Positions 1-64,000 of a stretch of 64,000 bases of DNA are shown piece by piece. Source of the stretch: Bradyrhizobium barranii subsp. barranii. Its GTDB lineage: Bacteria > Pseudomonadota > Alphaproteobacteria > Rhizobiales > Xanthobacteraceae. Numbering within the stretch: the stretch's first letter is position 1; every line of letters starts with the position of its first letter. The position numbers were made by a program, and so were the translations under genes. The stretch covers positions 8,043,501 to 8,107,500 of the forward strand of contig NZ_CP086136.1 of NCBI RefSeq assembly GCF_017565645.3, written 5' to 3'. Below the pieces are notes generated by a model. The model saw only the letters and a list, made by a program, of their open reading frames with translations. It was not told the DNA's origin and searched no databases.

Positions 1-155
1 TTGCTGAACAGCCCGCTATAGCGCAGCGCCCGCTCGTCCGTGACGAGGCGGACGCGAAAGCCGCGCCGGATCAGCTCGACGCCGAGCGCCTCGGCCGGAA
101 ACAAATGGCCGCCGGTGCCGCCCGCGGCGAGAAGAATCAGGGGGGAAGTGTCCAT
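1..155 (-). CDS. murG: MurG, UDP-GlcNAc transferase, N-terminal part cut by window edge
   Basis: Only the first 51 or so codons are inside the window; the gene runs off the left edge. The start ATG (complement of 153-155) is followed by [20 protein letters not shown], which contains the glycine-rich GGTGGH loop at the start of MurG enzymes. The enzyme transfers GlcNAc from UDP-GlcNAc to lipid I to make lipid II on the inner face of the cytoplasmic membrane. It follows ftsW on the same strand, as in most alphaproteobacterial dcw clusters. The 115 bp between them hold a dispersed palindromic repeat. Confidence 0.93.
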
Positions 156-183
156 GAAGACTGCTTTTACAAGGTCTTTCTCT

Positions 184-267
184 TCATTGCGAGCGAAGCG
201 AAGCAATCCGGACTGCCTCTGCGGAGACAGCCTGGATTGCTTCGTCGCTTCGCTCCTCGCAATGACG
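184..267. repeat. Dispersed palindromic repeat, class B (copy 1)
   Basis: An imperfect inverted repeat of about 84 bp. One arm starts TCATTGCGAGCGAAGCG and the other ends CGCTCCTCGCAATGACG, with a second nested pair AGCAATCC / GGATTGCT. The same structure recurs at 11696-11781 and 34188-34265. It lies between ftsW and murG and could fold as a long RNA hairpin in the dcw transcript. Confidence 0.85.
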
Positions 268-269
268 GC

Positions 270-1421
270 TTACGCGTAACTGCGCATCGCCTCGGCGTGG
301 CCGCTTGCCTCGACTTCGGTGCGCGGGCGCAGCCGCGTCAGCGCCAGCATCATGCCGACGCCATAGGCCAGCGACACGATCGAGGAGCCACCGTAGGAGA
401 TGAAGGGCAGCGTCATGCCCTTGGCGGGGATGAGCTGGAGGTTGACCGACATGTTGATCGCGGCCTGCACGCCGAACAGGATCGCAAGGCCGGACGCCGC
501 AAAGCGCGAGAACATGTCCTCGTTGGCGTAGGCGCGCGACAGCGTGCGGATCACGACGAAGGCGAACAGCGCCAGCATCGCAAGGCACAGGATGATGCCG
601 AACTCCTCGGCGGCAACCGCGAACACGAAGTCGGTGTGACTGTCCGGCAGACTGCGCTTGGCGATGCCCTCGCCCGGCCCGAGCCCGAACCATCCGCCGT
701 TGTAGAAGGCTTCCATGGCGGTATCGACCTGGAAGGTGTCGCCGGAAGCCGGATTCATGAAACGCTTGATGCGGCCGGCGACGTGCGGGACGAACAGATA
801 AGCGCTGAACAGACCGGCCGCGGCGGCGCCCGCCAGGCCGAACACCCAGATCATGCGCATGCCCGCGATGAAGAACAGCGAGCCCCACACCATCAGGATC
901 AGCATGGTCTGACCGAAGTCGGGCTCCATCACCAGCAGCGAGACCAGCATCAAGAGCAGCACCAGCGCCATCGAGGTCGCCGGCATCTCCGGCCGCCTGG
1001 TCGATTCCGCGAACAGCCACGCGGCGATGACGACGAACGACGGCTTTGCGATTTCGGAGGCCTGGATATTGACGCCGAGCAGCGTGATCCAGCGCCGCGA
1101 TCCCTTCACTTCGGGGCCGATCGCGAGCGTCAGCACGATCAGGATGATGCTGGCCGCGAAGATGATCAGGGCCGAGCGGCGGATCGCGCGCGGCGTCAGG
1201 AAGGACACCCCGAGCAGCACCAGGCAGGAGGGCGCCAGGAACATCACGTGCCGGCTGAAGAAGTGGAACGGATCGAGCCCGATGCGGGTCGCGACCGGCG
1301 GGCTCGCCGCCAGCGACAGGATCACGCCGGTGAGCATCAGCGCCAGGATGGCGCCCATCAGCGGCTTGTCGACGGTCCACCACCACTCGGAAAAGGGGGT
1401 GCGTTCTTCACGGGAGAGCAT
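270..1421 (-). CDS. ftsW: FtsW, septal SEDS peptidoglycan polymerase
   Basis: A 383-residue polytopic membrane protein of the SEDS family. In complex with FtsI it polymerises lipid II into glycan strands at the division septum. Visible signature segments are SEIAKPS (122-128), MEPDFGQT (165-172), SHTDFVFA (261-268) and the C-terminal PFISYGGSS (339-347), with about ten hydrophobic segments. The start follows a short cytosolic N-terminus ending in SEWWWTVDKP. It lies between murD and murG on the same strand; 236 bp including a repeat separate it from murD. FtsW is preferred over RodA because of the dcw context. Confidence 0.96.
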   Translation of the reverse strand: MLSREERTPFSEWWWTVDKPLMGAILALMLTGVILSLAASPPVATRIGLDPFHFFSRHVMFLAPSCLVLLGVSFLTPRAIRRSALIIFAASIILIVLTLAIGPEVKGSRRWITLLGVNIQASEIAKPSFVVIAAWLFAESTRRPEMPATSMALVLLLMLVSLLVMEPDFGQTMLILMVWGSLFFIAGMRMIWVFGLAGAAAAGLFSAYLFVPHVAGRIKRFMNPASGDTFQVDTAMEAFYNGGWFGLGPGEGIAKRSLPDSHTDFVFAVAAEEFGIILCLAMLALFAFVVIRTLSRAYANEDMFSRFAASGLAILFGVQAAINMSVNLQLIPAKGMTLPFISYGGSSIVSLAYGVGMMLALTRLRPRTEVEASGHAEAMRSYA

Positions 1422-1532
1422 GGGCGGCCGCTTTCGGACAGAGGTCGGTCCATTGGTCGCCGAGGTTGGTTACCGGGGGGTTAAGGAAACGCGGATGTTT
1501 GGAGATAGGAGCGAGCGCCGACCTCACATGCT

Positions 1533-1633
1533 CGTCATGCCCCGGCTTGACCGGGGCATCCAGTACGCCGTGGCCTCCCGGCTCAAGCACCGCCTCTGGG
1601 ATACTGGGTCGCCCGGTCAAGCCGGGCGACGAC
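1533..1633. repeat. Dispersed palindromic repeat, class C (copy 1)
   Basis: Located between murD and ftsW. It is made of two small hairpins in inverted orientation: ATGCCCCGGCTTGACCGGGG with GCATCCAGTA on one side, and TACTGGGT with CGCCCGGTCAAGCCGGGCG on the other. Related copies are at 23529-23631 and 32302-32427, and a half copy is at 37844-37879. Confidence 0.8.
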
Positions 1634-1657
1634 AGCGGAGCAAGGAGTAGCCGCGCC

Positions 1658-3058
1658 CTACACCACCGGCTTCACACCCGGCAGCGCCTGCACCAGCTCG
1701 CGGAACTTGGTGCCGCGGATCTCGAAGTTGCGGTACTGGTCGAAGGACGCGCAGGCGGGTGACAGCAGCACCACCGCATCCGCGAGGCCCGAGGCTTCGG
1801 CATCGCGCGCGGCGTGCTCGACGGCGACGTCCAGCGTCTGGCTGATCTCGTGCGCCACTTGCGTGCCCAGCGTTCCCGAAAATTCCTGCGCGGCCTCGCC
1901 GATCAGATAGACCTTGCGGATGCGCGGGAAGTAGCCGGTCAGGCCAGTGATGCCGCCCGCCTTGGGCTTGCCGCCGGCGATCCAGAAGATCTCCGAAAAG
2001 GACGACAGCGCATGCGCAGTCGCATCCGCGTTGGTGCCCTTGGAGTCGTTGACGAACAACACGTTGCCGCGGCGGCCGACCTGCTCCATGCGATGCGCGA
2101 GGCCGGGAAAGCTGCGCAGCCCGTTCTGCAGCACATCGAGGCTGATGCCCATCGCGAGCGCGGCGGCGGCGGCGCAGGCCGCGTTCTGCGCGTTGTGCTG
2201 GCCGCGGAGCGAGCCGATGCCGCCGAGCTTTGCGACCTCGCTCCGCGCGCCGCCAGCGGTGCGCACGATATTGCCGTGCTCGACATGGATGCCGGAGGCC
2301 AGCGGGTTCTTGACGGAGATCCGCACCACGTTCTTGCCGGCGCGGTCGAGCCGGTCGGCGATGTCGCGGCAGAAGCCATCGTCGACACCGACGATCGCGG
2401 TGCCGCCTCCTTGCACGCTGGCGACGAGACGCTCCTTCACCGCAGCGTAGTGCGCGAGGGTGCCGTGACGGTCGATGTGGTCCTCGCTAACATTGAGCAG
2501 GATGCCGACGGAGGGATCAAGCGAGGGCGTGAGGTCGATCTGATAGGACGACATCTCGATGACGTGGACGCGGCCCGTGCGCGGCGGCTCCAGCGACAGG
2601 ATCGCGGTGCCGATATTGCCGCCCGTCTGGGTGTCGTAGCCGGCGACCTTTGTCAGATGCGCAATCAGCGCGGTCGTGGTCGACTTGCCGTTGGTGCCGG
2701 TGATCGCGACGAACGGCGCGTTGGGCGCGTGACGGCGACGCTCGCGGCAGAACAGCTCGATATCGCCGATCACCTCGCAGCCGGCCTCGCGCGCCTTCAG
2801 CACGCTCCAGTGCGGCACCGGATGCGTCAGCGGCACGCCGGGCGCGAGCACCAGCGCCGCGAAATTCGCCCAGCTGACATTGCGCAAATCGGCCGTGATG
2901 AAACCCGCTTGCGCGGCCTTGGCGACGTTCTCGGCATTGTCGTCGGCGGCAATCACCTCGGCGCCGCCCGCTTTCAACGCGTGACAGGACGCAAGCCCCG
3001 AGCCGCCGAGGCCGAACACCGCGACCGTCTTGCCGGCGAAGGATGTGACCGGGATCAT
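1658..3058 (-). CDS. murD: MurD, UDP-MurNAc-L-alanine:D-glutamate ligase
   Basis: A 466-residue cytosolic Mur ligase that adds D-glutamate to UDP-MurNAc-L-Ala using ATP. The N-terminal Rossmann-like domain shows [10 protein letters not shown] (13-22). The ATP-binding loop is GTNGKSTTT (121-129), and the central domain has the [10 protein letters not shown] stretch typical of MurD. The C-terminal domain includes [12 protein letters not shown], where MurD binds nucleotide. Length is normal. It is preceded by mraY with 7 bp between them, which suggests one transcript. Confidence 0.96.
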
Positions 3059-3065
3059 CGATCGA

Positions 3066-4169
3066 TCACCGCAGCTTCAGCGTCGACAGACCGGCGAGCG
3101 CCAGCATCACCGAGATGATCCAGAAGCGGATCACGATCTGCGGCTCGGTCCAGCCGAGTTGCTCGAAATGGTGATGGATCGGCGCCATGCGGAAGATGCG
3201 CTTGCCCGTCATCTTGAACGACACCACCTGCACGATGACGGAAACCGCTTCCAGCACGAACAGGCCGCCGATCACCGCGAGCACGATCTCGTGCTTCACC
3301 GCGACCGCGATTGCGCCGAGCATGCCGCCGAGCGCGAGCGAGCCGGTGTCGCCCATGAAGATCGAGGCCGGCGGCGCGTTGAACCAGAGGAACCCGAGAC
3401 CGGCGCCCAGCAGCGCGCCGCAGAGCACCGCGAGCTCGCCGGTGCCGGCGACATATTTGATCTGGAGATAGTCGGCGAACACCGCGTTGCCGGCGAGATA
3501 GGCGATCATCGCAAAGCTCGCGGTCGCGATCATCACGGGCACGATGGCGAGGCCGTCGAGACCGTCGGTGAGGTTCACCGCATTGCCGGCGCCGACGATG
3601 ACGAAGGCGCCGAACACGACGAAGAACCAGCCGAAATGCAGCACGGTGTCCTTGAGGAAGGGAATCGTCAGCGCGGTCGACGCGGGATCGCGGTTCAACC
3701 GCACCAGCGCATAGCAGGCGACCAGCGCGATGGCTGCCTCGATCAGCAGGCGCAGCTTGCTGCCGAAGCCCGTCGTGGTCTGCTTGGTCACCTTGAGGTA
3801 ATCGTCATAGAAACCGACGAAGCCGAAGCCGAGCGTCACCGCCAGCACGATCCAGACATAGGGGTTGAGCGGATTGGCCCACAGCACGGTGCCGACCGTG
3901 AGGCCGGACAGGATCATCAGCCCGCCCATGGTGGGCGTGCCTTTCTTGGCGAGATGCGATTGCGGGCCGTCGGTCCGGATCGGCTGGCCCTTGCCCTGAC
4001 GGATGCGCAGATGGTCGATGATCCAGGGCCCGAACAGGAACACGAACAGCGCGCCGGTGACGACGGCGCCGCCGGTGCGGAAGGTGATGTAGCGGAAGAC
4101 GTTCAGGAAGGTGCGAACGGCACCGAAGCCGGGAAATGTGTTGGAGAGCTCGATCAGCCAGTAAAACAT
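3066..4169 (-). CDS. mraY: MraY, phospho-MurNAc-pentapeptide transferase
   Basis: A 367-residue integral membrane enzyme that transfers phospho-MurNAc-pentapeptide to undecaprenyl phosphate to make lipid I. Its hallmark motifs are present: the DDYLK segment with its aspartate pair, [14 protein letters not shown], and [12 protein letters not shown] with the third catalytic aspartate. The conserved histidine segment MAPIHHHFE is near the C-terminus. About ten membrane segments fit the family. It is 7 bp upstream of murD and 161 bp downstream of murF. Confidence 0.97.
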
Positions 4170-4330
4170 TCAGACGGTCCTATGGCGCCTTTGCACGCGG
4201 CCCTGGTGTTGGCCTTGACTTGCCTCACGCGCATTCGCGGGTCTTCTTCATGGGGTCGGGCGACCTCTGGGAAAACGGACGGCTTCGCGCCGCAAAGGGT
4301 GGGATTCGGGAACAGCGCCTTCCAAGCAGT

Positions 4331-5710
4331 TTACGCCTTTGCCTGCAAGGCGGCCACTAGGCCCGGCACAAACTTGTTGACCCAGAACATCTTCTTGCTG
4401 CCCTTGACAACCACGACATCGCCTGCCCTCAGCAGATTTGCGACCTCGCCCGGCTTCAGCGTGGCGGGGTCGTCGTGCCAGCCCAGGCCCTTGCCCGCCG
4501 GCAACACGTCGTACAGATGGCGCATCAAGGGACCTACGCAGTAGACGCCGTCGATGCCGTCGAGATGCTTGGCGAGGGCCGTGTGGTAGCTTGGTGCGTC
4601 ATCGCCCAGTTCCAGCATGTCGCCGAGCACCGCAATGCGGCGGCCGCCGGTCACGTTGCGCGCCTGGAGGCTTTGCAGTGCAGCAGCCACGCTGGCCGGA
4701 TTGCCGTTGAAACTGTCGTCGATCACGGTGACGCCGCCGATCGCCTGCTCGACGCCGCGGCCGGTCATGATGCCGACCCGGTCGAGCTTGATCGCGAGCG
4801 TCGCCGCATCGAGGTTCGCGGCGCGGATCGAAGCGAGCGCAGCGAGCGCATTCTGCACGCGGTGCGGTGCGCCCGGCGTCAGGCTGAAGGCGATCTCCTT
4901 CTTGCCGAGCGCGGCCACGACCTGCCAGCTCTCGCCATGCGGCGCGTGCGCGACCTCGTGCACCTCGGCTTTCTCGCCGAAGCGTACGACCTTGCCCTTC
5001 CAGTCCGGCGCCTTGATCCCGGCAGGCAGCACCAGCACGCCGTCCTCGGGCAGGCCGAGCGCGATCGACACCTTCTCGCGCCTGATGGCTTCGAGCGAGC
5101 CGAGCTTTTCCAGATGCACCGGCTGAACGTTGACGACGAGCGCGACGGTCGGCCGCGTCAGCTCGCTGAGCCGCGCGATCTCGCCGGTCTGGTTCATGCC
5201 CATCTCGACGACCCAGAGGCTGGCATCGGGCCTCGCGTTACACAGCGTCAGCGGCACGCCCCAGAAATTGTTGAAGCTCGACGGGCTGGCATAGGCGCCG
5301 GGGTAGGCCGCGAGGAATTCCTTGGTGCTGGTCTTGCCCGCGCTGCCGGTGAGTCCGATCACCGGTCCGTTGAAACGGGCGCGTGCGGCGCGTGCGAGGC
5401 CCCAGAGACCGTCGATCAGCGTGTCCTTGACGACGATTTGGGGAATGCGGATGCCGGCGATCTCGTGCGGCACGATCATCGCGACCGCGCCCGAAGCTTC
5501 CGCCTTGTCGGCGAACTCCCAGCCGTCACGCGCACTCGCAAAGGCCGAGATGAAGCCGCCGCTCGGCGTACCGCTGAGCGCGACGAACAGACAGCCCGGC
5601 TTCACCAGACGGCTGTCCTGGGTGACGAAGTCGATCGGCGTGTCCCGAAATGATCCCGCAGCGCCCAGCGCACGCGCCACTTCGGCAACCGTCCATATTG
5701 GCGCGCTCAT
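4331..5710 (-). CDS. murF: MurF, D-Ala-D-Ala-adding ligase
   Basis: A 459-residue cytosolic Mur ligase that adds D-alanyl-D-alanine to the UDP-MurNAc-tripeptide to complete the pentapeptide precursor. The ATP loop is TGSAGKTST (121-129). The central domain has EMGMNQTGEI, and the C-terminal region has DDSFNGNPAS and VLGDMLELG, both MurF hallmarks. The start overlaps the murE stop by 4 bp, which indicates translational coupling. The following 161 bp before mraY contain no gene that I can support. Confidence 0.96.
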   Translation of the reverse strand: MSAPIWTVAEVARALGAAGSFRDTPIDFVTQDSRLVKPGCLFVALSGTPSGGFISAFASARDGWEFADKAEASGAVAMIVPHEIAGIRIPQIVVKDTLIDGLWGLARAARARFNGPVIGLTGSAGKTSTKEFLAAYPGAYASPSSFNNFWGVPLTLCNARPDASLWVVEMGMNQTGEIARLSELTRPTVALVVNVQPVHLEKLGSLEAIRREKVSIALGLPEDGVLVLPAGIKAPDWKGKVVRFGEKAEVHEVAHAPHGESWQVVAALGKKEIAFSLTPGAPHRVQNALAALASIRAANLDAATLAIKLDRVGIMTGRGVEQAIGGVTVIDDSFNGNPASVAAALQSLQARNVTGGRRIAVLGDMLELGDDAPSYHTALAKHLDGIDGVYCVGPLMRHLYDVLPAGKGLGWHDDPATLKPGEVANLLRAGDVVVVKGSKKMFWVNKFVPGLVAALQAKA

Positions 5711-7179
5711 GCATCCCTCGACGCTAATGCGGCGGCGACCGCCTCGTGATCACTGAAGGGCAGCACCTCGCCGCCGACGATCTGCCCGGTCTCGTGGCCC
5801 TTGCCGGCGACGAGCAGCGCATCGCCGTCTTCCAACTCCTCGATCGCGGTGCGGATCGCCGCGGCACGGTCGCCGATTTCGCGGGCACCTTTTGCAGTCG
5901 CGAGGATTTCGGCGCGAATGGCTTCCGGCTTCTCGCTGCGCGGATTGTCGTCGGTGATGATGACGCGGTCGGCGTTCTCGGCCGCGATCTCGCCCATGAT
6001 CGGGCGCTTGCCGGCATCGCGGTCGCCGCCGGCGCCGAACACGACGACCAGCCGGCGTTTTGCGTAAGGCCGCAAAGCCTGCAACGCCTTCTCCAACGCG
6101 TCGGGCTTGTGGGCGTAGTCGACGAAGATCGGCGCACCGTTGCGCTCGCCGACGCGCTCGAGCCGACCCTTGGCGCCTTCGAGATGTTCGAGGCTCGCAA
6201 ACACGTTGGCCGGATCGCTGCCGGTGCCGATGGCCAGACCGGCCGACACCAGTGCGTTCTCGATCTGGAATTCGCCGGCCAGCGGCAGCCGGACCGCATA
6301 ACGCTTGCCGCGATGTTCGACGGCAAGGACTTGCGAAAAACCTTCGACCTCGGCCGCGGCGAGACGAATGCCCTCGCCTCCCCCGTCGCCGTTGCGGCCG
6401 ACCGCCATCACGCGCAGGCCGTGCGACCTGGCAGCATCGATTGCTTCCGCCGAGCAATCATGATCGGCGGAGATCACCGCCGCCCCATCCGCCGGTACCA
6501 GTTCGCGGAACAGGCGGAGTTTTGCTGCGAGATAATGCGCGACGGTTGGATGGTAATCCATGTGGTCGCGCGAGAGATTGGTGAAGCCGCCGGCGGAGAC
6601 ACGCACGCCGTCGAGGCGGTACTGGTCGAGCCCGTGCGAGGACGCCTCGAAGGCGAGATGCGTCACGCCTTCGCGCGCGATCTCATCGAGCTGCCGGTGC
6701 AGCGCGATCGGATCCGGCGTCGTCAGCGAACCGTAGACGGTACGCTTGGGCGAGACGAGACCGATGGTGCCGATGCTGGCGGAGGCATGCCCCAGCCGCT
6801 CCCAGATCTGGCGCGTGAACGCGGCGACCGAGGTCTTGCCGCTGGTGCCGGTCACCGCCGCGATGGTCGCCGGCTGTGCGGGGAAGAATTTGGCCGCGGC
6901 CAGCGCCAGCGCGCGGCGCGGATTGGCCACCGTGACGAACGGCACCTTGCTGCTATCAGGTGCATGGTCGCCGACGATCGCCACCGCGCCTGCTGCAATC
7001 GCGGCATCGACGAAGCGCGCGCCGTCGGTCTTGCTGCCCGCGAGGGCGAAGAAGAGATCGCCGGGCTTGACCACACGGCTGTCGAGCGCAACGCCGGTCA
7101 CATCGAGCGCCGCGACAGCGGGCTCGATTGCGGCATCATTGCCTGGAATGTCCTGACCTAGGAGGTCGCGCAGCTTCAT
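5707..7179 (-). CDS. murE: MurE, meso-diaminopimelate-adding ligase
   Basis: A 490-residue Mur ligase that adds the third stem amino acid. The ATP loop is GTSGKTS (111-117). The DNPR motif at about 411-414 is the signature of meso-diaminopimelate-specific MurE, so the peptidoglycan is expected to be DAP type. The region HMDYHPTVAHYLAAKLRLF contains the conserved carbamylated-lysine area. It overlaps murF by 4 bp and lies 84 bp downstream of ftsI. Confidence 0.96.
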   Translation of the reverse strand: MKLRDLLGQDIPGNDAAIEPAVAALDVTGVALDSRVVKPGDLFFALAGSKTDGARFVDAAIAAGAVAIVGDHAPDSSKVPFVTVANPRRALALAAAKFFPAQPATIAAVTGTSGKTSVAAFTRQIWERLGHASASIGTIGLVSPKRTVYGSLTTPDPIALHRQLDEIAREGVTHLAFEASSHGLDQYRLDGVRVSAGGFTNLSRDHMDYHPTVAHYLAAKLRLFRELVPADGAAVISADHDCSAEAIDAARSHGLRVMAVGRNGDGGGEGIRLAAAEVEGFSQVLAVEHRGKRYAVRLPLAGEFQIENALVSAGLAIGTGSDPANVFASLEHLEGAKGRLERVGERNGAPIFVDYAHKPDALEKALQALRPYAKRRLVVVFGAGGDRDAGKRPIMGEIAAENADRVIITDDNPRSEKPEAIRAEILATAKGAREIGDRAAAIRTAIEELEDGDALLVAGKGHETGQIVGGEVLPFSDHEAVAAALASRDA

Positions 7180-7263
7180 GGTCTTCCAGTCGACATGCCG
7201 TGCCGGAAAGCCGAATCTTCGGAAAAGCCCCGACTCAGCAGCGGCGACGGCCTCCCCCGTTGA

Positions 7264-9012
7264 TTACTGGGTTGTCCTGGATGCTGCAAGAATAAGGCGG
7301 TCGGACGGCGGCAGGTCAAATCGTGGCTCGATGCCCAGAAGCGGCGCGATCCGCTCGATCACCTTGCCGCCGGTCGGCACTGCGTTCCAGCCCGAGGTGA
7401 TGAAACCATGCGTTTCGGGCAGCGCCTGCGGCTCGTCCAGCATGATCAGGATCTGATATTTTGGATTGTCGGAGGGCATGATCGCCGTGAAGGAGTTGAG
7501 CACCCGCTTCTTGGCGTAGCGGCCATTGATGACTTTCTCGGACGTGCCGGTCTTGCCGCCGACATAATAGCCCTTGACGTCTGCCTGTCTCGCCGACCCG
7601 ACCTCCGCATTGAGCCGCATCAGATACCGCATCTTGTCGCTGGTCTCTTGCTTGATCACGCGCTTGGCCATCGCCGCCGCTTCGGATTCGCTTCGCTTCA
7701 TGAAGGTCGGCGGAATCAAATAGCCACCGTTCATCAGCGCGTTGATGCCCATCACCGCCTGGAGCGGCGCCACCGACAGGCCCTGGCCGAACGCGATGGT
7801 GACGGTGTTCAGCTCACTCCAGCGGCGCGGCACCAGCGGAGCCGCGCTCTCGGGCAGCTCGGTGCGCAGCCGCGTCAACTGGCCCATCTTGGCAAGGAAC
7901 GCCTTGTGCGCCTCGACGCCCTGGCCGAGCGCGATCCGCGCAGCGCCGATGTTGGAGGAGTAATAGAACACTTCCTTGGTGTTGATGAAACGTCCGAGCG
8001 AATGACTGTCGTGGATGGTGAACTTGCCGTAGTGCAGGTTTCCGCGTGCATCCCACGACGAGTTCAAATTGATCTTTCCGGAATCGAGCGCCATCGCCAG
8101 CGTGAACGCCTTGAAGGTCGAGCCCATCTCGTAGACGCCCGTAGTCAGGCGGTTGATGCGGTCGGGGTCGTGCGCTTCCTTCGGATTGTTGGGATCGAAA
8201 TCCGGAAGCGAGACCATCGCCACGATCTCACCGGTCTTGACATTCGAAACGATGCCGGAAGCGGCCTTGGTGTGGTACTTTTCCTTGGCCTTCAAGAGCT
8301 CGTCGCGCAGCGCGTGCTCGACGCGCAGATCGACCGACAGCTCGATCGGCTTTTGCAGCCGGTCGGTGGCAAAGCCTGCGCGGTGGAGATCGGCGAGCCC
8401 TTGATTGTCGAGCCACTTCTCCATGCCGGCGATGCCCTGGTTGTCGATGTTGACGAGACCGATGAGGTGGGCGACCTCGTTGCCGGTCGGATAGACGCGC
8501 TTGTTCTCGCGCAGGAAGCCGATGCCGGGAATGCCGAGCTTGTGGATGTCCTGTTGCTGCCTCGGCGTGATCTCGCGCTTGAGCCAGACAAAACCCTTTC
8601 GCGCCGACAGGCGCTCGCGCACCTCGGCCTCGTCGAGGTCGGGCACGGTGGCGGTGAGAAGCTCGATCGCCTCGTCCTTGTCGATGATGCGGCGCGGCTC
8701 GCCGAACAGGCTCGCGGCCTTGACGTCGGTTGCCAGGATCGCGCCGTTGCGGTCGACGATGTCGGGCCGCGCGGTCGCGACCACCGCGGCAGCACGGCGC
8801 GCGCTGTGGGCGTCGGCACCGATCGCGAACATCACGAGCCGGCCGCCGATCAGGACGTAGACCGAGGTAAAGGCGATCATCGCGAGGCCAACGCGCGCGC
8901 GCGCCTTCGCGGCGCGGTCAACGTTGCGCCCGTAGAGCAGACTGCGGATCAGCCGCTGCCGCCAGGGCTCGGTCGGCTTTTGAGTTGACTTGGCCGGGGT
9001 CACAGCGCTCAT
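7264..9012 (-). CDS. ftsI: FtsI (PBP3), septal peptidoglycan transpeptidase
   Basis: A 582-residue class B penicillin-binding protein that cross-links septal peptidoglycan in the periplasm. After a basic cytosolic N-terminus there is one membrane anchor (about 41-65), then the dimerisation or pedestal domain, then the transpeptidase domain. The penicillin-binding motifs are S-T-F-K (298-301, nucleophile S298), S-S-N (352-354) and K-T-G-T (487-490). The start overlaps the ftsL stop by 4 bp. It is the partner of FtsW further down the cluster. Confidence 0.96.
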   Translation of the reverse strand: MSAVTPAKSTQKPTEPWRQRLIRSLLYGRNVDRAAKARARVGLAMIAFTSVYVLIGGRLVMFAIGADAHSARRAAAVVATARPDIVDRNGAILATDVKAASLFGEPRRIIDKDEAIELLTATVPDLDEAEVRERLSARKGFVWLKREITPRQQQDIHKLGIPGIGFLRENKRVYPTGNEVAHLIGLVNIDNQGIAGMEKWLDNQGLADLHRAGFATDRLQKPIELSVDLRVEHALRDELLKAKEKYHTKAASGIVSNVKTGEIVAMVSLPDFDPNNPKEAHDPDRINRLTTGVYEMGSTFKAFTLAMALDSGKINLNSSWDARGNLHYGKFTIHDSHSLGRFINTKEVFYYSSNIGAARIALGQGVEAHKAFLAKMGQLTRLRTELPESAAPLVPRRWSELNTVTIAFGQGLSVAPLQAVMGINALMNGGYLIPPTFMKRSESEAAAMAKRVIKQETSDKMRYLMRLNAEVGSARQADVKGYYVGGKTGTSEKVINGRYAKKRVLNSFTAIMPSDNPKYQILIMLDEPQALPETHGFITSGWNAVPTGGKVIERIAPLLGIEPRFDLPPSDRLILAASRTTQ

Positions 9013-9401
9013 TGCTTGTCCTCGGGCTGAGGAACGGAGCCCGTCACCGTATCCGGATCGCTCGCGGCTTCGATGGTGTTGAGCATGGCCCCGATCGGAT
9101 CCGGCTCGCCCGGCCTGAACATCCGCGGCGGACGCTCCGGCAGGTTCTTCAGCGAGTCATATTGCGTGCCGTTGACCGGCTTGAGCGGCAGATGCCGGTC
9201 GGACAGGCCCTGCAGACGCAAGGGCGCATCGAGCTTGGCCCATTCGGAGCGCAGCGCCGCGATCGCATCGCGCTGCTCGCGGATCTCCGCATGCAGCCGC
9301 AGCACCTTTTCGGTGCGCGCCGTGGAGTCCATCTTGATCCGGTAGACGTAGGCCGCCGCGAAGATCAGCGCGCCGATGACGAGGAGGTGGATGAAGCGCA
9401 T
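9009..9401 (-). CDS. ftsL: FtsL, cell division membrane protein
   Basis: A 130-residue bitopic protein with a short N-terminus, one membrane helix (about 4-21) and a heptad-like periplasmic segment (about 28-55) that could form a coiled coil. FtsL proteins bind FtsB and FtsQ and help activate FtsWI. Sequence similarity in the family is weak, so the call rests mainly on size, topology and position between rsmH and ftsI. The C-terminus is proline-rich and looks disordered. The reading frame overlaps ftsI by 4 bp. Confidence 0.88.
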   Translation of the reverse strand: MRFIHLLVIGALIFAAAYVYRIKMDSTARTEKVLRLHAEIREQRDAIAALRSEWAKLDAPLRLQGLSDRHLPLKPVNGTQYDSLKNLPERPPRMFRPGEPDPIGAMLNTIEAASDPDTVTGSVPQPEDKQ

Positions 9402-9404
9402 GCG

Positions 9405-10394
9405 CTAGCCGCCCCTCATCACGTCGGAGAGCTTTGGCCAGGACGAGGTCTCGCCGTCGTCGTGCGCGGGCGCGGACGTGCGCTCGGCGGCACGCAGTTT
9501 TGCGGAACGCGCGCGTGGGTTATGGGCGACTTCCTCTTCGCCAGCGATCACCGGCCGCCGGGTCAGCAGCTGGAAGCTCGGCGCGGTTTGCGCCACTTCC
9601 GGCAGATGCCGCGAACCGCCGCCGGTCTTCGAACGCTCGGCGAGGAAATTTTTGACGATGCGGTCTTCCAGCGAATGAAACGAGACCACCACGAGGCGGC
9701 CGTCCGGCCTGAGCACGCGCTCGGCCGCAGCGAGCGCGGTCTGGAGTTCCTCGAGCTCTTCGTTGACGAAGATGCGCAGGGCCTGGAACGTTCGCGTCGC
9801 CGGATGAATATCGCCGGGTTTCGAGCGCACGACCCTGCCGACGATATCGGCGAGCGCGCGCGTTGTCGTGAACGGCGTCTCCTGCCGGTCGGCGACGATG
9901 GCGCGGGCGATGCGGCGCGACTGCCGCTCCTCACCAAAGAGATAGATGATGTCGGCGAGATCGCTTTCCGAGGCGCGCGCGACGATGTCGGCCGCCGTCG
10001 GCCCCGCCTGCCCCATCCGCATGTCGAGCGGACCGTCGAGACGGAAGGAGAAGCCGCGGCCGGCCTGGTCGAGCTGCATCGAGGAGACCCCGACATCCAT
10101 CACGACGCCGTCGACGGCATCGACGCCTTGCGCCGCACAGACCTCGGCGAGATTGGAGAAGCGGTCCTCGACCAGCGTCAGCCGGCCCGCGGAGCGTTGG
10201 ACGAGCTCAGCCCCGCCGGCGATCGCCGTGCGGTCGCGATCGATCGCAATCAGCCGGGTTCCCGGCACGTCGAGAATGGCGCGGCTGTAGCCGCCGGCAC
10301 CGAAGGTGGCGTCGATATAGATCCCGCCCGCGCGCGGCGCGAGATGATCGACCGCCTCGCGGCCAAGAACGGGGATGTGCGGAACCGAGCTCAT
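9405..10394 (-). CDS. rsmH: RsmH, 16S rRNA m4C1402 methyltransferase
   Basis: This is a 329-residue cytosolic SAM-dependent methyltransferase (formerly MraW) that N4-methylates C1402 of 16S rRNA. The start at 10394 ([18 protein letters not shown]) is chosen because HxPVL opens the family's conserved block. The open frame continues 63 codons upstream but reads through low-quality intergenic sequence. The SAM loop is [12 protein letters not shown]. Later motifs are [14 protein letters not shown] (seen as [12 protein letters not shown]) and the C-terminal [13 protein letters not shown]. It is the first gene of the dcw transcript here; mraZ, which often precedes it, is absent. Confidence 0.95.
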
Positions 10395-10824
10395 GCGCCA
10401 CACCCGCAGAGCGTCCATGCGAGATCTGGGACGAGCGAGTCCATTACGCCTCGAATAATTCCGCGTCGCGGCGGTTCCACGACCCAACCCTCGTCCAGCA
10501 TGGTTACCGAGCCCGGTCATCCCGGGCCGCAAACCCAGTGTTCCCAGTGGAATTTGTCGGGCAGCCATGGGATTTCGAGCCAAAATACGCTTTGGCCGCC
10601 TCCGGACGCGGGTCGGCTCTTCAATCCTCAGTAACGGCCCTTAGCGTTAAGAAACCGTTGATCGGCTTGTTACAAGTCGAAAAGGTGACGCGTCGGTGAT
10701 GCTCCATCCACACACATGCGCCAAAATGCATCCATTAACCGCGCCGCGCGATTGCGCGCGGCGGAGGGTAAAGGAATAGTAAAGAGAAGGGCTTGGCCCA
10801 CTCTCTGTCCGACTTGAGCTGTCT
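10395..10824. other. Intergenic region between rsmH and the amidase gene (probable divergent promoters)
   Basis: This 430 bp region separates divergent genes and should hold the promoters of the dcw cluster and of the amidase gene. A strong GC-rich inverted repeat around 10741-10764 (CGCCGCGC / GCGCGGCG arms) is visible, with no T-tract on either strand. I see no mraZ and no convincing gene. Open frames here lack a ribosome-binding site and recognisable sequence. Confidence 0.5.
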
Positions 10825-11688
10825 ATGTCGTCCGGTCCTTCCACGCCGTCTGGATCTGATTCGAAACGTCAACGCGTTCTCCCGGTTCCCAAGGCCGCGG
10901 CGAACACGCGGACGTTCGAGCCGGATTCCTCGATCGTCTCCGACATCATCCCTTCGCCGAACCATGGCGACCGCAACAAGGGACGGCAGCCGGATATGAT
11001 CCTGCTGCACTACACCGGCATGCCCGACGTCGAGGGCGCGCTGGCGCGGCTGTGCACGGCGGGCACCGAAGTGTCGGCGCATTACGTCGTGCTGGAGGAC
11101 GGCCGCATCGTGCAATGCGTGCCCGAGGCCAAGCGCGCCTGGCACGCGGGCGTCTCGTCCTGGGCCGGCGAGGACGACATCAACTCCTGCTCGATCGGCA
11201 TCGAGATCATCAATCGCGGCCATGACTGGGGCTATCCGGAATATCCGTCGCGCCAGATCGCCGCCGTGATCACGTTGTGCCGCGGCATCATGCTTCGCCG
11301 CAACGTCGCCGCGCACCGGGTGCTCGGCCATTCCGACGTCGCGCCGGCGCGCAAGAAGGATCCCGGCGAGAAATTTCCGTGGCATTCGCTGGCCAATTCC
11401 GGCGTCGGACACTGGGTGACGCCCGCGCCGGTCGTGCGCGGCGAGAGCCTGATGCTCGGCACCATCAGCGACGAGGTGCTGAGCCTGCAGCAGGCGCTCG
11501 CCCGATACGGCTACGGCGTGCCGCTGACCGGCAAATACGACGCCGCGACGATGGAAGTCGTCACCGCCTTCCAGCGCCATTTCCGCCCCGCGCGGCTCGA
11601 TGGTGTCGCGGATCACTCGACGCTGTCGACATTACAGGCGTTGCTCGCGAGCCTGCCGGCGAATGCAACGGCGGTCGCGGCGAAGTAA
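10825..11688 (+). CDS. N-acetylmuramoyl-L-alanine amidase with peptidoglycan-binding domain
   Basis: A 287-residue AmpD/amidase_2-type zinc amidase that cleaves between MurNAc and L-Ala. The predicted zinc ligands are H62 (LLHYTG), H169 (AHRVLGHSD) and D179 (KKDPGEKFPW). A C-terminal PG_binding_1-type domain covers roughly 205-270 (VLSLQQALARYGYGVPLTG and following). The first 50 residues are low complexity and no signal peptide is obvious, which suggests cytosolic anhydromuropeptide recycling as for AmpD; export by another route is possible. It is divergent from the dcw cluster, which fits a cell-wall role. The start has only a weak ribosome-binding site, so the N-terminus is uncertain. Confidence 0.88.
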   Translation: MSSGPSTPSGSDSKRQRVLPVPKAAANTRTFEPDSSIVSDIIPSPNHGDRNKGRQPDMILLHYTGMPDVEGALARLCTAGTEVSAHYVVLEDGRIVQCVPEAKRAWHAGVSSWAGEDDINSCSIGIEIINRGHDWGYPEYPSRQIAAVITLCRGIMLRRNVAAHRVLGHSDVAPARKKDPGEKFPWHSLANSGVGHWVTPAPVVRGESLMLGTISDEVLSLQQALARYGYGVPLTGKYDAATMEVVTAFQRHFRPARLDGVADHSTLSTLQALLASLPANATAVAAK

Positions 11689-11695
11689 CGGCGTT

Positions 11696-11781
11696 CGTCA
11701 TTGCGAGCGCAGCGAAGCAATCCAGACTGCCTCCGCGGAAAGAGTCTGGATTACTTCGTCGCTACGCTCCTCGCAATGACG
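11696..11781. repeat. Dispersed palindromic repeat, class B (copy 2)
   Basis: About 86 bp lying between the convergent amidase and sigma-factor genes. The outer arms are CGTCATTGCGAGCGCAGCG and CGCTCCTCGCAATGACG. It differs from copy 1 by scattered substitutions. Its position between convergent genes would also allow it to act as a bidirectional terminator-like hairpin. Confidence 0.85.
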
Positions 11782-11794
11782 GAACGTGCGGCGA

Positions 11795-13030
11795 TTACTC
11801 CATCTCCCGCATCCGTCGCGCATAGAGCCGCCGTAGCGGCTCCAGCTGCGTCGCCGCCGTCGCGGCGACATACGCCTCGCGCGCTTCGTCCTTGCGCCCA
11901 AGCCGTCGCAACAGATCCGCGCGCACCGCGGGCAACAGCTCGTAGCCGCCAAGCCCGCCGCGCGCGGTGATCGCGTCGACGAGATCGAGCGCGCGCGCCG
12001 GGCCGTCGACCATCGAGACTGCGGCGGCGTGGTTAAGCTCGATCACCGGCGACGGATTGATGCGCAAGAGCACTTCGTAGAGGCCAGCGATCTGCGGCCA
12101 GTCGGTCTGCTCGTAGCTCGGCGCACGGGCATGCAGCGCGGCGATCGCGGCCTGCACAGCATAGGGCTGCGGGCGGCCAGGCACGCGGAGCGCGTCGTCC
12201 ACGAGACGCAGACCTTCCTCGATCTGCACACAATTCCAGAGCGAACGATCCTGCTCTTCCAGCAGAACGACGTCGCCGGCTGTGGTCTCGCGCCCGGCAC
12301 GGCGCGCATCGTGCAGTAACATCAAGGCGAGCAGGCCTTTGATCCCGGCGCGATCCGGCATCAGCCGGTCGAGCAACCGGCCGAGCCTGATCGCTTCGAC
12401 CGCGAGATCGGGCCGCATCAAATCCGCGCCCGAGGTCGCAACATAGCCTTCGGTGAAGACGAGATAGATCACGGCGAGCACACCGTTGAGCCGCGGCGCA
12501 AGCGCGGCGTGCTCGGGCACTTCATAAGGAATGCCGGCGAGCCTGATCTTCTGCTTGGCGCGGACGAGGCGCTGCGCCATCGCATCCTCGCCGACGAGAA
12601 AGGCGCGCGCGACCTGCGCCATGGACAGCCCGCAGACGGTGCGCAGCGTCAGCGCGACCTGGACCTCGATGGCGAAGCCTGGATGGCAGCACGTGAAGAT
12701 CAGCCGCAGCATGTCGTCATCGAGCGTTGCTGGCGGCTCGTCGGGCGCCTGCGCGTTGAACTCGAGCTCATGCACGAGCGCCCGCTGCTTGCCGCGGAAC
12801 ACGGCCTGCCGCCGGATGCGATCGATCGCCTTGTTGCGACCGACATTGACCAGCCAGGCGCGCGGATTATCGGGCACCTCGCCCGCCGACCAGCACTCCA
12901 GCGCGACCGCGAAGGCATCCTGGAGCGCGTCCTCGGCGAGATCGAAATCGCCGACGAGGCGGATCAGCGTGGCAAGCACCCGCCCCGCCTCGTCGCGAAA
13001 AATCCGAGCGATGTCGGCAGGACAGATCAC
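11795..13030 (-). CDS. ECF42-type RNA polymerase sigma factor with C-terminal TPR-like extension
   Basis: A 411-residue protein. Sigma-70 region 2 is at about 8-80 ([19 protein letters not shown], then [14 protein letters not shown]) and region 4 at about 110-170 ([18 protein letters not shown]). A helical extension of over 200 residues follows, as in the ECF42 group, whose tail carries TPR-like repeats instead of being controlled by an anti-sigma factor. No anti-sigma gene is nearby. Its start overlaps the upstream DGPF gene by 4 bp, so the two are co-translated. ECF42 factors are typically linked to DGPF (YCII-related) proteins, exactly as seen here. The specific inducing stress cannot be read from the sequence. 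Confidence 0.9.
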
Positions 13031-13377
13031 TTGTAGATCATGACCGGCCTGACTTCGATGGATCCCTCTTTGGCCTCGGGAATCCGAGCAGCCAGTCCGA
13101 CGGCGGTGTCCAGATCCTTGGCCTCGACCAGATAGTAGCCGGCGAGCTGCTCGCGAGTCTCCGCGAAGGGACCGTCGGTCGTCAGGGTCTTGCCCTCGCG
13201 CACGCGCACGGTGGTCGCCGTCGTGGTCGGCTGAAGCCCGTCGCCGGCCTTGAAATGGCCGCTCTGGATGATGGACTGCGTGTAAGTGCCGTACTCCGCC
13301 GACAGCGCCTGACGGTCCGCGGGGGACATGTTGATCATTTTCGCTTCGTTCCGGTAGATCAGCAGTAGGTACTGCAT
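13027..13377 (-). CDS. DGPF-domain (YCII-related) protein, copy 1
   Basis: A 116-residue protein of the YCII-related/DGPF family, starting [19 protein letters not shown] and carrying [20 protein letters not shown], which contains the DGPF motif. The biochemical role of these small alpha-beta proteins is not settled; they are recurrent partners and targets of ECF42 sigma factors. It overlaps the sigma gene by 4 bp and is nearly identical in layout to the copy at 13478-13828, so this is a tandem duplication. Upstream is a TGTCGT / GTTCGAC promoter-like pair. Confidence 0.92.
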
Positions 13378-13415
13378 GGCTTACTCCTGTTGTTCGGCCT
13401 GATTGCCGACATCCA

Positions 13416-13442
13416 GTCGAACGGGGCCAACATCAAACGACA
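13416..13442 (-). promoter_or_regulatory. Predicted ECF42-dependent promoter of DGPF copy 1 and the sigma gene
   Basis: Read on the minus strand, TGTCGT (complement of 13437-13442) and GTTCGAC (complement of 13416-13422) are separated by 14 bp. The same two boxes with the same spacing precede the paralogous gene at 13478-13828. A TGTCG-type minus-35 and CGA-type minus-10 fit what I recall of ECF42 promoters. The two upstream regions share other bases too, as expected from duplication. Confidence 0.6.
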
Positions 13443-13477
13443 TCCTCGGGATAATTATTCGATATCAGGGGACGAGA

Positions 13478-13828
13478 TCATTTGTAGATCATCACGGGCC
13501 TGACTTCGATCGAGCCGTCCCTGGCTCCGGGAATCCGCGCGGCCATCGCGATCGCTGCGTCGAGGTCTCTCGCCTCGACGAGATAATAGCCGCCGAGTTG
13601 CTCGCGCGTCTCGGCGAACGGACCATCGGTCGCGAGTACCTTGCCGTCGCGAACGCGAACGGTGGTCGCAGTCGAGGTCGGCTGGAGCCCGTCGCCGGCC
13701 TTGAAGTTGCCGCTCTGGACGATGGACTGGGTGTAGGCGGAATACTCCGCCAACAGCTTCTGGTAATCTGCGGGGTCCATCTTGCTCTGTTGAGCTTCGT
13801 TCCGGTAGATCAGCAGCAAATACTGCAT
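13478..13828 (-). CDS. DGPF-domain (YCII-related) protein, copy 2
   Basis: A 116-residue paralogue of the preceding DGPF protein. It starts [19 protein letters not shown] and has [20 protein letters not shown] with the DGPF motif. Most of the C-terminal half, ending [12 protein letters not shown], is shared with copy 1. It lies 100 bp upstream of copy 1 and has its own copy of the putative ECF42 promoter. It is probably part of the regulon of the adjacent sigma factor; its function is unknown. Confidence 0.92.
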   Translation of the reverse strand: MQYLLLIYRNEAQQSKMDPADYQKLLAEYSAYTQSIVQSGNFKAGDGLQPTSTATTVRVRDGKVLATDGPFAETREQLGGYYLVEARDLDAAIAMAARIPGARDGSIEVRPVMIYK

Positions 13829-13867
13829 CGCTTAACTCCTGTTGCTCGGCTGGATTGCCGGCATCCA

Positions 13868-13894
13868 GTCGAACCGGGCCCACGCCCAACGACA
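13868..13894 (-). promoter_or_regulatory. Predicted ECF42-dependent promoter of DGPF copy 2
   Basis: On the minus strand TGTCGT (complement of 13889-13894) and GTTCGAC (complement of 13868-13874) are spaced by 14 bp, matching the element in front of DGPF copy 1. It lies about 40-65 bp upstream of the start codon. Confidence 0.6.
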
Positions 13895-13970
13895 TGTTCA
13901 GGATAAATTATTCGCAGCCGGCGTGCGCGGCGATCTCTGCTTGACGGAACCGTCACAAATGCCCCATGCG

Positions 13971-14452
13971 TAGCCGGTCAGTCGGCCGGACGGCCGCTCC
14001 GGCAGGTGCCGAAAGGCCGCCGGGGAGGAAAGTCCGGGCTCCCTTGACATACGGTGCCGGATAACGTCCGGCGGGGGCAACCCCAGGGAAAGTGCCACAG
14101 AGAACGAACCGCCCGCCTTCGCCCTTTGGGCTTCGGCGCGGCAAGCCCTCGGGCCTGCCGTGCCATAGCAGCGCAAGCTGCGTAGGCAGGTAAGGGTGAA
14201 AAGGTGCGGTAAGAGCGCACCGCGGCTCCGGCAACGGAGCCGGCATGGTAAACCCCACCGGGAGCAAAACCGAATAGGGACGGCGTAGCGGGCTGTTCGC
14301 GCAAGCGATAACGCCGCGGGGCGATGTCAGGCCCGCCGTCCGGGTAGGTTGCTCGAGGCCATGTGCAAACATGGTCCCAGAGGAATGGCCGTCACGTATC
14401 GTTCGCGCAAGCGGACGGTGCCTTACAGAACCCGGCTTACAGGCCGGCTGAT
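13971..14452 (+). ncRNA. rnpB: RNase P RNA (alphaproteobacterial type A)
   Basis: This is the catalytic RNA of RNase P, which matures tRNA 5' ends. The universally conserved 5' block GAGGAAAGTCCGGGCT is at 14025-14040, and the 3' block ACAGAACCCGGCTTACAGGC is at about 14425-14444. The outer P1 helix pairs AGCCGG at 13972-13977 with CCGGCT near 14444-14449. Other familiar pieces are AAGGGTGAAAAGGTGCGGTAAG and the ACCCCACCGGGAGCAA region. The limits are estimated from the P1 helix. A TTGACG hexamer at 13941-13946 may be its minus-35 box. Confidence 0.95.
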
Positions 14453-14462
14453 ATCTTGCAAC

Positions 14463-14500
14463 GAGGGGTTCGATGCTAGCGCATCGAGCCCCTCACCATT
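14463..14500 (+). terminator. Hairpin terminator after RNase P RNA
   Basis: A near-perfect stem, GAGGGGTTCGATG / CGCATCGAGCCCCTC with a short loop, ends about 10 bp after the RNase P RNA and is followed by ACCATTTT. The T-tract is short, so it may be only a moderate intrinsic terminator. Confidence 0.6.
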
Positions 14501-14509
14501 TTGGGCCGG

Positions 14510-14613
14510 CTGCCATTCCGGGGCGTGCGCAGCACGAGCCCGGAATCCATTCATCCACCGACTCTGCCGCCTGATGGATTCCGGGCTCTCGCTTCGCGAG
14601 CCCCGGAATGACG
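14510..14613. repeat. Dispersed palindromic repeat, class D
   Basis: About 104 bp with two inverted hairpin units: CATTCCGGGGCGTGCGCAGC with CGAGCCCGGAATCC on the left, and GGATTCCGGGCTCTCGCTTC with GCGAGCCCCGGAATG on the right. It has the same two-hairpin layout as classes A-C but a different sequence. It lies between the RNase P RNA and the convergent hydrolase gene. Confidence 0.75.
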
Positions 14614-14621
14614 GCTGCGAA

Positions 14622-15347
14622 CTAAGCGACAATCTCGTTCAACACGCCCATCAAAGCCTCGGGCGCCGTCACGTTCGGCGCATGACTCGCATCGAGCTCG
14701 AAATAGCGCCAGCCCTCCTCGCTCTTCGTGCGCTTCGCGAACTGCCCGAACACATCGCCCGGCGGAATGCGCCTGCAATAGATGTAGCTGCGCGGCATCG
14801 CCGGTTCGCCGTGTTCGAGCTTGAGCCTGGTCTCGAAACATTTGATCGGCATGTTGATGCGGCGCGCATTGAGCCGGTCGAGATCGGCCTGCGGCGTATC
14901 CGGCGGCGGCGGATTCGGCGGGATGCGGTAGCCGTCGCCCGCGGCTGCCGCCTTGCGCATCGGCTCGCGACCGCCCTCATTGAGATCGAACAGCGACTGG
15001 CCGTCACGCGGCACGAAGGCGTCGAGATAGATCAGTTGCGTGACGCGCTCGCGCGCGCGGTCGGCAACACCGGTCGCGACCATGCCGCCATAGCTGTGGC
15101 CGAGCAGCACGATGTCGTCGAGGTCCTCGAACTTGATGACGTTGAGGATGTCCTGGATGTGCGTATCCAGATCGATCGCGGGACTGGCCAGATGCGCGCG
15201 CTCGCCGAGCCCGGTGTAGGTCGGCGCCACCAGGCGGTGGCCGGCCTGCGCCATCAGCGGATGCATCTTCTTCCAGGCCCATCCGCCGGACCATGCGCCA
15301 TGACAGAGCAGAAAAGTCTTCGCGCGTGCGGCCATCGGCGTTTCCAT
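14622..15347 (-). CDS. Alpha/beta-fold hydrolase
   Basis: A 241-residue cytosolic hydrolase. The oxyanion-hole segment is FLLCHGAWSGGWAWKK near the N-terminus. The nucleophile elbow is GHSYGG (serine at about 105). The catalytic histidine is probably in LDASHAPNVTAPEAL near the C-terminus. This pattern matches small esterases of the salicylate-binding/methyl-esterase-like type; the substrate is unknown. An alternative start is M5 (MAARAKTF). An inverted repeat, TCCATCGT / ACGATGGA (15343-15350 and 15361-15368), overlaps the start codon and could be an operator. No clear operon partner. Confidence 0.85.
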   Translation of the reverse strand: METPMAARAKTFLLCHGAWSGGWAWKKMHPLMAQAGHRLVAPTYTGLGERAHLASPAIDLDTHIQDILNVIKFEDLDDIVLLGHSYGGMVATGVADRARERVTQLIYLDAFVPRDGQSLFDLNEGGREPMRKAAAAGDGYRIPPNPPPPDTPQADLDRLNARRINMPIKCFETRLKLEHGEPAMPRSYIYCRRIPPGDVFGQFAKRTKSEEGWRYFELDASHAPNVTAPEALMGVLNEIVA

Positions 15348-15407
15348 CGTTCTTGTTTCTACGATGGAGTGTAGCGGCCGCGCGCGCGATGTAAACGCTG
15401 CGGCCTC

Positions 15408-15836
15408 TCAGGCCGCGCGGGTGTTCACCTTCACAAGGACGGGCGCGACCGCCTCGCGCCGCAGCTTGCCCGCCTCAAAACCATGCATGCCGATCTGCCA
15501 TTGCAGGCCGACGATGGCGCCCTTGGTCGGCTGCAGCAGCGCGAGCGACGCGAACAGCGTCACGGGCAGCCACACGGCCAATTGCAGCCAGACCGCCGGC
15601 GCGTAGGCCGTCTCGACCGCGAGGATCGCCGGCACGACGAGGTGACCAACCACGACCATCACCAGATAAGCCGGGAAGTCATCGGCGCGCTGGTGAAACA
15701 GCTCCTCGCCGCAATGGTCGCAGCTGTCGGCCACTTTCAGGAAGCGCCCGAACATATGTCCTTCGCCGCAGTTCGGGCACTTGCCCAAAAAGCCGCGCCA
15801 CATCGCCTTCGAGAGAGAGACTGAACCGGTTGCCAT
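15408..15836 (-). CDS. DUF983 family zinc-ribbon membrane protein
   Basis: A 142-residue protein starting MATGSVSLSKAMWRGFLGKC. The start at 15836 is preceded by AAGGAAGAGGTG on the coding strand, a good ribosome-binding site. CPNCGEG and CDHCGEE form a likely zinc ribbon (about 20-45), followed by two hydrophobic membrane segments (about 57-78 and 84-105). DUF983 proteins are common next to cytochrome oxidase genes in alphaproteobacteria, but no such genes are here; function unknown. It is divergent from the MocR regulator gene, and the shared upstream region carries a 9-bp direct repeat. Confidence 0.85.
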   Translation of the reverse strand: MATGSVSLSKAMWRGFLGKCPNCGEGHMFGRFLKVADSCDHCGEELFHQRADDFPAYLVMVVVGHLVVPAILAVETAYAPAVWLQLAVWLPVTLFASLALLQPTKGAIVGLQWQIGMHGFEAGKLRREAVAPVLVKVNTRAA

Positions 15837-15860
15837 GACAGCACCTCTTCCTTTTCGCTG

Positions 15861-15890
15861 ATCCATACAATAATATCTTGTATCCATACA
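15861..15890. promoter_or_regulatory. Direct repeat, possible MocR/GntR operator
   Basis: ATCCATACA occurs at 15861-15869 and again at 15882-15890, 21 bp apart, about two helical turns. It lies between the divergent DUF983 and MocR-type genes in an AT-rich stretch. MocR regulators often bind direct repeats near their own gene, so autoregulation is a reasonable inference. Confidence 0.4.
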
Positions 15891-15900
15891 TTCAAAGGAT

Positions 15901-17286
15901 ATGGGCCTAAATTGCATGGATTGGACCCCTACAATCTCGGAGCTGAGCGGGCCGCGCTACCAGCGCATCGTCGAGGCCATGGAGGCCGACATCGCCGCGG
16001 GTCGGCTGGTGCGTGGCCAGCAGCTGCCGACGCAGCGCGCGCTGGCCAAGGCCCTCGGCATCGACCTCACCACGGTGACGCGTGCCTACACCGAAGCGCG
16101 GCGCCGCGGCATCATGGAAGCCCGTGTCGGACAAGGCTCATTCGTATCCGAGACCAGCGCGCGTCGCGCGGTCGACTTGCCGCATCCGGTCGCGATCGAT
16201 CTCTCGATGAACGTGCCGCCGCATCCGCTGGAAGCGCAGCTCGACGAGCGGATCATTGCCGGGATGGAAGCCATCCGCGCGCAATCGGGCCTGACGGCGC
16301 ATCTCAACTATCAGCCGCCCGGCGGCAGCGCGCATGAGCGCGAGGTCGCGGCCCGCTGGATGCGTGCACGCGTTTCGCACGCACACGCCGACAGGCTCGT
16401 GATCTTTCCCGGTACGCAGACGATCCTGTTCAACCTGCTCGCTCAGCTCGCGCGGCCCGGCGACGTCGTGCTGACGGAAGCGCTGACCTTCCCCGGCATC
16501 AAGGCCGCCGCGGCGCGGCTCGGCGTCAAGCTCGTCGGTGTTGCCATGGATGACGGCGGCATCCTGCCCGATGCGCTGGCGAAAGCCTGTCGCGCGCACA
16601 GGCCGAAGGCCGTCTATCTCATTCCGACGCTGCACAATCCGACCACCGCGACGCTTTCCGCCGAACGGCGCAACGCCATCGCAAAGATCATCATGGATGC
16701 CGATACGATTCTGATCGAGGACGATGCCTACGGGCTGCTCGACCGTTCGGCATCGCCGATCGCAAACCTCATTCCGGAGCGGACCTATCTCGCGACCACG
16801 CTGTCGAAATGCATCGCACCGGCGCTGCGCGTCGCCTATCTCGTGGCGCCCGACAACGCCGCGCAGCGCGACATGCGTGCCGGCTTGCAGGCCACCGTGC
16901 AGATGCCGGCGCCGCTGATGGTCGCGCTGGTGACGCATTGGATCGAGAACGGCATCGCCGATCGCATCATCGCCGCCATCCGCAACGAGGCGATCGGCCG
17001 CCAGCAGCTTGCGCAGCGCGCGCTGAAAGGCTTTCAGTTCCTGGCAAAGCCCGCGGCCCATCATCTCTGGCTGCGGCTGCCGGAGGGCCGCCCCGACGTC
17101 GCCGCGCATCTGCTGCGGAATGGACTTGCAGTCGTCGCCGGCGACGCTTTCACCGTGGACGGAACACCGCCGCATGCCGCGCGCGTCTCGCTCGGCGCCG
17201 CGCGCAATCGATCGGAGCTGACGGAAGCGCTGCGCATCCTGGTCGGCGCGCTGCACAGGCCGGCCGACACGAGGCAGATCGTCTAG
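15901..17286 (+). CDS. MocR-type (GntR/aminotransferase) PLP-dependent transcriptional regulator
   Basis: A 461-residue fusion of a GntR winged helix and a fold-type I aminotransferase domain. The N-terminal domain (about 18-90) shows QQLPTQRALAKALGIDLTTV and GQGSFV. In the aminotransferase domain, HNP (N246), EDDAYG (D275) and the PLP lysine K303 in TTLSKCIAP are kept, so cofactor binding is expected. MocR proteins use PLP or its adducts as effector and usually control a neighbouring or divergent gene. The start could be 15901 or M6 at 15916; neither has a strong ribosome-binding site. The target is not known. Confidence 0.9.
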   Translation: MGLNCMDWTPTISELSGPRYQRIVEAMEADIAAGRLVRGQQLPTQRALAKALGIDLTTVTRAYTEARRRGIMEARVGQGSFVSETSARRAVDLPHPVAIDLSMNVPPHPLEAQLDERIIAGMEAIRAQSGLTAHLNYQPPGGSAHEREVAARWMRARVSHAHADRLVIFPGTQTILFNLLAQLARPGDVVLTEALTFPGIKAAAARLGVKLVGVAMDDGGILPDALAKACRAHRPKAVYLIPTLHNPTTATLSAERRNAIAKIIMDADTILIEDDAYGLLDRSASPIANLIPERTYLATTLSKCIAPALRVAYLVAPDNAAQRDMRAGLQATVQMPAPLMVALVTHWIENGIADRIIAAIRNEAIGRQQLAQRALKGFQFLAKPAAHHLWLRLPEGRPDVAAHLLRNGLAVVAGDAFTVDGTPPHAARVSLGAARNRSELTEALRILVGALHRPADTRQIV

Positions 17287-17293
17287 GCTCTCC

Positions 17294-17554
17294 TTATTGG
17301 TGGTGACGGCGGTGGCGCGGGCGAACGACCGGCGTCACACCAGACGGATAAGCCGCATAGGCCTCGCTCGGTGCCACTGTCTCGCCACGAGCCTGGCGCG
17401 CCGCAGGCGTGAGCTGGCCGCCGTTCAGCACATCGCGGTCGGGATGGGCGGCCTGATAGGCCGCGGGTTCGGAGAACTGCGCCTGCGCCATCGTCGGCAT
17501 CATGGCCGCCGCAGACAGCAGCGCGGCTGCAACGGCAATCTTCGTGCGGGTCAT
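17294..17554 (-). CDS. Small secreted protein, unknown function
   Basis: An 86-residue protein with a clear Sec signal peptide: MTRTK, a hydrophobic core, then cleavage after AQA (about residue 25). The mature part is only about 60 residues. It contains HPDRDVLNGGQLTPAARQ and a basic His/Arg tail RPRHRRHHQ that could bind metal or a polyanion. It converges with the MocR gene, with 7 bp between stops. I do not recognise a family with certainty. Confidence 0.7.
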   Translation of the reverse strand: MTRTKIAVAAALLSAAAMMPTMAQAQFSEPAAYQAAHPDRDVLNGGQLTPAARQARGETVAPSEAYAAYPSGVTPVVRPRHRRHHQ

Positions 17555-17785
17555 GGTCGTTCTCCATCATCTCGTTCGGGGAAAGGCCAATGAAAGCGCA
17601 TCATGGCGTCGGGCACGCCCCCGGATTGAAGTATGGTCATCATGTAGGCCTGCCATTGGCGAATGCCCGCGTTTGGGGATCACGCTTGCGTGCGGTTTTG
17701 GAATTGACCTGCACGGCCGCAGCCGTGCTATGCGGGCGTTGGCGATCAACAGTTCGGGATCGTCCGTTGCGACAAGGACAATCTG

Positions 17786-18529
17786 TTGGAAACGCTCACT
17801 TATGCGCTGCTGCTGTTCGGCGCGCTGGCCGGCGGCTTCGTCTCGGGACTGGCCGGCTTCGGGACCGCGCTGATGGCGCTCGGCATCTGGCTCTACGTCC
17901 TGCCGCCCTCGCTCGCGGTGCCGCTGGTGCTGATCTGCTCGGTGATCGCGCAGACCTCTACGCTGCCGTCGATGTGGAAGAGTTTTGACCTGTCGCTGGT
18001 CTGGCCGTTCCTGATCGGGGGCCTGATCGGCGTGCCGCTCGGCACCATGCTGATCGCCTCCGCCGCTCCAAAAGTGTTCAAGCTGAGCGTCGGCGTGCTG
18101 ATCCTGATCTTTTCGACCGCTCTCTATCTCAACAAGAGGCCCCTCGCCGTGACGTTCGGTGGCCGCATTGCCGACGGCGCGATCGGCTTTGCCGGCGGCA
18201 TTCTCGGCGGCCTCGCCGGATTGTCCGGGCCGCTGCCGATCCTCTGGGCCAATATCCGCGGCTGGAACAAGCACGAGCGGCGCGGCATCTTCCAGCTCTT
18301 CAATTTCACCGTGCTCGCGACCGCGCTGGTGTTGCAGACGGCGTCGGGCCTCGTCGAATTCAAGGTGGTCTGGCTCGCGCTGGTCGCCTTCCCGGGCACG
18401 CTGATCGGCGCGTGGGCCGGCGCCCGCGTCTATCACGCACTCAACGACAAGCATTTTGGCGACGTCGTGCTCGGCCTGTTGTTCCTGTCGGGCCTGACCC
18501 TCGTCTGGAACAGTATTGCCGCGCTCTAG
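17786..18529 (+). CDS. TauE/SafE-family membrane permease (sulfite exporter family)
   Basis: A 247-residue membrane protein with about seven or eight hydrophobic segments. It has the paired glycine-rich motifs of the TauE/SafE family: GGFVSGLAGFGTALMALG near the N-terminus and GGILGGLAGLSGPLPILW in the second half, reflecting the internal duplication. Family members export sulfite, sulfoacetate or related organosulfur anions; the substrate is not known here. Translation begins at a TTG codon with AAGGACAA just upstream. It overlaps the convergent O-antigen ligase-like gene by 4 bp at the stops. Confidence 0.88.
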   Translation: METLTYALLLFGALAGGFVSGLAGFGTALMALGIWLYVLPPSLAVPLVLICSVIAQTSTLPSMWKSFDLSLVWPFLIGGLIGVPLGTMLIASAAPKVFKLSVGVLILIFSTALYLNKRPLAVTFGGRIADGAIGFAGGILGGLAGLSGPLPILWANIRGWNKHERRGIFQLFNFTVLATALVLQTASGLVEFKVVWLALVAFPGTLIGAWAGARVYHALNDKHFGDVVLGLLFLSGLTLVWNSIAAL

Positions 18530-19806
18530 GTGCGCGTCCTCTTCGCCGCGAGCGCCATGCCGCCGGCGACGCCGACACCGAGCACGTAGATCCAGCCCGA
18601 GGTGAAATCGAACAGATGCGTGTTGAGCAGTGAGGACAGCATGTTCTGCACCACGACCAGCATGCCGATCCAGCAGGCCAGTCCCTCGCCGCGAAACATA
18701 AAGAGGTGCGCGATCCACAGCGCGTAGAGGACCAGCACGCCGACGATGCCCCATTGCACGGCGTTGCTGAGGGTCTGATTGTGCGGGTTGCTGACGATCT
18801 CGCCGCGCAGCGGGTCGTCGTGCGGATTGGCGGCCACGCCGGCGAACAGACCGCGGATCGAGCCGGTGCCGTGGCCGATCAGCGGCGCGTCGGCGATAAA
18901 CCTCAGGGACTTCCGCCAGTATTCGAGGCGCGAGCCCATGCCGCTGATCGAATTATTGTCGGCCTCCAGGCTCCTTTCATAATCGCTCTGAAACTTGCCG
19001 ACGGTCGCGCGCAGATGCGGCGAGACGGCCCAGAGCGCTACGGGGATCAACGCCGTCGCAGCGCCGGCGACGAGCGCCGCCCGCCAGCGCAGATGCAGCA
19101 GTGCAAACACCACGAGCAGGACCGGCAGCGTCACCAGCGCCGTGCGCGAGACCACGACGAACATCATGTTGGCGAGGAAGCCGAGCGCCAATACGGCGAA
19201 CAACGCCGCGATCCGAACGCGGCCCTGCTGGACAAGCGTCACGATCGGGTAGACCAGCGCGATCGCACAGAGCGCGAATTCCTGGCTCTGGTCGATATAG
19301 TTGCGCACGGCGATCCCGCTCTCGACCTGGTAGGACCCGCGCGACAGATAGAGCTTCAGCGAGAGCCTGGGATCGATCGCAACAGTGAAGGAGTACAGCA
19401 TGAGCAGCGTGCAGGAGACCAGGAACGCCGCAAAAACCCATTTGCCGTAGGGCCAGCGCTCGAACTGGTAGATCAGCAGCGGGATCACCAGCAGTTTTGC
19501 CGGCGGCCCGAGCGCGTGCAGCCGCTCGGCCCAGGGCGCAACCGACCAGAGCGTGCCGACGAGTGCCAGCACGAACAGCGCGATCGGCAGCAGGCAGATC
19601 GGGCGCAGCAGCGAGCGCGGGAGCTCGCGAAGGTCGATGAAAGCAAAGGCGATCAGCCACGGCACGAGAGCAAAAGTCACGCCGGTGGTGCTCCAGGGCA
19701 GCAGCAACGCGACCAGCGCAACGAAGCGGGCCGGTGTGCGGTAGCGCGCCGCCCAGATCGCGGAGAGCCAGGACGCTCGTCCCCGCTCGTTCAACACCTC
19801 GGTCAT
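18526..19806 (-). CDS. O-antigen ligase/polymerase-family membrane protein
   Basis: A 426-residue protein with about ten to twelve membrane segments and a larger periplasmic loop in the second half. The loop contains RLEYWRKSLRFIADAPLIGHGTG and NPHNQTLSNAVQWGI, typical of the Wzy_C/WaaL domain, including the conserved PHN-Q stretch. Such proteins ligate or polymerise surface polysaccharides, or glycosylate other acceptors. The start at 19806 is chosen over the upstream one (19848) because AAGGGATAGGA lies directly before MTEVLNERG. No other polysaccharide genes are adjacent, so the substrate is open. Confidence 0.85.
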   Translation of the reverse strand: MTEVLNERGRASWLSAIWAARYRTPARFVALVALLLPWSTTGVTFALVPWLIAFAFIDLRELPRSLLRPICLLPIALFVLALVGTLWSVAPWAERLHALGPPAKLLVIPLLIYQFERWPYGKWVFAAFLVSCTLLMLYSFTVAIDPRLSLKLYLSRGSYQVESGIAVRNYIDQSQEFALCAIALVYPIVTLVQQGRVRIAALFAVLALGFLANMMFVVVSRTALVTLPVLLVVFALLHLRWRAALVAGAATALIPVALWAVSPHLRATVGKFQSDYERSLEADNNSISGMGSRLEYWRKSLRFIADAPLIGHGTGSIRGLFAGVAANPHDDPLRGEIVSNPHNQTLSNAVQWGIVGVLVLYALWIAHLFMFRGEGLACWIGMLVVVQNMLSSLLNTHLFDFTSGWIYVLGVGVAGGMALAAKRTRT

Positions 19807-19896
19807 TCCTATCCCTTGCAGATTCGCGGCCCACCCACGGCGCGGCAAACTAGCCGGAGCCGTGGGTGGGCGACAAGCGCGCGTCCGTTCGATCTG

Positions 19897-21303
19897 CTAC
19901 GCGGGCTCGCGCATCGGAGGCACAACCGGCTCGGAATTTGCCGGCTTCGCGACCTTCTCCTGTGCCGGCAGCGCAAGGCGTTTTCTGAACTCCCGGAGCA
20001 ACAGCCACACGCTCAGGGCGGCCTGTAGCGTGGTCGTCGCGATCGACAAATACCAGACGTGCTCCATCCGGAAGCCCGGCCACGTCGAGAGCCAGATCGA
20101 CGGCAGGGAATAGGTGAGAACCCGCGTCGCCGAGGTCCACAACACCGGCTTGGTGTTGCCAAGCCCCTGAAACATACTGGAGCAGGTAAAGATCAGCCCC
20201 TGCGCCACCATGTTGAGCGAGACGAGGCGCAGGAACAGCGACGCAACCCCCATCGTCTCCTGATCCCTCGAGAAGCCGGCAAGCAACAGACCGGGCGCGA
20301 ACTGCGCGAGGATCATGAAGACAATCATCACGGCGGTCGCGATAAGCGACGCCTTGACAAAGGTCTCCCGCACACGTGCTCCATTGCCGGCGCCGAAATT
20401 CTGGCCGGCGATGGGCCCTGCTGCGAGGGCGATGGCGAGCGCCGGCATCTGGATCAGCCCGAGGAGACGCGTCCCGATGCCAAACCCCGCCTGCGCCGCC
20501 GGGCCAAAAATGCTCAGCACGTAATAGCCCACGGCCATGATGATGAAGATCATCGCAAATTCCCCGCCGGCGGGCAGGCCGACATTGAGGATTCTCTTCC
20601 ACTGCCGCAGCTGCGGCCGCCATTGCTCGGGGTGAAACGCGACGTAGCGCTCCAGCTTGAGGAAATAGCCGAGCAGCATCAGCACGCCGACGAAGACGGC
20701 GATCGAGCTGGCAAGGCCGGCACCGGCCACACCGAGCGCATGTCCGGTGCCCCAGCCCGTGATCAGCACCGGCGCCAGCGCGATGTTGATGATCACGGCC
20801 AGCGCCTGCACCAGCATGCTCGGCCGCACGATGCCGGTCGCCCGCAATGCGGACGCCATCACTTGCGTGGCGAATTGCAGCGCCAGCGCCGGCATGAACC
20901 AGAGCAGATAAACGGTACCGGCTTCGACCGTAGCTTCGTCGGCTGCAACCGCGCGCATGTAGGGGCGCGACAGCGCGAAGCCCGCGACCAATGTCAGGAT
21001 CCCGAACAGCACCGACAGGACGACCGACTGGTTGAAGACCAGATTGGCGTCGTCGCGGTCTTTCCGCCCCACGGCGTGCGCCATCAGCGCAACCGTGCCG
21101 ACGCCGAGCACCTGCATCAGCGCATTGACCAGAAAGCCCGCATTGCCGGCCGCCGCGACGCCGGCGATCGCCGCCTCGCCCAGACCCGAGACGAAATACA
21201 GATCGACGAGCTGACAGATCATGATCGTGATCATTCCGACCACGATCGGAGGCGCCATGCTCAGGATGTGGCTCACGATGGAGCCGCGCGTCAGGTCCTT
21301 CAT
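19897..21303 (-). CDS. MATE-family multidrug/toxin efflux transporter
   Basis: A 468-residue inner-membrane protein with twelve hydrophobic segments in two related halves. The first half begins RGSIVSHILSMAPPIVVGM and contains QLVDLYFVSGLGEAAIAG, a typical MatE signature; the second half contains AGPIAGQNFGAGNGARVRE. MATE pumps exchange Na+ or H+ for cationic drugs or metabolites. The gene lies 57 bp downstream of the frameshifted ABC exporter gene on the same strand and could be co-transcribed with it. Confidence 0.92.
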   Translation of the reverse strand: MKDLTRGSIVSHILSMAPPIVVGMITIMICQLVDLYFVSGLGEAAIAGVAAAGNAGFLVNALMQVLGVGTVALMAHAVGRKDRDDANLVFNQSVVLSVLFGILTLVAGFALSRPYMRAVAADEATVEAGTVYLLWFMPALALQFATQVMASALRATGIVRPSMLVQALAVIINIALAPVLITGWGTGHALGVAGAGLASSIAVFVGVLMLLGYFLKLERYVAFHPEQWRPQLRQWKRILNVGLPAGGEFAMIFIIMAVGYYVLSIFGPAAQAGFGIGTRLLGLIQMPALAIALAAGPIAGQNFGAGNGARVRETFVKASLIATAVMIVFMILAQFAPGLLLAGFSRDQETMGVASLFLRLVSLNMVAQGLIFTCSSMFQGLGNTKPVLWTSATRVLTYSLPSIWLSTWPGFRMEHVWYLSIATTTLQAALSVWLLLREFRKRLALPAQEKVAKPANSEPVVPPMREPA

Positions 21304-21360
21304 CTCATTCCATCCTTAACGGCGTGACCGCGGGACTTGCGTCCCGCCGCCGCGCGCCTC

Positions 21361-23158
21361 TCATTCCGCCGCAGCGATGCGCCCGAGCTCCACCACCTGG
21401 CGCTCGAACAGACCGCGATAGATGCCGCCGGGCTTGCCCGCGAGCACGGCGTGGGTACCTTGCTCGACGATCTCGCCGCGGTCGAACACCAGGATCCGAT
21501 CGAGACTGCGCACCGTCGACAGCCGGTGTGCGATCACGATCGAGGTCCGGCCCTTCATCAGCCGCTCCATCGCCTGCTGGATCAGCGCCTCGGATTCCGA
21601 ATCGAGGCTCGAGGTCGCCTCGTCCAGGATCAGCACCGGCGCATCCGCCAGGAAGGCGCGCGCCAGCGCCACGCGCTGCCGCTCGCCGCCCGACAGCTTC
21701 ACGCCGCGCTCGCCAACCAGCGTGCCGTAGCCCTTCGGCAGGCGCAGGATGAAGTCGTGCGCATTCGCCAGCCGCGCCGCATGCTCGATCGCCTCCAGGC
21801 TGGCACCGGGCCGGCCATAGGCGATGTTCTCCGCAAGCGTGCGGTGGAACAGGATCGGCTCCTGCTGCACGATCGCGATCTGGCTGCGCAACGATTGCTG
21901 CGTAGCGTGCGCGATGTCCTGCCCGTCGATCAGCACGCGACCACCGGAGACGTCGTAGAGCCGCTGCACCAGCTTGACGAAGGTCGTCTTGCCGGAGCCG
22001 GAGCGGCCGACCAGGCCGACGCGCTCGCCGGCGCGGATCGTGACCGACAATCCGTCATACAGTGGCGCGCGGTGGCCGCCATAGTGGAACGTGACGTCGT
22101 CGAACACGATCTCGCCGGCCTCGATCGCGATCGGTCGCGCACTGGCCGCATCGGCAATCCCGATCGGCTCGCCATGGATCGCCACCAATTCGTCCATGTC
22201 GTTGACCGAGCGCTGGAGGTTGTTGATGTGCATGCCGACGTCGCGCAGATAGGCGTGGATGACGTAATAGCTCGTCAGCACATAGGTGACGTCGCCGGGC
22301 GAGGCGTGCCCGGACATCCACAGCAGCACCGCGCCGCCGATCACGGACGCACGCAGGCATAGCAGCAGCGAGAGCTGCGCCATGGCCGTGTAGTTGTAGC
22401 GAAACCAGGTCCGCCGCACGCGCACGCGCCAGCGGTTGATGACGCGGGCGAGCCGCGTATCCTCGCGCGCTTCGGCGCCGAAGGATTTCACCACGGCGTT
22501 GCAGGTCAGCGCGTCCGCCAGCGTACCGCCGACCTTGGTGTCCCAGGCGTTGGAGACGCGCGCGGACGGCGCGATGTAGCGCGTCGAGAACAGCACGGTG
22601 ATGGCGACGTAGAAAAGCGCGCCCACCGCGATCACCGCGCCGAGCGACGTCCAGTGCAGGCCGATCAGGACCATGGAGCCGATCAACACCAGCAGAGACG
22701 GCGCCAACGCCATCAGGATGGTGTCGTTGAGCAGGTCGAGCGCCCACATGCCGCGGGTGACCTTGCGCACCGTGGAGCCGGCAAAGGAGTTGGCGCCAGT
22801 CGGTCGAGAAGCGCTGCACGCGCGTGAAAGCCTCCTGGGCGACATCCGACATGATCTTGAGCGTGAACGGGACGATTGCCTGGAGACCGATCAACCTCAG
22901 CACCACGGACGCCGCACCGAGCGCCACGATGGCGCCGAACGCAACCAGCGCCGCGCGGCGCGCGTCGGGATCGGACGAGCCGCGCGTCAGCGCATCGACC
23001 AGATGTCCGGAGAATACCGGCATGAACAGATCGGCGATGGTTGCGCCCAGCAGGCCGCCGGCCACGATCAGGCCGCGTCCGGGCTGCTTCAGCCAGTGCC
23101 GGAATACGAAGGGCAGCACCACGCGTATGGCCGCGGGCCTTTTTGAGAGAGAGGTCAT
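21361..23158 (-). pseudogene. ABC exporter (fused membrane and ATPase domains), broken by a 2-bp deletion
   Basis: Reading from 23158 the frame encodes MTSLSKRPAAIRVVLPFVFR and membrane segments up to VQRFSTDW. It then shifts near 22793-22796; the remainder (ANSFAGSTVRKVTRG and onward) continues to 21361 in another frame. The second part has the rest of the transmembrane domain and a full ATPase: GRSGSGKTT (Walker A), LSGGERQR signature, ILDEATSSLDSES (Walker B) and a switch histidine. Restoring 2 bp (TGGCACGCC in place of TGGCGCC on the coding strand) gives exactly 600 codons. It is therefore either a recent pseudogene or a sequencing error. The family includes MsbA-like and multidrug exporters. 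Confidence 0.85.
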
Positions 23159-23528
23159 GACATTATCCGGCCGCTTTCGGCGCGGGCCGGCTCCATCGAC
23201 GGACGCAAGTCCGCCACGGAGGGCTGACCGGCGTCACTCACAACTGATTTTGACTTGGGAAGTGGAGAGATCGGGACTCGTGACCCGATCGAATCTGGCG
23301 GAGGGGCCTCTAACAGGCCGCCGACATACCGAACCAGAACATCGAACGCGGGCGTACGATCTGCGAGTGCGACGAAATCATGCAAATCTCTCCCTGGCTC
23401 GATTGAATGAGGTGCGCTTTATAGATGTGTCACGGCTGATTTGCAACGGGGCTCCCGCAAGATCACACGCGAGTGTTGCAATTTGGTGCGGGTCGCCTAA
23501 GTGGAGCCGCCGCCCCCTCCATCTCCGC
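23159..23528. other. Intergenic region upstream of the ABC exporter gene
   Basis: This 370 bp stretch has lower GC near 23360-23480 and should contain the promoter of the ABC exporter gene. A 76-codon frame at 23155-23385 (minus) ends in an ATGA overlap with the exporter start, but its composition is not convincing and I do not call it. No other gene is supported. Confidence 0.4.
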
Positions 23529-23631
23529 CGTCATGCCCCGCGAAGGCGGGGCATCCAGTACTCCGCGGCTTCTCGGTTCTAGCCGCGCCGTCTCGGCGTA
23601 CTGGATCGCCCGATCAAGTCGGGCGATGACA
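23529..23631. repeat. Dispersed palindromic repeat, class C (copy 2)
   Basis: Two inverted hairpin units: TCATGCCCCGCGAAGGCGGGGC and GCCCGATCAAGTCGGGCGATGA, with the conserved inner segments ATCCAGTA and TACTGGAT. It lies immediately downstream of the EmrB-type gene. Confidence 0.8.
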
Positions 23632-23645
23632 CCGATTGTGGCGCG

Positions 23646-25229
23646 CTAGTGCGCGTCGCCGCCACCGGTCATCGAGGCCGGTTTGCTCAGCAGCGTGACC
23701 AGCAGGCTGAGGCCGAGATAAAACAGCGTCAGCGCGAAGAAGGCGTCGCCAAAGCTCATCACCACGGCCTGGCGGTGCACGATCTGGCTGAGCTGCTTCA
23801 TCGCCATCAGCGTGGAATCGCCGAGCCCCTGGAATTTCTGCATGAACATGGTCAGGGTTTCGGTCGCGGTCGCATTGCCCCAGGTCACCCGCTCCTGAAG
23901 GCGGGTGATGTGCAAATCGGTGCGGTTGTTGAGCACGGTGTTGATGACGGCAAGGCCGACCGCGCCGCCGAGATTGCGCATCAGGTTGAACAGGCCGGAG
24001 GCGTTCTTCACCCTGTCGGGCGCCAGCGTTCCGAGCGCGATGTTGTTGGTCGGCACCATCGCGAACATCATGCCGATGCCGCGCAGGATCTGCGGCACCA
24101 GCAGCTCGTAGAAATCGTAGTCGCGCGTGATCCAGGTCATCTGGTAGGAGCCGATCGCGAACACGATGAGGCCGAACGCGATCATGTAGCGCATGTCGAC
24201 CTTCACCATGAGACGGCCGACCAGCGGCGCGACCAGGAACATGGTGATGCCCGAGACGAACATGGTCTCGCCGATCATCAGCGCGCTGTAGCCGCGCACT
24301 TCGGCGAGGTAGCGCGGATAGATGTAGGTCAGGCCGTAGAGGCCGATGCCGATGCAGAACTGCAGGACGCAGCCGACCGCGAAATTGCAGTTGGAGAAGG
24401 TGCGCAAATTGACGATCGGTTCGGCCGCGGTGAAGACGCGCCAGAAGAAGGCGATCGCCGAGATCGCGCAGATCCAGGCGCAGATCGCAACGGACGTGTC
24501 CTGCATCCACTCATGTTGCGGACCTTCCTCCAGCACGTATTCCAGCGTGCCGAGGAAGCCGGCCATGAAGAGCAGGCCCCACCAGTCGAAGCGGTCGAGC
24601 AGCTCGAAATGCGGCTCGTCGAAATCGACCAGCGCCAGCACGCCCAGGGTAATGCCGATGCCGGGCACGACGTTGATGAAGAACAGCCAGTTCCACGACA
24701 TCAGATCGGTGATGTAGCCGCCGACCGTCGGGCCGATCGTGGGAGCCAGGGTCGCAACAAGCCCGATGATGGGACCGACGATGTGGAATTTGGAGCGCGG
24801 GAATACTGTATAGGCCGAGGCGAACACGGTCGGGATCATGCCGGCGCCCAAAAAGCCCTGAAGGGCACGCCAGAGGATCATCTCCTCGATCGTGGTGGCG
24901 AAGCCGCAGAGCAGGCTCGAGGCCGTGAAGCCCGCGGCCGAGATCGCGAACAGCAGCCGCGTGCCGAAAGCGCGCGACAAAAAGCCCGACAGCGGGATCG
25001 CGATCACCTCGGCGATCAGATAGGCGGTCTGGACCCAGGCGACCTCGCTGGAGCTTGCCGACAGGCCGGCCTGGATTTCACTGAGGGACGCCGAGACGAT
25101 CTGGATGTCCAGGATCGACATGAACATCCCGAACACCATGATGATGAAGGCGAACAGCCGCTTCGGCGCGATGCGCTCCGAGGCGGGGTTCGCCATCATG
25201 GCGGGTGAAGCGGTGGTGGCGTTGGCCAT
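23646..25229 (-). CDS. EmrB-type MFS efflux pump (DHA2 family, 14 TMS)
   Basis: A 527-residue major facilitator with about fourteen membrane segments. Typical DHA2 features are the first-helix motif LDIQIVSASL, WVQTAYLIAEVIAIPLSG, LFAISAAGFTASSLLCG, and motif C-like TLAPTIGPTVGG. In EmrAB-type systems this pump works with a periplasmic adaptor and an outer-membrane channel to expel hydrophobic toxins. The adaptor gene is 29 bp upstream on the same strand, and a divergent TetR gene with a palindromic operator precedes both. Start MANATTASPAMMANP; the exact methionine is uncertain. Confidence 0.93.
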   Translation of the reverse strand: MANATTASPAMMANPASERIAPKRLFAFIIMVFGMFMSILDIQIVSASLSEIQAGLSASSSEVAWVQTAYLIAEVIAIPLSGFLSRAFGTRLLFAISAAGFTASSLLCGFATTIEEMILWRALQGFLGAGMIPTVFASAYTVFPRSKFHIVGPIIGLVATLAPTIGPTVGGYITDLMSWNWLFFINVVPGIGITLGVLALVDFDEPHFELLDRFDWWGLLFMAGFLGTLEYVLEEGPQHEWMQDTSVAICAWICAISAIAFFWRVFTAAEPIVNLRTFSNCNFAVGCVLQFCIGIGLYGLTYIYPRYLAEVRGYSALMIGETMFVSGITMFLVAPLVGRLMVKVDMRYMIAFGLIVFAIGSYQMTWITRDYDFYELLVPQILRGIGMMFAMVPTNNIALGTLAPDRVKNASGLFNLMRNLGGAVGLAVINTVLNNRTDLHITRLQERVTWGNATATETLTMFMQKFQGLGDSTLMAMKQLSQIVHRQAVVMSFGDAFFALTLFYLGLSLLVTLLSKPASMTGGGDAH

Positions 25230-25258
25230 GGTCTGACCTCGCAGCGCTCGATTTGTGG

Positions 25259-26569
25259 CTACTGCGGGTGGATCGCGGTGGGATCGTCGAGATCGATCTC
25301 GCTGTCGGCGTCGGCCGCGCCCTTGTTGGTGTCGACGGTCGCATAGACCGACATGCCGGCGCGGAGCAGGTTCTGCTTCGCCACCGATTTCGGCACGCGG
25401 ATGCGGACCGGCACGCGCTGCACGATCTTGGTGAAGTTGCCGGTGGCGTTGTCGGGCGGCAGCAGCGTGAACACCGAGCCGGAGCCCGCCGCGATGCTGT
25501 CGACGATCCCGGAGAACTTGCGCATGCCGTAGGCATCGACCTTGATCGTCACCGGCTGGCCGGGACGGATGCGCTTGAGCTGGGTTTCCTTGAAATTGGC
25601 GTCGATATAGACGTCGTCGAGTGGCACGATGTTGCCGAGGCGCTGGCCGACCGCGACGAAGTCGCCGGCGCTGACCAGGCGGTTCGAGAACGTGCCGTCG
25701 ACCGGCGCGCGCACCGCGGTGAAGGCGAGATCGCGCTCGGCCTTGGCGAGCGAGGTCTTGAGCTCGGCGAGCTGCGCCTGCGCTTCGGCCTGCTGCGCCT
25801 TGGTGACGTCGACATTGCTGACCGCGACGTCGTAGGCGGCCTGGGCGGCCTTGACCGCGGCGGCGCCCTGGTCGCGTCCGGCTTCCGAGCTTTCGAACGT
25901 GGCGCGCGAAGCAAAGCCCTTGCTGCTCAGCGCCTGCTGGCGCTCATAATCGAGATCGGCGCGCTTGAGGCCCGCCTCGGCCGAGACGAGCTGCGCCTTG
26001 GCCTGTGCAACCTGGCTGTCGAGCGCTGCAATCTGGCGGCCGATGCGATCGATGGTGGCCTGCTGGGTCGCGATCCTGGTCGCGGCGGCATCGACCGCGA
26101 TCTTGTAGTCGCCGTCATCGATGCGGAAGACGACGTCGCCGGCGCGCACGGTCGTGTTGTCGCCGGCGAGGATCGAAGAGATGTGGCCAGCAACGCGCGC
26201 GCCCAGCATGGTGTTGTTGGCGCGGACATAGGCGTCGTCGGTGGCGACGTAGAAGCGGCCGACCAGCGTGTAGTAGCCGGCATAGCTCGCGGCCGCGAGC
26301 GCCAGCACGAGGCCAACACCCATCAGGACGAATTTGCGCTTGCCGGGCTTCGGCGCGTCGGCGGCAGCAGGTGCAGCCGGCTTGTCGGTCACGGGCGTCT
26401 CCGGCGCCTCATTGGTGCGGCGCTTGGTTTCCTCGGCCACATGAGAGCGCAACTGTTCGGCAAGGGCGACGGATTTCTCGGTCGCAGCTTCACTGCCGGC
26501 CTGCCCCGGCGTCGTCTCCACCGCTTCCTGGCGAAGGACACGCGCAGCCTGGTCTCTCGATACGGCCAT
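25259..26569 (-). CDS. EmrA/HlyD-type membrane fusion protein
   Basis: A 436-residue periplasmic adaptor. A long cytosolic N-terminus (about 90 residues) precedes one membrane anchor (GKRKFVLMGVGLVLALAAAS, about 97-116). Then come a biotinyl-lipoyl-like half (YVRANNTMLGARVAGHISSI), a long coiled-coil hairpin (about 185-270, rich in Ala, Gln, Lys and Glu) and the second lipoyl half (VRAPVDGTFSNRLVSAGDFV). It partners the EmrB-type pump gene directly downstream. Expression is probably controlled by the divergent TetR protein through the operator at 26649-26669. Confidence 0.93.
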   Translation of the reverse strand: MAVSRDQAARVLRQEAVETTPGQAGSEAATEKSVALAEQLRSHVAEETKRRTNEAPETPVTDKPAAPAAADAPKPGKRKFVLMGVGLVLALAAASYAGYYTLVGRFYVATDDAYVRANNTMLGARVAGHISSILAGDNTTVRAGDVVFRIDDGDYKIAVDAAATRIATQQATIDRIGRQIAALDSQVAQAKAQLVSAEAGLKRADLDYERQQALSSKGFASRATFESSEAGRDQGAAAVKAAQAAYDVAVSNVDVTKAQQAEAQAQLAELKTSLAKAERDLAFTAVRAPVDGTFSNRLVSAGDFVAVGQRLGNIVPLDDVYIDANFKETQLKRIRPGQPVTIKVDAYGMRKFSGIVDSIAAGSGSVFTLLPPDNATGNFTKIVQRVPVRIRVPKSVAKQNLLRAGMSVYATVDTNKGAADADSEIDLDDPTAIHPQ

Positions 26570-26648
26570 AAAGGCCTCCCCAACAAAAAAGCAGCGACCA
26601 GGGACGGCCGTCCTGCGGCCGGTTCCCTCTCGCCCATCCCAAATATCA

Positions 26649-26669
26649 TTGACCGAACGGTTCGGTCAA
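26649..26669. promoter_or_regulatory. TetR-type palindromic operator
   Basis: A perfect 21-bp palindrome with arms TTGACCGAAC and GTTCGGTCAA around one central base. It sits between the divergent EmrAB-type genes and the tetR gene, 80 bp from the emrA-type start and 100 bp from tetR. It is very likely the binding site of that regulator. Confidence 0.8.
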
Positions 26670-26768
26670 CATAGATAATATTCCCGGGCAGGACCCTACT
26701 GGCCCGAATCCTTTATTTGGGTTTCATGGGTCGGGCCCGATCCAGAAACCTTCCGAGACGCTGAACCA

Positions 26769-27404
26769 ATGGTTGTAGCCGGCCGCGAAAATCTCCACGT
26801 CGTCCAGGAGGAGGACAGCTCCAAGCGCCGCCAGATCCTGGACGGAGCCCGCAAGGTGTTCATGGATCTCGGTTTCGACGGCGCCAGCATGGGCGAGATC
26901 GCGCGCGCGGCGCAGGTCTCCAAGGGCACGCTCTACGTCTACTTCGCCGACAAATGCGCGCTGTTCGAAGCGATCCTCGAGCAGGAGGCGCTCCAGCACG
27001 GCCAGGTCGTTTTCAATTTCGATCCCGCGCGCGATGCCGAGACCACGCTGAAGGATTTTGGCCGGGCCTATATCCATCTGCTGTGCCGGCCCGGCGGCGG
27101 TTCGGCGATCCGCACCGTGATGGCGATCGCCGAGCGCATGCCCGATGTCGGCCGCCGCTATTATCTGCGCGTGCTGGACAAGACCATCAACCGGCTCTCC
27201 GAATATCTTAAATTCCATGTCGCCTCCGACGATCTCAAGATCGACGATTGCGATCTGGCGGCGTCGCAGTTCATGGAGCTGTGCAAGGCCTCGCTCTTCC
27301 TGCCGTTCGTTTTCCAGGCCGCGCCTGCGCCGTCGGAAGAGCGCATGACCGAGGTCGTCGACAGCGCGACGCGGATGTTTCTGGCGGCGTACCGGGCGAA
27401 GTAG
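26769..27404 (+). CDS. TetR/AcrR-family transcriptional repressor
   Basis: A 211-residue regulator. The N-terminal helix-turn-helix domain (about 18-65) reads RRQILDGARKVFMDLGFDGA, then SMGEIARAAQVSKGTLYVYF, the classic TetR recognition helix. The C-terminal part is the ligand-binding and dimerisation domain. It is divergent from the EmrAB-type pump genes, and the intergenic region has a 21-bp palindrome. This supports local, drug-inducible repression of the pump and probably autoregulation. The start at 26769 was kept because the downstream methionines would cut into the domain. Confidence 0.92.
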   Translation: MVVAGRENLHVVQEEDSSKRRQILDGARKVFMDLGFDGASMGEIARAAQVSKGTLYVYFADKCALFEAILEQEALQHGQVVFNFDPARDAETTLKDFGRAYIHLLCRPGGGSAIRTVMAIAERMPDVGRRYYLRVLDKTINRLSEYLKFHVASDDLKIDDCDLAASQFMELCKASLFLPFVFQAAPAPSEERMTEVVDSATRMFLAAYRAK

Positions 27405-27458
27405 CAGCGGCGGGCCACGCGTTGCGCAGCCCGCTGCCGCGGCATTATACTAAGCGCC

Positions 27459-27794
27459 ATGTCCCGTGATCTTCGCCCGCCCGTCGATATCCTCCATTAC
27501 GAGATCGTCCAGGAACAGGCCTCAGCGCTTGGACGGATGGGCAGTGCACTCGAACAGAGTCTTGCGCGCTTGCGCGAATTCGACGTCGCGCACGCGGAGG
27601 CGCCGGCCTCAATGCAAGCGGCGCGGCGCAAGCTGGTGCTGGAAGCCGGCCAGGCGCTCTGGATGTTCGTGGTGCAACGTGAGGCGTCCGGCTTGCGCGA
27701 CAGCCGCCATATCATGCGGACCTACAACGTCCCGGGCGAGGTGCAGCGGTGCATGGGGCTGGTCCCCGCACCGTCGAAGCCGGCAGCGAAATGA
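27459..27794 (+). CDS. Conserved hypothetical protein, 111 aa
   Basis: A small, probably helical cytosolic protein (MSRDLRPPVDILHYEIVQEQ and onward) with no signal peptide or membrane segment. Residues 20-75 look like two amphipathic helices rich in Ala, Leu and Arg, followed by a conserved-looking RHIMRTYNVPGEVQRCMG. The gene is 54 bp downstream of tetR on the same strand and may be read from the same transcript. I cannot assign a function. Confidence 0.7.
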   Translation: MSRDLRPPVDILHYEIVQEQASALGRMGSALEQSLARLREFDVAHAEAPASMQAARRKLVLEAGQALWMFVVQREASGLRDSRHIMRTYNVPGEVQRCMGLVPAPSKPAAK

Positions 27795-27810
27795 CTGTCC
27801 GGCACCCGAG

Positions 27811-28398
27811 CTAGGTCTCGATCTCTTCCATCTTGCGCCACCCATGCAGGACGCGGCGCCCGTCCCGGGTGAATGCGAAGCAATTGCCGCCGCCGGCCGC
27901 CTGATCGTGAACGCGATCGATGGCATGACCGGCTTGGTGACAGAACAGCAGCGTGCCGACGGCACCGTGGCCAACGAAGAGAACGTCGCCCGGGCGATTG
28001 CGGGATAGCACCGCCTCGGTCTCGCGCACGATGCGCGCCTGCGCATCGACGGCGCGCTCCCAGCCGCGGACGCTGAGATGTGGCTGCGCGAAAAACTGGT
28101 CGGCGACCTCCTCGAACTCGGCCGGTTTCAGGAAGCCGGTCGCTGAACGGTCGTTCTCATGCATGGCCTCGCGGATCTCGATCATGAGGCCGAGGCGGCC
28201 TGCGATGATCTCCGCGGTCTCGATCGCCTTGCGCTCGGCGCTCGAGACGATCTGCGTGGTGCTCGCGAGCCAGCCCGCATTCGCCAGCGCTTCGGTGCGC
28301 GCAAGACCGACCGGGCTGAGGCCCCATTGCGGCACGGGTACCGCGGGATCGATTTGAACCTGCGGATGGGTGAGATAGCGGACGATATCGGCGGGCAT
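27811..28398 (-). CDS. Histidine phosphatase (phosphoglycerate mutase-like) family protein
   Basis: A 195-residue protein starting MPADIVRYLTHPQVQID. The start at 28398 is chosen because the upstream frame reads back into the extensin-like gene, whose stop is at 28400. Family features are the N-terminal beta strand and histidine (RYLTHP), SAERKAIETAEIIAGRLGL, the glutamate in MHENDR and the second histidine in FVGHGAVGTLL. The usual RHG triad is replaced by THP, so the first histidine is kept but the arginine is shifted or lost. Activity may be altered. It is nearly contiguous with the gene upstream. Confidence 0.82.
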   Translation of the reverse strand: MPADIVRYLTHPQVQIDPAVPVPQWGLSPVGLARTEALANAGWLASTTQIVSSAERKAIETAEIIAGRLGLMIEIREAMHENDRSATGFLKPAEFEEVADQFFAQPHLSVRGWERAVDAQARIVRETEAVLSRNRPGDVLFVGHGAVGTLLFCHQAGHAIDRVHDQAAGGGNCFAFTRDGRRVLHGWRKMEEIET

Positions 28399-28399
28399 C

Positions 28400-29605
28400 T
28401 TACTCGTCGGCGTACTCGTCCTCTTCCTGTTTGCGCGTCGCGCTCTTGCGCGTTCCGAGCGAGCCCGTGACATAGGGATCACGCCGACCGGCGTAAGGGT
28501 TGCGCTGCTGGGCGCGGCCGGCGACCTCGTCGCCCGAGACGGCGGCGGGCTGGCAGATCAGGCGGCGGCTGGCGCGGCGCATCAGATCCACATGGATATG
28601 ATCGTAGTGATAGACGTTCGAGCCCGGCGCGAGCACCGTGGTGAAATGCGCGCACGCGCCCGACTGCACGTCGCGCAGGAACCCCTGCTCTTCCGGCATG
28701 CCGCGCCAGCCGTCCTTCACGGTGACGCGGCGACCGTCGGCGAGCACGAAGGCGGCGATGTCGAGCGCGTTGCCGAAGGCGTGCTCGGAAATGTGGGCGT
28801 GCGAGTTGCCGTTCATGCCACGGCAGGAATAGGCGGAGATCTGCTTGATCTCGACGACGCGGGCGCCGAACCAGCGCATCGCCGATGGCTGCACGGTGTC
28901 GGCGAGCCAGCGATCGAGCTCGGACACGATCGGGCAGGCGAGCGTCGCAGTCGGCTTGATCGCGACGGGGCCGACGGCGATGACGGGATTGCCCTGCGCC
29001 GGACCAAGACGCGGCAAAGGTTGCTGCGCGGGCGCCTGCGAGTACGGCGCCGGCCGCGCCGGATAGCTCGGCGCATTCATGTAGCGTGCGGCGCCCGCGG
29101 CATCGGTGCCCTCGGGCGGCAAGTCGATCTCGTCCTCTTGCTGTGCCACGCCGGGCGCACTCAGCGACATCGGGCCGGGCGCGTTGCCATAGCCGGAGGG
29201 CTGGCGCACCGCGCTCTCGGGATAGTTCGACCGCTGCGGATAGGAGGATGACGGATAGTTCTGGTTCTGCGGAGCGTTCGATCGCGGCTGCGTCACCGGC
29301 CATCGCGGCTGGCCGCCGACACTCCCCGGCGGACGCAGTTCCTCGTCGGCAAAGCCATAGCTGCCCGAGGCTTCGCCGATGGCGGCGACCTTCAACGGGA
29401 ACTCGGCGCCGCACATGCCGGGGCCCGAGATCGGCTCGATGCGGACGAGATCCGGCCCCTCTTTCACCGCGCCCGATTTCAGGCATGCGGCTTCGGCCTC
29501 GGCCCGCCACGGTTCGCGTTCGGCCTGGAAAAAGCCGCGTCCGCAACCCGCAAGCGAAACAAGGACGATGGAGCCGACGAGATACAAACGAACTCCGCGC
29601 GTCAT
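28400..29605 (-). CDS. Extensin-like domain lipoprotein (putative cell-wall peptidase)
   Basis: A 401-residue exported lipoprotein. The signal peptide ends in the lipobox LAGC (C at about 22). A long proline- and serine-rich linker (about 90-215) follows, then a C-terminal extensin-like domain (about 225-360). The domain has CPIVSELDRWL, AYSCRGMNG, the SEHAFGNALDIAAF block and YHYDHIHVDLM. The H-x6-D and H-x-H residues look like the zinc ligands of LD-carboxypeptidase/M15-like enzymes. Related alphaproteobacterial proteins are thought to act on peptidoglycan in the periplasm. The histidine phosphatase gene follows directly. Confidence 0.87.
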   Translation of the reverse strand: MTRGVRLYLVGSIVLVSLAGCGRGFFQAEREPWRAEAEAACLKSGAVKEGPDLVRIEPISGPGMCGAEFPLKVAAIGEASGSYGFADEELRPPGSVGGQPRWPVTQPRSNAPQNQNYPSSSYPQRSNYPESAVRQPSGYGNAPGPMSLSAPGVAQQEDEIDLPPEGTDAAGAARYMNAPSYPARPAPYSQAPAQQPLPRLGPAQGNPVIAVGPVAIKPTATLACPIVSELDRWLADTVQPSAMRWFGARVVEIKQISAYSCRGMNGNSHAHISEHAFGNALDIAAFVLADGRRVTVKDGWRGMPEEQGFLRDVQSGACAHFTTVLAPGSNVYHYDHIHVDLMRRASRRLICQPAAVSGDEVAGRAQQRNPYAGRRDPYVTGSLGTRKSATRKQEEDEYADE

Positions 29606-29790
29606 GCACGCACGTTCGGTGAATTTACTTAAAGACTCTTCAACGTGTTGATTTCAGTGTTCTTTAACCATACCGGCGCGCACGCGCGTACGCCGCCAGA
29701 CAGCAGCGGAAGCAAGGCTGACTTTTTCGGAGAGAGACTCTCTGTTAACCATGATGCGCTCGCACGGGGGACAGCAGCGGGAGCGACCTT

Positions 29791-29874
29791 ATGACGTTCG
29801 CCGGGAGACTGAGCGTTATCACCGCGTGCCTCGCCATGGCCTTTGTCGGCGCCATCGTGCTCGGCATGATCTAG
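29791..29874 (+). CDS. Possible 27-residue membrane microprotein
   Basis: A short frame encodes MTFAGRLSVITACLAMAFVG and ends IVLGMI, a single hydrophobic helix with a basic N-terminus. GCGGGAGC, a plausible ribosome-binding site, lies about 7 bp before the ATG. It stands alone in the 340-bp space between the divergent extensin-like gene and the convergent small secreted protein gene. It is too short for normal gene callers, so the call rests on composition and the binding site only. Confidence 0.4.
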   Translation: MTFAGRLSVITACLAMAFVGAIVLGMI

Positions 29875-29946
29875 AGACATCACCGACCGCATCACGGGCT
29901 TGCCCGACGGCGCCGGATCATCCGGCCGCCGTGCGTTTTGCCGTGC

Positions 29947-30279
29947 TCAGAAATTCGAGCAGGACGATCCCGTGACGCCGCCGATCTTGAAGTCGTGACA
30001 GACCAGACCGGGATTATCGGGATCGGGATAGCCGTCGTCCTTCTCGCGAACCGTATGACTGAAGCGCCAGCCCCGCGTGCGCATGCAGCGCTTGTATTGC
30101 GCTGAGGTCACCGTGCCGTTCTGCGGCGCGCCGAGTTGCGCGTCGCAGAACGCGCTGTCGACATGCAGCGCATCGTCGCCGCGCTGCTGCTTCAGCACGT
30201 TGTTCCAGATGTCGGTGTCGGCGTGGGCCGGGATCGCGCTGCCGATCAGCAGCGCGGCGATGAGGCCGAGACGTTTCAT
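29947..30279 (-). CDS. Small secreted cysteine-containing protein, unknown function
   Basis: A 110-residue protein, [20 protein letters not shown] followed by the mature part from about residue 21. The start is chosen by the AAGGAGAG ribosome-binding site just upstream; the open frame extends further upstream without such support. The mature region has four cysteines ([20 protein letters not shown] and SSCSNF) that could form two disulfides in the periplasm. It resembles short exported proteins common in Bradyrhizobium. No function can be assigned. Confidence 0.75.
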
Positions 30280-30378
30280 GTTGGCTCTCCTTGCATGCGT
30301 CGTCAGCCATCGGTCGCGTGCAAGCGAGATGCAGGTTCGGTGCGGGACGATTACAAATTGGACAGGGGATCTTTCTTT

Positions 30379-30406
30379 TCCTTCTCCCCTTGCGGGAGAG
30401 GGTAAG
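30379..30406. repeat. Short hairpin repeat, class E
   Basis: CTTCTCCCCTTGCGGGAGAG forms a small hairpin in the 149-bp space between two minus-strand genes. Relatives are at 37575-37803, 52032-52055, 55452-55484 and 56825-56855. Confidence 0.6.
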
Positions 30407-30428
30407 CAGCACGCCTGCCCGCGAAAGA

Positions 30429-31313
30429 CTACGACCTTGCCCCCCACTGCCGTGATGTCGTGATCACCTTCTGCTGCCGCTCCTCGACGTGCGTCCAGTC
30501 GTTGCCGGAGCACCAGAAATGGCCGAGCGCGCAGGCTTCGACGCGAAGCCTGCCGGAAGCCGTCAGCGTCATCGTCCCATAATAGGTGCTGCCGCTGGAA
30601 CGGCTGTAGATGCTGCCGGTCCAGGCGTTGTGCGTTTTCGGCTTCATGTTGACGAGCACGCTTTCGCCCCGGCTCGAGGCTTCGGTCAGCGCATAGCCGC
30701 ACAGCGCGGCGCCGCAGCGTTCGATGCGAACCGTGCCCTTCGCGCCTGCGCTCTCCCATTCGCCGAGCGGCGAGTATGCCGGCTCGTCATCGCTGCGCTG
30801 TGCGATCGATGAAGTCTCGTTGATCTCGGGCCTCGGAGCGACGGCTGTCGCCTCCACACGCGGCCGATCGAGCAGGACGGCATTCGGCGGATCCATGCGC
30901 GGCAGCTCAACTCTCGGCGGATTGGGGCTCGGCGCCTCGAGTCTTGGCGGCGGCGGCAGGACGACAGGCTGCGATGTGGTCGCGGCCATGACGGGGGCGG
31001 GCGGCGCGGGCGGTGCCACGACGACGGCCGCTGGCGCCGGCCTGACCGGAGCTACCGGACAAGCCGGTTGCTGCGGCGCGACCGCGAGCGGCGGCGGAGC
31101 AGGTGTGGTGTCGACATCGTTCCTCGGCCGGAGGCTGCGATTGGATGAAACCGACACGCAGGAAGCAGCCCGGCAAGTCCGCGGCGCCTCGACATGAAAC
31201 CGGTGGCCGCCGATCGAGAAGGTGTAGGAACCGGCGTAGGAACCGGCTTGGGCTGAAGACGCCATCGCCACCAAAGCGATCAATGTGCCAAGCGAAGTCG
31301 CAAGCCGCTTCAT
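30429..31313 (-). CDS. Exported DUF2147-like domain protein, paralogue 1
   Basis: A 294-residue protein starting [20 protein letters not shown] with a Sec signal peptide. A short conserved N-terminal block follows ([20 protein letters not shown], then CVSV), then a long Pro/Ala/Val linker, then a C-terminal domain of about 100 residues ([52 protein letters not shown]). That domain matches the DUF2147 pattern. The protein has the same architecture as the divergent gene at 31505, so the two are paralogues. The start at 31313 fits the signal peptide; the GTG at 31451 does not. Confidence 0.78.
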
Positions 31314-31399
31314 CGGCGCCTCCCTCTGTGTCGCGACGAGGTTACGCGGGCTGACTTGCCGCTGAATGTGCGCTGCCTCACCCAGCCGACGCGGTCCGT

Positions 31400-31415
31400 T
31401 GTGACGTCCATCACA
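31400..31415. promoter_or_regulatory. CRP-like palindromic site
   Basis: TGTGACGTCCATCACA is an exact TGTGA-N6-TCACA match to the classical CRP half-sites. It lies between the divergent DUF2147-like genes, 87 bp from one start and 90 bp from the other, well placed to regulate both. Binding by a CRP/FNR-family protein is inference. Confidence 0.5.
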
Positions 31416-31504
31416 GAAGTCGGGACAGGCCCCGGCGTAGGGTCGAACCACGCTTCATCCACCAGCGACACCAGTTCAGACCGGCACAATTTTCAGAGGT
31501 TGCC

Positions 31505-32266
31505 ATGAACAAGCTCACCATCGCCGCCACCGCGCTCTTCCTCGCCTCGACCGCCGCCGCGCATGCCGGCAACTCGATTGCGTTCCAGATCGAAGGCCAG
31601 CACATCCGCATCGAGACGCCGCGCAACTGCGCCTCGCTCGATTGCGTGACGATCGTCGCACCGGGCCTGTCGGACAAGCCGATCAAGCTGAACAACATCA
31701 ACCTCAAGGGCCTCGGCGGCTCCAAGGACGACGACGACACCACGCCAGCTCCGTCCACGACGACCGCGCAGCCGGCGCCGGCTCCGGTGCAGCAGCAGCC
31801 CGTGCAACAGGCGCCGGTGCAGGCGACCGCGCCGGCCGCGCCAGCTGTCGCCGCCCCCGCGGCTCCCGCCACGACGGTTGCTGCCGCTCCGGCCGCCGGC
31901 TACGACAACACCGCGCAGACCGCGCCCGTCGCAGCTCCCGTCGCCGCTCCGGCGCCGGTTGCTGCCGCGCCCGTGCAAGCCGCCAATACGCCGATCGGCG
32001 TCTGGGCGACCGAAGAGAACAAGGGCAATGTCCGCGTCGAACAGTGCGGCGCCAATCTCTGCGGTTACGCCGTGAAGTCCAACGAGCGCATCCTGATCAA
32101 CATGAAGCCCGACGGCGCGAAGTGGAGCGGCCGCATCCACGATCCCGACTCCGGCCGCAACTACGACTCCACGATCGCGATGAAGGGCCCGAATGCGATG
32201 CGCGTGCAGGGCTGTGCCTTCGGCGGCATGTTCTGCGGCGGCCAGACCTGGAAGCGCGTCAGCTGA
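31505..32266 (+). CDS. Exported DUF2147-like domain protein, paralogue 2
   Basis: A 253-residue protein with a Sec signal peptide ending AHA (about residue 21). It has an N-terminal block IAFQIEGQHIRIETPRNCAS, then CVTIVAP, a Pro/Ala/Val/Gln linker (about 75-160), and a C-terminal domain: IGVWATEENKGNVRVEQCGA, LCGYAV, RILINMKPDG, WSGRIHDPDSGRNYDSTI, CAFGGMFCGGQTW. The domain fits DUF2147, a small beta-rich periplasmic module. A good GGTTGCC-ATG context precedes the start. It is divergent from its paralogue and may share its control. Confidence 0.8.
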   Translation: MNKLTIAATALFLASTAAAHAGNSIAFQIEGQHIRIETPRNCASLDCVTIVAPGLSDKPIKLNNINLKGLGGSKDDDDTTPAPSTTTAQPAPAPVQQQPVQQAPVQATAPAAPAVAAPAAPATTVAAAPAAGYDNTAQTAPVAAPVAAPAPVAAAPVQAANTPIGVWATEENKGNVRVEQCGANLCGYAVKSNERILINMKPDGAKWSGRIHDPDSGRNYDSTIAMKGPNAMRVQGCAFGGMFCGGQTWKRVS

Positions 32267-32301
32267 CACCGGAGGTGTCATCCTCGACAGGTGCACAATG
32301 A

Positions 32302-32427
32302 TCGTCATGCCCGGGCTTGTCCCGCCTGCGCGGCCAAAGCCGCTTCGGCGAGGCGAAGGCCCGGGCATCCACGTTCTCGGTAGCGCGCGTTAAGACGTGG
32401 ATGGCCGGGACAAGCCCGGCCATGACG
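32302..32427. repeat. Dispersed palindromic repeat, class C (copy 3, with internal insertion)
   Basis: Outer units TCATGCCCGGGCTTGTCCCG and CGGGACAAGCCCGGCCATGA flank a core ending GGCCCGGGCATCCACG. Between them lies about 35 extra bases (CGCCTGCGCGGCCAAAGCCG and following) absent from copies 1 and 2. It sits between the DUF2147-like and FecR genes and fills most of the 305-bp gap. Confidence 0.75.
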
Positions 32428-32571
32428 CAGTAGAGAGGGCCGAGCTCATTCGCTCGTATCGCAGGTCGTTTGAACGTTCGCCCCGTCCATGCGACACATG
32501 TTCATCCACCATTCAGCTAACCCCAGCTGATATCGGCCGATCTCGCCTCGCGTTCTCACCGGGACTTCCTC

Positions 32572-34044
32572 GTGACATCAATGGTGGCTTGGCGCCGCTT
32601 CGTCTTTGCGCTTCCGTTGCTGGCGTTGCCGCTGGCCGGCGCGAGCGTGGCGCTCGCATCCGATGCAATCGAGCTTGCGCAGGCCCAGCCCCAGGCGCAG
32701 CCAAATCCCGCCCCCTCCCCGACGCCGTCGGCTTCACCTGCGCCCGCCACGGACGCGCAACCCGCCGCCGTCGAGCCCATCGGCAACGTCGCGACCGTGA
32801 CGGGGATCGCGACCGTGGTCCGCGACAGGAACTCGTATCCGCTGCGCGTGCGCGACGACATCTATCTCAACGACGTCGTGCAGACCTCGTCGAACTCCTC
32901 GCTCGGCATCACCTTCAACGACGCCACCACGTTCAACCTCTCCGCCAGCGCGAAGATCACCATCGACAATTACGTCTATGAGGACGGCGGCAAGCAAAAT
33001 TCGGCGATCTTCGACATCGGCAAGGGCACCGTTGCCTTCGTCGCGGCAGCCGTGGCGAAGACCGGCGACATGAAGATCGCGACGCCGACCGCAACGCTCG
33101 GCATTCGCGGCACCACCGGCGTCGTCGACGTTCCCGAAGGCGCGGCGGCCAGTGCTGCGAACAACGTCAACATCAAGCTCTATCCCGACGCCGACGGCCG
33201 GGTCGGCCACATCGAGGTCAACGACCGCACCAGCGGCACGCGACTCGGCGCGCTGACGCAGGCCGCAAGCGGTTTTGCGATCCGCCCGGGCGCCGGAGGC
33301 ACAGGCGGTATGCGCTTTGCCGCCGTGCCGATCACGATCGCTCCGCAGCAGATCGCGCGCGACCGCGGCTTCGTCAGCCAGGTGCATCTGGCGCAGACCA
33401 CGGGCCGGCAGATCGTCACCGAGCAGCGCGACTTCCGCCGCGCCAATCCGGCCGCGATCAGCCGCATTCCACGGCCGAGCCAGCCACCACAGCAGCAGCA
33501 ATTGCGACCGACGACAGCGCCCGGCCAGCAGCCGCAGCGCCCGAACGGCCAGCCTGGCCAGAACAACCGTCCAGGTCAGCAGCAGCCGGGCACGCCAGGC
33601 CGCCAGGGCGCGCAGCCGCCGCAGCGGCAAGGACAAGGCGGCGCCGTGCAGCCGGGCGCGCCGCGCGCGGGCCAGGGGCAGCAGCAGCGAGGCCAGCAAC
33701 CACAGGGCCAGCAGCAACCAGGTCAGCAGCAAGGTGCGGGACAGCCGGCAGGTGCGCCGCGCACTGGACAAGGCACGCAGCCCGGCGGCGCGCTGCAGAC
33801 GCAGCCGCAGCGAAACGGACAGACCCCGGCGCAGCCCGGCGGAGTCGTACCGTCGCAGCCGGGCACGGCGCCGCAGCCGCAAACGCCGCGCACCGGATTG
33901 CAGCCGGGCCAGCCGCCTGCGGCTCAGCAGCCAGGCGGCATCCAGCGCCAGGGCGGATTCCAGCAGCGCCTCCCCGCCGCGCAACGTCCCGCAGCACCGC
34001 GCAGACCGTCGCCGGCTCCGAAGGAGAAGAAAGAGCGGCGGTGA
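32572..34044 (+). CDS. FecR-domain exported protein with long Gln/Pro/Gly-rich tail
   Basis: A 490-residue protein. After a signal peptide (to about residue 30) and a short Pro/Ala linker comes a FecR-type domain (about 70-215): ATVTGIATVVRDRNSYPLRV, then DVVQTSSNSSLGITFNDATT, and TPTATLGIRGTTGVVDV. The last 190 or so residues are low complexity, mostly Gln, Pro, Gly, Arg and Ala (for example GQQQPGQQQGAGQPAG). There is no sigma factor or TonB receptor next to it, so this is a stand-alone FecR-domain protein, probably periplasmic or surface, and not a classic anti-sigma. Translation may start at GTG 32572 or ATG 32581. Confidence 0.82.
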   Translation: MTSMVAWRRFVFALPLLALPLAGASVALASDAIELAQAQPQAQPNPAPSPTPSASPAPATDAQPAAVEPIGNVATVTGIATVVRDRNSYPLRVRDDIYLNDVVQTSSNSSLGITFNDATTFNLSASAKITIDNYVYEDGGKQNSAIFDIGKGTVAFVAAAVAKTGDMKIATPTATLGIRGTTGVVDVPEGAAASAANNVNIKLYPDADGRVGHIEVNDRTSGTRLGALTQAASGFAIRPGAGGTGGMRFAAVPITIAPQQIARDRGFVSQVHLAQTTGRQIVTEQRDFRRANPAAISRIPRPSQPPQQQQLRPTTAPGQQPQRPNGQPGQNNRPGQQQPGTPGRQGAQPPQRQGQGGAVQPGAPRAGQGQQQRGQQPQGQQQPGQQQGAGQPAGAPRTGQGTQPGGALQTQPQRNGQTPAQPGGVVPSQPGTAPQPQTPRTGLQPGQPPAAQQPGGIQRQGGFQQRLPAAQRPAAPRRPSPAPKEKKERR

Positions 34045-34054
34045 ACGGTGCCTC

Positions 34055-34159
34055 CCCTCACCCTGAGGAGCTTGCGAAGCAAGCATCTCGAAGGGCGAGG
34101 CCACAGTCGGGCCGCATGGTTCGAGACGCGCGCGGTGCGCGCTCCTCACCATGAGGGCC
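34055..34159. repeat. Compound palindromic repeat, class A (copy 1)
   Basis: Two inverted half units: CCTCACCCTGAGGAGC with GCATCTCGAAGGGCGAGG, and CATGGTTCGAGACGCGCG with CGCTCCTCACCATGAGG. It lies just after the FecR gene and next to a class B repeat. The half-site order is the reverse of the copies around 42.2 and 42.7 kb. Confidence 0.8.
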
Positions 34160-34187
34160 GACGTCGAGTGGGCGGCCCTCTCCTCCA

Positions 34188-34265
34188 TCATTGCGAGCGA
34201 AGCGAAGCAATCCAGAATCTTTCCGCTGAGGGACTCTGGATTGCTTCGCTGCGCTCGCAATGACG
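34188..34265. repeat. Dispersed palindromic repeat, class B (copy 3)
   Basis: TCATTGCGAGCGAAGCGAAG and its inverse GCTTCGCTGCGCTCGCAATG enclose a second pair around TCCAGA / TCTGGA. This copy is slightly shorter than the other two. Together with the neighbouring class A copy it fills the gap between the FecR and NUDIX genes; no gene is seen in the remainder. Confidence 0.85.
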
Positions 34266-34347
34266 ACTTGGAGGGAACTAGGGCTCCCACAAACTTGCTA
34301 GCTCGCGGATGTTTCCAAACTCGCGAGCAGAGCAGCGTGAAGACAAC

Positions 34348-34914
34348 TCACGCTTCGCCGCGCAGCCAGGCCTTCACCTTCTGCAACAGGCCATGACGCA
34401 GTTCGTCGACTGAGGCGGCTTCAGCTGGTGTCAGGGGTTGCAAAGCTACATCGATGTCGTCGGTTGCTGGCGCCGGCTCGGGCACCGGCACAGGCGCCAG
34501 TCCTGCCGCTGCAAGCGCGATCGGACCGACCTGTACCAGGAATGCTCGCTCATATTCGCGCGACAGGCGCGCGAGCGCATCCTCCAGCGTCAGCCAGTCG
34601 ACCGCCTTGATGTCGTTCATCAGCTTGCGAACGGGACCGCCCTCGGCCTCCATGCGCCAGAAATGCACGACCTTGGAGCGCCCTCCCGACTGGTAGACGA
34701 GCGTGCCGAGGAATTCGTGGATGGCCACATTGTGGCCGGTCTCTTCCAGCACTTCGCGGTGCGCGGCTTCCTTCGGCGTCTCGCCGTCGTCGAGCTTGCC
34801 CTTGGGCAAAACCCATTCGTTCCGCTTGCGCTGGCGCACGACCGCAACCAGCGGCGGCGCGCCACGCCGCAGCACAATACCACCCGCCGCCATCACCGGC
34901 GCCCGCGCCATCAC
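34348..34914 (-). CDS. NUDIX hydrolase
   Basis: A 188-residue cytosolic protein. The NUDIX box is complete: GKLDDGETPKEAAHREVLEE followed by TGH (about 39-61), giving the GX5EX7REUXEEXGU pattern that binds Mg2+ for pyrophosphate hydrolysis. The first residues AAGGIVLRRGAPPLVAVVRQ and WVLPKGK resemble the diadenosine-polyphosphate/ADP-sugar-type subgroup, but the substrate cannot be fixed. The C-terminal 60 residues form a Pro/Ala-rich linker and a short helix. It lies downstream of psd on the same strand with 64 bp between. Confidence 0.92.
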   Translation of the reverse strand: MMARAPVMAAGGIVLRRGAPPLVAVVRQRKRNEWVLPKGKLDDGETPKEAAHREVLEETGHNVAIHEFLGTLVYQSGGRSKVVHFWRMEAEGGPVRKLMNDIKAVDWLTLEDALARLSREYERAFLVQVGPIALAAAGLAPVPVPEPAPATDDIDVALQPLTPAEAASVDELRHGLLQKVKAWLRGEA

Positions 34915-34978
34915 AAGATTCCGTGTCGATCCAATCGGCCCGCCGACGATATAGGCTGCCGACGCGGCGGATTGAAGG

Positions 34979-35842
34979 CTAGTTCTTCTTCAACAGCGCT
35001 TGACCTGCGCGAATGCGGGTGCCCTCGCCAATGCCGTCGCAGAAGTTGAAATCACCGGGCGCCAGGATGATGATGGTGGAGCCGTGCTCGAACCAGCCGA
35101 GCTCCTCGCCCTTGGTCACGTTGACGTCGCAGGGGAAATTGACCGGCCCGCGGGTCTGCGCGTTCAGCACCATGTCGAGGAAGTGCAGGCGGATGCTCGC
35201 GACCAGGATCGCGGCGACCGGCACCAGCGTCACGGCTTCGCCGGTCGACAAATGCGTGCGGATCACCGCGCGCTCGTTCTTGCAGAACAGGCGCTCGACC
35301 CTCTTCAGCGCGATCGGGTTGACGTTCCAGACGTCGCCATGGATCAGCGTGACGCGTTCGATATGCGCGTCAAAAGGTGCATGGAAGCGATGATACATGC
35401 TCGAGGTCAACCGCAGCGTGACGAAGGAGCCGTTGCGATGTTGATCCACGAGAGCGGAGTCGCCGAGCAGGTCGAGCAGCGAATAGGGCGCACCCTTGAC
35501 CTGGAACAGCTCGGTGTCGGCGATCCGGCCATGGGCGCCAACGATGCCGTCCGAGGGGCTGGCGACAATGGAAGGGTCGGGATCGAAGGGGCGCAGCCCG
35601 GGCTTGAGCTCCCGGGTGAAGCAGTCGTGCAGGCTCTTGAAGTGGGTCTTGCGCGCCTCCGACAGATCGAGGTCGGAAAACAGCTTCCACAGCGCGATCG
35701 AGAAGTCCCTGACGAGCGGGTTCTCGATCTTGGAGAACCGGCCCATGAAGCGGGTCAGGGCCGCGCGGGGGATGCGGTTGGTCAACAGGAAGTTGAGGTC
35801 TTCCTGCTGGGTGAAAGAGGCGATGAGGGCTTTGACTGTCAT
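34979..35842 (-). CDS. psd: Phosphatidylserine decarboxylase proenzyme
   Basis: A 287-residue membrane-associated pyruvoyl enzyme that converts phosphatidylserine to phosphatidylethanolamine. The self-cleavage site is in WFEHGSTII, between G254 and S255; S255 becomes the pyruvoyl group of the alpha chain. The catalytic-triad-like residues are in SPSDGIVG (aspartate) and SSMYHRFHAP (histidine), as in Psd. Length and motifs match the PSD-B type of about 290 residues. Only 35 bp separate its start from the divergent aminotransferase gene, and a Pmt-like methyltransferase gene, which could use its product, lies 3 kb away. Confidence 0.95.
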   Translation of the reverse strand: MTVKALIASFTQQEDLNFLLTNRIPRAALTRFMGRFSKIENPLVRDFSIALWKLFSDLDLSEARKTHFKSLHDCFTRELKPGLRPFDPDPSIVASPSDGIVGAHGRIADTELFQVKGAPYSLLDLLGDSALVDQHRNGSFVTLRLTSSMYHRFHAPFDAHIERVTLIHGDVWNVNPIALKRVERLFCKNERAVIRTHLSTGEAVTLVPVAAILVASIRLHFLDMVLNAQTRGPVNFPCDVNVTKGEELGWFEHGSTIIILAPGDFNFCDGIGEGTRIRAGQALLKKN

Positions 35843-35877
35843 GAATCTGTCAGCTCGCAGTATTAGCGCTTGTTGTC

Positions 35878-37542
35878 ATGGAAACGACACTCCCGATTCT
35901 CTCATTTTCCGTGGCCGCCGCAGCGTCCGCTGCCGCCGCCTTCCCGAAGCTCAAGGCGCGGATCGAACTCTCCCGCGCCAAGCACCGGTCGCTCGCCGGA
36001 CACTCCAAGATGTCGCGCCGGGTGGCCAAGCTGCTCCCGTTCTACGAGTTCGAAGGTGACAAGTATTTCGGCTGCGACGGCGCGCCTGATAACGTGGTGA
36101 AGCAGCGCAAGGACGCCTTCTTCCGCCTCGCCAGCCTTTACGCCGAGCGCTACCCCAAGGGCCGCGCGATGACGAAGGAAGCGGCGGAAAAGATCTCCGA
36201 CCTGCACTTCACCGAGACCTACCGCGTGCCGTTCCAGTTCTCGCGCCTCGTCCGCGAGCATCTGGGCACCTCGACCTTCCTGGAATCGTCCAGCGGCGTC
36301 ACCGTCACGGATGTCGACGGCAACACCTCCTACGACCTCACCGGGTCCTACGGCGTCAACATCTTCGGCAACGACTTCTACAAGGAGTGCATCGAGGGCT
36401 CGGAGAAGCGGGCGCACGCGCTCGGTCCGGTGCTCGGCCCCTACCATCCCGTTATCCTCGAGAACGTGCAACGGCTCTGCCAGATCTCGGGCCTCGACGA
36501 GGTCTCGTTCCACATGTCCGGCACCGAGGCCGTCATGCAGGCGGTGCGGCTTGCGCGCTACCACACCAAGCGGACGCATCTCGTTCGTTTCGCCGGCGCC
36601 TATCACGGCTGGTGGGGCGACGTGCAGCCCGGCGTCGGCAATCCGATTCCCGCGCACGAGACCTACACCCTCGCCGAGATGTCCGAGAAGACATTGCACG
36701 TGCTGCGCACGCGCAAGGACATCGCCTGCGTGCTGGTCAATCCGTTGCAGGGCCTGCATCCGAACGGCAACGCGCCCGGCGATTCCTCGCTGGTCGATTC
36801 CTCCCGCGGCGGCAACTTTGACCGCGCGGCGTATACCGAGTGGCTGAAGAAGCTGCGCGAAGTCTGCACCGAGCGCGGCATCGCGCTGATCTTCGACGAG
36901 GTCTTCGTCGGCTTCCGACTCGCAGCCGGCGGCGCCCAGGAGTACTTTGGCGTCAAGGCCGACATGGTGACCTACGGCAAGAGCCTCGCCGGCGGCCTGC
37001 CGGTCGGCGTCGTTTGCGGCAAGAAGGAATTGATGCGCCGCTTCCGCGACGATCGCCCCGCCGACATCTGCTTCGCCCGCGGCACCTTCAACTCGCACCC
37101 CTACGTCATGACGGCGATGGACGAGTTCTTGAGCCGGCTCGCCAGCCCGAACTTCCGTGCCATCTATGATGGGCTGGACACTACCTGGAACGGCCGCGCG
37201 CAAAAGCTCAACCAAATGATGACCGACGCCGACCTGCCGGTGCGGTTCGCCAACTTCTCGTCGATCTGGACGGTGAAATACACCACCCCGTCCCGCTACA
37301 ACTGGATGCTGCAATATTACCTGCGCGCCGAAGGCCTGTCGCTGAGTTGGGTCGGCACCGGACGGCTGATCTTCAGCCTGAACTACACCGACGCCGATTT
37401 CACCGAGGTCGCCGAGCGCTTCGTCCGGGCGGCCGAGAAGATGAAGGCCGACGGCTTCTGGTGGCACGACGGCGTGCTCACCAACAAGAATATCAAGCGG
37501 CAGATTTTGAAAGAGATGCTGGCCAAGCGTTTTGGGCGCTGA
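35878..37542 (+). CDS. Class III PLP aminotransferase (glutamate-1-semialdehyde aminomutase-like)
   Basis: A 554-residue fold-type I PLP enzyme. An N-terminal extension of about 120 residues precedes the catalytic domain. Motifs are SSSGVTVTDVDGNTSYDLTG, MSGTEAVMQAVRLAR (214-228), AYHGWWGD, IFDEVFVGFR (D340) and the PLP lysine K368 in TYGKSLAGGLPVGV. This arrangement resembles GSA aminomutase and related class III enzymes, but the extension and overall length exceed HemL (about 430 residues), so it is not simply HemL. It is divergent from psd and near lipid genes, which hints at a lipid head-group or amino-sugar role; that is inference. Confidence 0.86.
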   Translation: METTLPILSFSVAAAASAAAAFPKLKARIELSRAKHRSLAGHSKMSRRVAKLLPFYEFEGDKYFGCDGAPDNVVKQRKDAFFRLASLYAERYPKGRAMTKEAAEKISDLHFTETYRVPFQFSRLVREHLGTSTFLESSSGVTVTDVDGNTSYDLTGSYGVNIFGNDFYKECIEGSEKRAHALGPVLGPYHPVILENVQRLCQISGLDEVSFHMSGTEAVMQAVRLARYHTKRTHLVRFAGAYHGWWGDVQPGVGNPIPAHETYTLAEMSEKTLHVLRTRKDIACVLVNPLQGLHPNGNAPGDSSLVDSSRGGNFDRAAYTEWLKKLREVCTERGIALIFDEVFVGFRLAAGGAQEYFGVKADMVTYGKSLAGGLPVGVVCGKKELMRRFRDDRPADICFARGTFNSHPYVMTAMDEFLSRLASPNFRAIYDGLDTTWNGRAQKLNQMMTDADLPVRFANFSSIWTVKYTTPSRYNWMLQYYLRAEGLSLSWVGTGRLIFSLNYTDADFTEVAERFVRAAEKMKADGFWWHDGVLTNKNIKRQILKEMLAKRFGR

Positions 37543-37574
37543 GGCTCTTCCACCCTTCGCCACGAACACCGCCT

Positions 37575-37803
37575 GCCCTTCTCCCTCGCCCCGCCCTTGT
37601 CCGCCGAAGCCTTGGCGAAGGCGGATGCGGGGCCGCGACGAGCTACGCTCGCGCTGAGAGGGTCGGGGTGAGGGGGACTCTCCGCGCGCGCGGTGAGAAT
37701 TAGCGAACGATCCGGAAGCAGTCCTCCCGCGGAGAGCCCCCCTCACCCGGCTTTGCGCTACGCGCAAATCCGACCTCTCCCCGCAAGCGGGGCGAGGTGA
37801 AGA
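37575..37803. repeat. Clustered class E hairpin repeats
   Basis: The space after the aminotransferase gene contains two class E-type blocks: CTTCTCCCTCGCCCCGCC through GGTCGGGGTGAGGGGG (with an inserted CCGCCGAAGCCTTGGCGAAG hairpin), and CCCCCCTCACCCGGCTTTGC through CTCTCCCCGCAAGCGGGGCG. I see no gene in the 376-bp gap. Confidence 0.6.
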
Positions 37804-37843
37804 GAGCGCTGGTCTCCGCTGAGTCACTTTAAAGGTATCCCCA

Positions 37844-37879
37844 AGACGTGGATGCCCGGCACGAGGCCGGGCATGACGC
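37844..37879. repeat. Half copy of class C repeat
   Basis: GACGTGGATGCCCGGC and ACGAGGCCGGGCATGACG form one hairpin unit of class C without its partner. Confidence 0.6.
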
Positions 37880-37918
37880 AACCATCAGACATCGGAGTGT
37901 TGTGTGAGAACAGCGCGC

Positions 37919-38578
37919 TCAGGCGTGCTGCTCTTCGAGCGTGGGCTCGGAGATGAGGCCCAGCGTGTGCTCGGGGTTGAGGTGCAGACCGGGGTCCATC
38001 AGCTCGCCGCGCATCAGGGCGAGCGGCGCGCTACGATAGAGCATCAGGTCGTGGAAGGGATCGGTCAGGATCTTGGTCATCCAGACGAGACCGGTCTCGA
38101 CGTCGCGGATGAAGAACAGGTGCACGGTGCGGAACAGAAGACCGCCGCCGCCGATCACCAGCCAGATCTTGGCGACCTGCCGCATGAAATCGGTCGCGCT
38201 CGCCCAGGGCGTGAACAGGCCGAACAGCGTCGGATCGACGAACAACACCAGCGGCGAGGCCGCCCAGATCGCCATCAGCACCACCTTGCGCTGAAGGTTG
38301 TACCCGACCTTGATGTCTTCCTTGTACTCGTGCGTCGCCTGGTTGATATGGTCGTAATCGTGCGGCTCGAAGAAGAAGTGACCGGCCTGGCGCGAGGTCA
38401 TCGAGACCAGCCAGCCGACCAGCGCCGAGATCATGGGATCGACGAACAGCCAGACGTAGGCGAAGAGAAAGCTCAGCGCGCTGACGAAGTGCAGGCTCTG
38501 ATTGATGCGGCTGTGGTGATAGTAGCGATGGTCGTCCCAGCGCTGGATCCGCAGCTGCTCGAGATAATTCTTGATCAT
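37919..38578 (-). CDS. Histidine-rich membrane protein, possibly DUF962/Mpo1-like
   Basis: A 219-residue protein starting MIKNYLEQLRIQRWDDHRYY, chosen because GGGGGAGAG lies just before this ATG. It has about four hydrophobic segments. A histidine-rich start (HRYYHHSRINQSLHF) is followed by two membrane segments and GHFFFEPHDYDHINQATHEY. The H-x-N-x-x-x-H and GH-x-x-FE patterns recall DUF962/Mpo1-like proteins, some of which are metal-dependent fatty-acid dioxygenases in the ER; the second cluster could be a further metal site. The match is by eye and uncertain. It lies between the aminotransferase and methyltransferase genes. Confidence 0.6.
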   Translation of the reverse strand: MIKNYLEQLRIQRWDDHRYYHHSRINQSLHFVSALSFLFAYVWLFVDPMISALVGWLVSMTSRQAGHFFFEPHDYDHINQATHEYKEDIKVGYNLQRKVVLMAIWAASPLVLFVDPTLFGLFTPWASATDFMRQVAKIWLVIGGGGLLFRTVHLFFIRDVETGLVWMTKILTDPFHDLMLYRSAPLALMRGELMDPGLHLNPEHTLGLISEPTLEEQHA

Positions 38579-38698
38579 GCTCTCCCCCAAAATGCTTTCG
38601 GGTTCTGGATTTACAGGGATTCGATGTAGGCCGTGTGACATCATCATTTTGTCATGTGACGATGTGCAGCGGCGCGATGACGCACGGGTTACTCTCTC

Positions 38699-38810
38699 CC
38701 CTCATCCTGAGGAGCGCGGAACGCGCGTCTCGAAGGATGAAGGCCGAGCTGCATCAGCCGGGCCTTCATGGTTCGAGACGGCGCTTACGCGCCTCCTCAC
38801 CATGAGGAGT
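38699..38810. repeat. Compound palindromic repeat, class A (copy 2)
   Basis: CCCTCATCCTGAGGAGCGCG with CGCGTCTCGAAGGATGAAGG, then GGCCTTCATGGTTCGAGACG with CGCCTCCTCACCATGAGGAG. The two hairpin units are inverted to each other. The repeat ends a few bases from the methyltransferase stop codon and may serve as its transcript end. Confidence 0.82.
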
Positions 38811-38815
38811 GACGG

Positions 38816-39505
38816 TCAGGCCGCCTTGGCGACGTCGACCTTGCGGAAGCGCACCAGCGAGAAATGGCCGAGCGGCGGAATCAGGCGGCGCTCGGCGAGC
38901 TCGATGCCGTTGGCACCGGCCAGCCACTTCGTATAACGCGACCAGGCGAACTCGGCGGTCCGGAAGCCGAGCGGGCGCACCACCGGCTGGAGCCTCTGCT
39001 CGATGAAGCGGCGCATGCCGGTGTCGGCGCTGACGCGGGTCAGGATGATCAGCTCGCCGCCGGGGCGCAGCACGCGCGCGAATTCGTCGAGCGCCTTCTC
39101 CGGGTTCGGTACGGCGGTGACGACATATTGCGCCATCACCACGTCGAAGGAATTGTCGGGGAATTCGAGCTTCTCGGCGTCCATCACCGCGAGGCCCTCG
39201 ACGTTCTTCAGCTTGCACTCGCTGACCCGCTGGCGCGCCTTGTCGAGCATCGCTTCCGAAATGTCGGTGCCGAAGATGCGCAGATGCGGCGCGTAGAGCG
39301 GCAGCGAGATGCCGGTGCCGACGCCGACCTCGAGCACGCGGCCCCCGATCTTGTTGGTGGCCGCGATCGCGGCCTGCCGGCCCTTGGCGAACACGCCGCC
39401 GAACACGAGATCGTAGACGGGCGCCCAGCGGTCATAGGCCTGCTCGACCGTGCCACGGGTGAGGTCGAGCTGCTGGGTGCCGTCAAGGTTCATGATCTTA
39501 GCCAT
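38816..39505 (-). CDS. SAM-dependent methyltransferase, Pmt-like (phospholipid N-methyltransferase candidate)
   Basis: A 229-residue class I methyltransferase. YDRWAPVYDLVFGGVFAKGR is characteristic of Rhodobacter-type phosphatidylethanolamine N-methyltransferases. SAM motif I is VLEVGVGTGISLPLY (about 66-80), followed by DISEAMLDKARQR and the post-II block VMAQYVVTAVPNPEKALDEF. Such enzymes methylate PE towards phosphatidylcholine, important in rhizobia. psd, which makes PE, lies nearby on the same strand. Ubiquinone/UbiE-type function is a less likely alternative. It follows the glycosyltransferase gene with a 35-bp gap, so they are probably co-transcribed. Confidence 0.82.
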   Translation of the reverse strand: MAKIMNLDGTQQLDLTRGTVEQAYDRWAPVYDLVFGGVFAKGRQAAIAATNKIGGRVLEVGVGTGISLPLYAPHLRIFGTDISEAMLDKARQRVSECKLKNVEGLAVMDAEKLEFPDNSFDVVMAQYVVTAVPNPEKALDEFARVLRPGGELIILTRVSADTGMRRFIEQRLQPVVRPLGFRTAEFAWSRYTKWLAGANGIELAERRLIPPLGHFSLVRFRKVDVAKAA

Positions 39506-39540
39506 CGATGAGGTTCTCGCTGTGGGTCAAACGTTGCAGA

Positions 39541-40593
39541 TCAGCCGCGCACCGGCCGCCGCGCCATGACCGGCGAGGCGCGCAGGATGCGGCTGGGCTG
39601 AAGTGAGGTGAGATTTCCGACGAACTGACGCGCGCTGTTTTCCCAGGAACGCTCCAGCGCGAAGTTGCGGCAGGTCTCGCGCGACATGGTGAGCGCGCGC
39701 AGGCACGCGGTACGCAGATCATGGTCGATCGCGCCGATCGGGTGATCGGCGATGACGTCCTTGGGGCCTGTCACCGGAAACGCCGCCACCGGCGTGCCGC
39801 AGGCGAGCGCCTCGAGCTGCACCACACCGAACGTGTCGGTCAGGCTCGGGAAGACGAAGACATCGGCGGCGGCGAGATGCGCGGTCAGATCCGCGCCCTT
39901 CTTCTCGCCGAGGAAGACGGCATCCGGATATTTCTTTTCGAGCGCCGCCTTCTGCGGGCCGTCGCCGACGACGACCTTGGTACCGGGCAGGTCGAGCGAG
40001 AGGAACGCTTCGAGGTTCTTCTCCACCGCAACGCGGCCCATGGTCATGAAGATCGGGCCCGGCAAATCGAGCTTGGCCGGACTGTCTGGATGAAACAGCT
40101 CGGTGTTGACGCCGCGCGTCCAGAAGCCGAGCCGCTTGAAGCCGCGCTCGGAGAGCTCCTGCCGCAGCGAAGGCGTCGCCACCATTGTCATCGCGGCGGC
40201 ATCGTGGAAGTGGCGCAGCACGGCATAGCCGACGGCATCAGGGATGCCGGTCCGCACCGAGACGTATTCGGGAAAGCGCGTCGTGTAGGAGGTGGTGAAG
40301 GCAAGGCGGTTGCGGCGGCAATAGGCGCGCGCGGCCCAGCCGATCGGCCCCTCGGTCGCGATGTGCAGCGCTTCCGGCGCCGCCTTCTCGATCCGCCGCG
40401 CGATCTCCTTACCGCTCGGCAGCGCGATGCGCAGGCCCGGATAGGTCGGCAGCGGCCAGGACCGAAAGCCGTCCGGGGTGAGGAAGTCGATCTCTACGTC
40501 GAGCGCCTTGGCCGCGTTCGCCAGCGAGGTCAGCGTCCGGACCACACCGTTGACCTGCGGATGCCAGGCGTCAGTCGCGATTAATACCCGCAT
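39541..40593 (-). CDS. GT4-family glycosyltransferase
   Basis: A 350-residue GT-B enzyme starting MRVLIATDAWHPQVNGVVRT; the 15 upstream codons are less likely coding. The N-terminal half contains TPDGFRSWPLPTYPGLRIAL and HIATEGPIGWAARAYCRR, and the C-terminal half IFMTMGRVAVEKNLEAFLSL and FVFPSLTDTFGVVQLEALAC, which contains the E-x7-E motif of GT4 enzymes. It resembles GDP-mannose-dependent alpha-mannosyltransferases (MgtA type), which in bacteria glycosylate lipids such as diacylglycerol or glucuronosyl-DAG. The neighbouring Pmt-like and psd genes support a membrane-lipid role. The sugar donor is not proven. Confidence 0.88.
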   Translation of the reverse strand: MRVLIATDAWHPQVNGVVRTLTSLANAAKALDVEIDFLTPDGFRSWPLPTYPGLRIALPSGKEIARRIEKAAPEALHIATEGPIGWAARAYCRRNRLAFTTSYTTRFPEYVSVRTGIPDAVGYAVLRHFHDAAAMTMVATPSLRQELSERGFKRLGFWTRGVNTELFHPDSPAKLDLPGPIFMTMGRVAVEKNLEAFLSLDLPGTKVVVGDGPQKAALEKKYPDAVFLGEKKGADLTAHLAAADVFVFPSLTDTFGVVQLEALACGTPVAAFPVTGPKDVIADHPIGAIDHDLRTACLRALTMSRETCRNFALERSWENSARQFVGNLTSLQPSRILRASPVMARRPVRG

Positions 40594-40656
40594 GGGGAAA
40601 TCCCGAGAGTTTGATGATTCTCGGCTTAGGACCATCAACCACGGATATTTCAGGCG

Positions 40657-40668
40657 TGTGACGTCACA
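40657..40668. promoter_or_regulatory. TGTGACGTCACA palindrome between divergent genes
   Basis: A perfect 12-bp palindrome lies 64 bp upstream of the glycosyltransferase start and about 200 bp upstream of the L,D-transpeptidase start. It is followed by GAAGT, the same tail seen after the CRP-like site at 31400. It is a candidate regulator site; the protein is unknown. Confidence 0.35.
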
Positions 40669-40868
40669 GAAGTGTCGGCCCGCTGTTTTGTTGGTTAACG
40701 GGTCCGCGCCGCCACGAAACCGTCATGAAACAAATCCTTTCCGCCATGAAACCGTTTTCGGTTTTCCGCGCAAAGCTCCCGAAACGTTTTGTCGTTAGTG
40801 ATTTGGGCAACGGAGCACCGAAACGGTGCCGCGGTGGTCAAGAAACACCGATCAAACAGGGGCGATCA

Positions 40869-41576
40869 ATGATCAATCTGGACACGTTCAAGACGTATTC
40901 GCGCGCCGTTGCGCTCAGCGCCATCGCGATCTCCGCAATCGCATTTGCCGGTCCGGCCAAGGCTGCGCCCGTGCAGCTCTTCCCGTTCTTCCAGCCGCTG
41001 CCGCCGATGGCCGCGCCGCAGCCGTACCAGCCCTATCAGGCGACGCCTTACCAGGCCGCGCCGTCCCAGGATCAGGATGCGGTCGAGATGCCGGCCCGCT
41101 TCCGCCGCCAGACCGTCTCCTACGCGACACGCGAGGCGCCGGGCACCATCATCATCGATACGCCCAACACCTATCTCTATTACGTGCTCGGCAACGGCCA
41201 GGCCGTTCGCTACGGCATCGGCGTCGGCCGCGACGGCTTCACCTGGTCAGGCGTGCAGTCGGTGACCAAGAAGGCCGAGTGGCCGGATTGGACCCCGCCG
41301 CCGGAAATGATCGCCCGCCAGCCCTATCTGCCGCGCCACATGGCCGGCGGCCCCGGCAATCCGCTCGGCGCCCGCGCCATGTATCTCGGCGGCACCATCT
41401 ACCGCATCCACGGCACCAACGCCCCCGACACGATCGGCAAGCACGTCTCGTCCGGCTGCATCCGCCTGACCAATGACGACGTCACCGACCTCTACTCCCG
41501 CGTCAACGTCGGCACCAAGGTGATCGTGCTGCCGATGACGGAACGCCGCGCGGACCTCGGCGCCGCGACGCGCTAA
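40869..41576 (+). CDS. L,D-transpeptidase (YkuD domain), exported
   Basis: A 235-residue periplasmic enzyme starting MINLDTFKTYSRAVALSAIA. The start at 40869 gives a normal signal peptide (cleavage near AKA, about residue 33); upstream in-frame starts do not. A Pro/Gln-rich linker follows, then the YkuD domain (about 90-225) with GTIIIDTPNTYLYYVLGNGQ and the catalytic HGTNAPDTIGKHVSSGCIRL, with the nucleophile cysteine in SSGCIRL. It forms 3-3 cross-links in peptidoglycan or attaches proteins to it. A strong terminator follows at 41601-41633. Confidence 0.93.
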   Translation: MINLDTFKTYSRAVALSAIAISAIAFAGPAKAAPVQLFPFFQPLPPMAAPQPYQPYQATPYQAAPSQDQDAVEMPARFRRQTVSYATREAPGTIIIDTPNTYLYYVLGNGQAVRYGIGVGRDGFTWSGVQSVTKKAEWPDWTPPPEMIARQPYLPRHMAGGPGNPLGARAMYLGGTIYRIHGTNAPDTIGKHVSSGCIRLTNDDVTDLYSRVNVGTKVIVLPMTERRADLGAATR

Positions 41577-41600
41577 CGCGACAGGACATTGTGACGCAAA

Positions 41601-41633
41601 CGGCCCCGGAACCCACCGGGGCCGTTTTCGTTT
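41601..41633 (+). terminator. Rho-independent terminator after the L,D-transpeptidase gene
   Basis: The stem CGGCCCCGG / CCGGGGCCG (41601-41624) has a 6-base loop and is followed by TTTTCGTTT. It starts 25 bp after the stop codon. Confidence 0.85.
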
Positions 41634-41686
41634 GCATCATGCTCTCCGGGCGGCCTCGCCTGGAGAAGCACTGTTCGGAGGCGCGG

Positions 41687-42109
41687 ATGCGATCACGCCT
41701 GCAGATGTCGCCCGGTCCATGGCTGCGCCCGATCGTCGGTGCCGGCGCATTGACGCTGCTCCTGTCGGCGCCCTATTCGCTCGCCCAGCAGCCGGTGAAC
41801 GACGAGGCGGCCCAGCGGGCTTTCAACAATTCCTGTCGCACCTGCCACTCGGTGAAGGATGGCGACAATCGCCTCGGTCCCAATCTCAACAAGATCGTGG
41901 GACGCAAGGCCGGCTCGCTGCCGAACTACAACTACTCCCCGTCGATGAAGGACGCCGGCTTCGTCTGGGACCGGGACAAGCTGACCCGCTTCATGGTCAA
42001 GCCGGATGAGGTCGTGTCCGGCAACAAGATGCAGCCATATGGCGGCGTCTCCGCGGAGGACGCGGCCAAGGTGGTTGCTTATCTGCAGGCGACGTCGGGT
42101 TCACAGTAG
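41687..42109 (+). CDS. Class I c-type cytochrome, exported
   Basis: A 140-residue monohaem cytochrome c of the mitochondrial/cytochrome c2 type. The start at 41687 follows CGGAGGCG, and the signal peptide is cleaved after AQ (about residue 34). The haem site is CRTCH. RLGPNLNKIVGRKAGSLPNY and YSPSMKDAGFVWDRDKLTRF are typical. The distal methionine ligand is in GNKMQPYGG. The protein is a soluble periplasmic electron carrier. The codons upstream of 41687 run through the terminator hairpin and are not coding. No redox partner genes are adjacent. Confidence 0.92.
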   Translation: MRSRLQMSPGPWLRPIVGAGALTLLLSAPYSLAQQPVNDEAAQRAFNNSCRTCHSVKDGDNRLGPNLNKIVGRKAGSLPNYNYSPSMKDAGFVWDRDKLTRFMVKPDEVVSGNKMQPYGGVSAEDAAKVVAYLQATSGSQ

Positions 42110-42157
42110 CGGGCCACGGTGCACCGCTGCATTTTGGTTTGCGATGCGATTGTGGCG

Positions 42158-42305
42158 CATCCTTCGAGACGCCCGCCTCCGGCGGGCTCCTCAGGATGAG
42201 GGCGGAGTGCGTGGCCGCAAATCTGTCCACAGTGCTTGCACCACGTCACGGATGCCAGTTAGCCTCATCCTGAGGAGACCGCGAAGCGGTCGTCTCGAAG
42301 GATGG
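42158..42305. repeat. REPIN-like compound repeat, class A (copy 3), upstream of the GIY-YIG gene
   Basis: About 148 bp. The left unit is CATCCTTCGAGACGCCCGCC with GGCGGGCTCCTCAGGATGAG; a spacer of about 60 bp starts GGCGGAGTGCG and ends GTTA; the right unit is GCCTCATCCTGAGGAG with CGTCTCGAAGGATG. The two units are inverted to each other. The copy at 42607-42758 has the same order, the same orientation and the same spacer ends. It finishes about 10 bp before the GIY-YIG start codon. Confidence 0.85.
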
Positions 42306-42315
42306 GGCGGGCACG

Positions 42316-42648
42316 ATGACAGAAGGCGCGTACCTCTACATTCTCAGATGCGTCGACGGTAGCTATTACATCGGCACGACGCGTACCGAGCTTGAGCTCA
42401 GAATCGCGCAGCACAACGCCGGCACGTTCGGCGGCTATACGAAGTCACGCAGGCCCGTGACCCTGGTCTTCTCGCAATGGTTCGTCCGGATTACTGACGC
42501 GATCGAATGCGAGCGCAAACTCAAGAAATGGAGCCGCGCCAAGAAGGAAGCCTTCATGCGCGACGATTTTGCCGAGCTGCATGAATTGGCGAAGCGCGGA
42601 TCTCATCATCCTTCGAGACGCCCGCCTCAGGCGGGCTCCTCAGGATGA
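42316..42648 (+). CDS. Small GIY-YIG endonuclease between two REPIN-like repeats
   Basis: A 110-residue single-domain GIY-YIG protein. The motif is YLYILRCVDGSYYIGTT (6-22); R29 in ELRIAQHNAG is the likely catalytic arginine, followed by GYTKSRRPVTLVFSQWF. The glutamate in ECERKLKKWSRAKK is the likely metal ligand. These UPF0213/YhbQ-like proteins are structure-specific DNA nucleases or of unknown role. The last 15 or so residues (HHPSRRPPQAGSSG) and the stop codon are supplied by the downstream repeat, so the repeat has extended the gene. Matching compound repeats lie on both sides in direct orientation, resembling RAYT-REP loci. Confidence 0.88.
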   Translation: MTEGAYLYILRCVDGSYYIGTTRTELELRIAQHNAGTFGGYTKSRRPVTLVFSQWFVRITDAIECERKLKKWSRAKKEAFMRDDFAELHELAKRGSHHPSRRPPQAGSSG

Positions 42649-42758
42649 GGGCGGAGTGCGCAGCTCGAGGTTTTCCTCGAAGGACCTGCACGAACCTACG
42701 AGGGCTGGTTAGCCTCATCCTGAGGAGCGCGCTCTCGCGCGCGTCTCGAAGGACGAGG
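42607..42758. repeat. REPIN-like compound repeat, class A (copy 4), downstream of the GIY-YIG gene
   Basis: About 152 bp. CATCCTTCGAGACGCCCGCC with GGCGGGCTCCTCAGGATGAG, a spacer that starts GGCGGAGTGCG and ends GGTTA, then GCCTCATCCTGAGGAG with GCGTCTCGAAGGACG. The spacer interior differs from copy 3 and contains its own hairpin (CTCGAGG / CCTCGAAG). The first 42 bp are read as the end of the GIY-YIG gene. Confidence 0.85.
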
Positions 42759-42777
42759 CGTTCACACCGGAAGCCGC

Positions 42778-43047
42778 TTACCGCGCCCTTCGCCGCTCCG
42801 CGATCAGCCTCAGCCAGGCCGCCGAATGAAACGCGCTCATCAGCAGATACATCGGCACCATCCCACTCAGCACAGGGCCGTACCCGGCGGCACACAGCAT
42901 GTCCGCCGGGCCTCCGAGCACGGCCGTCAGCACGGCCATGATCGCGAAGGTCGGCGTCGCCGCCAGAGCCAGCCATCTGGCGAGGTGGCGTGCGGCCACC
43001 ACGCCATCGCGGCTCGCGCCGGCGGCCACGTTGGCGGGACTAGTCAC
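42778..43047 (-). CDS. Small membrane protein, unknown function
   Basis: An 89-residue protein starting at GTG (complement of 43045-43047), MTSPANVAAGASRDGVVAAR (GTG read as Met). It has two hydrophobic segments (about 27-48 and 55-75) and a basic end LIAERRRAR. The start overlaps the last 8 bp of the upstream DUF899 gene, so the two are probably translationally coupled. The frame remains open further upstream but there it is only the shadow of the DUF899 gene. I do not recognise a family. Confidence 0.6.
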   Translation of the reverse strand: MTSPANVAAGASRDGVVAARHLARWLALAATPTFAIMAVLTAVLGGPADMLCAAGYGPVLSGMVPMYLLMSAFHSAAWLRLIAERRRAR

Positions 43048-43834
43048 GGCCTTCCGCGGCCTCCTCGCGAAAAGCCTTCTCGCCGGCCGTCGAGATCTCG
43101 ACCCACTTCTTGTCCGGCGCGGCGCCTTCCGCGTAGCTGTCGTGCCAGTTCCACCATTTGTAGGTTGGCGTCTGCGGATAGCCCTTTGGCGAGTCCTCCC
43201 AGACCTCCTGCCGGCCGAGCGGGGTGATGTCGAGATAGTTCCAGGTGCCGCCCATCTGCTCGTCGCCGCGGCTCTTGATGAAGTAGGTGCGGAAGATGCG
43301 GTCGCCGTCGCGGTAGAACACGTTGGTGCCGTGCCATTCGTCGACGCCGAAATCGGCATCGAAACTGTCGGTGACGGTGACCCAGGGCATGGTCCAGCCC
43401 ATCCGCTGCTTCAGCCTGATGATGTCGGCCTGGGGCGCGCGCGAGGCGAACACGAGCGTGGTGTCGCGGGCGTTCAGATGCGAGACATGGGCGACCTGGT
43501 CGGCCACCATGGAGCAGCCCCGGCAGGCTTGATCGGGCCAGCCGAACACGCCCGGCTCGAAGAAGGCCCGGTAGACGATCAGCTGCCGCCGGCCCTGGAA
43601 CAGATCCACCAGACTGATCTTGCCGCCGGGCCCCTCGAACGCATAGATTTTGGTGACGTCCATCCACGGCATGCGCCGGCGCTCGGCGGCGAGGGCGTCG
43701 CGGGCACGGGTATGCGCCTTTTCCTTCACGAGCAGTTGCTGACGGGCGGCCTCCCAGTCCTGCGGCGACACCACCGGCGGTGTTTGCATGGCGGCCTGTC
43801 CGTTAGTCCCTGCGTTGTCTGCTGATGTCATCAT
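43040..43834 (-). CDS. DUF899 family thioredoxin-like protein
   Basis: A 264-residue cytosolic protein of the DUF899 family. It carries DVTKIYAFEGPGGKISLVDL, then FQGRRQLIVYRAFFEPG, CRGCSMVADQVAHVSHLNAR, RMGWTMPWVTVTDSFDADFG, and VFYRDGDRIFRTYFIKSRGD, all typical. The fold is thioredoxin-like and CRGC is a CXXC pair, so a redox role is plausible though unproven. A small membrane-protein gene overlaps its 3' end. A divergent regulator gene starts 150 bp upstream, which suggests regulation, though nothing in the sequence proves it. Confidence 0.88.
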   Translation of the reverse strand: MMTSADNAGTNGQAAMQTPPVVSPQDWEAARQQLLVKEKAHTRARDALAAERRRMPWMDVTKIYAFEGPGGKISLVDLFQGRRQLIVYRAFFEPGVFGWPDQACRGCSMVADQVAHVSHLNARDTTLVFASRAPQADIIRLKQRMGWTMPWVTVTDSFDADFGVDEWHGTNVFYRDGDRIFRTYFIKSRGDEQMGGTWNYLDITPLGRQEVWEDSPKGYPQTPTYKWWNWHDSYAEGAAPDKKWVEISTAGEKAFREEAAEGRD

Positions 43835-43984
43835 GGCTCTCCATTCCTCTTGTCCGGGCGGTCATTCCGCGTCGCGCTATGACAGACGCGGAACCGCTCG
43901 CCCCTCGCCGCACATTGTCGGCCGTCAACGATTTCTGGCACCAAGCGGTTGCGCGGTGGGAGTAACAAGTGTGGCGGGATTTGA

Positions 43985-45205
43985 ATGGAGTCGCTGATCA
44001 CGGCCGCCGCGCGCGCGTTAGAGGCCGGCGATCCGCTCGGCGCGCTCAACCGCGTTGCGCTGCGCAACGATGCACCGTCGCTGGCGCTACGCGGCATCGC
44101 GATGGCGCAGCTCGGCGATCTCGCGAAAGCGAAGACGCTGCTGCGGAGTGCCGCGCGCGCGTTCGGTCCAAGAGAGGCGGTGGCGCGCGCGAGATGCGTG
44201 GTGGCCGAAGCCGAGATCGCGCTCGTCTCGCGCGACCTGAGCTGGCCGGTGAAAACGCTCGCGGCGGCCCGCGCAACGCTCGAACAGCACGGCGATCTCG
44301 CCAATGCAGCCCATGCGGGCCACATCGAGGCGCGCCGCCTCCTCCTCGTCGGGCAGCTCGACGAAGCCGAGCGCACGCTGGCCGAGCTCAGCCCCTCCCC
44401 GCTCCCGCCTGCATCGCAAGTGGTCCGCGAGCTCGTGGTCGCCGGCATCGCCATCAGACGGCTGAGAGCAAAAGATGCGCGCGCGGCGCTCAACCGCGCG
44501 GCCCACGCAGCTCGGCAGGCGAAGATCCCGGCGCTCGTGGCCGAGGTCGACAGCGCGAACCTCATCCTCGACACGCCGGCGGCGCGCCTGATCGCGCGCG
44601 GCAGCGAACACCCGTTGCTGCTCGGGGAGGTCGAGAGACTGGCGACCTCGACGGCGCTCGTCGTGGACACCTTTCATCATGCCCTGCGCAGGCAAGGCCG
44701 CATCGTATCGCTCGGAACGCGCCCGGTGCTGTTCGCGCTCGCCCGCCTCCTGGCGCAGGCATGGCCTGCCGACGTCTCGCGAGAGGCGCTGATATCAGGC
44801 GCGTTCCGGGCGAAGCACGCCGACGAATCGCATCGCGCGCGGTTGCGCGTGGAGATCGGGCGGCTCCGCACCCAGCTCAAGCCGCTGGCCGACATCAGCG
44901 CGACGAAGCAGGGTTTTGTGCTGGCGCCGCGCAAGACGCGCGACGTCCTCGTGCTGGCACGCCCCGTCGAGGAGAAGCACGCCGCTGTGCTCGCCGTCCT
45001 CTCCGACGGCGAGCCCTGGTCGAGCTCGGCGCTCGCGCTGGCGCTGGGAACAAGCGCGCGCACGGTGCAGCGGGCCCTCGACGAGCTGGCGCGGTCGAAC
45101 AAGGTGCAATCGTTCGGACACGGCCGGGCGCGGCGCTGGATGACCCCGCCCGTCCCGGGTTTCCCGACAGGCTTGTTACTCCCCGGACCGCTCCTGAAGG
45201 CGTAA
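43985..45205 (+). CDS. Large transcriptional-regulator-like protein with C-terminal winged helix
   Basis: A 406-residue cytosolic protein. The N-terminal half is an all-helical, TPR-like array rich in Ala, Leu and Arg. A middle segment, LGTRPVLFALARLLAQAWPA followed by DVSREALI and RLRVEIGRLRTQLKPLADIS, resembles the OmpR/SARP-type winged helix. The end, EPWSSSALALALGTSARTVQ followed by RALDELARSNKVQSFGHGRA, reads as a second helix-turn-helix. It has no sensor domain that I recognise. It is divergent from the DUF899 gene and just upstream of a beta-propeller gene, with which it nearly overlaps; these are its likely targets. The ATG at 43985 has GCGGGAT upstream. Confidence 0.72.
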   Translation: MESLITAAARALEAGDPLGALNRVALRNDAPSLALRGIAMAQLGDLAKAKTLLRSAARAFGPREAVARARCVVAEAEIALVSRDLSWPVKTLAAARATLEQHGDLANAAHAGHIEARRLLLVGQLDEAERTLAELSPSPLPPASQVVRELVVAGIAIRRLRAKDARAALNRAAHAARQAKIPALVAEVDSANLILDTPAARLIARGSEHPLLLGEVERLATSTALVVDTFHHALRRQGRIVSLGTRPVLFALARLLAQAWPADVSREALISGAFRAKHADESHRARLRVEIGRLRTQLKPLADISATKQGFVLAPRKTRDVLVLARPVEEKHAAVLAVLSDGEPWSSSALALALGTSARTVQRALDELARSNKVQSFGHGRARRWMTPPVPGFPTGLLLPGPLLKA

Positions 45206-45233
45206 ATTGGATCACATCACAGGGATCAAGCAC

Positions 45234-45872
45234 ATGAAGCGTTCCGCCGCCGAGATCGTCAGGGAGTACGGACCTTTCGCGGGTGTCGAGGCCGTGCATG
45301 GCGTCACCTATGACGGCACCCATGTCTGGTTCGCATCCGGCGACAAGCTGAATGCGGTCGATCCGGCCAACGGCAGGATCGCACGCTCCATCGATGTCGC
45401 CGCGCATGCGGGGACGGCATTCGACGGCCGGCACCTGTTCCAGATCGCCGAGGATCGCATCCAGAAGATCGACGCCGCGACCGGCAAGGTGATCAGCACG
45501 ATTCCGGCCCCGGGCGGCGGCGGCGATTCCGGATTGGCCTGGGCGGAGGGCTCGCTGTGGGTCGGTCAGTATCGCGAGCGCAAGATCCATCAGGTCGATC
45601 CGGAAACGGGAAAGATCCTCCGCACCATCGAAAGCAAGCGCTTCGTGACCGGCGTCACCTGGGTCGACGGCGAGCTCTGGCATGGCACCTGGGAGGGCGA
45701 GGAAAGCGATTTGCGCCGGATTGATCCTGAGACCGGCAAGGTGCTGGAGCAGCTCGACCTGCCCGCCGGGACGATGGTTTCAGGATTGGAGTCCGACGGC
45801 GGCGACCGCTTCTTTTGCGGCGGCGGCGATCGCGGCAATGTGAGGGCGGTCCGCCGCCCGAGGCGCAGCTAG
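45234..45872 (+). CDS. Beta-propeller protein (PQQ/glutamine-cyclotransferase-like repeats)
   Basis: A 212-residue protein with repeating propeller strands: YDGTHVWFASGDKLNAVDPA, FDGRHLFQIAEDRIQKIDAA, AEGSLWVGQYRERKIHQVDP and VDGELWHGTWEGEESDLRRI. Each blade ends in a DPxTG-like turn. There is no signal peptide, so it is probably cytosolic. The start at 45234 has AGGGATCA upstream; a TTG at 45207 is an alternative. It follows the regulator gene by about 28 bp and is probably co-transcribed. Function unknown; a binding or sensor role is possible. Confidence 0.72.
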   Translation: MKRSAAEIVREYGPFAGVEAVHGVTYDGTHVWFASGDKLNAVDPANGRIARSIDVAAHAGTAFDGRHLFQIAEDRIQKIDAATGKVISTIPAPGGGGDSGLAWAEGSLWVGQYRERKIHQVDPETGKILRTIESKRFVTGVTWVDGELWHGTWEGEESDLRRIDPETGKVLEQLDLPAGTMVSGLESDGGDRFFCGGGDRGNVRAVRRPRRS

Positions 45873-46009
45873 GTGCGCGATGACGGATGCGCGGCACCGA
45901 TGCTGCCGCAGCCGTTAATCTGTTCGCCCCAATTCCACCCCACCCGTGCGCTCTAGCGCCCCCCTCGCCTGCCCTGTAGACTTCCGGACCTGGGCGGCTT
46001 GGGGGATTG

Positions 46010-47578
46010 ATGCGACTGACGCTGAACTTGAAGACTGTCTTGATCGCCGTGGCGGTGCTCGCGGCGTCGTTTTTCGTCAGCCTGAAGGCGATGGACTGGC
46101 TGTCGCCGCGCGCGGCGACGACTGCGCCGCCGGTCGCACAATTGCCGCCGCTGCCGCAGGTCGCGAAGAGCTCGATCGTGGTGGCGCCGGTTGCGATCGC
46201 GATATCGGCGATCCGTGAACAGGCCGAGAAAGCCGCGCCGCGCAATTTCGCCGGCAAGGCCGACAACCCGATTTCGCAGATCCTGGAGAATGCCGACATC
46301 GGCTGGTCCGCCGTGCGCGGGCCGATGGCGGCTGCCGGCGACAAGGACGTGCTGACGATCTCGACGCCGCTCAACGGCAAGCTCAACGTGACGGGCTCGC
46401 TGTCGTCGAAAGCCACCGGCGCGCTTGGCGACGCGCTGGGCAGCGTGCTCGGCGGTGACGCAGCGAAACGGATCGGCGCGGTCAACATCAAGAATTTGAA
46501 CGCCAGCGCCGAGATCAAGGGCAACGTGGTCGTCACCTCGCGCCCGAAGCTCGCGGCCAACTGGCATCTCGAGCCAAATCTCGGCGCCCAGGTCAATCTC
46601 GGCGACACGAACCTCAACGTCTCCGGCGCCAAGGTCAACGTGCCGGCGCAGGTGAAGCCGCTGATCGACAAGAATGTCGGCGAGCAGATCAACATCGTCT
46701 CCGAGCGCATCCGCAACGATCCCTCGCTGCGCGACAATGCGAAGCTGCAATGGGCCAAGGCCTGCCGCTCGATCCCGCTGCAGGGCTCGGGCTCCTCGGC
46801 CGCGCTGCCGCCGCTCTGGCTCGAGATGAAACCGACCCGTGCCATCGCGGCGCAGCCGCGCGTCGACGCGCAGAACGTGACGCTGCTGCTCGGCCTCGAG
46901 CTCGAGACGCGCGTAACCTCGACGTCGACCAAGCCGGACTGTCCCTTCCCCGACAAGATCTCGATCGTGCCCCCGACCGGCACCGGCGTGAACATCGGCG
47001 TGCCGATCGACGTGCCCTTCACCGAGATCAACAAGCTGATCGCGGCGCAGATGGTCGGCCACACCTATCCCGAGGACGGCTCCGGTCCGGTCGACGTCAC
47101 CGTGAAAGGCGTCAACGTGGTGCCGTCGGGCGATCGTCTCCTGATCTCGCTGCTGGTGCGCGCCAACGAAAAGAAGAGCTGGCTCGGTCTCGGCGCCGAA
47201 GCGACCGTGCACATCTGGGGCCGACCGATGCTCGACCAGGCGCAGCAGACGCTGCGGCTCGCCGACATCCAGCTCGCGGTGGAATCCGAGGCCGCCTTCG
47301 GCCTGCTCGGCGCGGCCGCACGCGCGGTGGTGCCGCAGATGCAGCAGGCCTTGGTGCAGAAAGCGACGCTCGATCTGAAGCCAATCGCCGCCAATGCGCG
47401 CGAGAAGATCGCGGCCGCGATCGCCGACTACCAGAAGAGCGAGGATGGCCTCAAGGTCGACGCCAAGATCGACAGCCTGACCCTCGCCGACATCGCCTTC
47501 GATTCCAAGACGCTGCGCATCGTCGCCGAAGCCGGCGGCTCGCTGAACGTCTACGTGACGAAGCTGTCGGGGATGTAG
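46010..47578 (+). CDS. DUF4403 family exported protein
   Basis: A 522-residue protein with an N-terminal membrane anchor or signal (MRLTLNLKTVLIAVAVLAAS), then a large all-beta-looking periplasmic region. Features include SSIVVAPVAIAISAIREQAE, a segment typical of DUF4403, then two similar halves with repeated hydrophobic beta strands and IDKNVGEQINIVSERIRNDP. DUF4403 is related to BPI/TULIP-type lipid-binding folds by some fold predictions; I hold that loosely. The start TTG at 46007 and ATG at 46010 are adjacent, and GGGGG precedes both. No operon partner is evident. Confidence 0.82.
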   Translation: MRLTLNLKTVLIAVAVLAASFFVSLKAMDWLSPRAATTAPPVAQLPPLPQVAKSSIVVAPVAIAISAIREQAEKAAPRNFAGKADNPISQILENADIGWSAVRGPMAAAGDKDVLTISTPLNGKLNVTGSLSSKATGALGDALGSVLGGDAAKRIGAVNIKNLNASAEIKGNVVVTSRPKLAANWHLEPNLGAQVNLGDTNLNVSGAKVNVPAQVKPLIDKNVGEQINIVSERIRNDPSLRDNAKLQWAKACRSIPLQGSGSSAALPPLWLEMKPTRAIAAQPRVDAQNVTLLLGLELETRVTSTSTKPDCPFPDKISIVPPTGTGVNIGVPIDVPFTEINKLIAAQMVGHTYPEDGSGPVDVTVKGVNVVPSGDRLLISLLVRANEKKSWLGLGAEATVHIWGRPMLDQAQQTLRLADIQLAVESEAAFGLLGAAARAVVPQMQQALVQKATLDLKPIAANAREKIAAAIADYQKSEDGLKVDAKIDSLTLADIAFDSKTLRIVAEAGGSLNVYVTKLSGM

Positions 47579-47707
47579 CGCGTCTTCACTCGCCGGACCC
47601 GCGCGCGTCGCTTGCGCCGCTGGCATTCTCGTCGGAGGATGCTAAGCTGTTTCTCGCAACCTCGAACGAGGTGCTGACAGCACTGCAGGGGACAACGCGA
47701 GGACAAC

Positions 47708-48832
47708 ATGGAAGCCGGCATGGTCACGCCTGCGCCGGCGCTGGTGCGCTTTTCCGGCATTCAGAAGACCTACGATGGCGAGCACCTCGTGGTGAAGAAC
47801 CTCGATCTCGAAATCAGGAAGGGCGAGTTCGTCACCCTGCTCGGTCCGTCGGGCTCGGGCAAGACGACCACGCTGATGATGCTGGCCGGCTTCGAGGTTC
47901 CAACCCATGGCGAAATCTACCTCGCCGAACGGCCGATCAAGAACGTGCCGCCGCATAAGCGCGACATCGGCATGGTGTTCCAGAACTATGCCTTGTTCCC
48001 GCACCTGACGATCGCGGAGAATATCGCCTTCCCGCTATCCGTTCGCAACACGGCCAAGGCCGAGGCGCAGGAACGCGTCAACGCGGCGTTGCGCATGATC
48101 AAGATGGAAACCCTGGCGCACCGGCGGCCCGGGCAGCTGTCCGGCGGTCAGCAGCAGCGCGTGGCGCTGGCCCGCGCGCTGGTTTTCAATCCGCAGCTCG
48201 TGCTGATGGACGAGCCCCTGGGGGCCCTCGACAAGCGCCTGCGGGAGCAGATGCAACTGGAGATCAAGCAGCTGCACGAGACGATGGGCATCACCGTCGT
48301 CTACGTCACCCACGATCAGAGCGAAGCGCTCACCATGTCGGATCGCATCGCCGTGTTCAACGACGGCATCGTGCAGCAGATCGACCGGCCCGACGCGCTG
48401 TATGAGCATCCGGTGAACAGCTTCGTCGCTCACTTCATCGGTGAGAACAACGTGCTGTCCGGCACCGTCGAGACGGTCGAGAAGGACTATTGCCGCGTCA
48501 CGCTGGCTGGTGGCGGCGCCGTGACCGCACGGGCGGTCAATGTATCGGGCGCGGACGCATCGACCTCCCTGTCGGTGCGGCCGGAGCGGATCGCCATCAT
48601 CCCGGACGGCACCTCCAGCGAGGGACCGAACCGGCTGCCGGCCAAGGTGCAGAACACCATCTATCGCGGCGACCACGCGCTGGCCGTGCTCGATGTCGCC
48701 GGCAACGGGGAGTTCATGGTTAAGCTTCAGCCGGGGACGCATGACGGATTGAGACATGGCAATCTAAGATCTGGTGAAAGCGTATTCATCACCTTCCGTC
48801 CCGAGGACTGCCTGGCCCTCGATCCCGTCTGA
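47708..48832 (+). CDS. Polyamine-type ABC transporter ATPase (PotA-like)
   Basis: A 374-residue ATPase of the spermidine/putrescine (CUT-like) group. Walker A is GPSGSGKTT, the Q-loop is in MVFQNYALFPHLT, the signature is LSGGQQQRVALARAL, Walker B is LVLMDEPLGALDKRL, and the switch histidine is in VTHDQSEALTMSD. The C-terminal 120 residues form a TOBE-type regulatory domain. It drives import through the two permeases encoded downstream. It is the first gene of a four-gene operon, with a ribosome-binding site GAGGAC before the start. Confidence 0.94.
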   Translation: MEAGMVTPAPALVRFSGIQKTYDGEHLVVKNLDLEIRKGEFVTLLGPSGSGKTTTLMMLAGFEVPTHGEIYLAERPIKNVPPHKRDIGMVFQNYALFPHLTIAENIAFPLSVRNTAKAEAQERVNAALRMIKMETLAHRRPGQLSGGQQQRVALARALVFNPQLVLMDEPLGALDKRLREQMQLEIKQLHETMGITVVYVTHDQSEALTMSDRIAVFNDGIVQQIDRPDALYEHPVNSFVAHFIGENNVLSGTVETVEKDYCRVTLAGGGAVTARAVNVSGADASTSLSVRPERIAIIPDGTSSEGPNRLPAKVQNTIYRGDHALAVLDVAGNGEFMVKLQPGTHDGLRHGNLRSGESVFITFRPEDCLALDPV

Positions 48833-48888
48833 TCCGGACCGGCATCGATCAACCTCAACGCAACGCAGATGAAGAAGGAACAAGGACC

Positions 48889-49908
48889 ATGCTGAAGCGC
48901 AAGACTGGCAAGATTGCTCTGGGGTTCGCCGTGGCGTTCAGCGCCAGCGCCGCGCTGGCCACGGTCGCGCAGGCGCGTAACCTCACCGTCGTATCGTGGG
49001 GCGGCGCCTATCAGGATGCCCAGAAGAAGGTCTATTTCGAGCCGTTCAAGAAGGCAGCCGGCGTCGCGATGAACGACGAGTCCTGGGACGGCGGCGTCGG
49101 CGTGTTGCGCGCCAAGGTGCAGGGTGGTGCCGCCACCTGGGACCTCGTCCAGGTCGAGAGCGACGAACTCGCGGTCGGCTGCGAGGAAGGCCTGTTCGAG
49201 AAGATGGATTATTCCAAAATCGGCGGCGAGGCCGCCTATATCCCGCCGTCGGTCAATCCCTGCGGCGTCGGCGCCATCCTTTACGATTTCGTTCTCGGCT
49301 ACGACAAGGACAAGCTGAAGGACGCCCCCAACGGCTGGGCCGACTTCTTCGACACCAAAAAGATTCCGGGCAAGCGCGCCTTGCGTCACGGCGTCGCACC
49401 GAAGGACGTCTACAAGGTGCTGGCGACCGACGAGGGCGTCGAGCGCGCGTTCAAGAAGCTGGACACCATCAAGGGCGACATCGTCTGGTGGAAGGCCGGC
49501 GCCCAGCCGCCGCAATTGCTCGCCTCCGGCGAGGTGGCGATGACCTCGGTCTACAATGGCCGCATCGACACCGCGAACAAGAACGACAAGAAGAATTTTG
49601 GCATCGTATGGGACGGAGCGCTCTTCACCCTCGACAGCTGGGTCATCCTGAAGGGCAGCCCGAACAAGGACGCGGCCTACAAGTTCCTGGACTTCGCGGG
49701 CAAGGCGGAGAACCAGTCAAAGCTGTCGCAGAACATCGCCTATGGCACCTCGAACAAGGACGCAGCCGCCCTGCTCGCGCCCGCCGTTCTCAAGGACCTG
49801 CCGACAGCGCCTGACAACATCAAGAACGCGGTTGAGATCAATGTTGGCTTCTGGCTCGAGAACATCGACCGCCTGACCGAGCGCTTCAACAAATGGGCCG
49901 CGAAGTAA
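48889..49908 (+). CDS. Periplasmic polyamine-type binding protein (PotD-like)
   Basis: A 339-residue secreted protein with a Sec signal peptide ending AQA (about residue 28). The mature protein starts RNLTVVSWGGAYQDAQKKVY, characteristic of PotD/PotF-type and related solute-binding proteins, and contains ATWDLVQVESDELAVGCEEG and WADFFDTKKIPGKRAL. It captures the substrate in the periplasm and delivers it to the permease pair. Polyamines are the family expectation, though opine- or amine-like compounds are also handled by this group. A strong ribosome-binding site (AAGGAACAAGGA) precedes the start. It lies between the ATPase and permease genes. Confidence 0.93.
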   Translation: MLKRKTGKIALGFAVAFSASAALATVAQARNLTVVSWGGAYQDAQKKVYFEPFKKAAGVAMNDESWDGGVGVLRAKVQGGAATWDLVQVESDELAVGCEEGLFEKMDYSKIGGEAAYIPPSVNPCGVGAILYDFVLGYDKDKLKDAPNGWADFFDTKKIPGKRALRHGVAPKDVYKVLATDEGVERAFKKLDTIKGDIVWWKAGAQPPQLLASGEVAMTSVYNGRIDTANKNDKKNFGIVWDGALFTLDSWVILKGSPNKDAAYKFLDFAGKAENQSKLSQNIAYGTSNKDAAALLAPAVLKDLPTAPDNIKNAVEINVGFWLENIDRLTERFNKWAAK

Positions 49909-49930
49909 CGCGCCCTGCAAGGCTCGACCA

Positions 49931-51193
49931 ATGACGGATGCGCTCCTGACCGGCGCCAATGCGTCGACCGAGGTGCCGCTCAAGCGCCGATTGAGGCGTG
50001 CGGAGCGGACACGACAGGTCAAGGCATTGGCGCTGGTGCTGCCACTTCTCGTCTTCCTGCTCTTCACCTTCGCGGGCCCGATCGCCGGCATGCTGTGGCG
50101 CGCGGTCGATGACCGCGAGGTGCGTCAGGTTCTGCCGCAAACCATCGCTGCTCTCGCCGACTGGGACGGCAAGGACCTGCCGGACGAAAAGGCCTTTACG
50201 GCGCTGGCAAGCGACATCCTGGCGGCGCGCGCCTCCGGCGCCATCGCCATCGCGGCCAAGCGGCTCAACTACGCCCTGAACGGTTTTCGTACGATCCTGG
50301 CCAGCACGGCACGCAATCTGAAGGCGGCGCCGGAACCCGGCACCGCCAGGGAGACACTGGGCAAGATCAATCCGGCCTGGCGCGAACGGGCCACCTGGAC
50401 GACGATCAAGGATGCCAGTGGCCCGGTGACCGGCTTCTATCTGCTGGCGGCGCTCGACCTGACGCGGAACGTCGATGGTGCGGTCGTCGCGGCCGCATCA
50501 GACCAGGCGATCTACCGCAACGTCTTCGCCCGCACCTTCCTCATCAGCTTCAGCGTCACGGTACTCTGCCTGATCCTCGGCTTCCCGGTCGCGTACCTAC
50601 TGGCAACGCTGCCGCCGGGCCGGTCGAACCTGCTGATGATCTTCGTCCTGCTGCCGTTCTGGACGTCGCTTCTGGTCCGCACCTGCGCCTGGATCGTCTT
50701 GTTGCAGAGCAAGGGCGTCGTGAACGACAGCCTGCACTGGCTTGGCATCATCGACGAGCCGTTGCGGCTGATCTACAACCGCTTCGGTGCCTGCGTGGCC
50801 ATGACCCACGTTCTCCTGCCGTTCATGATCCTGCCGCTGTACAGCAGCATGAAAGCGATCTCGCCTGCGTACATGCGTGCCGCCGCCTCGCTCGGTGCGC
50901 CACCGACCACTGCCTTCCTGCGGATCTACCTGCCTCAGACCCTGCCCGGCATCGGCGCGGGAAGCCTGCTCGTCTTCATCCTGGCGCTCGGCTACTACAT
51001 CACGCCGGCCCTCGTCGGCGGCGCCGCCGATCAGATGATCAGCTACTTCATCGCGCTCTACACGACCGAGACGGCCAATTGGGGCCTTGCTTCGGCGTTG
51101 GGTGCGGTGCTGCTGCTGGCCACTCTTCTGCTCGCTCTCGTTTACGGCAAGCTGGTGCAGGGACAGCAAGTCACGGGAGGGATGAAGAATTGA
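49931..51193 (+). CDS. Polyamine-type ABC permease 1 (PotB-like) with large first periplasmic loop
   Basis: A 420-residue inner-membrane permease. TM1 (about 34-57) is followed by a periplasmic insertion of about 130 residues. The rest is a normal six-helix module with FPVAYLLATLPPGRSNLLMI and the EAA loop at AASLGAPPTTAFLRIYLPQT. Typical PotB proteins are about 285-310 residues, so the insertion explains the extra length. It pairs with the second permease, whose TTG start overlaps its stop codon by 4 bp. Confidence 0.92.
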   Translation: MTDALLTGANASTEVPLKRRLRRAERTRQVKALALVLPLLVFLLFTFAGPIAGMLWRAVDDREVRQVLPQTIAALADWDGKDLPDEKAFTALASDILAARASGAIAIAAKRLNYALNGFRTILASTARNLKAAPEPGTARETLGKINPAWRERATWTTIKDASGPVTGFYLLAALDLTRNVDGAVVAAASDQAIYRNVFARTFLISFSVTVLCLILGFPVAYLLATLPPGRSNLLMIFVLLPFWTSLLVRTCAWIVLLQSKGVVNDSLHWLGIIDEPLRLIYNRFGACVAMTHVLLPFMILPLYSSMKAISPAYMRAAASLGAPPTTAFLRIYLPQTLPGIGAGSLLVFILALGYYITPALVGGAADQMISYFIALYTTETANWGLASALGAVLLLATLLLALVYGKLVQGQQVTGGMKN

Positions 51194-52020
51194 GCGATCA
51201 TTCTTCCCTCCGCACGCCCAGCCAGCGCATCGCGTGGACCGCGACCATCATCATCTCCACGCTGGTGTTCATCTTCCTGATCGCGCCGATCCTTGCGATC
51301 ATGCCGCTGTCCTTCAGCTCGGGCTCGTACCTCACCTATCCGCTGCCGGGCCTCTCCCTGCGCTGGTACGACGACTTCATCAATTCGCCTCGCTGGATGA
51401 ATTCGCTGAAGAACAGCATGATTATCGGCGTCGCCTCGACCCTGCTGTCCATGGTGCTTGGCACACTGGCCGCGCTGGGGCTGGCGCAGTGGAAGAGCCG
51501 GTTCAAACCGCTCGTGCTGGCTTTCGTGCTGTCGCCGGTCGTCGTGCCCGGCGTCATCACCGCGGTCGGTCTTTATTTCTTCTTCGCGCCGATCGGACTG
51601 ACCGGCAGTTATCTCGGCTTGATCCTGGCCCACACCGCGCTGGCGACGCCCTTTGTGGTGATCACGGTCGGCGCGACGCTGCAAAGCTTCGACACCAATC
51701 TGGCACGCGCCGCCGCCTCGCTTGGCGCCTCGCCGCTTTATGCGTTCCGCCGCGTGATCCTGCCGCTGATCCTGCCCGGCCTGGCCTCGGGTGCGCTCTT
51801 CGCCTTCGCGACCAGCTTCGACGAGGTGGTGATCGTGCTGTTCATGGCAGGCCCGGAGCAGCGCACGCTGCCGCGCGAGATGTTCAGCGGCATTCGCGAG
51901 AACATCAGTCCGACCATCACGGCAGCGGCGGTGATCTTGACGACGGTATCGGTCATCCTCCTCGCGACCCTGGAAGGCTTGCGCCGACCTAACGAACGGC
52001 TCAAGGGCAGCAGCGCCTGA
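51190..52020 (+). CDS. Polyamine-type ABC permease 2 (PotC-like)
   Basis: A 276-residue six-helix permease. It starts at TTG 51190, overlapping the stop of the upstream permease (TTGA), with GGAGGGATGAAG as ribosome-binding site. It contains MPLSFSSGSYLTYPLPGLSL, the EAA loop AASLGASPLYAFRRVILPLI and ATSFDEVVIVLFMAGPEQRT, typical of PotC. It completes the PotADBC-type operon. The longer frame opening at 51079 is not real because it would run through the upstream permease gene. Confidence 0.93.
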   Translation: MSDHSSLRTPSQRIAWTATIIISTLVFIFLIAPILAIMPLSFSSGSYLTYPLPGLSLRWYDDFINSPRWMNSLKNSMIIGVASTLLSMVLGTLAALGLAQWKSRFKPLVLAFVLSPVVVPGVITAVGLYFFFAPIGLTGSYLGLILAHTALATPFVVITVGATLQSFDTNLARAAASLGASPLYAFRRVILPLILPGLASGALFAFATSFDEVVIVLFMAGPEQRTLPREMFSGIRENISPTITAAAVILTTVSVILLATLEGLRRPNERLKGSSA

Positions 52021-52031
52021 AAGGCGTCTTT

Positions 52032-52055
52032 CTTCCTTCTCCCCTTGTGGGAGAA
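52032..52055. repeat. Class E short hairpin repeat
   Basis: CTTCTCCCCTTGTGGGAGAAG directly follows the potC-like stop codon and may act as a terminator or mRNA-stabilising hairpin. The composition turns AT-rich immediately afterwards. Confidence 0.6.
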
Positions 52056-52260
52056 GACGTTTTTGAAAACCCCATTAAACTCTTTGAATTTACAAGGGAA
52101 TTTTTCAGGCAGGGTTTTTCATGTATCCTTGTGTGTATCCTATTCTGACGTGAAGCGAGAAGGCTCCAGCGTGCGCAGGGACGCGCGCCACGGGGCGTCC
52201 CTGCGGGGTCTGTCGATGACGCCCGAGACGGTCTGCACCCGCTTCTGTTACGATCACCAG

Positions 52261-52521
52261 ATGATGCGACCAATGGCCGAGACGATCGTGCTGGCGCTGT
52301 TGATGCTCGCGATGATCGGCGCAGCGCAGGCGCAACAGCGCACGATCTACGACGCTTCCGGCAGGGTAGCCATTCGGTCGGCGATCGACAGCCAGGGCAC
52401 GGTCATCAACTACGACAGAAGTGGCCGGGTCATCAGCCGGGAGACGACGACCGGCAACACGACGACGATCTATGATGCGGGCGGTCGCAACGTCGCAAGG
52501 TTCACAACGAACCGACAATAA
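52261..52521 (+). CDS. Small secreted protein with YD-like repeats
   Basis: An 86-residue protein starting MMRPMAETIVLALLMLAMIG with a Sec signal peptide (cleaved after AQA, about residue 25). The mature part holds three short repeats around YD-x-x-G-R: YDASGRVAIR, YDRSGRVISR and YDAGGRNVAR. These resemble single units of RHS/YD-repeat proteins, but too few to form a shell. The start at 52261 is set by the signal peptide; the upstream open frame crosses a repeat-like AT-rich tract. Function unknown. Confidence 0.6.
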   Translation: MMRPMAETIVLALLMLAMIGAAQAQQRTIYDASGRVAIRSAIDSQGTVINYDRSGRVISRETTTGNTTTIYDAGGRNVARFTTNRQ

Positions 52522-53129
52522 GGCACACCGTGATGCTGACCATGCGGATGATCGGCGTGCGGGACGAGTGCGGAAGTGCTCGGCTTCAAGGGGCGAGCGC
52601 CATAAACGTTCGTATAGGTCCGTCATCCCTTACGTTAATTGAGCCGCTGATCGCGATCGTCTTAGCTGGGGGTATGCGGTAGCCACCTCGCTATCGCTGC
52701 CCTCCTTGGGCGTTTCCTCCCTAGACTTGGGCCGCTTGTGGCAACGCAGGCGGCCTTTTCTTTTGAGATAAAATGGCGGCAACATGAAGCGGCCGACCGA
52801 TGACCAAATCCTCACCGCGCTGTGCTGTGTCCGAAATGCAAGATCGCAGGCTCAGCGTCCCTCCCATTGCGATTGAGGACCTCTCTGGACCCAATCGGGG
52901 CTGGGGTTCTCTGAGGGGCATAGAAATGTGGGGGTACCGCGCGACCCCACCCTTTCAATATATTTGCCCTGGCGGTTTCCCGGGTTGCGTTGCGGACCCA
53001 ATCCAACATTTCACTTCGGATAGCGGCCATCGCCCGGACGTGCCCGTTGGTACTTTGAGGTGTGCTTTCTAGTGCAGATGCCGGATGAACGACGGCTTAC
53101 CGTTGCCGGGCATGGCGCAGCCGGGTAGT
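52522..53129. other. Gene-poor region of mixed composition
   Basis: About 600 bp between the small YD-repeat protein gene and the cyclase relic. I find no gene that I can support. Short frames (for example 52800-53072, plus strand) lack a ribosome-binding site and recognisable sequence. It looks like decayed DNA at the edge of an accessory region. Confidence 0.4.
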
Positions 53130-53255
53130 ACAATCCAGTTTCGTCGCAGCACATCCGCCGTCGCTTTTTGACGGACCATCCATCGCCGTGCTGCCATTCC
53201 AGAACGTGAGCGGTGATTCTGAGCAGGAATTATTTTGCTGATGGCATGGTCGGTT
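53130..53255 (+). pseudogene. Relic of an adenylate-cyclase-type/TPR signalling gene
   Basis: A frame reads FDGPSIAVLPFQNVSGDSEQ, then, after a single extra T near 53231, YFADGMV. The string SIAVLPFQN-SGD-EQEYFADGM is the well-known junction domain of class III adenylate cyclase/TolB-like/TPR proteins, numerous in Bradyrhizobium. Nothing of the cyclase domain or the TPR part remains, so this is a 125-bp fragment. It shows that a gene once stood here and was lost. Confidence 0.75.
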
Positions 53256-53276
53256 GCTTGGTTTACATTTCTGCCG

Positions 53277-54497
53277 TCATGAGCGACCGAATGTACGGCG
53301 CGAGTAGCTTGAGATTACAGACGTGACCCGTCTGCGAAAATCTCGCACGTCGGTGGGTTCCCTGAAATGCGCATCCTTGATCACGGGCGTCAGCTCGTTG
53401 CGAAGGGCTTCAGGCAGTGCGGCCATAAGTTCGTTCAGCGGTCCGTGAGGTGGAATTCGGACTAAATGTCCCCCAATTATTGCTACCCCGGGACCGCAGT
53501 TGATCACGCCCCAGAGGATGATCGCGATAATATCGTCCCGCTTGCCGCGCGGAATTCGGAGAGGTGGGGGACTCAACAAAAATCCACGTCCGGCGGAGGA
53601 ACCAGCGTTGGTATGTAGTTCACCCCAGCCAACAATCGCCCCGGAATCATTCATTCGAAATGCAAAGTCTGGACTCCAACCGGATCCGGACGGGAAGAGA
53701 TCGCTTACTGCTGTGATAAACCCTCCGCTTTGAAGATAGTAGTTAAATTCGTGCTCCAACAAGATTTGACCGTTAGCATTGAGGTCAACAATGCGGCCAT
53801 TTGAGAATGGCGTGAGTGTGTCGGTGGTGGCATCGTAAATTGCCTCTACTTCGGGGCCGCCCCGACCAAAAAACCAAACCCACAGCTTGTCGTCGTTGGT
53901 GATGCGAATTCCATTGGACATGAAGGTGGGATTTGCCACCGCGCGCAGATTTGCACCATCGTAAAAGACGGGCACTTCGAGCTGATCGAAGCCTAGTACC
54001 CACCCTTGAACTCCGATCGCGTGGCCAAGATCGTTGATATCTTTCAATTCAAGGAAGGCCGTCGATCCGGGTGGTTGCGACGGTAACGTTGGCAACACCC
54101 AAGTAACCGCCTGGGTGTTGCGGTTGAAGATAAAACCTCTCATATCATCCGAGACGTTCAGGCTCTTTGCCGCTGTTCCCACCACATCGCCGGAATTATT
54201 CAGCACCGGCTGTACAATTGTGGGATAACCCGGAATTGCGATCGGCTCGGTCGTATTCGTTTCAAGATTGTAAAGCGAGTACTCCCGCGCGGTGGAGCCC
54301 TGCACGAGGGCGAGGACAACGCGATCGTTGTTGATGGCCTGTACAGCTATGATCTCAGATGGAAGAGTGATGAGAGTGCCGTCCACGAGGCGGACAAAGT
54401 GTGGCGGGTTCAACCCGGAGCCCGTCAGGATGACGTCGCCTCGATTGCTTATTCCTTGTGGCTGCATCGGACCAAGATCTACGACAGAATAGCCCAT
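53277..54497 (-). CDS. HAF-like repeat protein, possible beta-propeller
   Basis: A 406-residue protein without an obvious signal peptide, starting MGYSVVDLGPMQPQGISNRG. Repeats of the form IN/LN-x-x-G-x-V/I occur several times: GISNRGDVIL, VLNNSGDVVG, DINDLGHAIG, DLNANGQILL and RMNDSGAIVGWG. This is the pattern of extracellular HAF-family repeat proteins, which probably form a beta-propeller. The C-terminal 80 residues (VINCGPGVAIIGGHLVRIPP and following) are different. Codon use and GC are lower than in the flanking core genes, which suggests horizontal origin. The substrate or role is unknown. Confidence 0.7.
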   Translation of the reverse strand: MGYSVVDLGPMQPQGISNRGDVILTGSGLNPPHFVRLVDGTLITLPSEIIAVQAINNDRVVLALVQGSTAREYSLYNLETNTTEPIAIPGYPTIVQPVLNNSGDVVGTAAKSLNVSDDMRGFIFNRNTQAVTWVLPTLPSQPPGSTAFLELKDINDLGHAIGVQGWVLGFDQLEVPVFYDGANLRAVANPTFMSNGIRITNDDKLWVWFFGRGGPEVEAIYDATTDTLTPFSNGRIVDLNANGQILLEHEFNYYLQSGGFITAVSDLFPSGSGWSPDFAFRMNDSGAIVGWGELHTNAGSSAGRGFLLSPPPLRIPRGKRDDIIAIILWGVINCGPGVAIIGGHLVRIPPHGPLNELMAALPEALRNELTPVIKDAHFREPTDVRDFRRRVTSVISSYSRRTFGRS

Positions 54498-54631
54498 GGG
54501 GTGTCTCCTGCAGATTTCTGATTATCCGGCTCCGGCGGTGCGCAACACCGACATCGGGCGCAAGTTGAGCATGATGCGCTGGGGCATCCGCCACCACCGC
54601 AATCCCCTTTCGCCATCCGGGACACCGACCG

Positions 54632-54919
54632 TCAGGCAGCAGCTTTGTTCTTGATTGCACCAATGAGCGCAGTGAGTATGGCTCCGCCAGCGCCACCGGC
54701 AACTACTTGCGAGATAACGCCGCCGACAGTCAGATTACCCGACTGGGCTGCGGCTACGACCGATGGCAGTAACAACGTCACGACCTGCCCGAGAACCCCG
54801 CCTCCGACCAGACCAGAAATGATGTTACCAGCGGTCCCAAGATCAAATGTCGGCGATGACTTGCCTGCGCCAACGCCGCCAAGCGCTCCTGCAAGAAGGT
54901 TTATCAAAATCTGCTCCAT
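54632..54919 (-). CDS. Small glycine-rich membrane-like protein
   Basis: A 95-residue protein starting MEQILINLLAGALGGVGAGK. It has three hydrophobic glycine- and alanine-rich segments resembling glycine zippers, with a short polar stretch SSPTFDLG between the first two. The ribosome-binding site AGGAGATC is well placed before the ATG, so I regard it as a real gene. Its composition recalls holin- or bacteriocin-like peptides and small structural proteins, but I cannot choose. It lies between the HAF-like gene and the SRAP relic. Confidence 0.6.
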   Translation of the reverse strand: MEQILINLLAGALGGVGAGKSSPTFDLGTAGNIISGLVGGGVLGQVVTLLLPSVVAAAQSGNLTVGGVISQVVAGGAGGAILTALIGAIKNKAAA

Positions 54920-55212
54920 TTCGATCTCCTGTGATCTGCAGCATTGGTAATCTCACACAAGACGAGACGGCTCCCGACGCGGGGTTTAGGGGGCGAGCGT
55001 CGGAGCCGTCCCGCTCCGCCGACCGCTCGCGTGCGGGTAGTCGATCCAAATGGTCGTCGGTGGGGTTGTAGCAAGCGGCAGGATCGCCCAACGACCATTG
55101 ATTTATGTCAACGCACTAAGGCAACCGAGACCACGGTCGGAGCGGCTAATAGCCGAAGCGTATGCCAATCGCCATAAGACTTGGGCTTGCGGCATCAGCG
55201 TAAAAGGATGCG
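54920..55212. other. Gene-free region between the glycine-rich protein gene and the SRAP relic
   Basis: About 290 bp with the probable promoter of the glycine-rich protein gene. No gene with a ribosome-binding site or recognisable motif is seen on either strand. Confidence 0.4.
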
Positions 55213-55437
55213 GTCTGGTTCGTACTGAATGAGCAGCGTCTGCTGTTCGCCTTCGCTGGCATCTGGACGACGTTCAGCGGTGATCGCGGCACGAAGTCGA
55301 AGCCGGTGCCGGGGCCGCATCAGGTCTACGGGTTTCTCACGACATCGCCCAACGCGGTGGTCGGGCCGATCCATCCCAAGGCGATGCCGGTGATCCTGAC
55401 GACCGACGAGGAGCGCGACGTTTGGATGCGCGCGCCG
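55213..55437 (+). pseudogene. Relic of an SRAP (YedK/HMCES-type) peptidase gene
   Basis: One frame of 75 codons reads VWFVLNEQRLLFAFAGIWTT, then SGDRGTKSKPVPGPHQVYGF, LTTSPNAVVGPIHPKAMPVI and LTTDEERDVWMRAP. This is the central and late part of SOS response-associated peptidases, which cross-link to abasic sites in single-stranded DNA. The N-terminal half, with the catalytic Cys2, is missing, as is the C-terminus, where a class E repeat follows at once. The fragment is truncated at both ends and cannot be functional. Confidence 0.85.
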
Positions 55438-55451
55438 TGCGCTACGCGGCG

Positions 55452-55484
55452 AGCCACCCTCTCCCACAAGGGGAGAGGGTAAGA
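55452..55484. repeat. Class E short hairpin repeat
   Basis: GAGCCACCCTCTCCCAC and AAGGGGAGAGGG form a short hairpin immediately after the SRAP relic. It may mark the breakpoint where the SRAP gene was cut. Confidence 0.6.
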
Positions 55485-55607
55485 ACATCGCAGCCCCCTA
55501 CTTATTCTCAACCCTCCTCGCGCATCTCGGGCTTTGCCGCCGCGACCGATTGTCGCTAGAACGGTCCCCGCAACAAAACCCAAACAACAACGCTGAGGGA
55601 GAAACAC

Positions 55608-56817
55608 ATGCAAAAACTCATCGCCGCCGTCGCGGCCGGATTTGCTCTCGCCGCCACGTCAGGCGCCGCGCAGGCGCAGATCTCAGACGACGTCGTCAAG
55701 ATCGGCGTGCTCACGGACATGTCGAGCCTCTATGCGGACGCGACCGGCAAGGGCTCGCTCGCCGCCGTCGAGATGGCGGTTGCCGATTACGGCGCCAAGG
55801 TCGCCGGCAAGCCGGTGCAGGTGGTCGCCGCCGATCACCAGAACAAGCCCGACGTCGGCGTCAACATCGCCCGCAACTGGTACGACAACGACAAGGTCGA
55901 CGCGATCTTCGACGTGCCGACATCCTCGGTGGCGCTGCCGATCTCGGCGCTGACACGCGAGAAGAACAAGATCAACATCAATTCCGGCGGCGGCTCGTCC
56001 GACATCACCGGCGTCGCCTGCTCGCCCAACACGGTGCACTGGACCTACGACACCTATGCGCTGTCGAACGTCGCCGGCAAGGCGATGGTGAAGCGCGGCG
56101 AGGACACCTGGTTCTTCGTCACCGCCGACTACGCCTTCGGCATGGCGCTGCAGCGCGACGCCGCCAACGTGGTCAAGGAGAGCGGCGGCAAGGTGCTCGG
56201 CGAGGTCCGCCATCCCCTCAACTCCTCGGACTTCTCGTCCTTCCTGCTGCAGGCCCAGGCCTCCAAGGCCAAGGTGGTCGCGCTGGCGAATGCCGGCGGC
56301 GATACCACCAACGCGCTGAAGCAGGCGGCCGAGTTCGGACTCGTTCAGGGCGGCCAGAAGATGATCGCGCTGCTCCAGGAGATCACCGACACCCATTCGC
56401 TCGGCATCAAGGCAACGCAGGGCCTGATCGTCACCGACGCGTTCTACTGGGACATGAACGAGGAGACGCGCGCCTTCTCGAAGCGGTTCAACGAGAAGGT
56501 CGGATATGCCGACCATGATCCAGGCCGGTCTCTACTCGGCGACCATGCACTATCTGAAGGCGATCGAGGCCATCAAGACCGACGAGGCGCCGAAGGTGAT
56601 GGAGCAGATGCGCAAAACGCCGGTCAACGACTTCTTCGCCAGGAACGGCAAGATCCGCATCGACGGCCGCATGGTGCACGACATGTATCTGTTCGAGGTG
56701 AAGAAGCCGGAGGAGTCCAAGGGCGAGTGGGACCTCTACAAGCTGATTGCCACCGTCCCCGGCGACGAAGCCTTCCGCCCGCTCGACAAAGGCGGCTGCC
56801 CGCTGGTGACGCACTGA
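55608..56817 (+). pseudogene. Branched-chain amino-acid-type ABC binding protein, interrupted by a frameshift
   Basis: The first frame gives MQKLIAAVAAGFALAATSGA with a signal peptide cleaved after AQA, then ISDDVVKIGVLTDMSSLYAD and the periplasmic-binding-protein type 1 (Leu/Ile/Val-type) fold up to RFNEKVG. Near 56500-56508 it switches to another frame, which continues MPTMIQAGLYSATMHYLKAI to the stop at 56817. The net change is one extra base or two lost. The two parts together give about 402 residues, the normal length. It is a recent pseudogene or a sequencing error. The membrane and ATPase genes are not nearby. Confidence 0.85.
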
Positions 56818-56824
56818 ACGTCCT

Positions 56825-56855
56825 CTCCCTCTCCCCGCAAGCGGGGCGAGGTGAA
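56825..56855. repeat. Class E short hairpin repeat
   Basis: CTCCCTCTCCCCGCAAGC and GGGGCGAGG form a hairpin just after the stop codon of the binding-protein gene. Confidence 0.6.
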
Positions 56856-56872
56856 AGACGAAAGACACGACA

Positions 56873-56905
56873 GCGCGCCCGGCGAAAACCGGGCGCGCTT
56901 CGTTT
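56873..56905 (+). terminator. Rho-independent terminator after the binding-protein gene
   Basis: A perfect 10-bp GC-rich stem, GCGCGCCCGG / CCGGGCGCGC, with loop CGAAAA is followed by TTCGTTT. It is probably the last chromosomal feature before the transposition module. Confidence 0.85.
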
Positions 56906-57188
56906 CGGCCTGTCCAACTGCCGAGAACCTGAGTCAAAGCTGCTAAGGTAACCCACAGTAAATGCGACGAACTCTCGGTTTCGGCTCCATTCTTTGCGAG
57001 TCTAGTTCGCGAAAAAGGCGAGCCATTTGATCATAAGCATCATATAAGCCGAGTCATTCGGTCGGCCACAATCGTCGGGCCACGCCGTCGCGTCCGAGGC
57101 GGGTTCGGTTGCTAAAACTCTATAGAGGAAGCATCGCGGCGCCTCGGTTTTGCCGAACCCCGGGCATGCGGCCTTTACCATCGCCGTA
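56906..57188. other. Junction region between flanking gene and tniQ; probable transposon end
   Basis: About 280 bp between the terminator and the tniQ stop. Similar short motifs recur: CTCTCGGTTTCGGCTC, GGGTTCGGTTGCTAAAAC and GCCTCGGTTTTGCCGAAC, which could be TnsB binding sites of an element end. I could not define a terminal TGT/ACA pair or a target-site duplication by eye. A short minus-strand frame (57002-57181) is not supported as a gene. Confidence 0.35.
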
Positions 57189-59324
57189 TCATCGTCCGTT
57201 TCTACGTTCTCTACGACCAACCGGGACACGCCGTCGCCACGATGGCACACTGATGCCGGCCCGCGATGCTTCCAGCCTAGCAAAGACGCACTCGCACTTT
57301 CGAAAGATCTCGTGGCGATCATAGAACACAGCGCCACTCTTCTCTAAAATTAAGATGGGCCGCACACCCAGACGCGACACACGCCGCCCAACGCGTCCTG
57401 GGAAAGTACTAAGGAACTCAGCCGCGGCCTCTTCCGATATGTACGCCTCCGCAATTCTGAGAACGTCGACGCGCCTAACCCTTCGGCTTTTTACACTTTT
57501 GCGCCCACCATTCTTCTCGATGTAAATACCAGATCTTTCCAGTAGCTCTCTTGCCACTGACCACCTCAGCTTCAAGATTTCGGTCGCCATTTGAAGGGTA
57601 ATAGTATCCCCGCAAACACCCTTTGGAACCTTCGAGTAAGCATACGAGCGGAATTCTGACTCTTCGACCAACAGGCGATGCACAGCGCTGGTCTGGTTGG
57701 TATCGACCCCGACACTGATCTTGCCCTCCAGGACCGCCTTCAAACCCAGATATGTGCCATCAGGCACCTTAGCCACTCCATTCACGAGGTGAACGGGTTG
57801 CATCAACTTTCTGGCCTTCGCTTCGATTTGTTCAAAGAGGGCCTTGATCCGACTACGATAAAGGTAAGACGCTGGCCTGATCGACGACTTCCCACGCCAG
57901 CACAATGCAACTTCCGGCCCGTCCGCATAACTGAGAAAGCCATCTGAAATGATACGCCGCAAGTTCGTTACGCTTAATCCCATCTCGAGCGCAGCGTTCG
58001 AAAATGAGACGAGATCCCAAAAGCGCTGCACCGCTCCCCCAACCTGCCGGGCGTCCAGCAGTACTGGCACGCCAGGCATGCGCGCCAGACCTCCGGGCGT
58101 TTTCACGAAACCCGGCACCTTCGTTAATTTGGAGATGCGGTTATAGTTCAGCCCATACAGCCGATACCTCTTGCAGGCCTCGGTTATTGAAATTGTGTCG
58201 TGCAGATATTTGGGCTCTCTGGTCTTCACCTTTGTATTTAGGGTCACACTCGAGCGTCGATTCAATGCATCTGGAATGTAAGATCTGAACTTGTTGACGA
58301 CGCGGACCGAAAACGGCTTTTGCTCGGTTAATTCGATCAGTACTCCAACGTACTTCTCACAACTCCAACGACCAGGTCGCTCCGGCGCTCGCTCTATCAT
58401 CATATCCAGCAGTTCATCGAATTTTGCAGGAAACCCCAGTACAATCTCTATACCGGCCACCAACTCCTCAGTCGTCCAGCTCACAAAATTTCCATTGCAC
58501 AAGCTCATTCGTCGTCTTCTTGCGATCGAACCGATTGGATCGCTACGCGCGACTGCAAACAGAATAATGAGTTCGAGAAGTTCGGCGCTGGAGAGATCTG
58601 ACAACTCAGCTGGGATTTGGCGCCTCGCGGCTTGCTGCTCCTTAACGTTCGGAGAATATAGACTGGCGAGAACTCGAATTTGCCGAAGCTGCTCCGGCTC
58701 GACAAACGAAGCGATCGTCTCCCTAAGATCGAAGCGGCATGCGGGATCGCCGCAGTTCTGTAGATTGTTTTTCCCCCACGTAAGGATCCTCCCGCACACG
58801 CATCGATCAATCAATTTCTCGCCGGTTTCGACGCAGCAAGTAAGCGGTAGCACGTCCCATATTGAACGGTGATATCCATGCTCGGCTACACTCATCGGTG
58901 CAATACGGCGGCGACCAGTTGAGAGACATTTGCGAGGAATTTCTTGGCCGTTTAGCCAAGCGACTTGACGCGGGGATGCTGCGTTGCTCGGACCTGTATA
59001 TAGTTTGGCCCGCAGTATATCGAGCGGTACATTCAATAGCTGCGAAAGCGGCTCCAGATCAATTCCCGAAAACGGCAGGCTACATCCGATAAGTTGGCCA
59101 GGAAACGAAATCCGGAGGACTTGGTCGAGGTAGTCACGCCCATTTTCCGTTCCTACACGAGCGACATAACTCAACAGGCTTTCGTGCGGGTACGGGAACT
59201 CTAGTTGCACGGGAAAGGGCCGCGTCTCCCGCTGCTTTCCCTCTACAGGGTCATCTAGAAAGAGTCCGCGAGCGTCAAGCCAATTGGTTCCTTTGGACAT
59301 CACAAGCGGCCTCGCTATTTCCAA
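57189..59324 (-). CDS. tniQ: TniQ/TnsD-like target-selection protein with long C-terminal region
   Basis: A 711-residue protein. The N-terminal TniQ domain (about 38-210) begins FPVQLEFPYPHESLLSYVAR and carries a zinc-finger region with CCVETGEKLIDRCVCGRIL and NCGDPACRFDL. The remaining 500 residues contain several likely helix-turn-helix segments, for example SITEACKRYRLYGLNYNRIS, ALEMGLSVTNLRRIISDGFL, and TLQMATEILKLRWSVARELL, fitting sequence-specific DNA binding. TnsD of Tn7 is about 508 residues, so this is longer. It should recruit TnsC to the target site. It overlaps tnsC by 10 bp and is the last gene of the module. Confidence 0.88.
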   Translation of the reverse strand: MEIARPLVMSKGTNWLDARGLFLDDPVEGKQRETRPFPVQLEFPYPHESLLSYVARVGTENGRDYLDQVLRISFPGQLIGCSLPFSGIDLEPLSQLLNVPLDILRAKLYTGPSNAASPRQVAWLNGQEIPRKCLSTGRRRIAPMSVAEHGYHRSIWDVLPLTCCVETGEKLIDRCVCGRILTWGKNNLQNCGDPACRFDLRETIASFVEPEQLRQIRVLASLYSPNVKEQQAARRQIPAELSDLSSAELLELIILFAVARSDPIGSIARRRRMSLCNGNFVSWTTEELVAGIEIVLGFPAKFDELLDMMIERAPERPGRWSCEKYVGVLIELTEQKPFSVRVVNKFRSYIPDALNRRSSVTLNTKVKTREPKYLHDTISITEACKRYRLYGLNYNRISKLTKVPGFVKTPGGLARMPGVPVLLDARQVGGAVQRFWDLVSFSNAALEMGLSVTNLRRIISDGFLSYADGPEVALCWRGKSSIRPASYLYRSRIKALFEQIEAKARKLMQPVHLVNGVAKVPDGTYLGLKAVLEGKISVGVDTNQTSAVHRLLVEESEFRSYAYSKVPKGVCGDTITLQMATEILKLRWSVARELLERSGIYIEKNGGRKSVKSRRVRRVDVLRIAEAYISEEAAAEFLSTFPGRVGRRVSRLGVRPILILEKSGAVFYDRHEIFRKCECVFARLEASRAGISVPSWRRRVPVGRRERRNGR

Positions 59325-60391
59325 GAAGCACGATCATATCGCTTAAACTTTCGGCGTCGCTCTTCTTCCAATCGTTCCAGGAGGGCCGCGAATGTTTCGT
59401 CGTCCAGCCACACTTCCTTGGCAGCCAGCAGACCTCCACGAAACGGATTTTTTCCCGCCCGCTTCATGAACAGCATCAAGCTATCAAACGCTCGCGCGAA
59501 ATGCTTGATCTCCATTTTTGATGCACCTTCCTCAAGTCCTATTCTCGCTGCTGCGTGGATGAGTTTCGCTGTGAAGCCGGGCCAGCCCTGACTCGCCAAG
59601 AGGATCCGCGACGCGAACTCCACTACAGCCAGCCCACCGATTTTTGAAAACGCGCCCGTTGCCACTATTTCATGGTCAAAGCTGGCCAGATAACCGCGAT
59701 ATTCTTTGAAATCCTCAGGGTCATAAACGTTGTAGGGGTCCACTCGGAACTCATAGTCGCCAATTCGTCCGGTCAATTGGTCGTTGACAAGAAAAATCCT
59801 TGCCAACCGCTCCGTTCCGGCGACGACGAATCCGCATGAGACATCATTGATTAGCTGTTTTATCCATTCGGCTGAGTCATGATTTACTTCGTCATTCTTT
59901 CGACTGACCAAGTGATGCAGTTCATCAAAAATAATCATCCTGACGTTCAGCTTCTCAATGTAGTGGTGTATTCGGCGGAGACGCTGCTTTTCCGTGCCCT
60001 GCGTGGGATCCGGATCGCCAAGTGCCCACAAGACGGCCGCCGCAATGTCGTTTACGCTGGCTCTAGCTGGAGTAGGAACATAGAGTACCGGCACTTCCTT
60101 GAACCGCCCCTTCTCGTCCAGATGCGGCGGATGAAGCGCTAGGAACAACTTGATAGCCGTGGTTTTCCCAGCTCGGGTTGGCGCGATAAGCGGCAGACAC
60201 GTCGACTCTGCCGTGCCGCCGCTTGACGCGAGCAGAAATTCGAGTTCATTCATGATTGCGTCGCACCGATCGTTCAGCACGATCAGACCTTTAATAGCCC
60301 TGTGAAGCGCCGCGCTCCTCCGAATAGCCGCATCTCCCTTCGAGCGATGTCTCTTGAGCGCTTCCAAATCAATCCCCGTCGTACGCTCCAT
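59315..60391 (-). CDS. tnsC: TnsC/TniB-like AAA ATPase of the transposase complex
   Basis: A 358-residue AAA+ protein. Walker A is APTRAGKTT (70-78), a variant lacking the first glycine of the canonical GxxxxGKT loop. Walker B is MIIFDELHH (152-160). Sensor-1-like residues are in CGFVVAGTERLARIFLVNDQ. In Tn7-like and Tn5053-like systems this protein forms filaments or rings on DNA, couples the target selector to TnsB and provides target immunity. It lies 1 bp downstream of tnsB. Confidence 0.92.
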   Translation of the reverse strand: MERTTGIDLEALKRHRSKGDAAIRRSAALHRAIKGLIVLNDRCDAIMNELEFLLASSGGTAESTCLPLIAPTRAGKTTAIKLFLALHPPHLDEKGRFKEVPVLYVPTPARASVNDIAAAVLWALGDPDPTQGTEKQRLRRIHHYIEKLNVRMIIFDELHHLVSRKNDEVNHDSAEWIKQLINDVSCGFVVAGTERLARIFLVNDQLTGRIGDYEFRVDPYNVYDPEDFKEYRGYLASFDHEIVATGAFSKIGGLAVVEFASRILLASQGWPGFTAKLIHAAARIGLEEGASKMEIKHFARAFDSLMLFMKRAGKNPFRGGLLAAKEVWLDDETFAALLERLEEERRRKFKRYDRASWK

Positions 60392-60392
60392 T

Positions 60393-62714
60393 CTAGTTCA
60401 CCTTCCTATTAAGAGTCGGGCGCTTAAGCGCGGCCATAACTTTACGCTGCTCTTCCGTGGCCTCTTCGTCCGAGATTTGAACATCCCCTTCGCTCTCGGT
60501 TGACGCCGATCGCCTGGCCCCTCGCGCCCGCCGCGATCTCGACTTGGACTCAGTCTTTCGTCGGGGCACACGACGACCGAACTGGGACATTCCAGCACCG
60601 CTCTGTGTCTCGGAGTTAGCGGTCCGGGCGCCGGCAACGACCGGCTCGTCCTCGTCAGAAGGAAACACTCTCTCGGCCTTGACAAACTCCTGCTCCAGCC
60701 ATTCTTCGTCGGCAGCGTCGCCGTAGAGCTCATTTAATATTGTTGGATCAGTTTTTGAATCTCGTCGGACCTCCGCTTCGCGCGCCGCGCGAGTCCGTGA
60801 ACGGAGCGAGGCCTTGGAGTTGAGCAGTCTGGCCAACATTGAGTCGCGGATTTCCTTTTTGGCGATGAGCCAGTTCTCGCGGTCCGCCAGATCATAACCC
60901 TTCAATCGCATCCACTTCAGCATGTTACGGTGCTCCCACAGCGAAGTGTCGTCGTCTCGACAAGGGAGCACGACTCGGCAGGGGAGCACTACGCGTTCGC
61001 CCGTTGTGGGGTCCCTCACCACGATTTCTCGTAAGCTGTCCGGATCTACCATGAAGAGGACGCGAACCTTCGGCTTCTTCGCTCGAATGAGCATTGCCGA
61101 CACCTTTTCCTTGTCGCAGTACCTGCGGTGAAGGAACTGAATTCCCTTTCGATCCAGCGTTCTCCAGAACGACATTCCTAGGACAGCTAAGTCCGAGTCT
61201 CTTGCTGGCACGCGCGGTATCTTCAGCCGAATGCCACGCTCATATACGTCCCCGGGACGATCCAACAGTCCGGTGTGTCTCTTGCGAGGGTAGACGGCAA
61301 TCACCCATTTGTGGAAGTTGTATCGGAGCTCCTCACAGGAAATCTCTGCCTCCGCAGAAGGGTCGCGCTCTTGCTTCGTTAGCTTCCGTGCGTCGCCCTT
61401 TGTTGAGCCAGGAAGCAGCTCCACGAAATTGGTGTTAACCGTGCGAATGGCCCTCTCGATAATCCCTTTCCATTGGGGAGTTCTCCTCGGGCACCAAACA
61501 ACTTCGATTGCCAATTGAGCGCATGCTAGTTCAAATGAGCGACCGGTGAACTCAAGCGCACGGTCAACGACCACAACGTCGGGCAATCCGAATGAGAGCC
61601 ATAAGCGATCGATGGAGGGATACTTTTTTCGAACGTAGCTCTTCGACTTGATCGCGTTTTTCAACGCCAAGGCCACGGAGTGTATCGATGGTGGTATGTA
61701 TCCGATGTAGAACCCGACGATCAGCCGGCTGTAGGCGTCGACAACCACCGTAAGCCACGGCCTGCCCATCGGAAGTTTAGTCTTGCCATTGTAGGCCAAA
61801 TGGCCGTCTAGGCGTGTGTGATCAATATACCAGACGTGATTTGCATGTTTTGCAATCGGAGGCGGCTTATCGACACCGATATACTGCCCATCGCCGGCAT
61901 TTTTCCCATCGCGCTTCTTTTTCGTTTCGTAGCCTTTGTGCCGATCGATACGTCGAGAGATTGTGGTCGGATGGGGCTCGATGAGGAAGCCGAGCTTCCT
62001 CCGTTCGTCTTTGTCCAATGCGTTGTAGGTTGCATCTTCCATCTGCAATGCGGTTCGAAGCGTCTTGTTGCGCTTCGCGATCTCGCCGCCTATTGCCTCG
62101 ATGATCTCATTCGGCCGCAGCTGGCGATTGTTCTTATAATAAAGCTCAATCGTCTCTTCGGTGATCAGATTTTCCTCTTCCTCGAGCCAGTCGGTGCGAC
62201 CCTTCAACTCATCATGATCCCTCATAAGACGGGCAAACCTGTGCCCAGGCGCTCCACGCGTTCGCATCCACGTCGCGAGTGTCTTTGGAGCTGGACGCTC
62301 TAAATCCCCGATTTCCTCGGCCACGCGATCGACGACGGGCTGTAAGCCTTCATTGGTTTTGGAAGCGCCAGCGCGATCAGCTGCGATGAGATATTTGAAG
62401 CGCCGAAACGCGGGCCAACCATCGCGAGTGACCGTTGGCTCCACATGGTCGAGGGCGGATCGGAACCGCTCTGGGAGCTCGTCGAAGGCGTGATCGTCAA
62501 TTGCGAGCTCGTCGTCGTGGTATAGCTGCCAGAATTGCTCGGAAGATAACGCGTCCGGCTCGCCAGTCTCTTCATCCTGCACCAAAAGACGCCGCGGCTT
62601 GCCCTTGGTAAGCCCAACGATGGCATGGACACGCCCACGAATCTCCAGAGTTGTCTGCCCCTTCTGAAATTTCGGGAATGGCAGCTCTGAGTCGGGGTCG
62701 AGTTCAGGAATCAT
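60393..62714 (-). CDS. tnsB: TnsB/TniA-like DDE transposase
   Basis: A 773-residue transposase. The retroviral-integrase-type core covers about 290-430. The catalytic residues appear to be D298 (HVWYIDHTRL), D384 (DVVVVDRALEF) and E420 (TPQWKGIIERAIRTVN). The N-terminal 290 residues have DNA-binding helices (RPNEIIEAIGGEIAKRNKTL), and a Mu-type C-terminal domain follows the core. The last 120 residues are basic, charged and low complexity (SKSRSRRARGARRS), perhaps the TnsC-contact tail. It carries out 3' strand cleavage and joining. The start overlaps tnsA by 11 bp. Confidence 0.94.
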   Translation of the reverse strand: MIPELDPDSELPFPKFQKGQTTLEIRGRVHAIVGLTKGKPRRLLVQDEETGEPDALSSEQFWQLYHDDELAIDDHAFDELPERFRSALDHVEPTVTRDGWPAFRRFKYLIAADRAGASKTNEGLQPVVDRVAEEIGDLERPAPKTLATWMRTRGAPGHRFARLMRDHDELKGRTDWLEEEENLITEETIELYYKNNRQLRPNEIIEAIGGEIAKRNKTLRTALQMEDATYNALDKDERRKLGFLIEPHPTTISRRIDRHKGYETKKKRDGKNAGDGQYIGVDKPPPIAKHANHVWYIDHTRLDGHLAYNGKTKLPMGRPWLTVVVDAYSRLIVGFYIGYIPPSIHSVALALKNAIKSKSYVRKKYPSIDRLWLSFGLPDVVVVDRALEFTGRSFELACAQLAIEVVWCPRRTPQWKGIIERAIRTVNTNFVELLPGSTKGDARKLTKQERDPSAEAEISCEELRYNFHKWVIAVYPRKRHTGLLDRPGDVYERGIRLKIPRVPARDSDLAVLGMSFWRTLDRKGIQFLHRRYCDKEKVSAMLIRAKKPKVRVLFMVDPDSLREIVVRDPTTGERVVLPCRVVLPCRDDDTSLWEHRNMLKWMRLKGYDLADRENWLIAKKEIRDSMLARLLNSKASLRSRTRAAREAEVRRDSKTDPTILNELYGDAADEEWLEQEFVKAERVFPSDEDEPVVAGARTANSETQSGAGMSQFGRRVPRRKTESKSRSRRARGARRSASTESEGDVQISDEEATEEQRKVMAALKRPTLNRKVN

Positions 62715-63444
62715 GATTGCGTGCTGCGAGCAATGGGGACGACGACAGCCGCCGCAGACGAATGAGGGTTGTTTCGTCCACAGTACCGCTCATCTCCGCC
62801 TCGATCCGGCGCGATCGCAGTATTATCGACAGAACCCCATTTATGGGTGCAGCGTGAGATTGCACGAGAGCAGCGCAGGCTCCGAGTGGCAATTCGCCGT
62901 ATCTGCGAAGCGCAGTGAGAACCCGATATTCATCGAGCGGATCAATCTCCGTCTTACCCAGGCGCGAGATCTCGGCAGCCGACTCCATCCAATCTGACGA
63001 CGGGAGCCTGTCCTTATCCAAAACCCAGAATGGAATCCCCCTGGACTGGTAGAGCCGCTTGACCACCAAAAGCTTTTTTGCGAGCTGCGGATTCCTAAGG
63101 AGTAATTTCTTCGGCTTCGTCTCTACGCGAACATTCCAGGGAGCAATCCTCAGCTCGAAGTCGGGCGTATACTCGACTGGCTGACCGTCTAGAGCAAACT
63201 TCAGCGTCAGCGGCTGTGATCGATAGGACTCAACAGCCCCATCAACCTCAAAGACTGTCACGTACTGGCGCTCAAGCTTGAGCGTCGTGTAAATTGGGCA
63301 GCGCGACTTCCACGACGGAAACATTCGCGTTTCGAGATTAGGATGGAGGCGAACTACATCTCTCATGGGGCCCCCATCGCGTCGGCGAATCTCGCGTACA
63401 TCGACGCCGAACTCAATATCGTCGTACTCGGAATTCTCGATCAT
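62704..63444 (-). CDS. tnsA: TnsA-like endonuclease
   Basis: A 246-residue nuclease of the restriction-enzyme fold. Likely catalytic residues are E58 or E72 (LKLERQYVTVFEVDGAVES), D95 in EYTPDFELRI and the E-x-K at 108-110 in VETKPKKLLL. These fit the E-D-(Q/E)xK pattern of TnsA. The C-terminal part (ISRLGKTEIDPLDEYRVLTA and after) should contact TnsB and TnsC. TnsA cuts the 5' strands, so transposition is cut-and-paste. GGAGGGCAA directly precedes the ATG. It is the first gene of the operon. Confidence 0.92.
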   Translation of the reverse strand: MIENSEYDDIEFGVDVREIRRRDGGPMRDVVRLHPNLETRMFPSWKSRCPIYTTLKLERQYVTVFEVDGAVESYRSQPLTLKFALDGQPVEYTPDFELRIAPWNVRVETKPKKLLLRNPQLAKKLLVVKRLYQSRGIPFWVLDKDRLPSSDWMESAAEISRLGKTEIDPLDEYRVLTALRRYGELPLGACAALVQSHAAPINGVLSIILRSRRIEAEMSGTVDETTLIRLRRLSSSPLLAARNHDS

Positions 63445-63524
63445 TTGCCCTCCGCCTGTTTTACCCGCGGCGGCACATCGGCGCGTGGCGTCACCATTTT
63501 AGAAGCTGGAACCTGCCGCTGAGC

Positions 63525-63644
63525 TCAGTTGTCGGAGGATTGGGCAAGCAACCGTTGCTCAATTGAGCGGAGCCAGTCTGCTTCCCGCGAATTTAAAGCC
63601 CTCATTCGCATGTCCCCTTTCTTGCTTGCCGATCTGCCAAGCAT
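63525..63644 (-). CDS. Possible small ORF upstream of tnsA
   Basis: A frame ending RALNSREADWLRSIEQRLLA reads plausibly as a helical peptide. If translation starts at M97 of the open frame it is 39 residues long; a later ATG with AAAGGGGAC before it gives about 26. No family is recognised. It partly follows the stop of the partial gene to the right and may be a translationally coupled small gene. Confidence 0.25.
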   Translation of the reverse strand: MLGRSASKKGDMRMRALNSREADWLRSIEQRLLAQSSDN

Positions 63645-63657
63645 TGGGAGCTGGAGC

Positions 63658-64000
63658 TCAGTGCGTTTTCCCGCCGCCCCACTTGCGACCGATAGATATC
63701 CCAGTAACAAGCGGCAATTCGTTAGATCCGTCGGAAGGGAGCTTGATTGCCGGTCTCCATCCGAACTCGATAGCAGTTTTGGAGAGGAGCCCCGGCCAAT
63801 CACCCGAGGAAAACGCGGCAACATAGAGGGGGCCGGAATCGGTCCATGAAATGCTGAAGACCTTTCTGTCTCGCCAAACGTCGAGCTGCCACTCACCCCC
63901 AAAGGGCCGGCTGCGCATGATTTCCAAGCCATTGATCTTCACTACCTTGCACCGATGGCAATTTCCGCTCGAGTCAGGGATCATTATGTCTGCGCCGAAA
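63658..64000 (-). CDS. Partial gene entering from the right edge, unknown function
   Basis: The frame stays open to the window edge and reads FGADIMIPDSSGNCHRCKVV, then INGLEIMRSRPFGGEWQLDV and later SGPLYVAAFSSGDWPGLLSK, ending GGGKTH. The composition and mixed hydrophobic/charged pattern look like a real protein of globular type; its start lies beyond 64000. CHRC could be half of a metal site. It could be cargo of the Tn7-like element or a flanking chromosomal gene. Confidence 0.55.
   Translation of the reverse strand, partial: FGADIMIPDSSGNCHRCKVVKINGLEIMRSRPFGGEWQLDVWRDRKVFSISWTDSGPLYVAAFSSGDWPGLLSKTAIEFGWRPAIKLPSDGSNELPLVTGISIGRKWGGGKTH

Follow-up and report, generated by a model that had tools for sequence, protein, structure and literature searches.

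Why does a small, standalone nuclease gene lie between two copies of a palindromic repeat, and does the nuclease belong to the repeat? The question is raised by a GIY-YIG gene in the window, by which we mean the whole 64,000-nucleotide stretch analysed here (C1:8043501-8107500 of an 11.4-Mb genome). The reading that we prefer, at a probability of about 0.72, is that REP, nuclease and REP form one unit, a GIY-YIG counterpart of the RAYT REPtron, with the nuclease as the cognate enzyme of this class of REP.

The nuclease gene and its flanking repeats

The features concerned are given below by window coordinates, strand and description.

42158..42201, minus strand: REP unit 1, upstream compound repeat; CCTC tag on the right end
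42263..42304, plus strand: REP unit 2, upstream compound repeat; tail towards the gene, 11 bp 5' of the ATG
42316..42648, plus strand: standalone GIY-YIG nuclease gene, 110 codons; PF01541 E=4.9e-17, catalytic domain at residues 6-77
42607..42650, minus strand: REP unit 3, downstream compound repeat; tail towards the gene, covers the final 13 codons and the stop
42713..42754, plus strand: REP unit 4, second unit of the downstream compound repeat
34060..34152, no strand assigned: gene-free dimer of the class A family; cores 34060-34096 (plus) and 34116-34152 (minus), tails inward
38704..38803, no strand assigned: gene-free dimer of the class A family; cores 38704-38738 (plus) and 38768-38803 (minus), tails inward

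The sequence and a repeat finder agreed that two compound palindromic repeats in direct order (42158-42304 and 42607-42754), with two REP units in each, bracket the gene, as an earlier note on this DNA had described. The repeat that the note placed close before the start is indeed there, at 11 bp from the ATG at 42316 and not at the 10 bp given, and the one that it saw running across the stop begins 42 bp ahead of the end of the reading frame and encodes the last 13 codons and the TGA. Direct copies were detected at 42158-42211 and 42607-42660 (98% identical over 54 nt), at 42237-42282 and 42687-42732 (74%) and at 42286-42314 and 42737-42765 (79%), the spacing between the copies being 449-451 bp. 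Because the units run in the order minus, plus, gene, minus, plus, those adjacent to the gene point their untagged tails at it. In a class A REP unit, a CCTC tag is accompanied by an ATCCT/AGGAT stem, a GA bulge of 2 nt on the 3' arm, another short stem and an inner hairpin rich in GC. Folded as single-stranded DNA, the compound repeats reached z=-10.1 and -8.6 relative to shuffled sequences, none of 200 shuffles being their equal. Immediately beyond one unit edge stands GTTAG, which is not a GTAG tag.

Class A copies that the note had located near 34.1 and 38.7 kb were also recovered, but in the opposite arrangement, tails inward and with a short spacer. The outer stems of these gene-free dimers differ within the pair (ACCC with ATGG; ATCC with ATGG), and the gene-flanking compound repeats combine two ATCC units, tags inward, across a spacer of about 61 bp, so that two kinds of dimer occur in one genome.

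One 15-base class A arm has 47 exact copies at 42 sites in the 11.4-Mb genome (reversed control, 0), and the GIY-YIG locus is the sole place where two of the 42 sites lie <1 kb apart. For a given gene, having such sites on both sides within 250 bp has a chance of about 1e-6, but the probability that two of the 42 sites fall within 400 bp of each other somewhere in the genome is 0.06; the window case alone is therefore weak, and it is the relatives that decide. Gene-free dimers in this genome have their tails inward in 16 of 24 cases, with 12-32 bp between the units, so that the ordinary dimer resembles the unit minus its gene; in other genera, away from the gene, either polarity occurs about as often (24 with tails inward and 20 with tags inward, of 54).

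The protein proved to be the 110-residue, single-domain GIY-YIG protein that the note had named. It is of the YhbQ/Slx1-like type seen in UPF0213/COG2827, resembling 1ywl (E=9e-15) and 1zg2 (E=1.9e-13) by sequence profile, and it matched no PADLOC family and no NCBIfam model. In its predicted fold (pLDDT 84.8) the protein most resembles the same two UPF0213 structures, 1zg2 and 1ywl; next comes Slx1, at weaker E-values (0.013 and above). Slx1 is a nuclease that cuts branched DNA, and this kinship of fold would suit a putative hairpin or cruciform substrate.

Homologues and repeats in Bradyrhizobium

Homologues at E<=1e-10 were retrieved from 63 of 146 Bradyrhizobium genomes and fall into two groups, one 68-94% identical to the window protein (group A) and one about 50-58% identical (group B). 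By eye, the class A repeat of the window (CCTCATCCTGAGGAG...CGTCTCGAAGGAT) flanks the group A genes. The group B genes are flanked by its sister repeat, class B (CCGTCATCCTGAGGTGCGAG...GAGCCTCGAAGGATG), which abuts the start codon; the class A unit opens with CCTC-ATCCT, the class B unit with CGTC-ATCCT. Flanks were scored at 70 loci, drawn from 82 listed rows of which some are second pieces of one locus. A strict motif, defined as four paired bases around TGAG...TCGAA, stood on both sides at 39/70 loci and on at least one side at 68/70, and a relaxed motif at 53/70 and 69/70, respectively, although many of these loci share one chromosomal site and thus represent few independent events. The strict motif misses many flanks that are plain by eye, and we therefore report strict, relaxed and motif-free results together. 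Where both units were found, the nearest ones had their tails towards the gene at 34 of 53 loci.

One subgroup (for example, L060, L062, L064 and L065) has the dimer upstream only, and at that site the genome of the window (L025) carries a dimer without the gene; among relatives, the same dimer may thus occur with or without the gene. The reading frame is interrupted at no fewer than 7 of the 70 loci, which counts against our preferred reading. Intact genes are under purifying selection, with a ratio of median dN to median dS of 0.07 (16 group A genes) and 0.06 (29 group B genes). A contig titled 'Frankia sp. RB7' (JAUEPE010000005.1) encodes a protein 93% identical to that of the window, with class A repeats on both sides, and the name is probably wrong. 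Peptides such as HPELVEG may be traces of these repeats.

The number of repeats in a genome goes with the gene of the matching group. Class A arms had a median of 41 in the 37 carriers of a group A gene and of 13 in the 109 other genomes (p=9e-7), and for class B arms and the group B gene the figures were 16 (35 carriers) and 1 (111 others; p=2e-9). These p-values ignore phylogeny, for which the crossed pairs serve as a control: neither class A with group B nor class B with group A was associated in the 146 genomes (p=0.14 for each). Against the preferred reading, at least 10 class A arms were also present in 64 of the 109 genomes without a group A gene.

These counts bear on the alternative that the flanking repeats are merely control elements of the gene, acting as terminator, mRNA hairpin or nuclease-bound operator, and that the copies elsewhere in the genome are not spread by the enzyme. 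Strong hairpins, one of them 11 bp from the start and another supplying the stop, fit such a role, as does the class B repeat abutting the start codon; yet regulation alone leaves unexplained why repeat number tracks the matching gene and why the same repeats stand at tens of other sites, and we consider it unlikely.

Distribution in other Alphaproteobacteria

A profile built from 17 REP-flanked proteins matched at E<=1e-15 in 46 of 386 alphaproteobacterial genomes, and the flanks of 57 loci outside Bradyrhizobium were analyzed, of which two were too short for the similarity test. These genomes carry versions of one hairpin: TGAG and TCGAA do not change, and the stem around them varies without losing its pairing. 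Among 874 TGAG...TCGAA pairings within 300 bp of the genes (all loci pooled, Bradyrhizobium included), 531 had at least four of five outer pairs, the outer stems including ATCC/GGAT (301), ATGG/CCAT (31), ACCC/GGGT (26), ATGC/GCAT (19) and GCCC/GGGC (10).

Independently of any motif, the DNA upstream of each gene was compared with that downstream in both orientations, a score of 16 or more being taken as positive. Flanks were similar at 35/55 loci of the class survey compared with 7/322 control ORFs of the same loci, and at 62/80 named loci compared with 7/426 controls, although the 80 named loci share contigs with the genus and class surveys and are no separate sample. Motif counts, for which loci of at least 95 bits were set against ORFs >700 bp away, gave the strict motif on both sides at 22/51 loci vs 1/282 ORFs, the low 22/51 counting against the preferred reading; the relaxed motif was found on both sides at 27/51 vs 3/282 and on either side at 44/51 vs 30/282. 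With the motif halves reversed, no both-sides match was obtained in the 70, 57 and 80 loci. Nearest units had their tails towards the gene at 25/33 class loci and at 31/43 named non-Bradyrhizobium loci where both were found. The 51 loci lie in 42 neighbour contexts, defined as BLAST clusters of the nearest ORFs, which can overcount. Five low-scoring homologues (L270-L274) had neither the strict motif nor flank similarity, and the relaxed motif occurred downstream of L270 and L271.

Repeats were counted across the 386 genomes with the pattern CCTGAGN{2,32}TCGAAGG. At least 15 copies were present in 36/46 genomes with a close relative of the gene and in 24/340 without one (odds ratio 47), a cut that was chosen after the table had been seen, from per-genome counts and carrier lists that were copied into the scripts by hand, as were those for Bradyrhizobium; among genomes of 3 Mb or more the figures were 32/37 and 21/142. 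The 10 of 46 carriers with <15 repeats and the 24 non-carriers with 15 or more count against the preferred reading. In a PF01541 search of those 24 repeat-rich genomes, 12 were found to have another standalone GIY-YIG gene (E<=1e-11), two gave weak matches only (G390 and G491), nine had UvrC-length frames only and one had none (G152). Several of these GIY-YIG genes are bracketed by other palindromes (CGTCATTCCCGG..., CGTCATGGCCGGGCTTGACCCGGCCATCCAGG, CGTCATTGCGAGG...GAAGCAACCCAGG and GTCATCCCGAGCG...). Judged by eye, 9 of 17 such loci have a palindrome on both sides (L275, L276, L277, L279, L282, L283, L284, L300 and L303), L278 and L281 have it on one side and L285, L299 and L301 on neither, the other three (L280, L286 and L298; wrong strand or contig end) being left unjudged. 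That 9/17 lie between other palindromes hints at a general rule.

Phylum-wide sample and occurrence beyond the class

Unlike the class survey, a phylum-wide survey was run without a profile from REP-flanked proteins, using PF01541 at E<=1e-10 in 170 genomes. It yielded 80 standalone genes, taken from the top among the matches listed and omitting Bradyrhizobium, rows already covered, frames of UvrC length and some rows that came second or ranked lower. At a score of 16, flanks were similar for 21/80 of these genes among the matches listed, compared with 6/445 controls. The positives cluster: at a score of 14, similar flanks were found for 22/23 loci of two clades among the matches listed, which hold the relatives of the window gene and a 'VYILASxxNGTLYIGVTSNL' type, and for 1/57 loci of YhbQ-type and other GIY-YIG families. 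This clade split was drawn after the flanks had been seen, and a test with shuffled labels serves as its check: on a 133-leaf protein tree the flank label required 13 changes, compared with a mean of 43.7 and a minimum of 36 in 500 shuffles.

Most repeats of the second clade are plain hairpins tagged GTC, and the nearest units end in CCA in 37 of 48 cases. The tagged hairpin was detected on both sides at 18/40 loci of this clade, 10 of the 18 having tails inward, and both figures count against the preferred reading; it was detected on both sides at 1/57 other GIY-YIG loci. The genome of the window holds a second gene of the REP-linked clades (C1:10349369-10349593), which belongs to this second clade and has on each side a tagged palindrome of another kind, GTCGTCCCTGCGAACGCAGGGACCCATAACC, so that there are two gene-repeat pairs in one genome. 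A third standalone GIY-YIG family (C1:125361-125570 in the same genome, and loci L299, L301 and L312) lies just 3' of the apparent 3' end of a tRNA gene; it has GC-rich palindromes of its own, and no CGTC-type REP was seen on both sides.

The alternative that small accessory genes, GIY-YIG genes included, simply settle as passengers in REP-rich intergenic DNA is in keeping with a gene that comes and goes beside a persisting dimer and with the abundance of the repeats in these genomes. Yet among control ORFs whose intergenic DNA measured 100 bp or more on each side, only 7/188 had similar flanks, as did 2/61 short ones, and the figure for members of other GIY-YIG families was 1/57; nor would settling account for the matching of gene group to repeat class or for the constant polarity, and we hold this explanation to be quite improbable.

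From a plasmid collection, 12 regions were hand-picked for taxonomic spread among 90 matches listed, and nine had a flank similarity of at least 16: Neisseria gonorrhoeae, Aeromonas, Azospirillum, Sinorhizobium, Shinella, Novosphingobium, Methylobacterium, Sphingomonas and Planktothrix (Cyanobacteriota). At the Neisseria locus the repeat is ATTCCCGC...GCGGGAAT, of dRS3 type, the nearest units are of opposite polarity and the gene is 68% identical to the query. Spirosoma (Bacteroidota) scored 14, and background scores were obtained for Photobacterium (9) and Bacillus subtilis yazA (8). On Azospirillum lipoferum plasmid AZO_p3, the repeat-flanked GIY-YIG gene sits between sufB and sufC in an otherwise ordinary suf order. 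The entries for N. gonorrhoeae (NZ_CP119140.1, 2.2 Mb) and Aeromonas caviae (NZ_AP026896.1, 4.9 Mb) are filed as plasmids and are of chromosome-like size.

Interpretation and proposed mechanism

GIY-YIG nucleases of the REP-linked clades are best read as standing to CGTC-type REPs as RAYTs stand to GTAG REPs, namely as their cognate enzymes, and the data suggest that they are the missing partners of one common bacterial repeat type. The earlier note had cast a GIY-YIG nuclease in the RAYT role for a repeat family and had named what would speak against this: homologues mostly without repeats, a repeat number independent of the gene, or flanking no more frequent than at unrelated genes. None of the three came about. 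Most Bradyrhizobium homologues are flanked (53/70 on both sides and 69/70 on at least one, by the relaxed motif), repeat number tracks the gene, including the matching class, and the strict motif stood on both sides of none of the 188 control ORFs that had 100 bp or more of intergenic DNA on each side. Flanking and repeat number, in a genome with no Y1 gene over the cut-off, support a role that the nuclease would, judging from sequence, plausibly play, and the pairing is wider than the note saw, extending to several repeat families and several bacterial classes.

What the data show is the flanking and its restriction to certain clades, the match between repeat class and gene group, the polarity, the tie of repeat number to the gene and purifying selection; binding, cutting and copying are inferred. 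In the mechanism that we propose, a REP would be exposed as a single strand, as may happen on the lagging strand, or extrude as a cruciform. The nuclease would recognise and bind the hairpin through its tag (CCTC or CGTC) and, in the class A family, would also read the constant GA bulge beside TGAG/TCGAA, the outer stem being free to vary as long as it is paired. It would then nick or cut at the recognised hairpin, and repair from another copy, a homing-like gene conversion, would spread and maintain the REP population. The gene itself may occupy the short-spacer position of an ordinary tails-inward REP dimer. GIY-YIG enzymes hydrolyse DNA, and copying would therefore be expected to proceed by cut and repair, in a homing-like manner, and not by transposition proper.

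The nuclease could instead be a host enzyme that polices REPs, clearing or resolving their hairpins and cruciforms, with repeats being many where control is needed. Kinship of fold with Slx1, purifying selection and the loss of the gene in many genomes all fit such a function, which nevertheless leaves unexplained why the gene should lie between the very repeats that it would destroy, and with fixed polarity; we rate it about as improbable as the passenger explanation. That a RAYT (Y1 transposase) moves these repeats, the GIY-YIG gene being incidental, was rejected as having next to no likelihood: RAYTs accompany GTAG REPs in other bacteria (excerpts of PMC3733652) and 45/146 Bradyrhizobium genomes have a Y1 gene, but the genome of the window has no Y1_Tnp match above the cut-off (one below), Y1 presence shows no link with the number of class A or class B repeats (p between 0.1 and 0.44, 146 genomes) and the strict motif occurred in none of 20 RAYT-like loci in the stretches checked.

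The preferred reading, of a nuclease cognate to the REPs on either side of it, can be widened, and to the wider version we give even odds. Standalone GIY-YIG proteins would then be enzymes dedicated to the CGTC REP superfamily, and evolving together with it, in Alpha-, Beta- and Gammaproteobacteria, Cyanobacteriota and perhaps Bacteroidota, each clade reading its own hairpin and multiplying its repeats by hairpin cutting and repair, and ordinary dimers would be derivatives of the enzyme-bearing unit. On this wider version, genomes would have a second, chemically different way to host REP populations besides RAYTs. A matching nuclease makes this a question for the bench, where the protein has only 110 residues, the hairpin is defined and class A vs class B provides a specificity control from the outset. 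It would also show REP populations paired with two unrelated enzymes and would account for many small GIY-YIG genes that have so far lacked an explanation.

Comparison with known systems

I-TevI is a GIY-YIG homing endonuclease, and homing enzymes of this kind share with the present proteins the superfamily and, if our mechanism holds, a homing-like copying by cut and repair; in the genes described here no intron or intein was seen, there is no separate DNA-binding domain, and the presumed target is a repeated hairpin, not a single site in a gene. Members of UPF0213/COG2827 (YhbQ and YazA; 1ywl and 1zg2) have the same single-domain GIY-YIG fold, but such repeats do not flank B. subtilis yazA or the genes of YhbQ/YazA type in the phylum-wide sample. 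Three COG2827 genes of unknown role are mentioned for Caulobacter in part of PMC1839093.

REPs tagged with CGTC were defined by Di Nocera 2013, mainly in Alphaproteobacteria, and include Neisseria dRS3 and Rickettsia RPE-4/RPE-6; according to excerpts of that survey (PMC3733652), they have an unpaired CGTC, TGTC or CCTC tag, a stem of 8-9 bp starting with AT, a loop of 4-5 bp, from which Bradyrhizobium CGTC-1 loops deviate, and often a CCA tail, and they 'apparently lack a dedicated transposase'. Class A (CCTC-ATCCT) and class B (CGTC-ATCCT) share the tag and the AT stem. The CCA tail is absent from class A and present in the second clade (37/48 nearest units), and the class A unit has a longer compound stem with a bulge. 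No dedicated enzyme is given in the excerpts of the survey, in which 'GIY' is absent from the text, whereas here a GIY-YIG gene appears as the partner. Neither 'palindrom' nor 'repetitive' occurs in the text of the GIY-YIG superfamily survey PMC1564403, and GIY-YIG and REPs are not linked in the relevant parts of PMC9465073 and PMC6006769; among the matches listed, in a literature that takes in neither preprints nor most subscription journals, there was no report linking GIY-YIG, UPF0213 or COG2827 genes with REPs.

The closest parallel is the REPtron, that is, RAYT (TnpA_REP) with GTAG REPs and REPINs. Common to both are a single small DNA-processing gene flanked by short tagged palindromes, the recurrence of these palindromes throughout the genome, often as inverted dimers, a cognate matching of enzyme and repeat, and a hairpin that bears both a tag and a bulge. 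For E. coli TnpA_REP, both the bulge and GTAG are important (parts of PMC8266576), and the constant GA bulge and tag seen here may be their analogues. The locus is not itself a REPtron, having neither a Y1 enzyme nor GTAG: a hydrolytic GIY-YIG nuclease stands in place of an HUH/Y1 transposase, the tag is CCTC, CGTC or TGTC in place of GTAG, no transposition chemistry is expected and mobility is putative. That it works like a REPtron is, on comparative sequence evidence, well supported.
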